DNA of 64,000 bases from Porodaedalea pini (lineage: Eukaryota > Basidiomycota > Agaricomycetes > Hymenochaetales > Hymenochaetaceae). How positions within the stretch are numbered: position 1 is the first letter of the stretch; each line of letters begins with the position of its first letter. The notes beneath the pieces are model-generated. The model was given only the letters and a program-made list of their open reading frames with translations, made no database searches and had not been told where the DNA came from. Shown in pieces: positions 1 through 64,000 of the stretch. Location of the stretch: the NCBI GenBank assembly GCA_002794775.1, contig NBAY01000014.1:1-64000 (forward strand), in the 5' to 3' direction. A program made the translations under genes and the position numbers.

Positions 1-1650
1 AGTAACAGCTTGTGTTGATGTCTCTGAAAGCCCTGAAAGAAGCGGAATAACGGATTTTCAATAATTGGTAAGCTAGCTCGGATTGCTGAAACAGCAGCAG
101 CGAGATTAAGCTGGTTGAAGACGCTTCGGATCTCCTAAATACATGATCTATCAGACAGAGTAAAAAATGTACATTAAATCGAGGAGACGTGCCTCGTCTT
201 TCACTATACATATATTCTCGAGGCACCAGTGAAGCCGTCTCTCTTAGTCTCCTTTGGGTCATAGCCAATGATTGGAGGAATGAAGAAAACAAAACAAGTC
301 CATCGCACGCTGAAGTGATAGAAACGTACGCGGGCCAATATTTCACGTCTGGGTCGGACACGAGCTCGTTCCTGTCAATCGTAAGGCTCTTGTGGTGATG
401 TGCATCCAAAGAGAACAGATATCGGAAATAGAGCAGAAGCGAGTACTGCGAAATAGAAATAGAAATTGAGATTCTGCAGCAACAAATAAAGACAGAAACT
501 TACCGCCAAACCCTTCGTCGAATTAAGAATGTATTATCGGATGGCAGCTGCAAATGTTCAGGGGTATCTTTATAGCTTAGGCGGATATATTCCATTGAGA
601 GATGTCTCGAGAGTGGTAAAATTTTGGCCCTTGAGGTGATAAGAGAAAGCAGGACGCAAATACTGACATGAAACTTGGATTGAGAATCGTCCAGTCTGTA
701 ATTACTCACGTCTTCACGGGCATCTTCGTGGTTAGGGTTAATCTGAAAGCTACAACTCTCACAGCATGTGTTTGCTCCACTTCGAGAGGAGAAATAACAG
801 GAGCCGGAGTCGGAGTCTCGGGAGTCTCGGAAGGCGCGTTAAGGGACTGCTGCACGTCGAGTGGCATTAGGTAGGGGCGTCTGATAGTGATTGAACAAAA
901 GGCCTTGCTCAGCACAGAGGCCTTACATCTTGCATATCTGTCAGTGAGCAAACCATAACAACGAGCTTCTAGCGTATGTGTTCCGAAACACCGCATGCCC
1001 AGTTCCAGTCAAGCAATGCAGTTGGTAAGTCTTTTTGTCCTGCTAGCATGCAACTGCCCTGTGTAGAGCAAGAATAACTTTTATACAAGTTGTCAGGCCA
1101 TAGCCGAGATTTCAGACAGGGTAGTATTAAGAGTTTATTTTTCCAGCTGCTGAAGACCAATCAGTGTTCAGCATGAGAAAGCACCGTGAGCGTTGCGACG
1201 GACTTTGGTGACCCCTTGTCGCACTCCTCTTCGTATGCTGTTGTGGCAGTGCTTATTTGTCTGTCTGGGAATGTTTTAGACGCCCAGACCCAAGTTGCTT
1301 GTACGCGGTCTCACCGTCTCATGAAGACCGCTGGAAGTGTCGAAGAAGATCATATTTGAACGCTTGGTCGTGTTGCTCCACCTTAACAAGGGCTATGGTC
1401 TTCTGCAGACAGGAGGACCAAGCGTCCGGCCTCGTTCTTGCGTAGTTTGGAAGACTGTCGTAAGGGAAAATAGGATATACACCGATCTATAAAAGCTCGT
1501 ACTCAAACAGCACTATCGCTCAGTGTCAAACAGCCCCATTTTCAGCATACTGAAAATTTTACCCAGGTTCCTCCCTTTGGAAATCAGAATCGTGAGTATA
1601 TAATTCTGCTAAAGTCCGTGATTTGATTCTTAGTCACCTATAAAAACTAG
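1..1650. other. Stretch without a recognisable gene
   Basis: Only short frames (under 100 codons) on both strands. None resembles a known family, and none can be joined into a longer product with clear splice sites. A GGAGTC-type short repeat lies at about 800-835. I see no RNA gene. Confidence 0.5.
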
Positions 1651-2010
1651 ATGTGCGTTGAATACGAAGTCTATACAGCCTGTGGATACATGAACCCTCC
1701 TGGATTTCTTTTCGATCGTGGAATTGAGGTCGTAGAATGCGCAACCAAGCAGGCAAATCCTGATTGTCACTGCCGTCATACCCTTCGACTCGAGAAACGG
1801 GTCACCCACGAGAGCAATAGACAAGGAAGCGGCTGCTTCAATGACCCAGTTATAGACAAATTTGGGCACTTTACAGAGATGCGTCCAGATGGACCCAAGA
1901 GATTCTATCTGAGCTGCACAGGAAATATGGCCGTTTCGAAAGACCAGCCTTATGAGTATAGACGCCGCACACTCGGACAAGACGGGAGAATGGTGTGGAT
2001 CCCTATTTAG
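1651..2010 (+). CDS. Small cysteine-containing hypothetical protein (119 aa)
   Basis: A single-exon frame of 119 codons. The N-terminal half carries spaced cysteines (MC at the start, ACGY at about residue 11, ECAT at about 30, a CHC triplet at about 40, a further Cys at about 62). This recalls the short Cys/His-rich proteins of unknown function that are common in Agaricomycetes. There is no signal peptide and no membrane segment. A longer frame (149 codons) lies antisense over the same bases but has no family-like features, so I prefer this strand. Function is unknown. The call rests on length, cysteine spacing and overall resemblance only; it could be a chance frame. Confidence 0.35.
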   Translation: MCVEYEVYTACGYMNPPGFLFDRGIEVVECATKQANPDCHCRHTLRLEKRVTHESNRQGSGCFNDPVIDKFGHFTEMRPDGPKRFYLSCTGNMAVSKDQPYEYRRRTLGQDGRMVWIPI

Positions 2011-3373
2011 CATGTCTGGCCTAGGTCCATTAGTTTCATTCCATAGCTCCGAGACATGTCGTGAACATCGAGCTTGCACTTAGTAAAGATGTTCACTATT
2101 GCATTTGTCAAGAGCTTTTCTACTTGATTTAAATTTGTTCTCAGTGGATGTGTGACTAGTTAGCATATGAACTTGGGGAGAGCGGTGAAAGTTTAGTCCT
2201 TCGTTAAAGTCTTTAGATAATAAAGAGGTATCGAGACTATCCGACAATAGCTCACTTTGATATTACATAATTGGAGTGGTGTTGGTACCAGTTTGAGAGA
2301 AGGTACGCGTCCTATCAGTTGACGCGTTTTGATCACGTGCACCTATCTTTATAATGCTGCTACCCTACGACATACTCCCAAGAAACGGCTGTCGTACCGC
2401 ATGGAAACTGAAACTAAGAAACTGGGCTAATACTGGGAAGCGCCCATGTCAAGGTGCGGGTCAGGGAAGGATAGCCAGAAATCTACAGAATTCTCGTCTG
2501 GATTTACTAAGCTACGACGTGTCAATGAGGGGCCCGATATAGGGGCGTTAGGAATGAAAGGGGGTGCAGTGGGGTTGAGGCCTCTGCTCGAGCTATGACG
2601 GGGGCATGGAAGAGGGCACATAGGAAGGTGAGGAAGGTTATTGTTACTATAATATGCTAGATCGCGTAAAGACTGTAGTGCGTATTCAAGATATGGGTCG
2701 GGAGTGTCGGCCGCGGGTGAAGTGATGATCTCAACAGAGGGTGACCGCGAGAGTGAAGTTGGGGAAAGCTCGGTTGTGGCAGGAGGCACTGTCGAGTGTG
2801 AGACTTGGTGTTTGCGTGCCCGGCGACGGCTATGGCATCGGCGACAGGGCGAAGCACGATAAAGGGTGAGAGGGCAGCACAAAGGCGATGCCAGGGACGA
2901 TCAAAGATCCAAGACCGCACATGCAATGCGATCAAGGATGCGATTGAATCAGAGGAGAGTTCTGCGAGTATGCATGAGAAGATCGCTTGTCGTCAACGGG
3001 GCAAGGTCTCTGAGCGATTTTCCCACGATAGGGATGATGGGAGTAAGAGATTGAAGAGTGCGCCTATCCGAAACAACCGTCGCTTGCTTCAAGCTTGTTT
3101 TTAGTCATTACCAGTGGCCAACGGCTCTGCTGAATGATACATATCTCGGGCATCTCACGCACAATCAGTGAATCATAGTCAGCAGACGGGCGCGTGAGCA
3201 AAGGCTCACTAAGACAGCAGATCGCACTTGTCTTGCTGCAGATGACGACAGCGCTTCTGAATAGAAACGTACTTAAGCTTGCGCCCTTCTCGACGTCTCT
3301 CGTTCAATTCTCTAGACCCTCTTGCATCGACTGGCATCTAAGCAAAACCTGCATACTCAGACGACAGACCACA
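2011..3373. other. Intergenic, no gene recognised
   Basis: Overlapping short frames on both strands, none family-like. The last 60 bases before 3374 are open in the frame of the downstream dehydrogenase but have no start codon there. This stretch probably holds the promoter of that gene. Confidence 0.5.
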
Positions 3374-4584
3374 ATGGCCCCAATGCTGCTCGTCCCATTC
3401 TTATCGTCGCTGGCGTTGGCAATGGATCAGGTGTGTCTGACATCATAACTTTATATTAAGCGTCTTCTCACTATGCTCTTCGTTATATAGGTACCGGTGC
3501 TGCAACTGCGTACATATATTCACCACTGCTTGCCTGCCAGCATACTTGAACTAACTGTCGAGCAGGAGAGTATTCGCTAAAGCAGGATACCGGGTTGCTC
3601 TTATCGCCAGGAACGCAGACCATCTGAAGAAGACCGCGGATGACATCAATGCAGCTGGAGGAGAGGTATATATTATCTCTGGTAATTGAACGCCCACATC
3701 ACCTCATGAGTCACTCAGGCGGCTCCCTTCCCGGTATCAGCGTACAATGCCGCTGCATTGACTTCCGCCTTCAGCTCCATTGTTTCCCAGTGGCCCGGTT
3801 CTTCTTTGCGAGCGGCTGTTTGGAACGCCGGGTACGCCGTCTGGAAGCCGTTCCTCCAGATCACGGATGAAGAGGTGGAAGAAGCGCTAAACACCAATGT
3901 TCGAGCCCCCTTCGCTTTCTCGCGTCTCGCAATCACTGCATTTAAGGAAAACGACCTCAACGAAGTTGGCAAGCGAGGCTCGTTGATCTTCACGGGTGCT
4001 ACTGCTTCCTGGAGGGGGAACACCACCACCAGCGCCATCGCGGCAGGCAAGTTTGGCCTGCGTGCGTTGTCCCAGAGCTTGAACAAGGAGTTCGGAAAGG
4101 ACAACATCCACGTGAGTTCACATTCATAGTCAGAGGACCAGCTATTGACACGATCTCAATTTTCAGGTTGCGCATGTGAGTCTTTCTGATTTCTCTCTGC
4201 TGTCTTTTTTTTTTTTTTTGATTAATATTGACCTTTCCCTCCTATCGACAGGCCATAATTGATGGCGGTGAGAGTTTTCGGCTGAACGTTTAATAAGAGA
4301 AATATTCATGAGACGCTGTCAGGTATTCTGACCGATCGCTTGCGCCAAGTGAAGAAGGACGCGACCTGGGAGACAAACGAAGATGTCCGGCTTGACCCAG
4401 AGAGTATTGCGAAGGTGAGTTTGAATGTGGCGAAAATCCCTCACGATCGATCTTCAATTTTCCTCGCTTCTCTTTTGACCACTTGCTGATCGAATTCTCT
4501 TAGTCCTATCTTTACCTCGCAAACCAAGACCGCTCTGCTTGGACATGGGAGCTCGACCTCCGTCCGGCTCACGAGAAGTGGTGA
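3374..4584 (+). CDS. Atypical short-chain dehydrogenase/reductase (SDR), possible start-codon frameshift
   Basis: NAD(P)-dependent oxidoreductase of the Rossmann-fold SDR superfamily; substrate unknown. Eight exons: to 3430, 3491-3509, 3566-3665, 3719-4111, 4167-4175 (9 bp), 4252-4267 (16 bp), 4323-4414 and 4504-4584. All introns are GT-AG of 53-88 bp, and the phases agree. The nucleotide-binding loop GVGNGSGTG near the N-terminus and the WNAG motif after strand 4 fit the family. The usual catalytic YxxxK is missing: the Lys is present (AIAAGKFGLR) but the Tyr position is Ile, as in a non-classical SDR subgroup with VAHAIIDGG downstream. Oddity: the natural ATG (3374) is out of frame with the body by one base, within a run of four Cs. 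The body frame is open upstream to 3316 without ATG. This may be a sequencing slip, another start exon, or early decay. Confidence 0.75.
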
Positions 4585-5672
4585 TGTGGTTTTAAACATC
4601 ACAACTGCGACTAGTATTCTGCGATCAGTTGTATCAGAGATATCGTATCTGCAGTATGTATGTAACTCGTTATTGTAACAGTAAAGGGAAGGAAAATTTT
4701 TGCGTTTTAGCAATGAGATGATGGATTCAATCTAAGCTTACCTTTGCCGCCAGCTTGAAGAGAAGGAGCGCAATCCTTATTCTTTTCCACCTCAGTGAGT
4801 CCTGCTCGGGCAGCTATATGGGCAACCATATGTATGGGGAGACTTGAGAGGTTTGTTCAGCATACGACGTAAGAGAGCGCACCCAATTAATGCACTCAAC
4901 AGTCGAATACGTGACATAAACGCGTCGCGCCGGGTTAGGATTTAAATTCCAGACAAAGTTAATTCTAGATCTGGGACCACTAGCAATGTGGCTGGGAGGT
5001 TCAGAGTATTCTGCTTACAGAAAGCCATAGAAATTGATAATTTGCACATTGGTTCATGTCAGTTTCAATAAAAGAAGCAGTCCGCTCAGCCGCTTAGCAG
5101 AAAGTGCTATGATAATTCAGACGTTAAGAAACAGTAAGTGAGGAAATAAAGCTTGAGGATGTTAGAATATTGGCTCTCAAGAAGAGTATTGCATTATCCT
5201 CGGTGCCATCGGTCGTTCAACTTAATTGAGTCGTGTTGCCTTCAGTTGCGATGACCGGCATCGTTGTTGTCGCTCACTCTTTATTCGACCATCGCCGTTG
5301 GATCGACAGAAGCCATCTTCTGTTACATTTGTTTTACCCTAGACTCTTTCGAAGCCCATTCGGCTTCGCGTTTGCAGATCTTCCGATGCTTCTTCCAATG
5401 TTCCTTCTGACAGGATGAATCGCAATACCTTCAACGAGGGGAGCATAAGTGCAAGTCATCACTTTGACCAGTCTAACCTACCTCGTTTCCTCGCAACTGC
5501 CGCACCTCCGCAGCACGGCGCTGGAGTTCTTACACCAAGAACATCTGTAGAGCTCGACCATGTTCGGGTTCGTTTTCGGGCGTGTCACGTAGGATCATGA
5601 TGATTCTCGTCATACCCGTGCTCGTGCTCGTCCTCATCCTGAAAGGAGTGTAACGATGCCATCAAATCCTCT
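4585..5672. other. Intergenic, no gene recognised
   Basis: Short frames only (61 codons at most). The region separates the dehydrogenase from the convergent MYND-family remnant. No repeat or RNA gene seen. Confidence 0.5.
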
Positions 5673-6346
5673 TCAGCTTTCTTCGACGAAGCTTTCACGT
5701 ATTGTGTCCACCATCTTCGAGTAGCGACGAACAGCAGCGTCCCACTCTTTCCAAGCGCCGGGTAAACGCTTTATGAGCTCCATCCGCGTCAGCCTTGCTT
5801 GAGTCCTCTTAATCGGAATTTTCAAATGACGGGAACAGCCGTTGGCGATGTCGAGCCTTTCAGGCACGTTCCGTAAGTTGTTCAGGTTAGTGTGGACCGT
5901 CTTAGCGCATTGGAATGTTGCAGATTGTCCGTGCCTTTAAAGTCCCACATGTTAATGCTCGTTTCCGTGCCGTACAGCACAAAAAATAGGATGATGAACC
6001 AGTCGATAGCGTTTGACATATTGTGGTTATCTGGAGAAGCACAGTCTATGAACGCTTTTGCCACCTCCCAAGCGGTCTTCATGATGGCCACTCCAGACCA
6101 CTGCGATTGTTCTACAGCCTCAGGGCCCAATTGGGCAGCGAGAGATAAAGACCGATACAGAAGCGCACTGCGCAGGAATTCTGTGAGATTCGGGCAGCTC
6201 AAGCCCTTCTTAGCTGCGCGTAAGCAATCTTTATCGCCTGGGCATAGCGAAAGTACATAGTAGAAGTAACCGTTCCCAGGGTTGCGCTCAACTGCACGCT
6301 TGATTTTCTCGATATTCCTTGGTTCGTTTATATTTCTTTTTACCAT
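5673..6346 (-). pseudogene. C-terminal remnant of a MYND-finger/TPR-type protein
   Basis: Two minus-strand frames together resemble the C-terminal half of the MYND-type zinc-finger proteins that are expanded in Agaricomycetes. The first (6346-5882) has the helical segment with PGNGYFYYVLSLC followed by LRAAKKGLSCPNLT. The second (5867-5673) has the QARLTRMELIK helix, and they connect through NLNNLRNVPERLD. The two parts are offset by one base near 5890, and no canonical intron repairs the frame. The MYND cysteines are absent, so the copy is truncated at its N-terminus. It starts only 25 bp beyond the stop of the transporter on the same strand. Family assignment is by remembered resemblance. 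Confidence 0.55.
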
Positions 6347-6370
6347 GTAGCGGGTCTATGCCAGATACAG

Positions 6371-9300
6371 TCAGCGTTGTAAGAATGTGTCGGAAGTATG
6401 GGGCGGTTGGACGAACCCGAAAGTACCACCATCCGCGACTGTCTTCAGCGCTTCACCCTTCCAGTCTGCCGTTTCCATATACACTGTGTTTCCCCACCAC
6501 TTTTCGATACTATTGGCACCCACAGTTCCGTTTCGGGGAAACTGCAGGCAGAAGAACACTAGGATTGCTCCAACTGCCGCACCAGAGTCCAATGCAGCGG
6601 ATAGTACGTCTATAAAAGCGCATCTGAATCAGGATAAGATGCTGTAAAAGTTAGCGCATGAACGACATACAGTTATACTTCGACCACCACGAGAAATGGC
6701 GTCGTCGAATGATATATTGGAAAATGAATCCAACGATCGACCACGGAACATAATTTTCAGCAGTCGCAGGCGGGATGAAACCTGTTCCATTGAATATTAC
6801 GGGGACACTAAAGATTTGTTGAGGTCAGCAGATAGGTCGGCAGCAGACTAGGCCAATTCCTTACTTGACATATTTAAAAATACTGTTCGGCCATTTCTTC
6901 GCGAGCATCCATGGTACGAAGGGGGCGAAAGCTCCGATCAGGAAAAAGAACAGAAGAGCTATGAGAAAGACAATGCGCTTGAGCACGAATGCAGGATTAG
7001 TCTTGCACAAGAAAAAACGAACGGCTATAGACAAGCGAAAAGAATTAGTCAAGATTCGTCGGATCATTCAAGAAAGACACTTACTAATAGGTTTGTCCTT
7101 GCGAGAATTGAAGCTTTGGACCAATGACTCCCCATATAACGCTTGCAGTGAAGAACACTCTAGTACTCGGACACGTGAACCTGTTGACAATAAGTGAATA
7201 TACGACAGGAGTAGAGCGCAATACTTGCCCATCCTTCTGATGCGTCTGACACATATCCGGGATATTTGTAAACATCCAGGATTGGACGCCCAGTTGCACG
7301 GTGCCGGCGATGATGGTAGCCACAACTTGACACCAAAACATTGGGCGAGGAGGGATCTTCATATAATGTCCAAGTTTGAAATCAGAAGTAAATTGTAGCG
7401 CTTGGACCATAGTGATGTAACCCCAAGTCTACAGATTTAAGCGTTCAACGTTTCGGAACATGTATAGATCGAAATAACTTACTTTGAACATCATCATTGC
7501 AATAGGTCGACCGGGAAGAGCGTAACCGATCACAAGCTCTGTAATGACATTGAGCCCGACTTGTTGGTTTGTGATCGCCTGGATCATTCCAATAGGGACG
7601 ATATAGACGACGGCTTCAGAGGCGCAGTTAGTTTCTTTTAAGCGTAAATCCACATTCGCTCGTAAAATCACCGATAATGAGGGCAAGTGTAAGTGCCCAG
7701 ACAGGCATCTGAGTCGGCCATACTTCTATTGCAACGACACCGAAGGCGAACATCGACGCTATAGTAGAATTCTCAATCTCAATTTTGGAAGAAGGCCCGA
7801 TGTGCGCTGGCCCGATGTGCGTGAACTCACCGAAGATGATTGCGTACCACCATTCCGGAACTTGACGATACTGGGTCATCAAGCGCGCGTGGATGTCCGG
7901 TTGCTCGTGTAGTGCGCGGCATGCCTGTATCCAGATTTGCTTGCGGTAATATAAGAATGCATGGACGATAGTTGACGTAATTCCCGCAAAGCTTAACCCG
8001 TAGCTGACTGCGAATGTCGTGGAGAGGAAAAGGGGGCTGTAGCTGCGATATTTGTCGATATCGAGGGTCGTCTGCTCGGACAGGATCAAAGTCACATTAT
8101 AAGGTGCGCCGGTATTATCGAATGATCCACTGGAAAGGATTGGCATGTATTGGCTGAACCATGCATTCTTATACTAAGATAATTTCGATGTCAGGATTCC
8201 TGAGTATCAACGAGAAGGATTATTAACTCACATAGAGGACAGGGGTCAAAAACCAGAAGAAGAAGAGGAAACCGGCAAAGATGTTGGCCTCGGCCCACCA
8301 CGGCGTTGCAAGTCTTTTTGATGCAATTAGCTTCAACAGGACGCAGCGAGTATCTGATACTTACGGCGAACCGATGAAAGCAATCTGAGCCCAGTCAAAA
8401 GTCAGAACGCTCATCCCCAGTCCGCTTGAGTAGCCGAAGAGCTGATTGACTTTCTGCGATACGAAATAGTTCAGATCAATATAGATACAATGTGCAAGCC
8501 GCGGAAATATCTTACTATATTATCCGGTGCAATCCAACACACCCAAGAGAAGAATGAGAGAGCAGTGAAAATATATCCGGGAAAGAAGTCTATCCGTGTA
8601 GAACCGTATATCAACATCAGCACACTTCGACTTGAAACGCGATCACAAGAAAGAAGACGTACAATAACATGTTCCACCAGTGAAAACATAGACGAAGAAC
8701 CGTTCACGGGAGATGCCACCGCGTGAACCCATCCCACTGTAATGTTGCAAGTGGAGCGTATTGAACAATGCGCATAGTACCAGGTTCGCGGGCCAAACTA
8801 AAAACAATGCAAGACTAAGTGCTGATACACGCATCAGACAGCAATAAAACTCTCACTCATTGATGGTGGGGAGACGAGGAATCGCTTTGCTATACCGCCA
8901 ATGGAGAATCCAATGAGCTGTGTCGACATGACCATCAACCACTGGTACATGAAACTGTAAGTCTGGTTGTAGTAGACGCGCTGTACAGCGATAATATCTG
9001 TCTGTGTCAATGCAGCTTAGTTACGTGCATATGTTATAGCTGAATAGAAAATAGAACACACCGCATAAGCACTTTGGGCGCCGACGCCAGCCATAATTGT
9101 GACTAAGACATGCTCCTTCACGGTAAAAGGCCCCGGGTTGATAGCTATGCCGAAAACAGTCCATCGCGGTAGTAAGGCAGACCATGCTCGTCCCAGCGGG
9201 TATGCGAGAAGCTGAGCAACTAGCTAAAAGAATGCGGCAATGGTTCGACATTGTGATTAACAAATCTGATGTAAGGAGTACATACCGATAATACCGTAAC

Positions 9301-9786
9301 GGCCGGAAACCTTAACAAGAGTTAGCAAATCTCAAACGAAGTAAAAGCAGTGAAGGCCATGATTGCCTGAAGAACAGCAGCTGGTTAATTCCGGGCAGTA
9401 CGACTGCCCAGGCAATCCCTAGGACCCACGCGCGGAATGTGTTCACAGGGATAAAAGGATTATCGGTGTTTGCGACTGCAGAGCGAACTTCTGGATACGG
9501 AGAATCGTCATCCAGAACAACGTCATTCTTATCGATATTTGGGTCGTCAAATACATCAAGATTCTGGATAGTCTGTTGTTCACGTAAAAATATGAAATTT
9601 CAATCGAAAAATGATACACACAACTGCAGCATCAATTTGTCAGCAAGTCGACCCGGACATATGTTTCGTCTAATAAGAAAACGGACCATTGCTTTCTTCG
9701 GCATCATCCTTCAGGGGGTCAGGGCTGTGAATTATAGATTCATGGCGCCGCTTCTCCTCGTTGAGGTCAACGACGTGCAATGACAT
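6371..9786 (-). CDS. Small oligopeptide transporter, OPT family
   Basis: Proton-coupled importer of tetra/penta-peptides (or glutathione-like peptides) in the plasma membrane. The start at 9786 (MSLHVVDLNEEKRRH) is chosen because the acidic N-terminal tail follows directly. Order of hallmarks along the minus strand: SPYPEVRSAV (about 9495), INPGPFTVKEH (about 9120), MGSRGGISRERFF (about 8715), FFPGYIFTALSFFSWV (about 8570), the conserved QPDIHARLM loop (about 7900), FKLGHYMKIPPRPMF (about 7360), IPDMC, and finally NSIEKWWGNTV (about 6500). These are spread over more than ten exons with short GT-AG introns. No stop or frameshift was found in the parts checked. An odd intron pair after the first exon implies a 2-nt exon (see findings). 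A typical OPT protein is 750-900 aa, consistent with the span. Confidence 0.88.
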
Positions 9787-12151
9787 AATGGACCTGGCGT
9801 CAGTATATGACGTGATCGCCGAGACGCGTGTATAGGAAGTTCATCCAGGGTCGCGGAATAGCGAGCTTAAGTCAAATGAGACGGAAAGAGACAGGGAGGA
9901 AAATTGAAGGAGAGGAGCAAGGCGGAGGGTTTATACCTCCAGTCCGGTGAAGAATAGGGCTTTAGTGGGAAGAAGGCAGCCATCCACGCGCGAAGGCCAG
10001 CGCACAGACAAGGGGGAAGAAAGAGTGATGATGAAGCCACGCACGACCAACATTCTCCCACCCGAGGCAGATGTGATCACACCGGAGCGTGATCAAGTGT
10101 GACGCGTAGTCTGATTTTGAGACAGATGGCATTGGTATCGTCCAGGTGTTGATTCGCCTTCTTTCTCGTGCGATGCGACATATGCCATCTGTAGCAGACG
10201 CACTCGTGTATCAGACTGAAGATAAGAGCAGGCCCGGAGTTACTGACGAGCAAGGGAGCATTTTACGCGTAGGGTCCTCAAACGGCGAGTGTGTATTTCG
10301 CCCATGGTATATTTCCGTTAAAGACCCTGGGTGCAATCGCACCTATTCAAACATCAAGCTCCAAACTCTGTGAAAACGAATAATGTTTTTGGAATGTGGG
10401 CGGCAACGTGTCTTCTTTGTGACTTCGATATATAAATAAATCTGAAATGCACCAAACTTTGAGAATGTTTCCGTCAAGATGAGAGGGCGGAGAGAAAAAA
10501 ACTGACTTCGTCGAGACATTATCAGAAGAGCTTTGCAGTACACACACAAGGTGAAGCACATGCAATGACACAAGAACATCCACACTGAAGAATAGACGAC
10601 TCCAAATTCAAAGGGAAGTCTCCGATAAAACAACCAATCTCAAGTCTGTGCAAAACAGCGCGCTTCTTGGTCGTCCCTTTCTCAAAGATGCCTGTAAATG
10701 AAACCATTTACGTAGAGATCCCTAGAATGTGATTTGCAGCCGATTCGCAACGGTGTGAACAGCGGGTGCACGAGAACAATGGAAGCTTCCGCCAAAGGTG
10801 CTCTGCATGACGCTAGCGAACTGTGCAAGACGAAGATTTGGTTACGGACGGTTGGGTCGGTAGGGAAAGACCGGCTATCCTGCGAATACGATGAGCTTGA
10901 CGAGCACAGGAGCGGTTGCACAGTATCGAATCGGTGCAAGGCTGAGATTACTAGACTGAAATACACTCCTGCGCATAATCAGAGCACGCTAAGCACAACC
11001 AATAATTCAGCGACAAGCCTGATGACATGATTAGACACCTTACGATATATCCGCGGTTTTGCGTGCCTCCCGTAACGTTATACCCAAACATATTATATCG
11101 AGGTTCCGTAATTCCGGTCGGTGTATGAGTCACAAAATCAAAGCGAACAGTGTACACCTTGCTTGCTAATCTGGCTGACGCAAAAAATTAGCAGGAGTAT
11201 ATTAACGGTAATAAGAACACATACCTTTACAACAGACCAAGGCCTTATATCAAACAGACTATCTACAAAAGAGCCCAGATAATGGCTCACCTCATCGTGA
11301 CGTATGAACAGCCCAACTGCAGAAATAATCAAGCCGGTGAAGAATATGTTGGAAGCATCTGGCGGCCGTTTACAAGCATCAACGTGACGTTCGCAACGCT
11401 CTCTCGACACCAACGCGCTGGAGCAGAGTAACTAGCCACATGTACAACTCTGTGTGTCGTTTTGAATGAGCAGTAAACTGTAATTCACGTGAAGTCCGGG
11501 CCGAACCGGGTCGTGTACCTATCAGTGTCACAGTACTACAAATTGTACAAGTACTACTACATAGTGTCAAGCCGGACCTCGCTGCTACCTCGCTGTACTA
11601 CTCATTTACTTAAAGGCTCGTCTTATGCTTTCAAGACTCCGCACGTTCATTGTCATCACTCCTAAAATCCAAACTCTATCGACGCCGCGCCCTGCGCTGT
11701 CAAGCCTAAGGAAGTCAAAAATAGAATCATGTTGACCACGGTGCGTGTTCCGAGTCGGTGAAATCGAATGTGTTGCTCACAAGCGCTGCTCACGCTTTCC
11801 GTACGTCTCGATCGGACGGACCAGAGTGTACTCATTCAGCAGTATCAAAACCGTGTTCTTTTATTGGATGAAGGTTATCCGCGTGCCATCGGACGAAGTA
11901 ACCGTGAGTATTCTAATCCTCAAAGTCAAGCACCTTGCTCAACTAGCCGCAGATGATGCGGTTGCAACGGTCACACTGACTGATGGTCTTGGTAAGAGCC
12001 GCACGTCGGAGCCGCTCTGTCCACGGCTGTATCGTCGACAGTTAGTTTCCATAGGGTTATTTGAGGGCCTTTGAGGGTCACGGCAATTTCTCATCAACTC
12101 GAAACCCACCTACGTCGTCACCCACGCATAGGAGCTGACTCCTGCTCAACG
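9787..12151. other. Long intergenic stretch (divergent promoters), no gene recognised
   Basis: About 2.4 kb between the divergently transcribed transporter and monooxygenase. Frames of up to 114 codons exist on both strands, but none resembles a protein family and they overlap one another. Likely holds both promoters. An inverted GATCAC / GTGATC pair lies at 10075-10095. Confidence 0.5.
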
Positions 12152-13882
12152 ATGACCACTCCGAAGTTTACTGTGGCAGTCTGGTGATTGAAGTCTGTAC
12201 TTTTCATCTCGTCTTTGTCTTGCTAACTCGCTCTGTAGCGGTGGCGGCATTGCCGGTCTCACAACTGCGATCGCCCTCTCTCGCTTTTCTTCAGAGAAGA
12301 AAGACATCCGTGTCGACATTTACGAAGCTGCGCATGAGTTCACTGAAATTGGTGCTGGTGTCGGTATGTGGCGCAGGCCTTGGCGGGCGATGAAAAGTCT
12401 GGGTCTCCAGGAAGAGCTTGGGAAACTCGTTGAGATCCCTAGCTCGGAAGATAAGCCTCGTAAGCCTTTTATCTCTCAACTGCATGGTTCCTGATACTTT
12501 GTTTCCGAAGAACTTGCTTTCGAGATGCGCAAGTCCGATCAAGCGAAGGGTGTCTCATTCTATGACATGATCGTTCCGAGTATGTTCGTTTTATCTATTC
12601 ACGTGCTAACACTGATTGTATAAATTGCAGTGGGAGTCCTTTCTTTTCACCGCGCTGATTTTCTTAATGCACTTGCCAGTCAGCTTGACCCAAAGATCAC
12701 AAAGACGTACTTCTCGAAGCGTCTCACCTCCTACACTCTTGCGTCCGAGACTTCTTCAAAGTCTCCGATAACTTTATCGTTTAAAGACGGGTCGATTGCG
12801 ACATGTGATGTTCTCATAGGCTGCGACGGCATCCACTCTGCGACTCGCCACAGGATGTATGAGCTCGCGGCGCGGGATGCTGATGCAAGCGATAGTGAGG
12901 AAGGGAAGAAAGCAGCTGAGACGCTTCGTGGAATGGTGGATCCTGTCTGGAGTGGCAGTGTTGCCTATCGGGGTGTGATACCTCGTGAAAAACTCGAAAA
13001 ACTGAATTCAAACCACAGGGCTATACAATCACCTCAGAACGTCAGTAGAGCTTCATCGAGCCCATTGGTCCCGACCGCTGATACGTGCCTTTTTTTGCAG
13101 TATATGGGAAAAAATAAGGCACATCGATTCAATTCGCACCTTTTGACAGCTTTTCATGAACTTTGCGTAGCATCTCATAGTGTTTCCCATTTCGAAAGGC
13201 CGTCTGATCAATGTTGTCGCATTCTGTTCTTGGCCCGAGAAAGACGGCACTATCTTCGAGGGCAAAATGGTCGAGGAGCGAACCCAGAAGGAGCTCCTCG
13301 AACAGTATGTCGGCTGGGAGGACGAAGTGCAGCAAATCCTGCAGGTATACAGTTATTTTGTTTCATACGATCTTGCGTTGATTGCGTTCTGCGTAGTGCA
13401 TTGAAAATCCTTCTCGCTGGGTCATCAACGCTCTTAAGGGCCTCCCGATAAATGTTCATGATCACGTCGCTCTTACGGGAGACGCAGCCCACGCTATGAC
13501 TCCGCACCTAGGCTCCGGTGCAGGTCAAGCTATCGAGGATGCCTATGTCCTCGGGGCCCTCCTCGCACACCCACTCACCACGCTCGACACCCTTCACGAG
13601 GCTCTCAAGGTGTACGAGGCGGAGCGTCTGCCTCATGGAAATTATGTTCAACGTCTTTCTCGTCTGAATGGGAAGATGTATGAGTTTGCAGACCCCCGCT
13701 TTGCGAATCTGGACCTCGGAGAGGTGGAGGAAGGCAAATTGAACGAGGTGGATGCGAGGAAGCTGAGGGAGATTGGACACGCGGCAGTGGAGAATTGGAA
13801 GTGGACGTGGACGACAGATATTGAGGATGATAAGGAGAGGGCTATCAGGATGTTCGAGGAGCAGGTCGCTGGCAAGATTTGA
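12152..13882 (+). CDS. FAD-dependent monooxygenase, salicylate-hydroxylase-like (469 aa)
   Basis: Aromatic-ring hydroxylase type flavoprotein that uses FAD, NAD(P)H and O2; substrate unknown. Exons: 12152-12183, 12239-12459, 12511-12579, 12631-13040, 13101-13118 (18 bp), 13171-13344 and 13397-13882, which add to 470 codons with matching phases. Motifs in order: dinucleotide fold CGGGIAGLTTAIALSR across the first intron, an acidic strand end VDIYEAA, the middle DG motif VLIGCDGIHSATR, and the FAD ribityl-binding GDAAHAMTPHLGSGAGQAIEDA near residue 340. The intron between exons 5 and 6 begins GC rather than GT (AAG|GCACAT). C-terminus is the helical tail usual for the group. The gene looks intact. 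Confidence 0.9.
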
Positions 13883-15589
13883 ACTATTTGAGTCGATGTC
13901 TTTCAGCCGCCTTTAACAGTGCTGCGCTTACCTACTCAAACCATTCGCGTCCAAGCATTGACTGTATCGCACTGCATATATCGTACAGTATTAAGTACAC
14001 AGCATCCCCCTTCTCAATCTTGTTCAAAAATATATACTTCTGCTTCTCGAAGTGGGTCTCGTTCGTCGAGTGCACTCATAGATATACATTTGAGCCATCA
14101 TTGAAAGGCTAGGCCGTGAATTAGACCGAGCGACGCGTCTTCGTCATTCTGCGTGACTACCGACGGCATCCACCCTCCACCATTCGAGGTTACTCCTCGA
14201 ACTATCCACAGATATATCAACTAATTAGGCTCTTGGCTTCAAGAAACAGCCTGACCTATTATTTGAAGATCCTATGCCATGGCTGTTGGCAACTCAATTG
14301 TGGCATCTGAGCGGCACCAACATCTGTGAATACCAGCCTTGTAATGCCTTTAAAGCCATTATACAGGGACCACACGGTATAATGACCACTGTGCAGGTGG
14401 ACATCGTAACGCTGATTGGGCATCAGGTTGTGGCAGGGCAGGAGGGCTGACAAGCGATCTGAGGGATACCGGCTGGAGCATGCTATGCCATCGTCAGCTG
14501 CCGCAAAGAACTCGGGCCAACGGTCAGTGGAACAATTTCACCTCAGGAGACTCAGCCCATGTCGACAAGCCTCTAATGAAGACATCGTGGACGGCGTACA
14601 TTGGTTTGCTTTTGGTTCACCGCCTCACGCTCCTGGTATTTGTTGCTGCTGCTCCTCCCACCTCGCACCGTCATTGACAAACGAGAAGAGCACACTAATT
14701 AACAATGTCAATATGTCTCTCATTGATATCACGACGTCGCTTACTCGCGAACATCCATCTCCGCTTGCCTGTCATCCAATGAAAATAGGTGCTCAGGGTC
14801 AGCAACGAGTAGAGATCTAATGCCTGTGGCGCGTAATAACTCGAAGGTCAGCTTTGTTTTCATTTATTCTTCTAAACTATATATTCTGTTGTGGTATCTT
14901 TTTTATTACTCTCCGGTAAATAGTGCAATGTAAGACAAAAACGTACAGAATTCTTTAAGGTCACTAGTGGTCTAGCAGTTAATATGGGTGATCAGAACGG
15001 GATCAAATGGATTGCTACGGCGGTACAACCGGTTCAATCACTCAAGAGTGCATTTTTTTTTTGTCTTTCCTTATGTCTTTTTTCTCATTGCCTAATGTAC
15101 ACACACCGACTAGTACTGGTCATTCATCAAATACATTCATATCCATGACTTGCAAGCTCAAAGCTGTTATGAGTACTTGACATCAGATCCCTAATCTGGG
15201 TCTGTTTTTAGGCATGATGCTCAACCACTGTGCTATGATGTGAAGGATGCTGATTATATGTCAATCGTGCATCAGATAGACTCATCCTACTATAGTTCTG
15301 CAGCAGTTGCACTGATAAAGCTACAATAAATTTATCAAGTGTTGAGCTTGTCTAGTAGTATCTGCCCAGGTGTTGCAGGGATACCAACAGATATGATGAG
15401 CTTATATGATGAGACCTTTAGCTTGTGGACTTCGACAGCGAGGTCGTCGTACACAGACAATAGTCCTTAATTACTTACTTTGAATGATGAGATGGCAACC
15501 TTAGTACAAATGGTCAGTCTATAGTGAAATCTAGTAATGAAGACTCTGAGACAGGTGCTGATAATAATTTTCTAATGGGAGACAGATTG
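13883..15589. other. Intergenic, no gene recognised
   Basis: No family-like frame. Two weak tRNA-like A-box/B-box pairs lie at about 14966-15045 (plus) and 15180-15245 (minus). Neither folds into a full cloverleaf by eye, so I do not call them. Confidence 0.45.
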
Positions 15590-15840
15590 TCGACACGCTT
15601 CCCGCGCTCAACTATTTACGGGCGGTGCTTGCAGACGCTATGTTTCATGTATCCGTGGAGTCGAAGGTTATTCCGAAATGCCTGGAAGTGCGTGGCCTAA
15701 TGGATGTCAGCGAGACTTCCGTGGACGTAGGCGGATTTGGTGATATCTGGATTCTGGATGGTAATTCTGCGACTCGGATAAGCTTGTTGCATTGAAGACA
15801 CTTCGGGCCACCAAGGACAAGGAAAAGATGCACCGGGTAT
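15590..15840 (+). pseudogene. Protein kinase N-lobe fragment
   Basis: The frame from about 15590 resembles the region before and into the catalytic domain of Agaricomycete-expanded tyrosine-kinase-like proteins. An alpha-helical stretch (LPALNYLRAVL) is followed by VIPKCLEV, then the glycine loop VGGFGDIW. After a one-base shift near 15770 the ATP-Lys strand LVALKTLRATKDKEK appears, ending at a GT-like donor. No C-lobe (HRD, DFG) follows before the next gene. It is a frameshifted, truncated relic. Confidence 0.55.
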
Positions 15841-16394
15841 GTCGCCCTGTTTTGTTGGCACATTTGATAAACTCGCCTTTCGATAAAGAACTAATGGATT
15901 GAGAGGCTATGTATCTACCGTGTATCATCCATAAATAGAACGAGGCTGGAATTGTGTGGAATTGTCATTAGAACTTTGCGACTATGTTTTTCGGTCCACT
16001 CAAATGAAATCCTTATTGGAGGTCAGCTTCAACAGCATCGCTGGCTCAATCGTACAAGAATCTTGTCACAGTTGGGTGTATAATAATGTATGTAATTGAT
16101 ATGATGACGATGACGCATGTTGAAAGTCACGCACGAGCTCGAGTTTGACATTCAAAGGCGGCTGCTCAACTTTGTCTTGCCATTCACTGGATCTGCAATC
16201 GTCAAGTGTAGCCTTTGAGGACCTCATATTTCTCGTCGGCACTGGCATTCAATTATCGGTTTTCTGGCTTTGTCCCAAAATTCTCGTTTGGAGTTCTAGG
16301 TGAGTGGCATGCAAACACGTGCAGCGCGACAATTCGGAATGTACACTGCTTTCTCTTACTTCCCATCTCTCAAGCTTAGATAAAGTGATCCAGG

Positions 16395-18808
16395 ATGCCT
16401 CCCCTCTATTGTGGGCTGGTAAAGCCACTGGTCATATTCTGGCTTTTTTTCATCATCTCAACTCAAGCAAGTCGCATCGCGCCCGTCGAGCGTGCGGACA
16501 TGGGAACCGTGATTGGCATTGGTAAGTACAGCACTATCCGGCATTTGAAGATCCAAATTACTGACCAGATGATAAGATCTTGGAACAACGTAAGTATGAG
16601 CGCGGAGGTACAAGGGCGGGCATGTTGTTTACTTACACATTCTGTTGTTAAGGTTCTCATGTGCCGCGTGAGCGTTTAATTACATGTCTGTACCGAGCGC
16701 GTTTACAGTCTGTGCAGGGTCATGCGATTTGGAAAAATCGATATCATCCCAAACTTCGAGGGGAAGCACACTACCCCATCCTGGATTGCATTCACAACCG
16801 AAGGCTTACTGTACGTGACTACTACTTTGTCGCTCTGGAGCTTAATTTCATTAATGCTATGTTTTAGCATTGGCGAAAAGGCCAAGAACAGCTTCGAGTA
16901 CGACCCGGCAAACACTATTTATGACACAAAGCGATTGATTGGTCGAAAGCTCAAGGACATGGGCGAATTTACCCAACACTTCTCGTATAATCTGAATAAA
17001 ATGAAGGACGGGAGTGTCATGATCCCAATACAGTTCAACGGTTTAAGGCATTCCTTCGTAAGTAATATCCTTTAACAGTAAAACTCCCGCTCATCCGAGA
17101 ATGTTCACTTTCTCTGGTCTAGACTCCAGAAGAAATCAGCGCTCAAATCCTTTCGAACCTGAAGGAAGCCGCAGAATCCTACTTGGATGAAATCATTTCG
17201 CGCGCCGTTATCTCCGTTCCTGCTCGTACGATCTACATTTGCCCTCTTTGATTCTATCTGATGATGCCCCTTCAAGGTTTCAATAACGTACAGCGACAGG
17301 CGACGAAAGATGCTGGAAAGATTAGTGGCCTTAACGTCCTTGGTATCATCAATGAGCCAACCGCAGCGGCCCTTGCCTACGGCTTTGATAAAAAGAGAGA
17401 CGATGACACATATGTCCTTGTTTACGACCTTGGCGGCGGCACTTTGGATGTCTCTCTATTGTATATTGCTGCGAATGGGTTCCTTGACGTTCTCTATTCA
17501 AAGGGAGACCCGAGTCTTGGTGGCGAGGACTTCGACAACCGCATCTGCGACTATCTGATCGACATTTTCAAGCGAAAGACTGGCCTTGACGCCTCGCATG
17601 ACAGTTTTGCCTTAAGGAAACTCAAGCGTGCAGCCGAAGACGCGAAGCAGGCTCTTTCCAATCAGATGACGACGACCATCCGGATCTTCAATCTTACAAA
17701 TGGAGTTGATTTCTCGGAGACTCTGACCCGCGACCTCTTTGAAAGCCTCAATGAGGATCTCTTCAATAGGACAATGCTTAGTGTCGTAGACATTTTTGAG
17801 GATGAAAGGGTCAGAAAGGATGAAGTGAAAGAAGTAAGCACATATCGCTTTCTTTTCCCTCTACGCCTTCCGGTTTGACGGATTTTGTACATGCAGATCA
17901 TCCTCGTTGGCGGATCTTCCAAAATACCGAAAATACGGCAGATTGTCAAGAGCTACTTCGGGGGTCTGGAACCAGTGCAAGGCGTCAATCCGGACGAAGC
18001 TATTGCGTACGGTGCAGCCATCCATGCCGCTACTCTGAGCAATAAGGAAACCGGTTTGAGATATCTTGATGCAAGTAGTCTTGCCATTGGCTTTGAAAAC
18101 AAGAAGGGCGAGATGGTTATCGTTATTCCTGGAGGAACAAAACTGCCTTTTATTACCGAAGAAAAGCTTAGGTATATGAAGACACATTTCCGCCCCTTCC
18201 GAGCCCGAGAGCTGAGTGAATATCTTTCTAGGTACCAAGGTCGGAGTGGCAACAAGGAGACAGTTGTCCGTATCCCAATTTTTGAAGGAGAACGTGCTAT
18301 CGCCATGGATAACCTTCATCTGGGAACCGTCAGGCTGACAATTCCACCTGGGAAGCGTGACAAAGACGAGATCTCAGTCATTTATCGGCTAGGACGTGAT
18401 GGAATCTTCTCTATTTCTGTGAAGGATGAGTATACAGGAGCAAAACTTAGCCATACGTTCAATTCAAGTGCGAATCGGCTATCGCAAACCGAGATTTCCC
18501 GTATGATCGCGAATGCAAAGGAGTTCGAGGAAACCGACCGACAAATCCGAAGACAACGAGCATTGGGGCAGCTGGCCGAGATCCACGAAGTCAGTAGAGA
18601 AGCCCTTGCAAGGCACGGCAGCTTAGAGCAGGGACTCGGAGATAGGGCGACGGAATTTTATGGTTTCAGCGACGAGTTGGAGAGGTTGGTGGCTGTGGGT
18701 GGTGGAAGTGAATCTCTGGAAGATCTTGAGGCACGCGTTCGCAGCTTCAAGGCTTTCTTGCATCAAGGAGAGCCCCCTGAAAGCGAGCTTCAGCATGACG
18801 AACTCTGA
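16395..18808 (+). CDS. ER-lumenal Hsp70 (BiP/Kar2-like) paralogue, 672 aa, ends in HDEL
   Basis: ATP-driven chaperone of the endoplasmic reticulum. Exons: 16395-16521, 16577-16589 (13 bp), 16653-16667 (15 bp), 16709-16810, 16868-17057, 17123-17225, 17277-17833 and 17897-18808. They add to 673 codons in consistent phase. Residues 1-25 form a signal peptide (hydrophobic [11 protein letters not shown]). The ATPase domain keeps the phosphate-1 motif [25 protein letters not shown], phosphate-2 [12 protein letters not shown] and [10 protein letters not shown], so nucleotide binding should work. The substrate-binding domain ([17 protein letters not shown] onward) and the lid are strongly diverged, with an Arg/Glu-rich helix and a QHDEL end for ER retrieval. 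It is probably a specialised second BiP rather than the housekeeping copy. No decay seen. Confidence 0.88.
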
Positions 18809-20079
18809 TATAAAGCCTAGTATTCTTTCGTGCATGCGGACCTCAAGTGTCAATCTTCCAGTACCTCCAGTTCTTTGGCTGGGATATGTTGTGAGTCTTA
18901 GCTACGTATGTATTAGAGTACGACAGATATGTCGTGAAGCATCATAATATATTTGTCGGCTTAGCTATATGGCCCAGTCCATCGTACATGGCTTTTACGG
19001 AATGAATTATGGAATGGAATAAACGTGACACGGAAGCCGCCGTATATATGCCCTCTGAAAGGATTGTTCACTCGTGTCAGCAATGGTCAGTCATCGGCCG
19101 AATTTTGTTTTCGAGACTTTTCGGAGGTGTAATGCAAGGGCTTTGGCTGCCAGACAGAGAAGACCAAACTTTCTCATCATCTTTGCTAGCGGCTGAAGCA
19201 CCAATCGATCGTCATAAGCAACAAGATGTGTGCGCGGGCTATTAGCAAAGTCGCATCGGAAGAAATGTGAGCTGAATACTAAAACCTGTAGTAAGACACG
19301 GTGTTGTCACTGAGCGTCATACTGCATACTCCTGCTCGTCGTGAGGAAGAAAGAATGGATGTAAGAGGAACATTGCTCTGTGGCTATTCATATCCCCGAC
19401 ACCTAGCTGTATAAAGGGGCTGGACTGAAGAGGAGGTAAAGATAGAAGACGTGCCTTAGTAAGAGTGCACTTGGCTAAGTAGACTATTACTTGCAATGGA
19501 TGCTATTTATTCGTCAAAAGCGAAAGATCCGCGAGTTCAAATGGGCCCGGCAGATCCGGCAACTCGGCAGATCCGCTTAGTCAAGCTCTCATTTTATCAA
19601 GTTCAGCTTCTTCCTTCAACTCATGGAGAAGTCATGGAGAAGTCGTCGCAGGGTTCCGAACGAATGCTGGGGTTTAGACATCCATCTTTCTCTGAAATCA
19701 AGACGTTTCGATAGTGGAGATCCTTAGTGACCACCTTAGTATGCATGGGCATTCTGAGTATGCACTTGTCGGTGCAGTCCATCGCACATAAGCTTCACGT
19801 ACGTCCTCAAGCATCTCCCGCAGATAGGAGCACTTAGGATTCTCATAAAACGTTAGACTTACCTCAGCCGGAGCAGTCAGTATTGCATGCAGGGATAAAT
19901 CATTTGGACGGCGTGCATACGGTGACAACGTCAAATGCGGGAGGCCGGAGTGAGTCTTTTACACTTGGTTGACTCATATTATCCTACTTATCACTTTTTT
20001 AATCATAAAGAGTACCACTCGATGGTTTTAACACATCCATAAGCCCTCCCCCCCTCGCTCTTGCTCTACGAACAGATCA
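18809..20079. other. Intergenic, no gene recognised
   Basis: Short frames only. A direct repeat of the CATGGAGAAGT type occurs at about 19620-19640. Nothing else identifiable. Confidence 0.45.
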
Positions 20080-21480
20080 ACACGACTCGGCACGCTCCTC
20101 GCGAACGTTGGCGGACCTGGAGGCTCTGGCTATAACTTCATCTACCGTACTGGAAAGTACATCAGTGATGCTATGGAAGGGAGATGCGATATTCCAAGCC
20201 TTGTTTTCTCATTTGCTTGGAGAGTAATATTCAACATTTAGGCAATGATTAAGTCGGCTAGGATCGCAACGTGAGGCCAGCGGTGTAGTGGTGCGTTCTT
20301 AATATACCGGTGATCTTCCAGGCATGATAAGCTGAAAGCAACTAGAATCTTAATTCCTGCCTGCAGTTATCTGTTCGTGTGTACACTTCCAGTTGTGATC
20401 ACATTCACTTCCGTCTGTCTGATTATATCCATTTAGGGATTCTGTGGATCCCGAGAAGGTTCTACAAAACTTCTATCCAGCATGCACTGAGGTATGCAAA
20501 AAACCCATATCTCGCTTCAAATTCTGGCATAGCTATTCTCCAGGCTGAATCGGTGTGCGCTTGCATGGTGAAACGGCTGAAACAATCTCGAAATCAATCG
20601 AAGAACTTCTTGATAAGCTCTACGAGTGCCCTTTAGCTGTCTGGAATGCGACTCGACCGGGGCACTTACGGCCAGTATGATCTCTAGTCAGTGATAGCCT
20701 TTATAGATTTGAATTACATTTATAGTTCTGAAAATGCACGAGGGAAACCAGCAAAGATTTTCATCGACCTTTACCGACCACACAACTGGACTAAACTTGC
20801 AAGGAACCTCATCGCGGCGCTGGACTGGACGGGTCCTAGCCGTGAAATGCTTCCTTCAAGAAAATAAAGCTGAACAAGAGCATCGAACCTCAGACAACTG
20901 GAGCGCATGCTACGGTCGTGTACTCCAACTCGCTGCCATTTCCACGGACAAGGGCCCTGCGGACATGCTTCATGGTATGATAGATGTGATGGCGTCCGCA
21001 CAGAAGCGTTGACGTCTCGTTTTGCTTTGTTGAGGATTGAGTTGAGCCAGCACTGCATGGCGCGAGAGATGGTGTGCTTCACTGATTTGTTCAGCCATAC
21101 ACTGAGAAATGAGATACTCGTCATTGTAAACACTGCGGATGTAAGTCTTTATTACAAGTTGTTTTAAAATTGATGACCGTCCTGCTGACCTTAAACGCAT
21201 CCCTGAAGCCTATACTAGTAGCGCCTTTGATGAATGCTCGCGCCGTGAACGAAATGATGCAACGTTCAATGTGTCTATCGTGCAAGACGGGAGTGGGGTA
21301 TGCCTTCGAGTATATTGTTTTCACTCTTGCTTGAAGCTGACAACCTCCATCTTTCAGCATGGCTCGCTGGCAATGTCTTCGCTTTGCACCATGAAGGCAC
21401 TGTGCGTGAAATTCTTCAACACCGAACTGCCGGAGAACGAGATCGTCTGCCTAACGTACGAGTTAGTCTCTGCCGAAGTC
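20080..21480 (+). pseudogene. Remnant of a TAP-like alpha/beta-hydrolase (tripeptidyl-peptidase type)
   Basis: Scattered pieces in order on the plus strand match secreted or vacuolar TAP-like peptidases. At about 20088 the oxyanion-loop motif NVGGPGGSGYNF is followed by EGRCDIPS. At about 20755 comes FIDLYRPHNWTKLARN. At about 21105 comes EILVIVNTAD (family form xLxIGNTADPVTP), then an intron and NVSIVQDGSG (about 21285). After another intron comes HGSLAMSSLCT, followed by LPENEIVC, the C-terminal disulphide region. Several stops and frameshifts separate the pieces, and the nucleophile GxSxG region is not recognisable. The copy cannot code for an active enzyme. At least two intron junctions survive, so it is a decayed genomic copy and not a retrocopy. 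Confidence 0.6.
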
Positions 21481-23450
21481 CGAGGAGAATTGTGTGAATG
21501 CATTGAATCTATTGGAAGGAGAAAGATGAGGATAGTGTTCATGCTCATTCGGTAGAGGACATGCGTCTCTACGAGCACTTCGACACGAGCTCGAAGGTTA
21601 CATTGCTTGTTCGGGCGTCCAGGTATGATGTAATTATTCATATCATAAGAGCATTTGTTTTTGGAAAGGGGTGCCATTTCCGAGTTTAAAGAATTGGGAC
21701 TACGCAATCGGTCCAGGTCAGCTAGGTATCTCACTTTTTCTCTTTATCCACCATAAACGCTTTATCTGACACAACAGCAATACTAGTCATTCAAGGTCAG
21801 TAGAAGGCCCATCCTTTCCTTGGCTATATCCTAAGGATCACAAATATCTGCACGCATGGTATTTGCACCGCTTCCTATTCTCAACGTCGGTATTACATTC
21901 CTCGCTGTTGTACTACTCCGGCTACTATGAGTCACGTCTCATTCCCTACACGTAGTCACTGGCTGAGGGTACACCTCGCTTCATTTTTAAGATTGGAAAA
22001 AATGCTACTGAGCTATTTCCTACGGTCTCTTCTGCATTATCGGATGCTAGGGTTACGCCGAAGCCATCTGTGCTGAATACCAGCATGATCGGGAGGTTGA
22101 CGAAATACGGCCAGCTAATGGTGTCCACATCGTCGCCTCGCGCATCCCACACTCCACTCCGATAGTTCATGTCGCAGTGTTGCCAATCGCATCGACGAAG
22201 ATGAAGGTCGACGAAATTGTGGATTGGTCCCGAGCGATCCTTAGTCGATAAGCCAGCAAGAGTCCCTCGTCCATGGAAGGGCAGAAAAGGCAGCAGAAGT
22301 TGGCTAATACCTTTCCACCAGGGAAGTCTGACACTGGAGGGTTGAAGCATATAATTGACGTCTATCGGGTGAGACTTGACTCTTCTATACTCACGTACTT
22401 GCAGACTAAGTTCTCGGACTCATTGGATGAGATATTCAGGGTGTCAAAGGGGATGTCCGGCGGCGATTCTTATACAGAGTTGAGGTAGTAGAGAAGTAGT
22501 TGGGGGATGTCTTTGAAGACGCAACCGATTAACAGCCTTGGCTGGATAGGCAACTGCAGATCTAGACTGGTACAAGAGTTAGCACACCTTGCCAGACTGA
22601 GTTCCGACCATTGCTCTGGCAGTATGCTCATCGAAGCTCATTGACCCATTCGTCCGCTTACGAAGGCACTCTGGCAACCGACGTAGTGTTTGTGAAAGCG
22701 TTGAGTACTACAAGCTTTCATCGGTAGTACAGTAGCTGGATTGGTTTGCAAGCTCTACGCTTGACCACTTGACCTCGTCATTTGCCTACTCTTTCGCAGC
22801 AGCTACGCGTGTTGTGTCAATGCACACAGGAGTCGCAGGGTAACTTAGAGGCGCTGATACAGATTGAAAGTCTGGTCTTGAGCTCGCTAATGAGAGTTGC
22901 GCATCATTCACAGAAATGACACGTCACTGATATCCATGTTTAGCCTCTCCTGAGAACTCTGACAATATTAATGAACATGCGCTTGCAGCGCACAATGCGA
23001 AGTTATCTCATCACCTTCCACGAACTTTAATTCTCACCGCATTTGTTTTAGTCCAAATTGAAACTTGCATTCTTGAATCATGGTTGATTTCCAGCAACGA
23101 TCCTTCTACTGTACTTTCTAAGGACTGATTTACTCATGATTCACAAAAAGGACTGAGCATTTCTGACGCAAACATATGCGGATTCTGTTCTAGCGAACCC
23201 TCGTAGAGACAACACGAACTCAACTTGTATCTGTTTTCGTTTGGGAGCTGTTAAAGTGTGAAGGACGATTAAACATTCTTGCACTAGAGCCGCTCAGTCG
23301 ACTTTGGAAGTCGAGTTCGGACCGTCGATCAGTGCATCTATGCATGACGACAATTAATACAGCACCTATCACTATTCCCCGACTCCTCGACACTACTTCA
23401 ACTAACAATCGGTATATATGATCTATATCTATTTCGAAAAGGTCGTCTGC
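21481..23450. other. Intergenic, no gene recognised
   Basis: A minus-strand frame of 134 codons (21946-22350) and a plus-strand frame over the same bases are both open but unrecognised. The plus reading includes FIFKIGKNATELFPTVSSALS and could be a relic. Nothing else can be supported. Confidence 0.4.
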
Positions 23451-24800
23451 TCGCGCTCGCTCTTCTTCGCCTTGTACAAGATTTCCATCTGCACATCTGC
23501 GAGGACGTAATCAACGCATCCCGCCGGGCTTTCTGGTTTGTAAAACGTCTTGCGATCTCAAGGCGTTAGCGTGACATTGTTCTTAATCCATGCAGGCAAA
23601 TCGGACTACAAAACGAATGGTAAACTGTCAGCTTCATTACAAGAGCCCAACCGCATACTGTGCATACAAACCCTAATGAGACGCACATTCAAGATAAGGT
23701 ATCGCCTGAAGACAATATTAATGATGTCATCTTTGGCCTATGCATCTTCCAACGCACCTTCGCATGTGTACCCGCTTGCGCTGAGGTAGACGGAGCCTTT
23801 CTTCGCACTGTTCGGACCCTCCCAGATAGCTCGCAAGAAATCATTAGACTCGTCAGCAAGCGACGTGCAATCGAAACCAACGGCGACACGCGGTTCAACA
23901 ACGTGAAGAGGCAAAATGGGGGCACTCTTCGCGATTGCGTGCAACCAGGTGTGCAAAGATGGACTGAGAATGATTCATGTGCATACCTTGTAAATCAACG
24001 AGAAGAAATTTTATATCCATCTCTTCGCAGACATGGTACACTGCCTTGGAAAGTTCCGGAAGAGCTCAGTCGAATAGGTGTCTTCTCCTCGCCGACGACG
24101 CCTACAACCTTTTTGATTACCTCAAATACAAACCGCATCCTGTTCTCAATGCTGCCACTCCACTGGTCTGTACGTTTATTCCACCCGTCCTGTATTAACT
24201 GATCAATCAAGTAACGATGAGCTTCATGAACCTCGACGCCATCGAAGCCCACACGGTGCACGGCATTATGCGCCCCGGCGCCAAATAGTTCGGTGTATTG
24301 TATCCAAGGATCTCTTCGTGTGTTAAAGGCCGTGACGTGATACCATCTTCCCGATCGGCAGAGGGATGTCGGACGCAGACACGTAAGGATAGGGTCCGCC
24401 AGGGTTCGACGGTGAATTGGGCTGTGACAGGATGGAGGGAATTATTGCCACGACCGAACTGCCAAAGTTGTATGTAAAGTCCCTGTGCATGAACAGCATC
24501 GACAATCTGAACCATCGCTCCAGTACAATATTCAGAAGTTCAACAGGATTCTCCCATACCTTCTTCGATCCCTTGACCTGTGCATCACTCCATATCCCAG
24601 GAACCCAATCATAGCCCGCCGCTCGTGCAAGATGAACGTCGCCTCTGTGAGAAGCAGTGAGCCCGAGGCGCTCGCGCGCTGTGTGCAACAGTCGATCATT
24701 ACGTCTGTTGGAACGTGTGCATCGTTGGCGTGGAAACGAGAGCGGTGCAGACACAACGTGATGCGCCAGCTCAATGTCGCTTACGCGGATCGATTTGAAT
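23451..24800 (-). pseudogene. Old Yellow Enzyme (NADH:flavin oxidoreductase) pseudogene
   Basis: FMN-dependent ene-reductase family. Pieces in family order on the minus strand: NDAHVPTDVMI (about 24720), LLLTEATFI, AAGYDWVPGIWSDAQVKG (about 24610), VDAVHAQGLYIQLW (about 24500), LSQPNSPSNPGGPYPYVSAS (about 24400), RPLTHEEIL (about 24320), VGFDGVEVHEAHRYLIDQLI (about 24240, including the substrate-binding H-x-H region, usually HGAN or HxxN and here HEAH), SGSIENRMRFVFEV, and a C-terminal part LHVVEPRVA and SLADESNDFLRAIWEG (about 23860). The pieces lie in different frames with stops and frameshifts between them, so the gene is broken. A final segment near 23500 (LTP, DRKTFYKPESP) fits the usual C-terminus. 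Confidence 0.75.
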
Positions 24801-26103
24801 CTAAGAGAAGAGTCATGAGACTTGCGTATTGGAGGAAACGAGTCAAACCACTCGTCTTTCTTTCGATATGAAACCTGAGAATGATGGAAGCGCCTCCAGA
24901 CATCTGTGTTATACTGTCAACGAGCAGTGCTTGCTCAAACGCATGAATATTTCTGCACGCACTAAGCAATGCGTTGCTCACCTGCGCATATGGTGAGAAA
25001 ATGCTATCTCTCTGATCGGACACCACGGTAATGACCATCAACTGAGCACTCATGCTGAAAACTCCAGTCTAACTCGGATGCTTATCGCCGGGAGCCTGAG
25101 ACCTGATTTTTTGGTCGGGCGTTGTGGTATTTGTGGGAAGGGCTGGCCACGAGTCCATGAGATGCATTGCCGGCAGAGTTTTGTCCGGTTTTCGAGTAGA
25201 GCGGTCGTTGTTAACGTCGTCGTTCACCGCACACGTATAGGGAGATAGAGATGATTTCAGTCCTGAATGGGTCTTGAATGAATGGTGGACATTCAACTGA
25301 ATCGGCCCAGTCCCGAGCTGGAGAATCGTGGTCTGAAAACTCGATTTTCATGTGAAACTTGTCCAAGCTCGTTGTTATTCTTCCTTCTCCGAAGTTTGTG
25401 CATCGTTGTCTGTGAAAATTCCATCACTTAAAACAGTAGGATGAGAATGAAGCTGCGGCATGATTCTGGAGAGACTTTCAAAAGTTTGAGCAAGTTGCAA
25501 GCGTACATGAAAGCTGACGTACATACAGCTGATTTCAGGCATCCCTGGATCATCCAGAAAAGGAACTTAAGGCTAAGGAGATGGCTGGTGAGACACAGAA
25601 ATGGAGATCTGGTTTTCGCTGCATGATTGAAGCGATGAGTATCGGAATAGAAACTCCGAAATATTAATCGGCAGGTGCACGTGATTTGTTGACGCACGTG
25701 CTCGTAGCTAGAGCGTTTGTTGCCATTCAGAACTTTAGTAGTCTACTTCGCACTTTTCCTAGAAACCTGGGAGTGGACGTGTTCCAGTCATTAATATTGC
25801 TGGTGAGCCAGTAGAGAGAACCTGTTAATCCTTACTTGTGCTCACTTATATTTATAACAGTACATTGTAAAGAAGCATTCAGCTCAGCAAACGAGTACGT
25901 CGAGCGTGGCACGTTACAGCCGTCCTCCAAGACCATTATGCCCTAACGCTGCGAATTATTCAAGGATTATACCGCAAGCCTCTTCACTCTTTTCCATAGC
26001 GAGATTCAGCGAATGCCAATAACACAGCTGCTTTTCTTGCGAGTCTCTCCTGCATCATTGCCGACTGCGAAACAATAGTTTCACCGCCATCCCGTCTCAA
26101 ATT
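24801..26103. other. Intergenic, no gene recognised
   Basis: Frames of up to 90 codons, none family-like. Probably the 5' region of the gene at 26104 plus relic DNA beyond the flavin-oxidoreductase pseudogene. Confidence 0.45.
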
Positions 26104-27548
26104 ATGCTGTTTCAGTTTACCTCTTCCATTCCCCTAAATTCTGCTTTCAACAAGAACATGCTTCCTTCATTACTCAGCTTTATCATTTTTGCATTTCTCC
26201 CAGATTTCTTTGCGCGGAAAATTCTCAAAATATTCAAGTTCCCCGACGGACCGAACCGCCGCAACGCTATATACAGAATAACTTTCATTGTGGTCACCAT
26301 CTCTCTTGTCATCATTGCCGTTGCGGAGTCCGTGATGCAATTCACTTCATCAAAGGAGTTCAACCTCTATCAGTATCACGGATACCGTCCCGTCGACTTC
26401 TATGGAAGCAGTCGACGTTTTCACGTGAAGAATATATTACTGTCCTCTATGATATCGTCTGAGGATGCTGTGTCGAACGCAGTACTGATGGACAGCAAAG
26501 GTGGCAGGGTCTTATATGAACGGTAAGCACCTATGGAAACCAAATGAACTTGTTCTCATAGGGCTGAATACTGTCAATAGCCTTGGACTACTCGCAGTAA
26601 AAGAGATAGGAGGAGACTGTATCAAGTTGCAGACTATCAACGGTATCCCAAGGTCAAAGACATTACGATATCACGAGAGCTGTCTGAGCTTCGCTTACTG
26701 GATGAATGGATTTCATTTCTATCGCCTTGCCTGTTTATATTCAGCACTCACTCTTGTGGTTGCTCGCCTCTTTCGTCAACAAGGATCGAACATCCTTTCA
26801 CAAGTTGTGAGTCTTTCCATCGTCGGTTTTTAACATGTCTGAACATGTGTAATTGGTCTCAGGTATTCATTCTCTCTGGACTTATTCTTTTGTTCGCATC
26901 TGAGCTTGTTCTCATCTTCGAACCTCGAGCACCACTAGTCCTGGCGTATGTTAACCACAACTGGGTTATCTTTGAATTTGTGATTCTGCTGCGCCGGCTG
27001 TACGTCTATCCGTATTCTGGACTTGTCTTCGCTATTCCGTTGCTTCGTCAGTCGCCTTCGGAGCTAGAAAATATGGAAAATCTTGCAATTATTGTTGAGG
27101 GCCGGAAGGAAGATTTTGTAGGCAGGACCTGGTACAAATGTCCTCGTGCGAACGAGCCGTGAGTATCATCAATTTGTGGTATGCTTGATATAACGCTTAC
27201 TGTGTGCCTCTACTACCTAGAGTGACTATATTTCCGAGTGCTAGTGACCCATCCAGGCATTTTGTTGTCTTCTATTCAGTCGAACATAGGCACGAAGCTC
27301 TGACTCAACAATGCATCGATAAGAATCCGAAATTCCAGATACGAGCGGTTGACATGCCGGACACGATCAGAGAGTTCGGGGATGCTTATAACAAGTACAA
27401 ACACGAGAGGAAGAACAAAACAAAAGAGCAACGAATCAGGGCGATCCAATGCGAGAAGCTTGCACCTACGAAAGCTGAAAGTCTTCTGCGGCTTGCTTTG
27501 CTTACTGTCCACGTCCTTGCCATTGCACTCTTCAGGCTATATATCTGA
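26104..27548 (+). CDS. Multi-pass membrane protein with degenerate J-like domain (422 aa)
   Basis: Exons 26104-26522, 26581-26806, 26863-27158 and 27221-27548 join in phase to 423 codons. The acceptor at 26580 is chosen over an earlier AG because only it keeps the frame. Hydrophobic segments at residues about 19-38, 60-77, 197-235 and 402-421 suggest four or more membrane passes. Residues 87-140 align by eye with the J domain of fungal DnaJ-type membrane proteins (FNLYQYHGY for NFYELLGV, RRFHVKN for RRxHPDR, ending VLYERLG for AYDRFG). The invariant HPD tripeptide is HVK here, so Hsp70 stimulation is unlikely. An in-frame alternative start is Met19. The C-terminal third is charged and lies between membrane segments. 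The J assignment is an inference; the gene model is solid. Confidence 0.7.
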
Positions 27549-29210
27549 CAGTACAGTACGAAGGGTAAGTCAAGCCAATTCTTGAGCTATGTTTACAAAG
27601 ATTCTGACTTGTGCCACCATAAGATATACAATCTCACTCCGTCCTTCTGGGGTCATGCAGACCTTCAACCAATAGACCAAAGTAGTTCTTCCCGTTCCGC
27701 GTACCGACTCAACTAGTGTTTCTTTATCCTTCCTTCTTGGCTGCACAAACTGCCAGTGTATACGTAATAAGAAGTATATCCGATCAGCGTCCGATAATAC
27801 TTATGTCGCAGTAGACGTTAACCAGCCCATTATATAATGGCTCATTTTGCACTTCTATTATGCCAACCAAGGGAAAGTCATTCACGCAACATTTAAATAA
27901 ATACATATAGAAAAAATGGCATTTCTCCCTTTATTATGTCCTTGTTCCAATAGAGAATACATTTGCATATGACCTCGAAAAGTTGCACAACATGACTGAG
28001 CTTGAAGTCAATGGGGTTCGGATGGCGAGCTCAAAGAGGACATTATCTCTAGGGTTGGTCAATGAAGCATGAGTAGACGCAGATGCGTTGAAGAAGTTAA
28101 AAGTGTGCCGATGTAGTTCCAGAGTTAATTAAGTGGAACTGCTCACCCTTCGGCCTCCGTTCATCTCGTCCTAATGCCAGCTACAGGCAATGAGACGTAC
28201 AGTACTAGTACTAGTAGTAGTAGTACTTGCTTCAGAGCCGACTCTGATGCACGTCATTGTTACATCATCACATATGCTTTTACGTGTCCTCGCCTGGTCC
28301 TCATGTCCTTACCAACTACCTAGTCTTTGCATCTTCATAATTTCATACCTCACTACCGGATGCAGGAGGGAAAATCCAGAATGTGATCTGGGCTGAATAG
28401 GCCCCAATTTAAGCTATCTCATTCACTCTGAAGGCCATAATGTTCTAGGAGAAATCGGCAATGTGGACGTATGAGTTCCAGGCGAAATCTCATTTCTTCC
28501 CCTTCACTCTTATGCCGAGGCGCCAGGAGAGACTTCCTTGTGAAACTCTCCTGGCTGGAAGGAGGAGCTGCAGAATGTTGGATGAATGGACGGGTATCCA
28601 AGTCAACGAAGTTGGCTGTTTCCTATTCTCGGTATAACTTACGGTGAGTAGCATGTCCTATCTAGCGATACGGCACCAGGTATATTGCGTTAAGCTAAGC
28701 AGTTTGTTAAGCTTAAATCTCCACCCTTGTTTCCATTGCGTCGGATGGTTGATTAATTCAACTCAAACCTACGGACTCAGCAACCAAGTTTTGGACCTAG
28801 ACCCCGACGTGCACTCGATCTGGGTACATTTGTGTCCTCAGCACACGTTCACACATTTAACTTTTTTTTCACAGACCTGAGTGTCCTAGTATCTTTGCTT
28901 CGCCTGCATGTGTTGCCGTGCAAGTGTCTACTACGCAATCATATCGTGAGCGAGTGAAGTCAGTGATGGTGAGTTTTTCAATAGATGGCCATACGACACA
29001 CAGTTTGACAAAGTTGACAACAAAGAAAGCAATTTGTTAGTTGTGTGGCTGAACTGTCCCTGGCGCCTGCGACTTGACGGAGCTCACGAATGTGCTGTTA
29101 ATGGAGAACGAACTCCTCGGCCTCAACACTCGGTATGTGCATTTTTATCTTAAACTTGAAGCTCTGTCGACTTCGCTGAACTTTGAGTTTCATCATTCAG
29201 GGTAACGATA
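27549..29210. other. Intergenic, no gene recognised
   Basis: AT-rich in 27780-27960. A short (AGTACT)-rich microsatellite lies at 28198-28226. Frames are short and unrecognised. Confidence 0.45.
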
Positions 29211-30540
29211 TCTCTAGGATCTCTAAGGCTTTATAAGACTAACTGGCCTTAGATCGGCTCCACTATCAGTCCACCCGATGTCCCTTCGTGCAGCATGTCC
29301 ATTGGTACCAACTGTATCGCGTGCTCGTCCGAGCTCGTATGCCGACTTTCCCTGTAATCCATATGTATGCAGAGTATCATGGGCTTCACCACTGTTAGCA
29401 TCAAGTATGACGCACGCGTAGGGAATGTGCCCAGCAGCGAGCTCGAACAGTCGCATGTACTCAGTCATATCATGCTCAGAAGGGATGGCACGCATTCCAA
29501 AAAGCGTCTTTATCGAAGTCGCACACCGTCTTGCTCGATTACTTGCTCAAGTACAAGATGAGCGAGAGCCCGACGAACATCAAGATGTTGGAGGAAGTCT
29601 GTCATTGTGTGCTGGAGATCGACGAGGAGCAGATTAAGATACTCTACAACAAGATTATTGAGTTCAAGCCTGACCTAATCTTCACTAAGAAGGGCATTGC
29701 ACAGCATTACTTGCTTAAGGGGACATCACCGGATTGCAATGCGTACAGTACACCAGTCGGACATCGCGCGCACTGTCTGCATAACAGTCCTGAATCATGT
29801 AGAGGATCTGCAGGAGTCAGACGTCGGCGCGAATTGTAGGTTCATAATATGTATCGAGAAGATCGGTGATGAGAATTTACCTTCATCACCAAGTGCGGGT
29901 TGCTTTAAGGTGTGCAAAATCCTGTGCGGACTATCGAAGGACATTCTGAACGAGATCAAACGCAACCTCACAGACGCGATGGCCAACGCGCAATGCGGTC
30001 TTCGACCCGCGCCTCGCTCTTGAAGGCGGTGCAACGAAGATGGTAATCAGTGTCGCGCAGCACCGTCGCCGTGCTAGGTCTACTATCCCATGCAGTTGTG
30101 GATGCGAAGGAGGTCATTCGGCGCGTGTCATGCAGTGCAAAACGCCGGTGGGAACGCAAATAGGGTACTGACTTAACTACGGGTACGTGAATCTCTCTGT
30201 TCATCAAACAGTAACTTTCTCTTATTCATTGGATATCTAGGTAACGCACATCACTGGTGAGTACTGTTAGGGCATCACTGGTGACCTGGGAAAGATTGTC
30301 GACATTGAGGTTATGTGGCCTGTATGAGTCCACTGGCATGAAGGCTCGTGCTCCAGATACTTGTCAGTCCAAGTTCTTTATTTTCTTCTTAGTCACTTCC
30401 TGGGTCCAAATTTCAGGACTGCCGTCGAGGCGGCTCGCATGCTCTTGCGCGTCAATGGTGTTACGCAGGCTGTACAACGAGCGGAGCAGCAGGGGGCAAG
30501 TTGCACCACCGAAGGAGATGGAGGGTGATTGTCAACTGGA
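29211..30540 (+). pseudogene. CCT-gamma (TCP-1 chaperonin subunit 3) pseudogene
   Basis: The cytosolic chaperonin subunit folds actin and tubulin. The copy here is ruined. Recognisable in order: CRLSL (about 29338), VSIKYDARVGNVPSSELEQS (about 29398) followed by HVLSHIMLRRDGTH, then LLDYLLKYKMSESPTNIK (about 29530) and EEQIKILYNKIIEFKPDLIF (about 29625) followed by TKKGI. Later come DVGANCRFIICIEKIGDE (about 29820), CGLSKDILNEIKRNLTDAMA (about 29930), the ATP-domain FDPRLALEGGATKM (about 30005), and near the end FRTAVEAARMLLRVNGVTQA (about 30415). These lie in at least three frames with stops between. The N-terminal equatorial third is missing or unrecognisable. Intron-like interruptions remain, which points to a DNA-level duplicate. 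Confidence 0.75.
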
Positions 30541-31318
30541 TGACATTGGCCAAGACTGACTCCCTGGGAGACGGGGTGTAACACACATATATAAGTCTGC
30601 TATAAGTAGACCCTTGTATATTATCGCATTTGCAAGCGGCAATGGACGACAGGTATACTACTCAAAATTGACTGCAAGGCGAAAAGGTGATGCATAGGTT
30701 GTCATAGTAAGAGGTGCTCTGCTGAGTACTACAAAGGATCTGTGATTCACTATAAAGTGTAGTAAAGTGGCTATGGGATACTATGATGGAATGTATAGTC
30801 AAAGACATACATTCCAGAGAGCACAGCCTCCTTCCATGTTCTGTGCAACCGAGCCACAATTCTAAAAGCGCAACTGCATTTGCTACGTTAATGGCACTCG
30901 CCAAACGCACAGAAAGCGCAAGCTATGCAATGCCAGTGGACATGTGGCAGGCTGGCGCAATCTGGCCATATCATCTCAATGTGTCCTGAATAAAGATAGG
31001 CTAAGGCGGTAATTTGAATTAGGTCTTTGCTGTAGTATGTAAAATGGTCTATAGTTGTCGTGCGCAGCCAACGATGCACATGATTTGTTGTGTCTAACAG
31101 ACAAAACTAATGCTAGAACTGAAACACGATGTGAAGAGAAGGGAGCACGTGATAGGATATGTAGGGTGATAGTACATGAATGCGGACGGACGGTGTTGAC
31201 AAATCAAAGATAGGGAGAGAGGCGAGAGGCGAGAGGCGAGAAACAACAGGAAATGAAGACTAGAAAGGTCATTTGGCCAAAAGCAAAGGCCTTTAACAAT
31301 AGTTGCCTTCTCCTTCCC
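30541..31318. other. Intergenic, no gene recognised
   Basis: No family-like frame. A short GAGGCGA tandem (three copies) occurs at about 31218-31240. This is the 3' side of both the CCT relic and the minus-strand gene that ends at 31319. Confidence 0.5.
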
Positions 31319-33237
31319 CTAGTCCCTGTCCTTCTGTGGTTCGCTACCTGTGACAGAAGACAGTAGCTGCGCGTTCCCAGCGACGTAGTCCATATCCGTT
31401 CTTAACGGATAACGCTGGAGCGTCGTCGGCTTTCCCGACTGCCTATTTTTCGCTCGGTCGTACATGTTCACAACCATCGTCACGAATGGCGTCGCTAAGT
31501 CCTTGAGCTCCTGCTGTGGGCCACGCCACAAGGAAGTCGACTGCATGAGGAACATGAGCCAAACTGTCAAGAATAGAGAGCTTAACGAAGTGCCTACGTT
31601 GAGTCCTACTGCATTGGAGAGTGGGGCTCGAGCCGAGAGCGGATCAGAACTGTGTTTCTCATGGGACGCGTTGACGTGAGGGCCCGATCTTGTCGCCTGA
31701 GACGAGGTAATTAAATATCAACTATTAAGCTCAAAAATGTTCCCGTAGTAGAGACGGCACTTACTTGAACGACTGAAGCCACCGAGTTGCTCAAGATGGT
31801 ACGGAACGGACGGCGTTGGGACCTAGACGTAGAAGAGAGTTTCCCTTGAAAAAAGACCGGCATTGCTAAATCGAATGCACCGGATAATGTAGCAGACACA
31901 ATCTCCGGACTATGCTCTGTCGTCTTCGAGTCAATCTTCTTCAGTTTGTCTGAAGCATGAGCCTCCTTTTTCTTGACGGAAGCCTCATTCATGAGCTGCT
32001 CGAGGGGCTGGTCTGCGATAATTGCCTGGGAACCGGGACAATCTTCTGCCAGAATGGGCTTGGGAGCGACTTGGAGTTGCGTTCGACTCGAAGAGTTTGG
32101 AGTGTCAGCCTTCATTGATGTATCAAGCGTATGACTAGATGTTTCTGCTGCGAAAGGCGTCGAGCTTGGCAAGGAAGGTTGAGACAGCATGAAGAGCTTC
32201 TTGCCCGGCTCGCTTCCATCAATGGACGTTGCATCACTATATTCCTGAGGCAACACCAGTGAAGATATTGACAAGCCTACGTTGCTCGAAGCGGCTGCTG
32301 GAGTTGTGGATGAATGAGGAGAAGAGAGCTCTATTTTTACCTCGTCATTTGTTTCTCGGCTTTGTGTTGTTGGCAGCGTCGCCAAATAGCTTGTGGCTGA
32401 GACTGCACAGACGCCTTCTTCCAGCGGATAGTTGGTAATATGAATACGCCGCTCGCTTTCCTTCAAGGACTTGCCATTGGTACCAGCCAACCAAGGTGCA
32501 ACCACTCGCAGATAGAACTTGCGGAAAAGTAGAAAAAGCAGTGCGTAACCTATGCAGAGGTTCACTTCCGTCAGAATTTTGACTGTCTGTATCTGAGTCC
32601 CAGAGTGTGTGCTTGAGTAAAGTGGCTGGCCACTAACAATCGACAAAGTAGGGACTAATATTTGATTAGACATTATTTGTAGCGCTTCAGAACTCACGTG
32701 CTCACTGGACGTCAGAGGAGATGTAGAAAAATGCTCCTGGTTCAGCTTCACGAAGCTTGATGCTGTCACCATAGAGATGATCCCCGTCTCATTTCCTAGG
32801 TTGCCCGACGAAGCTGAACAGGTAGCGGCAGGTAAGGGTGGCACGGGCTTCTCATCCAAACGACACCTCTCGGTGTAGGATGGCCTCTGATAACGCAATA
32901 AGACAAGAACGGTTTCCATATACCCACAAGAGTAGATACGTACAAAGGTGAAAGGAGGCCATTCAGAACCGGCACCCTCGTCATCGCCCTCCACAGCCAC
33001 TTCCTCCTGCAGGATCGTTTGCCCTTTCAGAATGACCTGAAATGCGTATCGAAAGACATCTCGCATGTAGCCGATGCTGTCGGACCACGTCTGCTTGTCC
33101 CGGAGACGGCGGAGAAGATCTTTCGATGAAAATTCTGCTTGAGCAGCCTGGATAACAGCGTGCCACTGACGGCATTCTTCGACACCGGCATTGATTCCTG
33201 TCTTCACAAAGAGAGCGCAACGAGTGAGGAACTTCAT
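31319..33237 (-). CDS. Hypothetical Ser/Thr-rich membrane protein (616 aa)
   Basis: Two exons: 33237-31765 (491 codons) and 31696-31319 (126 codons with stop), with a GTAAGT...CTCAG intron of 68 bp in phase 0. The N-terminal 90 residues are helical and charged (EECRQWHAVIQAAQAEF). A membrane segment lies around residues 225-245 (VNLCIGYALLFLLFRKFYLRVV). A 200-residue low-complexity Ser/Thr/Pro/Glu region follows, and a second hydrophobic segment SLFLTVWLMFLM lies in exon 2. The region between residue 125 and the first membrane segment has NxS/T sites, so it may face the lumen or exterior. I do not recognise the family. The long uninterrupted frame and clean splice sites support a real gene. 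Confidence 0.75.
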
Positions 33238-35148
33238 TTTTATAAAGGTAAAGAGTTGAGATAGTGGTGCGACAATCTAGGGTATCGCAGCAGATGTCGA
33301 GCACGATGTTGTAGTTGAAAGGAGGGAGATAAGTTCGGTTCCATGCGTCAAGGACATGGCCGGATTTGATAGTAACCACGTGATACTGTAGTTAGCTTGC
33401 AGTCACCCTCTATTAATTCGTTACCGCCATCTACGACCTGTGCAGTTGTTTTCGACAAAAAGGTGCATCCATGTGCAAGTCAGTTGCTGGCTCAGCTTTG
33501 CCGAATTTTCAGGAAGGATCTCAGTAAACATATTTCCTACACAATAGAGAACAACCACGCGCAGGACTGATAAACAAGCTTACTGAGGCGCGTTTCGATG
33601 GAAGAAAAGTGAATGACGAAAATTTAAAAGGCTCTTGAAGGTGCGTCCCTCTGTAAAGCCTGTAGTGTGGCGACTCGGACAAATCTAGTATTTATAAAGA
33701 AACTCGAAGACGTTCAGTAAAGCTAATCTTGAGTATGCTTGATTAACGTAGTAGAATTCTGCAGATGAGGCTTGTCTGTGACTGAATATCAAGCCCTACA
33801 TGGCGAAGACCCGGATCGCACGCATGAGCGAATGAGAGTTGAACTACCAGGTGCAGCCTATTGATGATGTCAAGTCCTGAGCAATGTCGCATAATGAATT
33901 ATTATCGTCGCTGGACAGAAGGGGCCACTCATTCAACAATCTGATCTTCCATGACAGTCTGAAATTGCTAACCTTGCTTCTCGCGAGCTTAAGGTCAGCT
34001 ACACCAGTAGTGAGGACAGGCTCGGTACATGAGATCGAATTGAAGCGTTATCTCCGTTGAAGCTGAGTGCTCTTGACCCCTGACAACAACCAAGTTAGAG
34101 ACGAGATGGCCCGGGAGAGGGAAGTAAGGAAGTGTTCATGTAGACGGTGGAGCTCAAATAAGACGAAGTTCTCGGGCATTCAGTCTTGCGTAGAGCTAAA
34201 ACATGGCAGATCCCAAGATAAGACTTAAGCTCAGAAGGTGTTAGTTCAGGCTTAGCTGATGATAGCTCGACAAAGGCGAAGGCTGCCGCAAACCGTTGGA
34301 GAGGGGAAATTACCTGTATGCGCATAGCACGACGTACCATCCCCTTCGGTTATGTAGTAGCAAAAGACGGGATAACGAAGAGAAAGGAAGGATATGGGCG
34401 TGCCGATGAGAAGAAGCCCTCAGTTTGTCGCATGTGGCTTCTTGTTGCAAAAAGGCACATAAATGAAATGCTCACCGTCGCCCAACTAACTAAGAAACCA
34501 GAGTGAAACTTCTCCGTAAGACGTTCGATAATCTTCGATAAAATTCAATCAAGCTTTGCATTAGGATCGACCGCCATGCATTGACAGAGAAGACGAAGAT
34601 CTCGAGGAGGCTTTCATGTCAGACGTAATCCAAAGCACGCGCGTCGACCAGCAAGGCGTCCAGTTCTCCAGAAACAGTCAGCGACCTGTGCTTGAAAAGC
34701 AGAATCCAGAGACTTTGGGGACAACGCCTAGAAGGACGAGTGCCAAGAGCGCTTCCGGTTGACTCCAAGTGAGTAAAATTTTATTGGCCTCATTCCCACG
34801 CTTCACGCCAGGGCCGGTTTATTGAACTCTGCTTGCTTGCTCTGTCATTCGAAACAACTCTCGCCACTCTAGTTATCTGGCGGAGACCGCACGTGTGCGA
34901 TATAGAATGAAGTAACAAAGGAATGAGTATCATCGCACATTTTTCAAAGAGGCTGAAAGCAGCTGACCAGACTTTTTCTTTTTCTGTGCTCTGTGTTTTC
35001 CACAGCTGCCTGTGATGATGTACAACAGCCAATAGCAACCTACCAAACAGAAGACAAGATAGAGTCTGAAGTGTTCAAACTGCATATTGGTGAGCATCTT
35101 TGACCATTTCCTAATCTGGGCTCTCTGCATGTCTTCTCATCTACGGCA
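33238..35148. other. Intergenic, no gene recognised
   Basis: Promoter side of the minus-strand gene and then about 1.9 kb without a family-like frame, up to the left end of the palindrome. Confidence 0.5.
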
Positions 35149-35155
35149 ATTGAAG
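35149..35155 (+). repeat. 7-bp direct repeat ATTGAAG, left flank of palindrome
   Basis: ATTGAAG abuts the first base of the left arm and occurs again directly after the last base of the right arm (48406-48412). This is what a target-site duplication looks like. Beyond these seven bases the flanks differ. Confidence 0.6.
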
Positions 35156-35225
35156 CACTTCAGGCTACCCCTCTGAGCAGACCAAGTAGGTCTATTCGTA
35201 CACACAACTAATTGACCATTTAGGT

Positions 35226-35475
35226 ATTGAGCCTGGGCGTGCCCAATCCGCTGGGCACTCCCAGTGGGTGCGGGTTGGGTGTGCCCAATTTTTTTTACTG
35301 TGGGAAAGTTGGGTGCACCCAGATCATTTGGGCACTCCCAACTGGGCCTGCCCAGTTTTTGGGCACTCCCAACCGGGCCTGCCCAGTTTTTGGGCACACC
35401 CAGTGGGAGTGCCCTGGGAGTGCCCAGATATGTCACTGTCACTGACTGTCTGGGGGACTTTTGGGCACACCCAAT
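35226..35475 (+). repeat. Subterminal GGGCAC/GTGCCC repeat cluster (left)
   Basis: About ten short inverted words of the type TGGGCACACCCA or TGGGAGTGCCCA, spaced 15-35 bp apart, starting 70 bp inside the arm end. They share their core with the internal 32-bp array. Subterminal repeats in DNA transposons often bind transposase; that role is inference here. Confidence 0.6.
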
Positions 35476-36370
35476 TTGTTTTTGCCATAAAATCTAGGGG
35501 CTTTATAAATGTTGTATTTTATTGTTTTTGATCCTACAATTTAGTGATCTTGCTATTGACCATTGGCATGAATTGAATTTTGGTCAAGATTAGTCTGCAT
35601 CAGACAGGAAAGAATGCTGAGCATGCTAGACACACAGGACAAAAAGATATTTGTTGCTATTAGAAAGACTAAGATAATAAAAATAATAGAGATAGTATTG
35701 AACAGTTCTATATACTGTAAGACAAATGGAGAAATAGGGAAATTGTACAGCAGTATGAGAGAAATGAAAATAAATATGAGTCAGCTAAAAGTGTAATGAC
35801 TACTTAAGAAATCATTAATGATATTCTAACATTAAACATTGGGAATCAAGCTCCAGCATTCTAACTATATTAGAGAGATTATATGTCATAGGCTCTATGA
35901 GAAGTTCTAACTAGAGTGACATAGCTGCACTGGACACTTAAGTAGAGCAATTGAAAACTGAACAAGTGCAAAGGTCTGATACATTAGGATTAGTTTGAAT
36001 GCCCAAGTAGAATAGAGAGTATAAACTAAGAGGGAAACTGAGATAGAAATGTAGAAAGAGTGTAAGTCCACTAGAGCATTCTTATCATTTCTAACATGTT
36101 GCTGACCTTCTGAACATCATAACATAACTTTGAGATACTAAGCATCTAACACTCTGAGATACACAAAGTATCAATACAGTGTAAAATCCTAGGATGAAGA
36201 GAACAAGAAAGGGAAGAGATTTGAAGTTAAAATGAAAGAGAGACTTGAAAGCAGTCAGACTTGAGCTGTGCTCAAATATCAGGCCTGGACTACTAAGCTT
36301 AAAAGATTAGATATGACTAGTTGACTGTATCTAAATCTTTTACAGGTACCTAGTTGAGTATACTCAGTAT

Positions 36371-37085
36371 ACCCAACTATTTGGGAGTGCCCAATTATCT
36401 GGGGGTGCCCAGTTGGGCGCGCCCAACTATCTGGGGGTGCCCAGTTGGGAGTGCCCAACTATCTGGGGGGGCCCAGTTGGGAGTGCCTAACTATCTGGGG
36501 GTGCCCAATTGGGCACACCCAACTATCTGGGGGGGCCCAGTTGGGAGTGCCCAACTATCTGGGGGGGCCCAATTGGGCACACCCAACTATCTGGGGGGGC
36601 CCAGTTGGGAGTGCCCAACTATCTGGGGGGGCCCAGTTGGGAGTGCCCAACTATCTGGGGGGGCCCACTTGGGCACACCCAACTATCTGGGGGGGCCCAA
36701 TTGGGCACACCCAACTATCTGGGGGGGCCCAGTTGGGAGTGCCCAACTATCTGGGGGTGCCCAGTTGGGAGTGCCCAACTATCTGGGGGTGCCCAGTTGG
36801 GAGTGCCCAACTATCTGGGGGGGCCCACTTGGGTGTGCCCAACTATCTGGGGGTGCCCAGTTGGGCGTGCCCAACTATCTGGGGGTGCCCAGTTGGGCGT
36901 GCCCAACTATCTGGGAGTGCCCAGTTGGGCACACCCAATTATCTGGGGGTGCCCAACTGGGTGCACCCAACTATCTGGGGGTGCCCAACTGGGTGCACCC
37001 AATTATCTAGGGGTGCCCAGTTAGGTACATCCAATTATCTGGAGGTGTCCAGTTAGGTACACCCAAATGTCTGAGAGTACCTAGC
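36371..37085 (+). repeat. 32-bp minisatellite array, about 22 copies (left arm)
   Basis: Unit core CCCAACTATCTGGGGG followed by TGCCCAGTTGGG and a variable AGTG, CGTG or CACA. Each unit contains its own inverted pair, CCCAACT...AGTTGGG, which could form a 7-bp-stem hairpin. Variants alternate GGGGGTGCCC with GGGGGGGCCC. Because 32 is not a multiple of three and the unit has no stop, all three plus frames stay open for 170-218 codons, giving a 32-residue peptide repeat in each. I treat these frames as a by-product. Confidence 0.9.
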
Positions 37086-37311
37086 TATATAAGGTCTTTT
37101 TTTGATTCCTGCCTTAGAATCATTTTTTAAAATGCAAAAAATCATTATGTCATGAAAATTAAATAAGTCTAGAATGGAAGCCTTAATAATTCTATAGATA
37201 ATTTCTCAAGCATTTTGTTCTAGACTCTGCATCTTGGCAGCTTTGCTCTGAAGACAAATCAATACACTACAATCATTGACCCGACACCAGAGCTTCCACA
37301 AGATTAAGGAT

Positions 37312-38158
37312 AAGAAAGCATAAAACTTCATTTTGAAGAGATTACCACCCTGCTCCTCAATAGTGCTCTGTATCTTCTCAATTGCATGCTCAAGACACTC
37401 AATTGCTGCATACCGCAAACTCAAAATAAGTATAGAGTGAGACAATTACAACAAACACAGCGCACATTGTCAGTAGCATTTGTACCCAGCACACAGAGAG
37501 GCAGTGAAATGAGCTTTGCCTTGATAGGTACCACCTCAGTGCTCACCACCTCACCTGTCTGATAATATCAATGCCCATGTCCATATAGCACATTAACTCA
37601 ATGTCTGCATGCAGCTTGATTGGCTACAGTAGTTGGCCACCACATGATCATCACCATCAGCTGTGCGAATGTTGCCAGTAACAGCAAGTTCAACAGCATT
37701 GTGAAGACCTTCTCCAGCTCCATCAGTATGAGCTTGAATGCATCATACAGATGGCCATATGTCTTGCCTAGCAGCCACCATCACTATTTCCTTCTTGTCC
37801 TCACCTGTTGCCTCCAGTTTTGTAGGTGTGGTGCTGGACTGGCCCTCAGAGATCTCCTCTGACAAAAGTTTGGATGCAACATGTCATAATATGGATGCAA
37901 CCATCTTCTCTTCACATTTTGTAATGTCCTCCAGTGATACACAACACTTACTCAGATCAAAGTATCCTTCAAGGATAACAAATGAATGACTGAGACTGAT
38001 ACAACAGATACAACAAGAGACAGACCCTTCCCCTTGTCCACATGTAGGATGACAATGATCTCTTTCCTTCCAACACAGATCAGCCTTTGAATTGAACAAG
38101 TTCACCTGCAAGAAAGCTCTGAGAGTAGAATCATCCCCTTGATGTTGTCACATTCAAC
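37312..38158 (-). pseudogene. eIF2-alpha (translation initiation factor 2 subunit 1) relic, left arm
   Basis: Mirror of the right-arm copy, described there; same stops and frameshifts. Confidence 0.7.
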
Positions 38159-38344
38159 CTGTATATATCATGAATGACAGTCAGTATTAAGTCGCATCGG
38201 CCTCTGACCCGACACTCAAGCCCAAGTTGGACAAATAGTTCAAATCTGTACTCCATGCGGGACTCCACACACCATTAGTACTGTTATTGAAGTTATAGCT
38301 ATAATGATAGCTACATGACACCACACACAGTATCTCAAGCATTG

Positions 38345-39073
38345 GTTCACCAAGTGAGAGTGGCAAGTACAAAAAGCACACTGTCAGCTCTTCAAGTGGG
38401 ACAGGCATCGGGTCAGACGACAATGGTGTCTGACGGAAAGCGGAAAAAGCAATGTTCGTTGTGCACTGAGTGCCGCGTGCTGGTGAGCTGCAATGATCGT
38501 GAGAGGGCGGCACACTCCGCACGGCTGCGCCATCTGGCAGCGTAGCAGCACACCTGAGCTCTGTTCGCGAACCCTGCCTTTGTCTGCGTACGGCCAAATT
38601 CCGGACTATTTGCATCGGACAAGGGTGGACTCGGGAAGTGCATCGCGTCGCGTGCTGCAGATTGTTGGCAGTGAACCAAATGCGATTGTTGATTCACCAA
38701 GTGAGAGCGGCGAGTACGACAGGCAGAATGTCAGTTTTTTGAGCGGAACGGGCATCGGTCAGACAACAATGGTGTCTGTGATGCAAGCGCGGAAGAAAGG
38801 AATGTTTGCTGTGCACTGAGCGCCGCAATGACCGCGAGAGGTGGACCAACAAACGAGAACGGCAACGATCCTGGGGATCAATAGTGGGGCAGCACGCTCC
38901 GCACGGCCGCATCACCTGGCAGCGTCGCAGCATGTCTGAGGTACTCCGTTTGCCATCCCTGCCTTTGTCTGCGCGCGGCCAGACTTCAGACTTGCGCCTG
39001 CATCTGGCAAGGGTGGACTCGGGAAGTGCCCCGCGTTTGTGCACTGCAGAAACCGGAGACGATCCAAATGCAT
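38345..39073 (-). repeat. Imperfect tandem duplication of the cyclin tail (left arm)
   Basis: Mirror of the right-arm tandem pair. Confidence 0.7.
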
Positions 39074-40296
39074 TCGTACCCTCGCTTTTCGTGCGTTGCA
39101 TGTTGCGTGACTTCTCTTCCTGCGGCAGCGTAGTGCTCTTGCCGACCCAGAGACACCACCCTAGGGCATCGCCCAATGCGCGTTAGCAGCGTTCAACCAC
39201 GCGTGATGGGACCGGAGAGCTTTGCCCATGCTCGATTCAAATAGCATCGATCCTGTAAGAATCTTGATACCACAACGAGTGCGGCGACGAAAGTGCGCCG
39301 CGGGCGAAGAAGCGGCGATGACAGAGGTGACAGCGGTGTGAACGGTTTTCCAAGGATCTTACGACGCTTGTCGTTAGACTGCCCTTGAGTCTGCATCTGC
39401 TGAGTTAATGGAAGCGAAGTGTCCATATGGTAGACTGTCGGCACGCGCGATGTGTCGGAGGGGTCCATTGACGTCAGCTCTGTCGGAAGACCGCAGGGGT
39501 TGGACGTGTCCGAAGAGGTATTTGCCTTTGACGAGAGAGACGCCTCGCCTTCCCTCTTATCCAACTCCGGCTCGCCCCTCACTCCCGTGCTGATCTTCTC
39601 CTTCTCCGCGAGCCCCGTCACCTTCCCCCGCACCACCCCGATGTAGCAGAGCGCCGACTGCAGGACGCTACGTCTCGTGCGTGAACGGCGAGGCGAGTGC
39701 GATGCAGTGCGTATGCGACGAAGTGCGCAAGCGTATTCGGTATCACTGGTGCCCCTCCTGATCCTGCCGTTGCGGTAGCGGGGGAACGCGAGACGACTGC
39801 GGTCGAGGACGATGTGGAAGAGGTGGAGGACGACGGAGGAAGGATCTCGGGGCAGTCGAAGGTATGGCTGACGAAGCGCGCGCAGAGCTTGCTGATGTCT
39901 TCGTGCCCGTAGTAAGTGTCGACTGCCGGTGGGGGTGCTGCTGGCGCGGGGTGGTGCGAGTGGTGTGCGCGCGGGACTGCCGATGACTGTTTTTTTGTCG
40001 AGCGTTTTCGGCGCGGTCGGAGGGAAAAAAAAGTGATAGAGAAAAAGACACCGATCAACAGCCGCTCATCACTCAAGTATCAGAGATCGGGGGGAAAGAG
40101 GGGGGATGCTTACAGAACTCGAGGTAGACGCTGCGGCAGCGGCGGACGCAGAAGACGATTTCGCAGGTGGAGGCGGGGCGTACGTCGCGCGGTGCACGCG
40201 CCGGAAGGGCGAGTGGTTCGAGCTGGCACTCGACGGTGATATCGAATGCGGATGCGGATGGGGGTGGGGATGGCGCGGGGCGTGGACGGTGGCCAT
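38942..40296 (-). pseudogene. Pho85-type cyclin relic (left arm)
   Basis: Mirror of the right-arm copy, described there. Confidence 0.65.
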
Positions 40297-40551
40297 ATTC
40301 GCTGCGGCGGGCTCTCTGGCTCTGGACGTTGACGAGCGTCTGTGAGCGTCGAAGGACAGGTGGAGTTGATGCGTGAGAAGAGGTCGCTGCGAATGTTTTG
40401 ATCGGAACGAGATCCTTCTCGGACACAACGGTTGCGTCGCGTTCGCCGGACCGCTCAATGAGAAGGGCGGATGGGAAAACGGCTGACGTCGATGTTGAAG
40501 CGTGTGGATCGTCAAGGGGGGCAGGAGGAAGAGGCGAGGAACACGTGCTGC

Positions 40552-40823
40552 GTGAACAGGGCGAGGGAAGTTGAACCACACCAGTGCGGCAGAGACGGAG
40601 GGAAGAGTGACCAGCAGAAAGGAGCACCCTGCTTCATCGGGAAGCCCTGCTTGTCGTTTCCGCCAGAGACGCGGAAGACGTAGCCCTTGAACTCATCACC
40701 GAGCAAGTCGCTGGGGACACCTGGGACATCTTCTTGCCGTGGAAAATGCGGTAACGACGCTCATCGTCGATGTTGATCGTCTTTTGCTGGCCCATCGCCA
40801 GGTCAGCGATGTCGACACTTCAT
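40552..40823 (-). pseudogene. Ribosomal protein eS6 relic (left arm)
   Basis: Mirror of the right-arm copy, described there. Confidence 0.75.
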
Positions 40824-41628
40824 GGCCGGTGGTGTCTTGAGGAGCTCGTCGTGTTCTGTCCCTTCAGGCAAGCAAAAAAAATGATGAAAAGTAATTATTA
40901 GTATATTCAAATAGTTTTTATGATTATTTTTTTTGCTTACCTTGAGTGTGTGGCTGGTGGGACAGCCGTGCTCGTCGTCGATGGTGAAGACGAAACGACA
41001 CGAACAACGACGACGCGTTGGTTGTGTTGCCTGATTTGGCTGATCGCCGCGTCTCAAACAAGCAATCAAAGCATTCCGATTCTTTCGGAAATCTCAAAAG
41101 TCTCAGCTGTTGGCCTCAGACAAATTCTACGGACGCGTTTAAAAATACAAAAAAATATGGAATAGTTTTATTATGTATGTATCTATAGCATAGCTAAGAA
41201 TTACGCGTCCAGCGCGTTTTTTTATGGAGTCATAAATACAACAGTAATCTTGACATGCAGCACCAGGCCTCCAGAAGCATACACAAAAGTACAATATACC
41301 CTGAAAGGCCTGACACATATTCTATCATGAAGTAAGTGATACATTGTGTATGTATGCAAGGTTTCAAGCCAATCAGACAAGAACTGACTTCATGATAGAG
41401 AAGGAGGTGGTTTCATGAGATCTTCTGAATCTGAGTGTTTTGTATATCCTGTTCCCAGTTTTTACTTTGAGGGCATATAAAATATTGAGCATATTTAGGG
41501 ATATCGTTTTTATGTCTCTGTAAATTTACAGGTATCCAGCCTCAGTGGTTGGAGCTGGGGGAATTGCAAAACATCGAAAATCTTGGGTTTAAGAGGTTCA
41601 GAGAAAGCATATATTCATGTTGTTGCTT

Positions 41629-41933
41629 TATTCCAAACTTCAGGAAGCTCTATAAAATAGATATTAGTACTTTATATGACTACAATAATTGTAATCAGGT
41701 GCTAGATCTCGGAGTTAGAGGAAAGTTCTGAAGGAGGAGAGGAAATACATGCAAAACTGCTCTGTGTTTCTTGGATTTGCGTCGAGTTTCACAAAACATG
41801 AACTGCATCACCTCTCATTTCACTCCCCATTCCCAACTTTTCCCTCACCCACAAAACTAAGGGTTGGATATCTTTCTTGGACCATACTTAAATACAAATA
41901 ACTAAATTTGTTGAGCTTCTCATACTTTGAACC
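41629..41933. other. Central spacer (305 bp) between the palindrome arms
   Basis: Unique sequence between the exact arms. The two margins are still loosely similar in inverted orientation (for example TTCCAAAC..GAAGCTC on the left against TTCAAAG..GAAGCTC on the right, reversed). This suggests a diverged continuation of the same symmetry. No gene; a 60-codon frame from 41549 spans the junction and is not family-like. Confidence 0.75.
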
Positions 41934-42738
41934 AAGCAACAACATGAATATATGCTTTCTCTGAACCTCTTAAACCCAAGATTTTCGATGTTTTGCAATT
42001 CCCCCAGCTCCAACCACTGAGGCTGGATACCTGTAAATTTACAGAGACATAAAAACGATATCCCTAAATATGCTCAATATTTTATATGCCCTCAAAGTAA
42101 AAACTGGGAACAGGATATACAAAACACTCAGATTCAGAAGATCTCATGAAACCACCTCCTTCTCTATCATGAAGTCAGTTCTTGTCTGATTGGCTTGAAA
42201 CCTTGCATACATACACAATGTATCACTTACTTCATGATAGAATATGTGTCAGGCCTTTCAGGGTATATTGTACTTTTGTGTATGCTTCTGGAGGCCTGGT
42301 GCTGCATGTCAAGATTACTGTTGTATTTATGACTCCATAAAAAAACGCGCTGGACGCGTAATTCTTAGCTATGCTATAGATACATACATAATAAAACTAT
42401 TCCATATTTTTTTGTATTTTTAAACGCGTCCGTAGAATTTGTCTGAGGCCAACAGCTGAGACTTTTGAGATTTCCGAAAGAATCGGAATGCTTTGATTGC
42501 TTGTTTGAGACGCGGCGATCAGCCAAATCAGGCAACACAACCAACGCGTCGTCGTTGTTCGTGTCGTTTCGTCTTCACCATCGACGACGAGCACGGCTGT
42601 CCCACCAGCCACACACTCAAGGTAAGCAAAAAAAATAATCATAAAAACTATTTGAATATACTAATAATTACTTTTCATCATTTTTTTTGCTTGCCTGAAG
42701 GGACAGAACACGACGAGCTCCTCAAGACACCACCGGCC

Positions 42739-43010
42739 ATGAAGTGTCGACATCGCTGACCTGGCGATGGGCCAGCAAAAGACGATCAACATCGACGATG
42801 AGCGTCGTTACCGCATTTTCCACGGCAAGAAGATGTCCCAGGTGTCCCCAGCGACTTGCTCGGTGATGAGTTCAAGGGCTACGTCTTCCGCGTCTCTGGC
42901 GGAAACGACAAGCAGGGCTTCCCGATGAAGCAGGGTGCTCCTTTCTGCTGGTCACTCTTCCCTCCGTCTCTGCCGCACTGGTGTGGTTCAACTTCCCTCG
43001 CCCTGTTCAC
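42739..43010 (+). pseudogene. Ribosomal protein eS6 (RPS6) N-terminal relic (right arm)
   Basis: Small-subunit ribosomal protein, N-terminal third only. It starts ATGAAG, then after a one-base shift reads [20 protein letters not shown] and [11 protein letters not shown]. After a second shift comes [20 protein letters not shown] and FPMKQG, and a third frame continues with LLLSAGHS (family RLLLSxGHSCYRPRRTGE). These are near-invariant eS6 segments. The C-terminal phosphorylated tail is absent. The relic runs into unrelated sequence at about 43010, just upstream of the cyclin relic. The exon-intron-like stretch before it (42490-42735, GTAAGC...TGAAG) is unidentified. Confidence 0.78.
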
Positions 43011-43265
43011 GCAGCACGTGTTCCTCGCCTCTTCCTCCTGCCCCCCTTGACGATCCACACGCTTCAACATCGACGTCAGCCGTTTTCCCATCCGCCCTTC
43101 TCATTGAGCGGTCCGGCGAACGCGACGCAACCGTTGTGTCCGAGAAGGATCTCGTTCCGATCAAAACATTCGCAGCGACCTCTTCTCACGCATCAACTCC
43201 ACCTGTCCTTCGACGCTCACAGACGCTCGTCAACGTCCAGAGCCAGAGAGCCCGCCGCAGCGAAT

Positions 43266-44620
43266 ATGGCCACCGTCCACGCCCCGCGCCATCCCCACCC
43301 CCATCCGCATCCGCATTCGATATCACCGTCGAGTGCCAGCTCGAACCACTCGCCCTTCCGGCGCGTGCACCGCGCGACGTACGCCCCGCCTCCACCTGCG
43401 AAATCGTCTTCTGCGTCCGCCGCTGCCGCAGCGTCTACCTCGAGTTCTGTAAGCATCCCCCCTCTTTCCCCCCGATCTCTGATACTTGAGTGATGAGCGG
43501 CTGTTGATCGGTGTCTTTTTCTCTATCACTTTTTTTTCCCTCCGACCGCGCCGAAAACGCTCGACAAAAAAACAGTCATCGGCAGTCCCGCGCGCACACC
43601 ACTCGCACCACCCCGCGCCAGCAGCACCCCCACCGGCAGTCGACACTTACTACGGGCACGAAGACATCAGCAAGCTCTGCGCGCGCTTCGTCAGCCATAC
43701 CTTCGACTGCCCCGAGATCCTTCCTCCGTCGTCCTCCACCTCTTCCACATCGTCCTCGACCGCAGTCGTCTCGCGTTCCCCCGCTACCGCAACGGCAGGA
43801 TCAGGAGGGGCACCAGTGATACCGAATACGCTTGCGCACTTCGTCGCATACGCACTGCATCGCACTCGCCTCGCCGTTCACGCACGAGACGTAGCGTCCT
43901 GCAGTCGGCGCTCTGCTACATCGGGGTGGTGCGGGGGAAGGTGACGGGGCTCGCGGAGAAGGAGAAGATCAGCACGGGAGTGAGGGGCGAGCCGGAGTTG
44001 GATAAGAGGGAAGGCGAGGCGTCTCTCTCGTCAAAGGCAAATACCTCTTCGGACACGTCCAACCCCTGCGGTCTTCCGACAGAGCTGACGTCAATGGACC
44101 CCTCCGACACATCGCGCGTGCCGACAGTCTACCATATGGACACTTCGCTTCCATTAACTCAGCAGATGCAGACTCAAGGGCAGTCTAACGACAAGCGTCG
44201 TAAGATCCTTGGAAAACCGTTCACACCGCTGTCACCTCTGTCATCGCCGCTTCTTCGCCCGCGGCGCACTTTCGTCGCCGCACTCGTTGTGGTATCAAGA
44301 TTCTTACAGGATCGATGCTATTTGAATCGAGCATGGGCAAAGCTCTCCGGTCCCATCACGCGTGGTTGAACGCTGCTAACGCGCATTGGGCGATGCCCTA
44401 GGGTGGTGTCTCTGGGTCGGCAAGAGCACTACGCTGCCGCAGGAAGAGAAGTCACGCAACATGCAACGCACGAAAAGCGAGGGTACGAATGCATTTGGAT
44501 CGTCTCCGGTTTCTGCAGTGCACAAACGCGGGGCACTTCCCGAGTCCACCCTTGCCAGATGCAGGCGCAAGTCTGAAGTCTGGCCGCGCGCAGACAAAGG
44601 CAGGGATGGCAAACGGAGTA
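43266..44620 (+). pseudogene. Pho85-type (PCL-like) cyclin relic (right arm)
   Basis: Cyclins of this kind activate a Pho85-class kinase. Exon 1 (43266-43448, MATVHAPRH..., a His/Pro- then Ser/Ala-rich leader) splices across a good GTAAGC...AACAG intron to exon 2 at 43576. The cyclin box begins with YYGHEDISKLCARFVSHTFD, then NTLAHFVAYALHRTRL. A frameshift near 43890 follows, then ALCYIGVVRGKV. A Ser-rich insert leads to FVAALVVVSRFLQDRCYLNR and AWAKLSG, then after a stop near 44366 the segment RALGDALGWCLWVGK. So at least one frameshift and one stop break the box. The gene is CpG-rich and recent-looking compared with the outer arm. Subfamily is an inference. Confidence 0.65.
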
Positions 44621-45217
44621 CCTCAGACATGCTGCGACGCTGCCAGGTGATGCGGCCGTGCGGAGCGTGCTGCCCCACTATTGATCCCCAGGATCGTTGC
44701 CGTTCTCGTTTGTTGGTCCACCTCTCGCGGTCATTGCGGCGCTCAGTGCACAGCAAACATTCCTTTCTTCCGCGCTTGCATCACAGACACCATTGTTGTC
44801 TGACCGATGCCCGTTCCGCTCAAAAAACTGACATTCTGCCTGTCGTACTCGCCGCTCTCACTTGGTGAATCAACAATCGCATTTGGTTCACTGCCAACAA
44901 TCTGCAGCACGCGACGCGATGCACTTCCCGAGTCCACCCTTGTCCGATGCAAATAGTCCGGAATTTGGCCGTACGCAGACAAAGGCAGGGTTCGCGAACA
45001 GAGCTCAGGTGTGCTGCTACGCTGCCAGATGGCGCAGCCGTGCGGAGTGTGCCGCCCTCTCACGATCATTGCAGCTCACCAGCACGCGGCACTCAGTGCA
45101 CAACGAACATTGCTTTTTCCGCTTTCCGTCAGACACCATTGTCGTCTGACCCGATGCCTGTCCCACTTGAAGAGCTGACAGTGTGCTTTTTGTACTTGCC
45201 ACTCTCACTTGGTGAAC
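44489..45217 (+). repeat. Imperfect tandem duplication of the cyclin tail (right arm)
   Basis: Copy 1 (about 44489-44870) and copy 2 (about 44879-45217) share GCATTTGG, CTTCCCGAGTCCACCCTTG, GCAGACAAAGGCAGGG and CTCTCACTTGGTGAA in the same order, with many substitutions and some short indels. Copy 1 continues the cyclin relic; copy 2 is its diverged duplicate. The duplication predates the palindrome because both arms have it. Confidence 0.75.
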
Positions 45218-45403
45218 CAATGCTTGAGATACTGTGTGTGGTGTCATGTAGCTATCATTATAGCTATAACTTCAATAACAGTACTAATGGTGTGTGGAGT
45301 CCCGCATGGAGTACAGATTTGAACTATTTGTCCAACTTGGGCTTGAGTGTCGGGTCAGAGGCCGATGCGACTTAATACTGACTGTCATTCATGATATATA
45401 CAG

Positions 45404-46250
45404 GTTGAATGTGACAACATCAAGGGGATGATTCTACTCTCAGAGCTTTCTTGCAGGTGAACTTGTTCAATTCAAAGGCTGATCTGTGTTGGAAGGAAAG
45501 AGATCATTGTCATCCTACATGTGGACAAGGGGAAGGGTCTGTCTCTTGTTGTATCTGTTGTATCAGTCTCAGTCATTCATTTGTTATCCTTGAAGGATAC
45601 TTTGATCTGAGTAAGTGTTGTGTATCACTGGAGGACATTACAAAATGTGAAGAGAAGATGGTTGCATCCATATTATGACATGTTGCATCCAAACTTTTGT
45701 CAGAGGAGATCTCTGAGGGCCAGTCCAGCACCACACCTACAAAACTGGAGGCAACAGGTGAGGACAAGAAGGAAATAGTGATGGTGGCTGCTAGGCAAGA
45801 CATATGGCCATCTGTATGATGCATTCAAGCTCATACTGATGGAGCTGGAGAAGGTCTTCACAATGCTGTTGAACTTGCTGTTACTGGCAACATTCGCACA
45901 GCTGATGGTGATGATCATGTGGTGGCCAACTACTGTAGCCAATCAAGCTGCATGCAGACATTGAGTTAATGTGCTATATGGACATGGGCATTGATATTAT
46001 CAGACAGGTGAGGTGGTGAGCACTGAGGTGGTACCTATCAAGGCAAAGCTCATTTCACTGCCTCTCTGTGTGCTGGGTACAAATGCTACTGACAATGTGC
46101 GCTGTGTTTGTTGTAATTGTCTCACTCTATACTTATTTTGAGTTTGCGGTATGCAGCAATTGAGTGTCTTGAGCATGCAATTGAGAAGATACAGAGCACT
46201 ATTGAGGAGCAGGGTGGTAATCTCTTCAAAATGAAGTTTTATGCTTTCTT
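45404..46250 (+). pseudogene. eIF2-alpha (translation initiation factor 2 subunit 1) relic, right arm
   Basis: Begins at a splice acceptor (TATACAG|GTTGAATGT) and reads VECDNIKGMILLSELSC, the OB-fold S1 region of eIF2-alpha. It continues, frame-hopping, with LICVGRKEIIVILHVDKGKG, YFDLSK, CCVSLEDITKCEEK (family RRVSxEDIxKCEE), YDAFK-like pieces, KLHADIELMCYMDMGIDIIR (family KIRADIEVxCxxxEGIDAVK), VVSTEVVPIKAKLISLPLCV and LEHAIEKIQSTIEEQGGNL (family LExAIExIxxxIxExGG). The start codon and the Ser51 kinase-target region are missing because the capture began inside an intron. Several stops make it non-coding. CpG is nearly absent, unlike the neighbouring cyclin relic. Confidence 0.72.
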
Positions 46251-46475
46251 ATCCTTAATCTTGTGGAAGCTCTGGTGTCGGGTCAATGATTGTAGTGTAT
46301 TGATTTGTCTTCAGAGCAAAGCTGCCAAGATGCAGAGTCTAGAACAAAATGCTTGAGAAATTATCTATAGAATTATTAAGGCTTCCATTCTAGACTTATT
46401 TAATTTTCATGACATAATGATTTTTTGCATTTTAAAAAATGATTCTAAGGCAGGAATCAAAAAAGACCTTATATA

Positions 46476-47190
46476 GCTAGGTACTCTCAGACATTTGGGT
46501 GTACCTAACTGGACACCTCCAGATAATTGGATGTACCTAACTGGGCACCCCTAGATAATTGGGTGCACCCAGTTGGGCACCCCCAGATAGTTGGGTGCAC
46601 CCAGTTGGGCACCCCCAGATAATTGGGTGTGCCCAACTGGGCACTCCCAGATAGTTGGGCACGCCCAACTGGGCACCCCCAGATAGTTGGGCACGCCCAA
46701 CTGGGCACCCCCAGATAGTTGGGCACACCCAAGTGGGCCCCCCCAGATAGTTGGGCACTCCCAACTGGGCACCCCCAGATAGTTGGGCACTCCCAACTGG
46801 GCACCCCCAGATAGTTGGGCACTCCCAACTGGGCCCCCCCAGATAGTTGGGTGTGCCCAATTGGGCCCCCCCAGATAGTTGGGTGTGCCCAAGTGGGCCC
46901 CCCCAGATAGTTGGGCACTCCCAACTGGGCCCCCCCAGATAGTTGGGCACTCCCAACTGGGCCCCCCCAGATAGTTGGGTGTGCCCAATTGGGCCCCCCC
47001 AGATAGTTGGGCACTCCCAACTGGGCCCCCCCAGATAGTTGGGTGTGCCCAATTGGGCACCCCCAGATAGTTAGGCACTCCCAACTGGGCCCCCCCAGAT
47101 AGTTGGGCACTCCCAACTGGGCACCCCCAGATAGTTGGGCGCGCCCAACTGGGCACCCCCAGATAATTGGGCACTCCCAAATAGTTGGGT
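46476..47190 (-). repeat. 32-bp minisatellite array, about 22 copies (right arm)
   Basis: Mirror of the left array with the same order of variant units. Identical variant order in both arms shows that the arms were copied as a block or are kept identical by gene conversion. Confidence 0.9.
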
Positions 47191-48085
47191 ATACTGAGTA
47201 TACTCAACTAGGTACCTGTAAAAGATTTAGATACAGTCAACTAGTCATATCTAATCTTTTAAGCTTAGTAGTCCAGGCCTGATATTTGAGCACAGCTCAA
47301 GTCTGACTGCTTTCAAGTCTCTCTTTCATTTTAACTTCAAATCTCTTCCCTTTCTTGTTCTCTTCATCCTAGGATTTTACACTGTATTGATACTTTGTGT
47401 ATCTCAGAGTGTTAGATGCTTAGTATCTCAAAGTTATGTTATGATGTTCAGAAGGTCAGCAACATGTTAGAAATGATAAGAATGCTCTAGTGGACTTACA
47501 CTCTTTCTACATTTCTATCTCAGTTTCCCTCTTAGTTTATACTCTCTATTCTACTTGGGCATTCAAACTAATCCTAATGTATCAGACCTTTGCACTTGTT
47601 CAGTTTTCAATTGCTCTACTTAAGTGTCCAGTGCAGCTATGTCACTCTAGTTAGAACTTCTCATAGAGCCTATGACATATAATCTCTCTAATATAGTTAG
47701 AATGCTGGAGCTTGATTCCCAATGTTTAATGTTAGAATATCATTAATGATTTCTTAAGTAGTCATTACACTTTTAGCTGACTCATATTTATTTTCATTTC
47801 TCTCATACTGCTGTACAATTTCCCTATTTCTCCATTTGTCTTACAGTATATAGAACTGTTCAATACTATCTCTATTATTTTTATTATCTTAGTCTTTCTA
47901 ATAGCAACAAATATCTTTTTGTCCTGTGTGTCTAGCATGCTCAGCATTCTTTCCTGTCTGATGCAGACTAATCTTGACCAAAATTCAATTCATGCCAATG
48001 GTCAATAGCAAGATCACTAAATTGTAGGATCAAAAACAATAAAATACAACATTTATAAAGCCCCTAGATTTTATGGCAAAAACAA

Positions 48086-48335
48086 ATTGGGTGTGCCCAA
48101 AAGTCCCCCAGACAGTCAGTGACAGTGACATATCTGGGCACTCCCAGGGCACTCCCACTGGGTGTGCCCAAAAACTGGGCAGGCCCGGTTGGGAGTGCCC
48201 AAAAACTGGGCAGGCCCAGTTGGGAGTGCCCAAATGATCTGGGTGCACCCAACTTTCCCACAGTAAAAAAAATTGGGCACACCCAACCCGCACCCACTGG
48301 GAGTGCCCAGCGGATTGGGCACGCCCAGGCTCAAT
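48086..48335 (-). repeat. Subterminal GGGCAC/GTGCCC repeat cluster (right)
   Basis: Exact mirror of the left subterminal cluster, beginning 70 bp inside the right end. Confidence 0.6.
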
Positions 48336-48405
48336 ACCTAAATGGTCAATTAGTTGTGTGTACGAATAGACCTACTTGGTCTGCTCAGAGGGGTAGCCTG
48401 AAGTG

Positions 48406-48412
48406 ATTGAAG
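48406..48412 (+). repeat. 7-bp direct repeat ATTGAAG, right flank of palindrome
   Basis: Second copy of the word found at 35149-35155, starting directly after the last base of the right arm. Confidence 0.6.
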
Positions 48413-48440
48413 AGAGCGTCGAGGCGTCATACTCTTCATC

Positions 48441-50895
48441 ATGTCAAGACTGGAGCTATTTATTGAGGGTCATGAAAATGTCGCGCAGACATATGAAGAT
48501 ACTATGAAGGCTTTAGGTTGTAGGCTGCTAGATAGAGACAACTTAATGCCAGTGAGTGCAAGCTTTGTTATGAAACTCACGCCAAAATGGGACACGTCGC
48601 CTAAACAACTTATATGCACAGGACCAAGAACCGCCATTTAGTGCTGATTACAAGCAACTTCTGGAACAACTACAGAGTCTGGATGACCACCTTGCTCTTC
48701 ATACCTTTTTTGCTGCGGACAATCTCGGGATCAAGGATTGGATATTCCCTGAGAGGCAAGTTGTCTGTTCTAAGGTCTTTTGCTGCCATTGTAACATCCA
48801 TTAAAGCCATGGGAAAGTCAAAGAATGGTGATTTTCCTCATTGAATCGGTGGTTCTCATGCCTCAAAAGTCTTGAATCTACTTCAAGCGCATGGCTATAC
48901 AATGTACGCCGCGCTCAACTATAACCACATAAACATCGGTTTAATTTCTTTACGAGTGAGAAAGAGAATAATAGCGCTGCATTGCTCGGACTGCATCTCA
49001 CAGATGCTGTTCAAGGCTAGGTCGTGACTCGTTTCCCTCCAGAGCCTAGCGGATAATTACATATTGGTCACATTAAAGCCACTATGTTGAACGATTACTT
49101 TGCCCATCGTTATGGAGGGCGGCTGGTAGTTCGGTTCGACGATAGCAACCCTACGAAGGAGAAGGTGCATATTCAAGCTTGTATATACTGTGAACGACAT
49201 TGATCTTGTATAGGAGGAATATGAGCACACAATGCTCAACAATCTCGAGGAGCTCAGTGTCCACAGTGACGTTATCAGTCATAGCTCTGATTACTCCTTG
49301 CATCTGTACATGTTCATAGTCTAAATGATAAGGGATGGGAAGGCATTCGTAGATGATACGGAAAGATCAACAGTAAGGGCAATTGCAGTCAGCACCAGCC
49401 GTTGTTTCGCTAACATTTCTTGTGAAGATGAAGGAGGAACGGAAGACGGGTACGGCCTCTGCAAGTAGAGACAGGCCCGTCGAAGATAATATCTTGATGG
49501 TCGATGCCATGAGAAATAGAACAGAAGTCGGCTCACGTTGCTGCCTGCGGGCTAAGATCAGTGTCGATGATCAAAACAAGGCCATGCGCGACACAGTCAT
49601 TTATCGATTCATAAATGCACCGCACCCGCATACGGCACACGTGTCGGTCTTTTCTGATAATGCATATGCTAATTGGTACTACAGACCCGCCTGGAAGATC
49701 TTTCCAACCTACGATTTTGCCTGTCCAATCATAGTTTCTTTGGAAGGGTCACTCATGCACTGCGTTCGAACGAATATCAAGATCGGAACGTCCAGTATCA
49801 TTGTATGTTGAGCTCCCTTGGCCTAAGATCGGTCCATGCACGGGATTTCAGGTATTTTTTCCGTCCTCATCTTTCGCTTCAGCAAATGACTTGTCCCAAT
49901 AATCGGTTGAACTTTGTTCATCCCTTTCTCTCTAAGCGAATGCTCCGAGATTGCTTAGACATTGGTCTAGCCACCGGATGGGACGACCCGAGATTTCCCA
50001 CATTCCGAGGTTGGTACTCTGTTTTCTGCCTTTCGCGTGCTGCTAACTCAGGCAATTCAGGAATTCGCAGGCGCGGAATGACTGTAGAAGCATTCCGACA
50101 ATTCATGTTGGCTCAAGAGGAAGATCGTTGATCCAGTTGCCTCCCCCCCCCCCCCCCCCGCGTTTCTGGTCTATCCTAAAACAAAATTCGTGCGTTTTGC
50201 TAGGTCACGTCATGATAGCTCCTTACAGTGATAAGCTTATCAGTGCCCATGCATCCGTGCAAAGCATTTCTACGCAAAGCGTGAAAGTGATTCCGAGATA
50301 CAAAAAGGCACCTCAATTAGAAGATCGACGGATTGTCTACTCAAACCGAGCAGGAGGATGCTAAACTTCTAGCGATAGGGGGAAGAGGTATACTAATCAA
50401 TCTTCGAGATTTAGTTCCTTTATCAAGTTCTACTTGTAGATTGCTTTGACGAATTGGGGTGTCGCCACCGTTTTATCTGTTACAAAGGACACCTTAGGTA
50501 TGGTGACAGGTGTAGTTGTTGGGCTTCGACCGAATGGGGACATCAAATCTAGTCGAAAGATCACCTGGCTTGCAGATCCAGAACAGTCTATTGATCACCT
50601 AGCGGTCCCAATCGTCTTGCTCGACTACGAATCTCTTATCACGAAACCGAAACTGAATAAAGGAGAGCGAGCTATCGACTGGGCGAACCCTCGTACTGAG
50701 TTTTGTGAACTTGTTTGGGCCGATGGCAACGTTTTTTCTCTCCGTAAAGGTGACATCATCCAGTTCGAACGGAGAGGATATTATGCTGTCGACTCTAATT
50801 TCGATCCTACCCTGCAAGATGCTACAAGGTTCATTCGCATTTCTGACGGGAAAAGTAGCAGGGGTGACTCTCAGGACTCGACCTGCTCACCGTGA
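48441..50895 (+). pseudogene. Cytosolic glutamyl-tRNA synthetase pseudogene
   Basis: Class I synthetase that charges tRNA-Glu. The family order is kept along the plus strand. A GST-like N-terminal piece (about 48620-48750, LQSLDDHLALHTFFAADNLG) comes first. VTRFPPEPSG is interrupted by TAA directly before the signature LHIGHIKA (49050-49073), and [20 protein letters not shown] follows. Then come LRAKISVDDQNKAMRDTVIY (49550-49610), FPTYDFACPI (about 49705), ALRSNEYQDRNVQY (about 49765), RLNFVHPFLSKRMLRD with the KMSKS-like LSKR (about 49905), ATGWDDPRFPTFRG and IRRRGMTVEAFRQF. The anticodon-binding part is ITWLADPEQ through RKGDIIQFERRGYY (50550-50785). It also has an AAG-to-TAG stop before VVTRF, several frameshifts and a run of 17 Cs at 50143-50159. 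The left end lies 35 bp from the palindrome. Confidence 0.8.
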
Positions 50896-52299
50896 TTTAG
50901 AAATGGAGCAGTGTACGTTCCCGGAGAGGGCAGTCATGAACGAAACCAGGACGGTTGGTGATCTTGCGATGATGGCATGGGCATCTCTCAGAAGAGGTCG
51001 CAATTGTCAAGATAGAGACGTTTCTTCAAGAATTGCATGGTTATTTTTTTACATACATACAGACGACGCTCCAATATCAATGCGACATCGTCATCTGGCT
51101 GTGATCTGGGTTGCAGACAATAATGATATACCTGTCCAAACATCGTACGGTTCATACGGTGCACTGGTAAGAAAATTGAAGACATTTGGGAAGCGATTTC
51201 TTGTTACAAAGTACACCTTAGATACATCCTGACAACATATGTGTTTGCCTTGCGTAGGTTGAGTCTGTAGTATGGAGCCAGGACTTCGGAACATAGACGA
51301 AGCACAAAGTAAGAAGTCTTTAGCTAATCGTTTCGTCGGCCCAGGACGATTTGTCTTTGGCAACGAAGACGGTAAACAATATGGGCTTAGTCGTGGTTTT
51401 ATCAACAAAGCTGACTCACCTAAATTATCGAATTGCATCTTTATAGTTGACGTTCCAGTCATCATCGGACCAGGCTGCCACTGTAGCATCATTTAGGTTC
51501 TTCTTCTGAGCAGTTATTTGATATTCCCGGATCCTAAAAACAGTATTGGCAACAAGACCTCGTTCGTAAAACTCTGCGGCGATACACGGCCCCGAAGGTT
51601 TCTCTGCGTAGAGTGATCAGAGAGATGCTCGATGATCGAAAGTGGGTCTGACAGAAACTCTCCGTTCGTGCGTGGGAGAACGTGGGAGAATGCCTAAAAT
51701 AATATCGTACTCGTCTTCAAAATCCACCAAGCCTTCTTCATCCTGCCTTTGCGATCCGCGATAAAACAAGTATTCTCCCACACGGAAGACGACTCGCCTG
51801 TGGTTTTCCGTGTCGTACGTAACCGGAACGATTTCGCCTAATGTCTGAAGCCGATCCCTTGGGACATCAGGAAAAAGTCGCATGCCCTACATAGCCTTAT
51901 ATATTATATAAGGTCGCGTAAGCCTTTTAGTCATTATATAAGGTAATTATAAGACTTCAAAATGCATACAGACGTGTTGTAGGCTTTATAATTATATACA
52001 TTGAGTGTGTAAGACATCTGTTTACATACAAGAGTTATGAAAATGTAATGCAACTCTTGTATAAAAAAAAGAGGGCAGACTGCTTGTTTGTAAAGCAAAT
52101 TACAGACCGTTTAACTCTGATAAAGAAACTGAAGGACTAGTTGGTTCCTTCCAATTATACCATAAAATTGATAATGCTTCTAGAAGAGCTTCAGATGGAT
52201 TCAATGATTAATATATGTAATAATAGGAGAATATATATATATATATAAGTGAGTTGTATGTCTTGTTTCACACATGTAAGTACTGAACAAGAGTGGCTT
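50896..52299. other. Region without a recognised gene; AT-rich and hairpin sequence
   Basis: Two unrecognised frames (51091-51492 minus, 133 codons; 51617-51883 minus, 88 codons, acidic) may be relics. From 51890 the sequence is AT-rich with repeated TTATATAAGGT words, a perfect 10-bp inverted repeat TACAAGAGTT / AACTCTTGTA at 52027-52061, and an (AT)n tract near 52236. Confidence 0.4.
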
Positions 52300-52975
52300 T
52301 GTAGGGGTGCAGACTCTTCTAATCTGAAGGGCGATCTGGGCTAACGCTCGTGTTCAACCCAAGGGGGACTGCGGTGACTCGGTATACTGAGAGGGACAAC
52401 CTAAGTAGAGCAAGGTTCAAGATATGAAGACTCAGCAATACAGATATGTGCGGGAATCCAGTTGGACCAAGACTCAGCTGAATAGGGTCAGCACTTTAGA
52501 TAGTGGCTGGAACTTTTGGTGGTTGGGTATTGGAGTTCTGAGAGTCAGTGGTAAAGTCGGCGTGTATCATTTCAGAGTAAGAGTCAGGTGAATAGTGCAT
52601 AGAACTGCATGTGGTAGATTGCTGCTGTCTATAGGTAGAGGGGGAACTTGCTTTTTTACTGCTTGAGCTACTGCAGTTTTATACTAAACTAGTGCAAGGA
52701 AAATGATCTAAGACTCGGCCGAGTCTGTGAGAGTAAATGTGAGAGTGAGTTGGCGACCGGCCTGTGCACATCACGCAGCCAATCATCGTGGAGTGGTGTT
52801 GTAGTGTCCAACCTGCTTTCTAGTCTCCCACTGCTGCACAGCCATATCCCACATCCTTGTCCTGTCCATCTGATTCCTTCTACCTGTGCCCATGAGAGTC
52901 GGTCATCCATGTGCTGATCGACCTCATATGGTATCTGTCCATCCAACCATGTCCATACCAAGAGTTATAATAAAG
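52300..52975 (-). repeat. Left LTR (3' LTR of the gypsy element)
   Basis: Matches the right LTR from TGTAGG onward, with shared blocks CCAAGGGGGACTGCGGTGACTC, GAGAGGGACAACCTAAGTAG and GGCCTGTGCACATCA. The inner end is estimated, because the other copy is cut by the window edge. Confidence 0.65.
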
Positions 52976-54308
52976 AGTTGGCTGCCGATTATGAATGAAT
53001 AAAAGGTAACATTCGGCAGCTGGTAAAGGGTGTCAAAGGAGTAGTGTAATTGAAGGGAGAAAGACTCAGCCAGCATGTAGGCAATGGTTAATCGCTACAT
53101 CTCCTGGGGGGCCAGAAAAAATGTTTGCAGTGTACATGAGAAGTGGGTGAATTGGAAATTAAAGAAAATGTAATAGGTGAGATTCAGTGCATTCTGTGGT
53201 ACTTAATGGTGTGATGATGAAGAAGAAGAGGTTGAAGGTTCACTGATCAATGCTGAGATTGCGCCCTGGAGTTTCATGATGTGTGCTATCTGCTGCGCGA
53301 CCATGTCATGGAGGTTCTCGAGTTGGACTGATGGGGCCGGATGGTGTATGCTCATCTGTAGGTCTGGGTGCCACAGGATGAGGTCATGTGTCACTGCCGA
53401 ACATAGATGCTGATTGACTGGGAGTTCCAGTCCTTGGTTTATAACATATTTGGTGTGGTTGTTGATCAGGGTCAGTCAGGGTCGGTACTGGACATGGATT
53501 GCCATGTACAGGCACAGGAAGAACTCATGCACCCTCATGCCAGGCTTGGCAATTGAGCACCAGAAGTGCTGGTGAGATCCAGAGTAGTGTAGGATGTCCT
53601 CGAGAGTGGCCTGATGTGAGTGATGGCATGCGACAGCGAGTGTAAACAATATTGACCAATTGTGAACTCCACGTATGTCATCTGGGCACAGAATCTGGTT
53701 GTTATAGAAAGACTTGGTGTTGGTTCGGTCTGAGCGCATGGTCGGCACAGGATGGTATTGAAAAAAAGGGTAGATTATTTGAAGGAGGGGCATATTGTAG
53801 AATGAGTGCTGGGGAATGAGCAAAGGGGGAAAGGGGATTTTTATAGAGGCTCAAGATTATTTGTTAGTGCGATGTTCAGTGTAAAAAAATTTCTTGGGTG
53901 GAGAGGAAAATAGAATAGAGAAAAGCGGTGTCTATGGCTACATGAAACGGGATTTATGATATTAAATGGAAAATGGAAGGGAATCTATTTTTGTCTAATG
54001 TAGCATGAGGCAAATAAAACAAGAGGGGTTCAGGAGAAATGCATCAGGTATTCTACTTTTGCCTGTCCATCTGTCCTAGTTGCTCCTTCATAGGCGATCC
54101 TTCCATACTCGGCTACGAACATCGCATTGAAGTCATTCCAGGACCCAATCAAGTTCATGTGTTCGCCGAGGTTGATCAGTGTGACATGTAACTCATTGAG
54201 TTGACCGACTAGCTGTGAGAGCAGGTCATGGGCTTGAATGGCCTGTTCCCAGGCAGCTTCGGTGAGGCGAGTCATTGTGTCAACTTTCTCCTGGAGTGTC
54301 ATAACCCA

Positions 54309-54983
54309 TGACACATCAAATAATTATAATTAGTGTCTCACTTTTACAGCAAAGAGAGACAGGTTCTCAGTATCTCACTTATCATTAGCAAAGAGAGACA
54401 ACATCTCAGCATCTTACTTATCACAGCAAAGGGAGGCAACATCTCAGTATTTCACTGATCACAGCAAAGGGAGACAATATCTCAGTATCTCACTCATCAC
54501 AGCAAAGAGAGACAACATCTCAGTGACCCATCTACATCATTGAGAGATAGTATCTCAGGTGCCACATTGCTGTAGCAATGAGAGATACCACCTCATCAGT
54601 TTATTTCTGGATTACCTACTTTGCTACTTGGTTTCCTATAAGTAGTCTGTGTATTTAAGGGCAGCCTCCCAGAGCCCCAGACCCTCAGAATTGTTAACTA
54701 GTTATCTCCTGCTTATAAATGTCTATCTCAGCCTATAACTCTTGGATCAAGAACTGGTACTATATTTGTCAAGATATCTTTGGAGTACTATACTTGCTAG
54801 TATCTCCTAAGTACCTCAGCTCTACATCCAGGGTCAAAGTACAGAAGACAGCTCTTATCCTGTCAGGTCTTTCTAAAAGACTATTCAAGATCTTATCTCC
54901 TTACTACTATTCTGTCATCAGACTTAGGGTATTGTTATCTGCATTGGTTTACTAATCTATTCTTTATAGGTAGGATCACAACA
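54309..54983 (+). mobile_element. Nested solo LTR (675 bp), copia-like ends
   Basis: Begins TGACACATCAAAT and ends GGATCACAACA, that is TG...CA with a CAACA end as in many Ty1/copia LTRs. It interrupts the minus-strand coil reading frame. A CATG word is found at both edges. A 38-bp tandem repeat lies in the presumed U3 and a TATA-like GTATTTAAGGG at about 54652. No internal retroelement sequence is attached, so it is a solo LTR produced by LTR-LTR recombination. Confidence 0.6.
54347..54524 (+). repeat. 38-bp tandem repeat, about 4.7 copies, inside the solo LTR
   Basis: Unit of the type CAGCAAAGAGAGACAACATC plus TCAGTATCTCACTTATCA, with a few substitutions per copy. Likely U3 enhancer-type repeats of the LTR (inference). 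Confidence 0.8.
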
Positions 54984-56303
54984 TGGAGGGCCCATTGTTG
55001 TCCTTCACGTGCTGTGCATTCCTGCTTGGCATCTTTGAGCATTGCTGCAAAGTCAGCTTGTTCGGCTTCTGTGGTAGTCAGCAATTCCTGGGCTTCATAA
55101 AGTTGGCTGAGATATGCTGGCTAGACGTATGAGACTGTTGCCGTGGCGTTGAATTGGGAGAGAGTGAGGGTCACCTTGTATGAACTAGTCTTCCTGCTCG
55201 TGATTCACCTGAAGACTGTGTGGTATACCTCTTCATACACGAGTTGTGTGAGGCCTTCATAGTCCAGGCTGGCTATAGCGACTGTGGTGCAGAATTAGGC
55301 CCATGATCCTCCGGTGAGTGCGGGTGATTGCACAAGTCGTTCTTGAATTTTGGGTATGCAGAACGTGTAGGCCACGTATACCAGAGTCGGGTCTGTGGGC
55401 ATGAGCTTGTCGAAAGTGAACAGTAACTCGGCCGCAAACTTGGCAAATGAGATTGTCGTGGGGTTGAATACAACTATCTGTGAGATGCAATTTGGGCAAG
55501 GGTCAGTGAGTAGGAGATTGCTAGGAGTCGGGTTTGGCATGCAGTACACCATCCCCTTGAGAACAATTGCATGTGGAGGGGTGATGTCAGTACTTTCCAT
55601 CATATGCAGGGTTGGATGTTGTTTCTTTGTTTTCTTTTGGCGTTTTCAGTACGTGCGTGTCTCTTTAAGGGCAGTTGTGTTGTCTGAGTCATTTGTGTCT
55701 GTATTAGGCAGACCTCTCTGTATGGTCATGCCATTCATTGGTAGGGTTTGCATTTGTTGCATGTTTCGGGCGATTCGTTCGTGTGGGTCGGCAGCCGGTT
55801 GATCGGCAGATTTTTGTGTCTTGTTCTCTGTTGTTTCATGTTTGGTACCAGTCCGTGTTCCTGTACTGTCAGTTGTGTTTTGCTTGGCGGTCCTGGCTTG
55901 GTGTCGTTGTTTTCTTTTGGTGTTGGCTTTTGCTGGGCGTCTGTGTGTTTCGAGTGCTTTGAGGTCTCTTTTTGGTATGAGTGGACTCGTTGTTGAACGT
56001 TGGTGTCCAGTGTGTGTTTCTGGGTTCGTTGTAACTGATTGGCAGGTTCGTGCTGTATTTGGTGTAGTCTGGATCTGCATGTGATTGGCTTTTGGGGTGT
56101 GTGATTGACGTGAACCGTTTTGGGCGCTTTGGTGATCTTGAGCTAGCCAGGTTGCACATTGTGCTTCTTGAGTGCGATCACAGTGCTTGTTCTGGTCCAA
56201 TAACGTGGGGGCATGGTTTCTGTTGGCAGAGATTGTCGGAAATTTCAGAATGTGTTGTTTTCTGCTTTTTACTACCATCTCCTCCATCTCGCAGTACCTT
56301 TCA

Positions 56304-58502
56304 ATGGACGACGCCTCGACTCCTGGAACTGTCCCATGGCCCTTCACATCTCCCAAGGATGGGGGGTGTGCTTCAACACTGCCACAGTGGAAGCTGGGGC
56401 CTGACAATCACACGCCAATGCCTCCTGGCTTTTCGCAGGAGCCTGACGATGGCAGCCATGATGTGGGAGGTCCACTCATCGGTGTGGATCTCCCATGTCT
56501 ATTGTTGTTACTATTGCCTTCACCGGGCAGAGACGTGGATGGGGTGAGTGAGCGTGCTGGGGAAGTTAGTGTCCCTCCTGCTGAGTCTGCCCTGCTGAGT
56601 CCGGTTGTGTGTGATCCTTTCGCATCACGTATGGAAGACTTCAACTCGGCGTTAGACAATCTTGAGAAGTCAAGTGAGGAGGCTCACAAGGAGGCAATGG
56701 TGTATGTGCAGGCTACCTGGGTGTGCCACTTATTTCTGTTTTCTTGTTTTTGCTTCTGATAAAATTTTCTAGCGCTCCCTTTCTACTGCATGGGATGGCA
56801 TTTCCAAGCATGTGAAAGCCGCCCATCCCTCTTTTACCACAATGGATGTCCTTCCGGACGTGTTCCGGAATGAGGCCGATGAAGCGGTGGAGAATGCGAC
56901 TGAGGAGATGCTGCCCAAGCATCTCTGGTCCCTTATTGCTGAGGAGGAGGAGAGGGTGGCTGAGCGGAAGCGCAAGCGCAAGCTCATTGCTGCTGAGCAT
57001 GCACGTGCTGCAGCTGAGGCCAAGGAGAGGGTGGAGCTTTGGGCACATGAGGATGCCAAGCATGCCAGGCAGGCTGCACAAGAGGTGCAAGAGTAGGCTG
57101 AGCATACACAGCAGGCTATGGAGTGGGTGTGAGAAGAGGCCAAGTGTATGGTGCATGAAGAGGCCAAGGAGGATCAAAGATGGGAGGCACATGCAGTGAA
57201 ACTGTGGGCCATGTGCAATTTGTTGCGCATGCTATACCCCACCAAAACAGATGAGGCACTCCAGGATTGGCTCTACCGCATGGTAGCCCCTCTCCCACAG
57301 GATCTACGTCAGGTGAGTACCTAGTTTATTGCTGGCTCTGTATTGTTGGCTGATTTGTTGCAGAGGCTGCCCCCTGCTGAACCTACTCAGTTGGCTGCAT
57401 CTCCACCTCGTCGTGGGTCACGTATGTGCCAGCCTCGCCCTCATCCTGTCCTTACATGTTTGGGTGCAGAAAGTGGGGAAGTTGTCTCTCCCACATCATT
57501 GCCTTGAGCTGGTTTGGATGCGAGTGCCATGTCTCATCGTGGTACTGGTGGGCTCACACGCCCCCATACAGACCTTCCCCTTCTCCTTTCCTTGCTGTGC
57601 CAGCCAAATCCGTGAAGGCCGATCCTCTGTCAGTTGGTGGAAGCACCTCATCCACAAAGGTTATGCGTGCGGTGCCTCCAGTGAGTATAGTTCCTTTCCG
57701 TGCCCAATTCTTCTCAGCTGATTGTTGTTTTGCATAGGCTCGTGGTTCATCGGCATGACCAGAGGCAGCGGCCATCAACCTCCCTTCTACAAAGCCTGGC
57801 ACCAAGTGCAAGCTGGTTTTGGTTGAATCCAGTGGCAATGAGGGCCTGTCTCATCCTGGTCCATCCAAGGTTCCATGTGCAGTGGGTGCGTCTTTGGCAA
57901 GAGATGTGAAGGTTGAGGAGGTCATTTCTGACAGACCAGACCCAGATTTGCTCAGAGGTGGGGTACACCTGGGGCAAACTGTTCAGTTCACCCTCACCTG
58001 TGACACATGCATTGTCGTGGGTGCATCGTGTGACAGTGTCCCCAAGAGTCAGCAGTGCACCCACTGTTCATGGAACAAGGTGCGCTGCATCTTTGATCGG
58101 TTCTGTGGGCAGCGTGGCAGTACCCAACTCACTCCCCTTGCACTTTCCATGGTGGACCTGATTGGTATTGGCAGCACAGTCTGGCAGTTCGGTGACATCC
58201 CCAACTACTTGGATGCGGCTTCCATCGATGTCCTGGTCAGGGCGTTGGCTAGGAATGTCGCCGAGTCTTGCGTGTCGATTTGCAAGCATCAGGCTGCTGT
58301 TCGTAGTCACCTTGAGGTGTACGAGGCTCGTGTCGAGGAGCTCACCTGTCGTCTCGGTGAATATGAGGAGGTGGAGGACTGGATGCTGCCTTTGCCGTTC
58401 CTTGACAAAAATTTGTTCATCAACTATCGGTCCATTCAAGAGCAGGAGGAGAAGGAGGAAAAGGAGAAGAAGAAGAAAGGAAAGGGGAAAGGGAGGAAGT
58501 AG
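56304..58502 (+). pseudogene. Antisense coiled-coil / Zn2Cys6-type gene inside the gypsy element, interrupted
   Basis: A plus-strand multi-exon reading region opposite to pol. The start MDDASTPGTVPWPF at 56304 has a Pro/Ser-rich leader. A charged coiled coil follows (56812-57096, LIAEEEERVAERKRKRKLIA and Ala/Glu repeats). After TAG at 57094 and TGA at 57130 the same frame continues. After introns, a final exon (about 57740-58502) carries six cysteines spaced CX2CX6C-X8-CX2CX6C (57998-58093), the Zn(II)2Cys6 cluster spacing. A helical stretch follows, then a Lys/Glu-rich end (KKKKGKGKGRK). It ends 220 bp from the convergent end of pol. It may bind nucleic acid. TGA and TAG codons suggest it decayed along with the element; some may fall in unrecognised introns. 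Confidence 0.5.
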
Positions 58503-58721
58503 AGTAGTTTTTGCTTTTTGTTATTTATTAAGGGAATTTTAGTCTATGGTTGGTACCATGTTACACTGTGCTTTATGATGGAAGTACAAGACTTGGCGTT
58601 TTTGTTCAAGGCTCGGCACATTATTGTTCTGGTGGATTTTGCGGCTTTGAAGTTTGAGAGTAGGGGTTTAGTGAGCGAAATGAAATGGAATGAGTACAAA
58701 TATTAAGGAGAATACAGGGTA

Positions 58722-61700
58722 TCATGATTCAGATTCAGTTCCAGAGTCGGTGTCAAGGATTTCTGTTGTTGGTGGCTGATCCTTGGCACTGAGCTCCTCC
58801 CTTTCAATTTTTGAATGTTTGTTGGCAAGTTCGTCAAGTTCTGAGTCGTTCTGGTCTACTACCTGGGTGACTGGAGTTGTTATGTTCGCTCAGGGGTGGT
58901 ATGGAATGACTCTGAAGGCTGAATATTGTAATGCCAAGACTGCACCTGTGAGTTCTGCAAGAATGTACAATCCTCCAGTTGTTCGGTGAATAACTACCAT
59001 GGGTCCAAGATATCTGGGTTTGGCTTTCCAGCTTAGTTCTGTGTCGGTTTGTGAGTTTCAAACCAGAACCAGGGCTCCAGGACCAAAGTCGTAGTCTCAG
59101 ATCATGTTTTGGTAGTGTTTTTCAAATTGCTGGATTGATTTGAAGTGAGCCCGCATGACTGCCGAGTGTATTCATTTCAAGTCTTCTGGTGGATGCTGGA
59201 GTGCCCTTGCCCTTGCTGTAAGTAGTTCTGCTTGGGATACCTTAGATGAGTATACTGGTGACATGTAAGTTTGTTTGGCCAAATCAAATGGAAGGATTGG
59301 CTGGACTCCATGGACCATGTAATATGGCAAATATCCTGTTGCTTTCTGAATCATGATCCTCTCAGCCCATATGGCATGGTATGTGTGTTGTGACCATTGA
59401 GCTTCATTGTTCCTAGCAAGTTTCATCAACATTTCCCTAAGGTCCCTGTGGTGTTGTTCTACAATTCCATTCACTCTCGAGTTGTAGGGGGAGATTCAGA
59501 TATTGTGTACTCCGTATCTTGCCAACATCCTGATTACTTCTCCATCGAATGATGGACCATTGTCTGATACGATCTTGTAGACATAACCCCATCGACATAT
59601 GATGTCTTGGAAAATGAAGTTGGTGATTGACCTTGAGTTGTCAGTGCGCAGTAGTCTGAACTCTGGGTAGCCTGTGAGCGAGTCTCTTGCCTGGACAATA
59701 TACCTGAATCCCCTGGATTTGGGCATGAGCATCATGTCTATGTGTACCCTGGTGAATAGTGGCACTGGTGTTGGGACGTTCGGCAGGATTCATACATGTG
59801 TAAATTGCTGAGTCTGGCACAAGTGACATGTCTTCAGGAACCAGTGTATATCTGAATTCATCATGGGCCACCAAAATTGATCATGGATTCATAGTTGTAC
59901 TGAAAAGAATCCTTTGTGTCCCAGGTCATTGTGTGCTGATTGCATGACTGAGAATCGGCAGTCGGGTGTGAGTATGAGTTGGTGTGGTCCCAAGTATCGT
60001 TTCCTCCAGAGTTGTCCATCTGCGATGAAGAACCTAGTTGCCTTTGTTACAAAGTGTTGAAATTTGTTGTCCGTCATGTCTTCTGGCTTCTTTGGGTCAT
60101 TTAGGAACTCCTTGATCTGTACCAACTCTTGATCGGCTGATTCTGCTGTGGTTTATCGGGGAATGGTGGGAGGATCAGTGGCGGACGGAATGTCTCCAGT
60201 GTATGCTATGAATATGAAAGTGTACTGGTTGTCAATCCATTCCTCATAGCTTTCATCATCTGGAGGGTTGGTATCTGCTCGTTTTTGTCAACTGAGTCCA
60301 TCTGGGCCTGTGTGCCAAGTGCCTGGTACATGGATGATTGTGAAGTGGAATAATAGAATTCCAGTGATCCACCGGTTGATTGTCATGTTTGGCTGGATGT
60401 CGGGGTTGTTGATCATGCCTTTAATGTACTTGGCGTTGACTTCGATGTAAAAATGGTCCAGTCCTATCAGGTAGATCCAAGCATTGTGGAGAGCCCTCAT
60501 GAGGCCGAACAGTTCTACCTTCAGTTATGAGTAGTTCTGTTCTCTCTCGTTCCATGTTGCAGACATAAAATGGGCTGGGAACCATTCTCCGTTTTCCCCA
60601 ATCTGTAAAAGAATTGCTCCATATCCTCAAATTGACGAGTCTATGCAAAGGTGGACCAGTCTTCCACATTTGTAGTTGATTGGCCTGATAGCTCCAGACT
60701 TGGCAACCACCTTTTTAAGCTGGTCCATAGATTGTTGTTTGAGCTGTCTGAATGTGAAGGTGACGTCCTTGCTGGTGAGTTGGTTCAGATCATATGCCAG
60801 TTGGGCAAAGTCGTTGATGAAGTGCCTCAGCACTCCTGCGGTGCTGATGAATGATCGAACATTGGTAATATCTTTGCAAGGTGGCCAGTTGAGAATCTTC
60901 TGGGCTCGTGCTTTGTCTGGGACTTGTCCTGAGTAATTGCATGTGTGGCCAACTATCACAGCTTTGGGTGCAGTGAGTATCAGCTTTTTCCCGGACAGGG
61001 TTGCTCTGACTACCTTGAACCTTTGTAGGACTCTGTTGACGTCGTTTAGGTGCTCCCATATGAATCAATGAATTCCCAGATTTTCTGGGATGGTTTCATA
61101 TGATCTGTCTGGTAGTTCATATCATGTGGGTGGTCCTTTTATGGGTACATTGTTGATGTATGGAAACACCACATCCAGGATTTTGTCCTTCAAGATGAAC
61201 ATAACATTGGCATGCATGATTTGCTGCGAGTTTGTATATCCCATTGGAATTGATGTGAGTCGGAATGCTTCTAGAGGTGTCTGGAATGTTGTTATATCCC
61301 TACTTCGTATGGCTAGTTTCCTTTGTTCAAATGCCATGAATAGGTCCAGGGTTGTGTAGCAGGATCAGCCACTGAAAGATTCGGCAATATGTTCTGTTGG
61401 GTATGGTACCAATGGGTCTCGTATTGTGACTGCATTTAGCAGTTGGAGATCATGGACTATCCTCAGTGACTTTCCATCCTTCTTTACCACACAGAACCAT
61501 CTGGATTGGTATGATGAGTTTGATGGTTTGTATACGCCAGATATGATTTTGTCTTTGATGATTGCAACTACCTTGTTGAATATGCCCAGTGGGATTGGTA
61601 TGTTTTTCAGTACCCATGGAATGTGTTTGATGGTTGGGATAAGGACTAGTGTGAAGTAGTCATAGTTGAGGGTGCCTTTCTCTGTTTTTTCCCATGTGAA

Positions 61701-62773
61701 CGCCATCTCCTGTGTGCGGATGACCCACCATGCAAGTTCCTTTTCTTCAGGCAGTAAGAACCTGTCCGGGTCTATGTCCATTTCATCATATCATTCCTGG
61801 GTAAGCCGTTTCCCAGGTGAGAATGGTGGAGGATGAGTCAGTAGTTCTGGAAGGTCCTTTAGAGGGTCGGGGTGCATTGTCCTGGTGATTCGGTATTCCT
61901 CTGGGAGAGTGGTTGGGACCGGCTTTATATGATCTGCAACCTCCTTGTACTTGTAGAATGGCTGACTTGTGTGATGAATTTGATTAGTTTGGGGTATTAG
62001 TGATTCCTTATCGTACGGGTGATTAATCAAGAATAGTCCATTCGAGTCATTTGTTCTGGTTTTGTTGTTTTCCATATTTTGTTTTGGTTTTGTACCATTT
62101 CTTTTAGAGACAGTAATTTTGATAGATTGCTTGTTGAAGGAAATATGAGCTGTGGATGGTTCTGGGGTATCTGTGGTATAGCCTGGTTGAATTTTTGGTT
62201 TGTCTTGTTGATCTTGTGCTGATTCATTGACTATTGAAAATCCTTGTCCTCTTTGGCTGGTTGTTTCCATTGAGTGTGTTCTTGAGTGGGGACCGTTATA
62301 TCTTTGTCTGTTACTGGATGGACTAATTCCAATACTCGGTTGTCGATGTCTGTGTCCATAAGCCGAGCCTTGCAGTGTGCGAGAAACGGTCAGCCAAGTA
62401 AGATATCAAATGGTGTCGGGTGTACGACTTGGGCTTGCATGAGTACTGAGAATCCTCTGAGTCCTATTCTGAGTCGTGGTATAAGTCCAAGTGATTGAGT
62501 CCTATTTGCATCTGCCATTTCGATAGTGATTTGCTCATTGTTCAGAGTCGGTGATCCCAGATGTTTCCATATCTCCTGAGAGAGACCTATAAAAGAAGCT
62601 CCAGTGTCCAGTAGTCCTTCTACCTTGACTTTTCTGTCCAACCATATGTCAATGACTCAGATTGGGACACTTGCTGGTGTGATCGGTTCTTTTTCTGGTG
62701 ATTCAACTGGCGAGCCTGGCCTGGGTCCTGCTGAGTACATCACGGTGCCTTCTTCGTCATGGCTTATCAGACT
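58722..62773 (-). pseudogene. Ty3/gypsy pol polyprotein (protease-RT-RNase H-integrase), many TGA stops
   Basis: Order on the minus strand: protease with LLDTGAS (about 62600) and FDILLG*PF (family ILLGRPF); RT with FCVVKKDGKSLRIVHDLQLL (about 61480) and SCYTTLDLF, and the catalytic box reading YINN in place of YxDD (61149-61160). RNase H follows, with KVELFGLMRAL and the third acidic site Asn (VNAKYIKGM, 60435). Integrase has an HHCC finger (HNDLGH...CHLC), Asp at 59736 and 59562, and a Glu in NGIVE (about 59457), so the DDE triad is present. A tail [12 protein letters not shown] and YILAEL (about 58960) follows. In-frame TGA at 59165, 59496, 59790, 59889, 60627, 61122, 61365, 61791, 62390 and 62657, among others, sits at Arg positions (CGA to TGA). 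Non-functional. Confidence 0.85.
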
Positions 62774-63391
62774 TCATTTTGCTGTCATCATGTCCTTGCA
62801 TTTTTGTCTGACCTCGGGTGACATTGCCAACAGTTCTTGCCCTGATATTGATACTGTGGAGTCCAAGAATCGGCAAAATACTGTGTCGACCATTGCAGGG
62901 TCGTTGGCTGGTGTGCTGTACTTAAACTGCAGCCTCTGTACGTCTATTATTGGGTTTGGAGGTCCTGGTTTTGGTTCTGTCATTTCCTGTGGTGGAGCTA
63001 CCTGGATTGGTGTAGGTTCACTTGGCAGAAGAGAGTCGGCTGCCAATTCTTCCGTCATTTTTGATTTGGCCAATTCTTTCTCCTTTCCCTTCATGGTTTT
63101 GGTTGATGGTGTGCCCGAGTCTGTAGCTGGTTCATGTCCTCCTTGTTCCCTTGTTGGTTTGGTTGTTTGTCCGGATGAGGGAGGGTCAACCTTGGCTAAC
63201 TTGGCCAATCTTGCTGATCGTCTCTGTTGGCTGTGTGAATTGTTGGCATCATCGAATTGTACCTTCTTTCCCTCCACTGCATGTTCATCTTCGATTTCTT
63301 TGATATGAGCTGCCTCCTTGTATGGCCTGGTTGGAGTGTAGATACTTGGCCCTGATATGGCAGGGTAGTATGCATCAAATAGATTCGCCAT
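62774..63391 (-). CDS. Leader ORF of the gypsy element (205 aa)
   Basis: The first open frame after the 5' LTR, 74 bp from its end. Charged, Lys/Pro/Ser/Thr-rich, with RRSARLAKLAK and a C-terminal helix VDTVFCRFLDSTVSISGQEL then LAMSPEVRQKCK. The latter is the segment that lies directly before the protease in related Agaricomycete gypsy polyproteins. It would be the N-terminal part of the same polyprotein, cut off from the protease by the TGA at 62657 and a frame interruption. No Gag zinc knuckle (CCHC) is seen. Confidence 0.6.
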   Translation of the reverse strand: MANLFDAYYPAISGPSIYTPTRPYKEAAHIKEIEDEHAVEGKKVQFDDANNSHSQQRRSARLAKLAKVDPPSSGQTTKPTREQGGHEPATDSGTPSTKTMKGKEKELAKSKMTEELAADSLLPSEPTPIQVAPPQEMTEPKPGPPNPIIDVQRLQFKYSTPANDPAMVDTVFCRFLDSTVSISGQELLAMSPEVRQKCKDMMTAK

Positions 63392-63464
63392 TTGGTGCGG
63401 TGGCAGGTCTCACAGTGCTGACATGTCTACTGAAAGAGTCGTCCCTGGTGGTACTTTGTTCAGG

Positions 63465-64000
63465 TGTAGGGTTGCAGACTCTTCAATTCTGAAGGGCAAT
63501 CCGGGCTAGCACTTGTGTTTGACCCAAGGGGGACTGCGGTGACTCAGTATACCGAGAGGGACAACCTAAGTAGAGCAAGGTTCAAGATATGAAGACTCAG
63601 TGATACAGATACCTGCAGGATTCCGAATGAACCAAGACTCAGGAGGGTAGAGTTGGCACTTATGACAGTGGCCAAGGGCGTTCGGAGAGTGACTGGTGAG
63701 GAGTCAAGAGTTTAAGAATAGAGTCGGTGGTTATTGTTTCAAGAGTTGGGAGTAGAGTTGGTGGTTACTTGTTTCAGAGCAAGAGTCAGGCAAGAGGTGC
63801 ATAGAACTGCATGTAGTAGATTGCTGCTGTATGGAGGTAGAGAGGTACTGTCTATCTCTGTACTTGTCTCTATATGTATTCCATCTACAAACTACCACAA
63901 CTTTATACTAAACTGAAGCAGAGAAAGCAGTGCAAGACTCGGCCAAGTCTGTGTGAACAGATGTGAAGGTGAGTTGGTGATTGGCCTGTGCACATCATGC
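63465..64000 (-). repeat. Right LTR (5' LTR), truncated by window edge
   Basis: Begins TGTAGGGTTGCAGACTC at 63465, which on the minus strand is the LTR end next to the primer-binding region (CCTGAACAAAGTACC). At least 536 bp are present. Confidence 0.7.

What the first reader, a model, noticed from the sequence alone, without database searches (positions are those of the whole stretch)
35156..48405. Giant near-perfect palindrome (2 x 6.47 kb) with a target-duplication-like flank
The two arms are reverse complements over about 6.47 kb, and I found only one single-base homopolymer difference. They are separated by a 305-bp spacer. The ends CACTTCAGG / CCTGAAGTG are directly flanked on both sides by ATTGAAG. 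Inverted repeats of this length with a direct repeat outside resemble a transposed unit with giant terminal inverted repeats. The cargo is gene debris and there is no transposase, so this would be an unusual fold-back or very-long-TIR non-autonomous element.
Basis: partly seen in the sequence, partly recalled or inferred. Interest (0 to 1): 0.88.

Follow-up and report, generated by a model that had tools for sequence, protein, structure and literature searches.

The report
Giant palindromic transposon with self-matching arms
This 13-kilobase palindrome is one copy of a jumping-DNA family in what is probably a fungus; its two long mirror-image halves carry broken pieces of a host gene and appear to copy each other, so the halves of each copy stay almost identical while different copies drift apart.

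Summary
It is a mobile element. The genome (53 Mb, 201 contigs; probably an agaricomycete, inferred) holds 57 copies of its 31-bp end, forming 23 convergent pairs. 7-8-bp target duplications flank 16 of the 20 copies examined. One copy, C28 (22 kb), has the same ends, TIRs of at least 3.6 kb and a KDZ transposase domain. The window's element is best read as a non-autonomous KDZ element mobilised in trans. Ribosomal-protein-S6e fragments form 50 head-to-head pairs in the genome, one per palindrome where that was checked. The strongest result is concerted evolution: in 10 of 11 copies the arms are each other's closest relatives; in 6 of 11 they have no substitution over 5678 columns, while different copies differ by 5-38. 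Changes private to one copy are mostly in both arms (76 against 19). Arm-to-arm gene conversion is the best explanation; whether in place or during transposition is open. Galileo in Drosophila shows this on a smaller scale.

The parts
35149..35155 (.). left copy of the 7-bp target site duplication ATTGAAG
   Evidence: exact 7-8-bp duplications at 16 of 20 copies examined
35156..41628 (+). left arm, 6473 bp, begins CACTTCAGGCTACC
35156..35186 (+). 31-bp end motif shared by 57 element ends in the genome
   Evidence: reversed-pattern control 0
36381..37054 (.). 32-bp subterminal tandem array, 21 units, left arm
40620..40718 (-). ribosomal protein S6e gene fragment, left arm
41629..41933 (.). 305-bp non-palindromic spacer
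   Evidence: same spacer, in a shorter trimming of 214-218 bp, in the other 10 copies fetched
41934..48405 (-). right arm, 6472 bp, ends CCTGAAGTG
42844..42942 (+). ribosomal protein S6e gene fragment, right arm
   Evidence: E 4.9e-11 for the frame 42802-43047
46507..47180 (.). 32-bp subterminal tandem array, right arm
48375..48405 (-). 31-bp end motif, right end
48406..48412 (.). right copy of the target site duplication ATTGAAG

Best explanation
This is one copy of a family of non-autonomous cut-and-paste DNA transposons of the KDZ (Kyakuja-Dileera-Zisupton) group whose terminal inverted repeats have grown until the whole element is two 6.5-kb arms around a 305-bp spacer. Shown: many copies, common ends, target duplications, host-gene fragments in both arms, and arms that evolve in concert within each copy. 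Inferred: a KDZ transposase from elements such as C28 recognises the shared ends and moves the palindromes in trans. Also inferred: after a mutation or a capture in one arm, gene conversion between the facing arms, which can pair by folding back, copies it to the other arm or removes it. This keeps both ends alike and spreads cargo into both arms.
For: 23 convergent end pairs from 57 ends, 0 for the reversed pattern. All 22 pairs other than C28 contain a head-to-head S6e pair (my comparison of the and one search lists). 11 of 11 copies compared in full are palindromes; C69, 10-17% diverged over most aligned stretches, is too. Exact 7-8-bp duplications at 16 of 20. C28 has the same ends, an 8-bp duplication and a KDZ domain inside; its TIR reaches at least 3.6 kb, with 1941 inner bp 100% identical. 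Arms are sisters in 10 of 11 copies. Copy-private changes are in both arms 76 times and in one arm 19 times (97 and 26 under the looser filter). S6e fragment scores match between the two arms in 48 of 50 pairs, while 17 different left-arm scores occur among the 50. A DENND11/Avl9-like fragment sits in both arms of C57, C69 and C162, with equal scores in C57 and C69; one host gene, C80.
Against: C28's transposase was seen only as one domain; intactness and activity were not shown, and the two 2-kb stretches of its inner TIR that I fetched have no similarity to the arms of C42 or C69; most of C28 was not seen. C40a's arms differ at 22 sites and are not sisters. C14b and C25 show no duplication, C40a only 6 bp, C46 7 bp with one mismatch by eye. 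C69's arms have 1 mismatch in the outer 2790 bp and 5 further single-column differences in the next about 3.5 kb. The left arm of C56 is about 71 bp shorter near its end. In C19 and C69 one arm carries a retrotransposon-like insert absent from the other. Two S6e pairs (C141, C162) have unequal scores. By my comparison of the lists, 25 of the 50 S6e pairs have no copy of this 31-bp end nearby, so other or decayed ends exist. The sequencing method is unknown, so some arm identity could come from assembly or polishing.
Confidence: 0.85

Rival explanations
1. Homogenisation happens only during transposition. A folded-back (hairpin) or replicating intermediate copies one arm from the other each time the element moves; nothing happens in place afterwards.
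For: A cut-and-paste lineage that jumps repeatedly would show the same pattern of private changes in both arms. C40a (22 differences) and the one-armed inserts of C19 and C69 show that differences can persist in place.
Against: Private one-arm changes lean to the outer 140 bp (4 of 11, against 3 of 76 both-arm changes, excluding C40a; Fisher p 0.004; 140 bp was chosen after seeing the data; p 0.028 with C40a). That fits conversion limited by non-homologous flanks, but read anchoring could mimic it. In C19 the insert's repeats have 1 mismatch in 414 bp while the compared arm columns have none; the numbers are small.
Confidence: 0.25
2. The palindromes or their arm identity are assembly or polishing artefacts.
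For: No read data were available. Perfect long palindromes are hard to assemble, and one-arm differences cluster near unique flanks, where reads anchor best.
Against: Different flanks on both sides with matching 7-8-bp duplications at 16 of 20 copies, copy-specific changes deep inside the arms, interior one-arm differences retained in C35 and C40a, and head-to-head fragment pairs at 50 places.
Confidence: 0.05
3. A host palindrome or segmental duplication, not a transposon.
For: Arm conversion resembles that of Y-chromosome palindromes (recalled; start of the abstract of PMC3403216 seen in the listing).
Against: Dispersed copies with common ends and different 7-8-bp duplications.
Confidence: 0.02
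4. A P-superfamily (Galileo-like) element rather than KDZ.
For: Galileo has 7-8-bp duplications, very long TIRs and the same within-copy identity.
Against: A KDZ domain lies inside an element with the same ends. P-type RNase H profile PF21787: 0 matches, but its control genomes were silent too, so this is weak.
Confidence: 0.05

Closest known systems
Galileo (P superfamily, Drosophila)
   Same: 7-8-bp duplications; long TIRs (one copy of 9021 bp with TIRs of 4246 and 4680 bp and no transposase segment); two copies with TIRs >99% alike within and about 7% apart between copies; TE inserts in one TIR that become part of both (PMC2775673 section 10 part 1; PMC4168063 passages)
   Different: different transposase superfamily and host; here all 11 copies compared in full are palindromes, arms are 6.2-6.6 kb without inserts, and the cargo is host gene fragments
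Kyakuja elements of the KDZ group
   Same: 7-bp duplications and 5'-CA..TG-3' termini in two Laccaria bicolor Kyakuja families (PMC12730594 section 3.2.1); KDZ transposase domain in C28
   Different: those two Kyakuja families have no TIRs according to that section; here TIRs are kilobases long. Which KDZ branch C28 belongs to was not tested.
Foldback elements (FB, Tetris)
   Same: most of the element is TIR with internal tandem repeats (PMC4079207 passages)
   Different: [quoted passage not shown] here a KDZ link and gene-bearing arms of 6.5 kb
Pack-TYPE elements (Pack-MULEs; recalled, search listing only)
   Same: carry host gene fragments
   Different: here the fragments sit in both TIRs as an inverted pair

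Membership tests
KDZ (Kyakuja-Dileera-Zisupton) transposons | encodes a KDZ transposase | tested here: inconclusive
   no KDZ match in the window's element among the 77 matches (75 of 75 candidates scored); present in C28, which has the same ends (E 3.1e-60)
KDZ (Kyakuja-Dileera-Zisupton) transposons | 7-bp (Kyakuja) or 8-bp (Zisupton) target duplications | tested here: met
   exact 7-8 bp at 16 of 20 copies examined; lengths for the families from PMC12730594
KDZ (Kyakuja-Dileera-Zisupton) transposons | 5'-CA..TG-3' termini (as given for Kyakuja) | tested here: met
   CACTTCAGG..CCTGAAGTG
Kyakuja as described in L. bicolor | no TIRs | tested here: not met
   6.5-kb TIRs here, at least 3.6 kb in C28. 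This is a trait of two described Kyakuja families; Zisupton, also KDZ, has TIRs. I therefore file it under KDZ, not under Kyakuja.
Foldback-type elements | long TIRs make up most of the element | tested here: met
   12,945 of 13,250 bp
P superfamily / Galileo | P-type transposase in an element with these ends | tested here: inconclusive
   PF21787 0 matches in the genome, controls silent too
Pack-TYPE elements | captured host gene fragments with a fuller parent gene in the genome | tested here: met
   S6e: match over all 125 profile positions at C81, fragments in elements; DENND11-like: C80, and fragments in C57, C69, C162, C141

The most novel reading that the evidence does not exclude
The palindrome is a functional device: a transposon whose two halves act as each other's repair template. 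Methylation-type decay (25 of 47 private C-to-T type changes are at CpG) is erased or shared, both ends stay matched, and any captured gene piece is doubled into an inverted pair. Copying may be built into each transposition through a giant hairpin intermediate. Transcripts of such arms, if made, would also fold into long double-stranded RNA matching the host genes whose pieces they carry. None of these steps was tested.
Probability: 0.2. Interest if true: 0.85.

Novelty: new variant of a known kind. Interest (0 to 1): 0.66.

Why it matters
Arm-to-arm conversion in palindromes is best known from sex chromosomes (recalled). Here one genome offers dozens of palindromes, many with known ends and different flanks, so the speed, tract length and timing of conversion become measurable. 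The family also suggests how foldback-like elements can arise in the KDZ group, for which the passages I saw of one paper (PMC12730594) describe none, and how captured gene pieces become inverted pairs.

Tried and rejected
Plavaka was considered first: 64 matches in the genome, but PMC12730594 gives 2-3-bp duplications and TGT or CATCA termini, so it was dropped. P-type transposase: no match, uninformative control. Cyclin cargo: the arm sequence looked cyclin-like by eye, but Pfam gave no cyclin for the window frames tried and E 0.016, under its cut-off, for one C69 frame, and none of the 8 matches of the genome search lies in an element; not claimed. Rfam on the window: 0 matches. The 14 arm differences common to the copies proved to be the spacer edge. 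A duplication-exchange (inversion) origin for C14b and C25 was looked at by eye only and not supported. The species was not identified: the rRNA search did not complete twice. Literature searches for KDZ structure, giant palindromic transposons and within-element homogenisation. In their listings and in the passages read I saw the Galileo and foldback papers and nothing on palindromic KDZ elements; the library lacks most subscription papers.

Full report
Observation. The palindrome is real and as described: arms of 6473 and 6472 bp, one T-run difference, a 305-bp spacer, and ATTGAAG directly outside both ends (first seen).

Mobile family. The window lies in contig C14 of a 53.3-Mb, 201-contig genome. 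It holds many Plavaka and KDZ transposase matches, so the host is probably an agaricomycete fungus; this is inference. A 31-bp end motif occurs 57 times with up to 3 mismatches, and 0 times when reversed. The ends form 23 convergent pairs 10.7-22.1 kb apart and 11 singles. Ten other copies were fetched and, with the window, all 11 are palindromes around the same spacer. In C19 one arm carries an insert of about 6.25 kb with 414-bp end repeats. Of 21 copies whose flanks I sought, 20 had both ends in hand: 16 show exact 7-8-bp duplications, C40a 6 bp, C46 7 bp with one mismatch by eye, C14b and C25 none. C45's right end lay outside the stretch taken.

Likely mobiliser. C28 (3533-25584) has the same 31-bp ends, an 8-bp duplication and a KDZ domain at 19200-19916. 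Its outer 1.67 kb is 96% alike between ends, and the next 1941 bp are 100% identical, so its TIR is at least 3.6 kb. Those inner stretches have no similarity to the arms of C42 or C69. It carries no S6e match in the list. That it moves the palindromes is inferred from the shared ends.

Cargo. S6e: one host match over the whole profile (C81) and 107 element-type fragments (a lower bound: 150 of 193 candidates were scored). Before counting I left out five longer rows that overlap fragments of C57, C141 and C162. The fragments form 50 head-to-head pairs and 7 singles; 48 of 50 pairs have equal scores on both sides, while left-side scores take 17 values from 30.6 to 55.0. All 22 end pairs other than C28 contain such a pair, and three more pairs (C119, C141, C162) lie beside a single end; the other 25 have no such end nearby (lists compared by eye). 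A DENND11/Avl9-like fragment (host gene C80) lies in both arms of C57, C69 and C162 and once in C141 (profile match in C69). So cargo differs between subfamilies yet is usually present in both arms.

Concerted evolution. Leaving out the spacer edge, the 32-bp array and columns with more than two gaps (5678 columns kept), arm-to-arm substitutions within a copy are 0 in C14b, C19, C29a, C42, C70 and the window, 1 in C29b, 4 in C50 and C120, 6 in C35, and 22 in C40a. Between copies they range from 5 to 38, mean 25. Arms are sisters in 10 of 11 copies; C40a is not, its left arm lying close to C29a, so it may be a recombinant, like the Galileo chimeras of PMC2775673. Changes private to one copy are in both arms 76 times and in one arm 19 times, 8 of the 19 in C40a (looser filter 97 and 26). 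C69, 10-17% away from the window family over most aligned stretches, has one mismatch in the outer 2790 bp of its arms and five more single-column differences in the next about 3.5 kb. So each palindrome keeps its own two arms alike over times in which subfamilies diverged by a tenth or more. Exceptions are C40a, a 71-bp length difference near one end of C56, and the one-armed inserts.

Mechanism. The two arms cannot gain the same private mutations independently that often, so sequence is copied between arms. Gene conversion in place or copying during transposition would both do it. One-arm changes lean to the outermost 140 bp, which favours conversion in place but was a post hoc cut with few sites, and read anchoring could mimic it. 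C19's insert repeats differ at 1 of 414 sites while its compared arm columns differ at none, a weak hint in the same direction.

Known parallels. Galileo shows the same within-copy identity and inserts that become part of both TIRs (PMC2775673 section 10 part 1; PMC4168063 passages). Two L. bicolor Kyakuja families share duplication length and CA..TG termini but lack TIRs (PMC12730594, passages and section 3.2.1). I saw no report of palindromic KDZ elements in the listings.

Verdict. The finding is real and interesting: a new variant of long-TIR transposon, with a striking and measurable concerted evolution of its arms.

Noticed in passing
contigs C83, C24, C122, C44, C116, C125, C37, C49, C51 and others: 25 of the 50 S6e pairs have no copy of the 31-bp end nearby; many of them have about 4.3 kb between the two fragments instead of 2.1 kb, so one or more sister families with other or decayed ends exist
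   Followed up: partly
flanks in L048, L052 and L054: a sequence of about 0.86 kb that matches in both orientations lies within 1.5 kb of three elements (C69, C29a, C141), directly beside C29a; perhaps another small foldback repeat
   Followed up: no
C40 9399-22106 (L009, L010): arms differ at 22 compared sites and the left arm resembles C29a; possible recombinant between two insertions
   Followed up: partly
C50 96206-97119 (L018): a third end (97119) of a truncated copy lies 1.2 kb beside an intact copy
   Followed up: no
window 17885-18808: ORF with an HSP70 match (E 5.5e-36) outside the element
   Followed up: no
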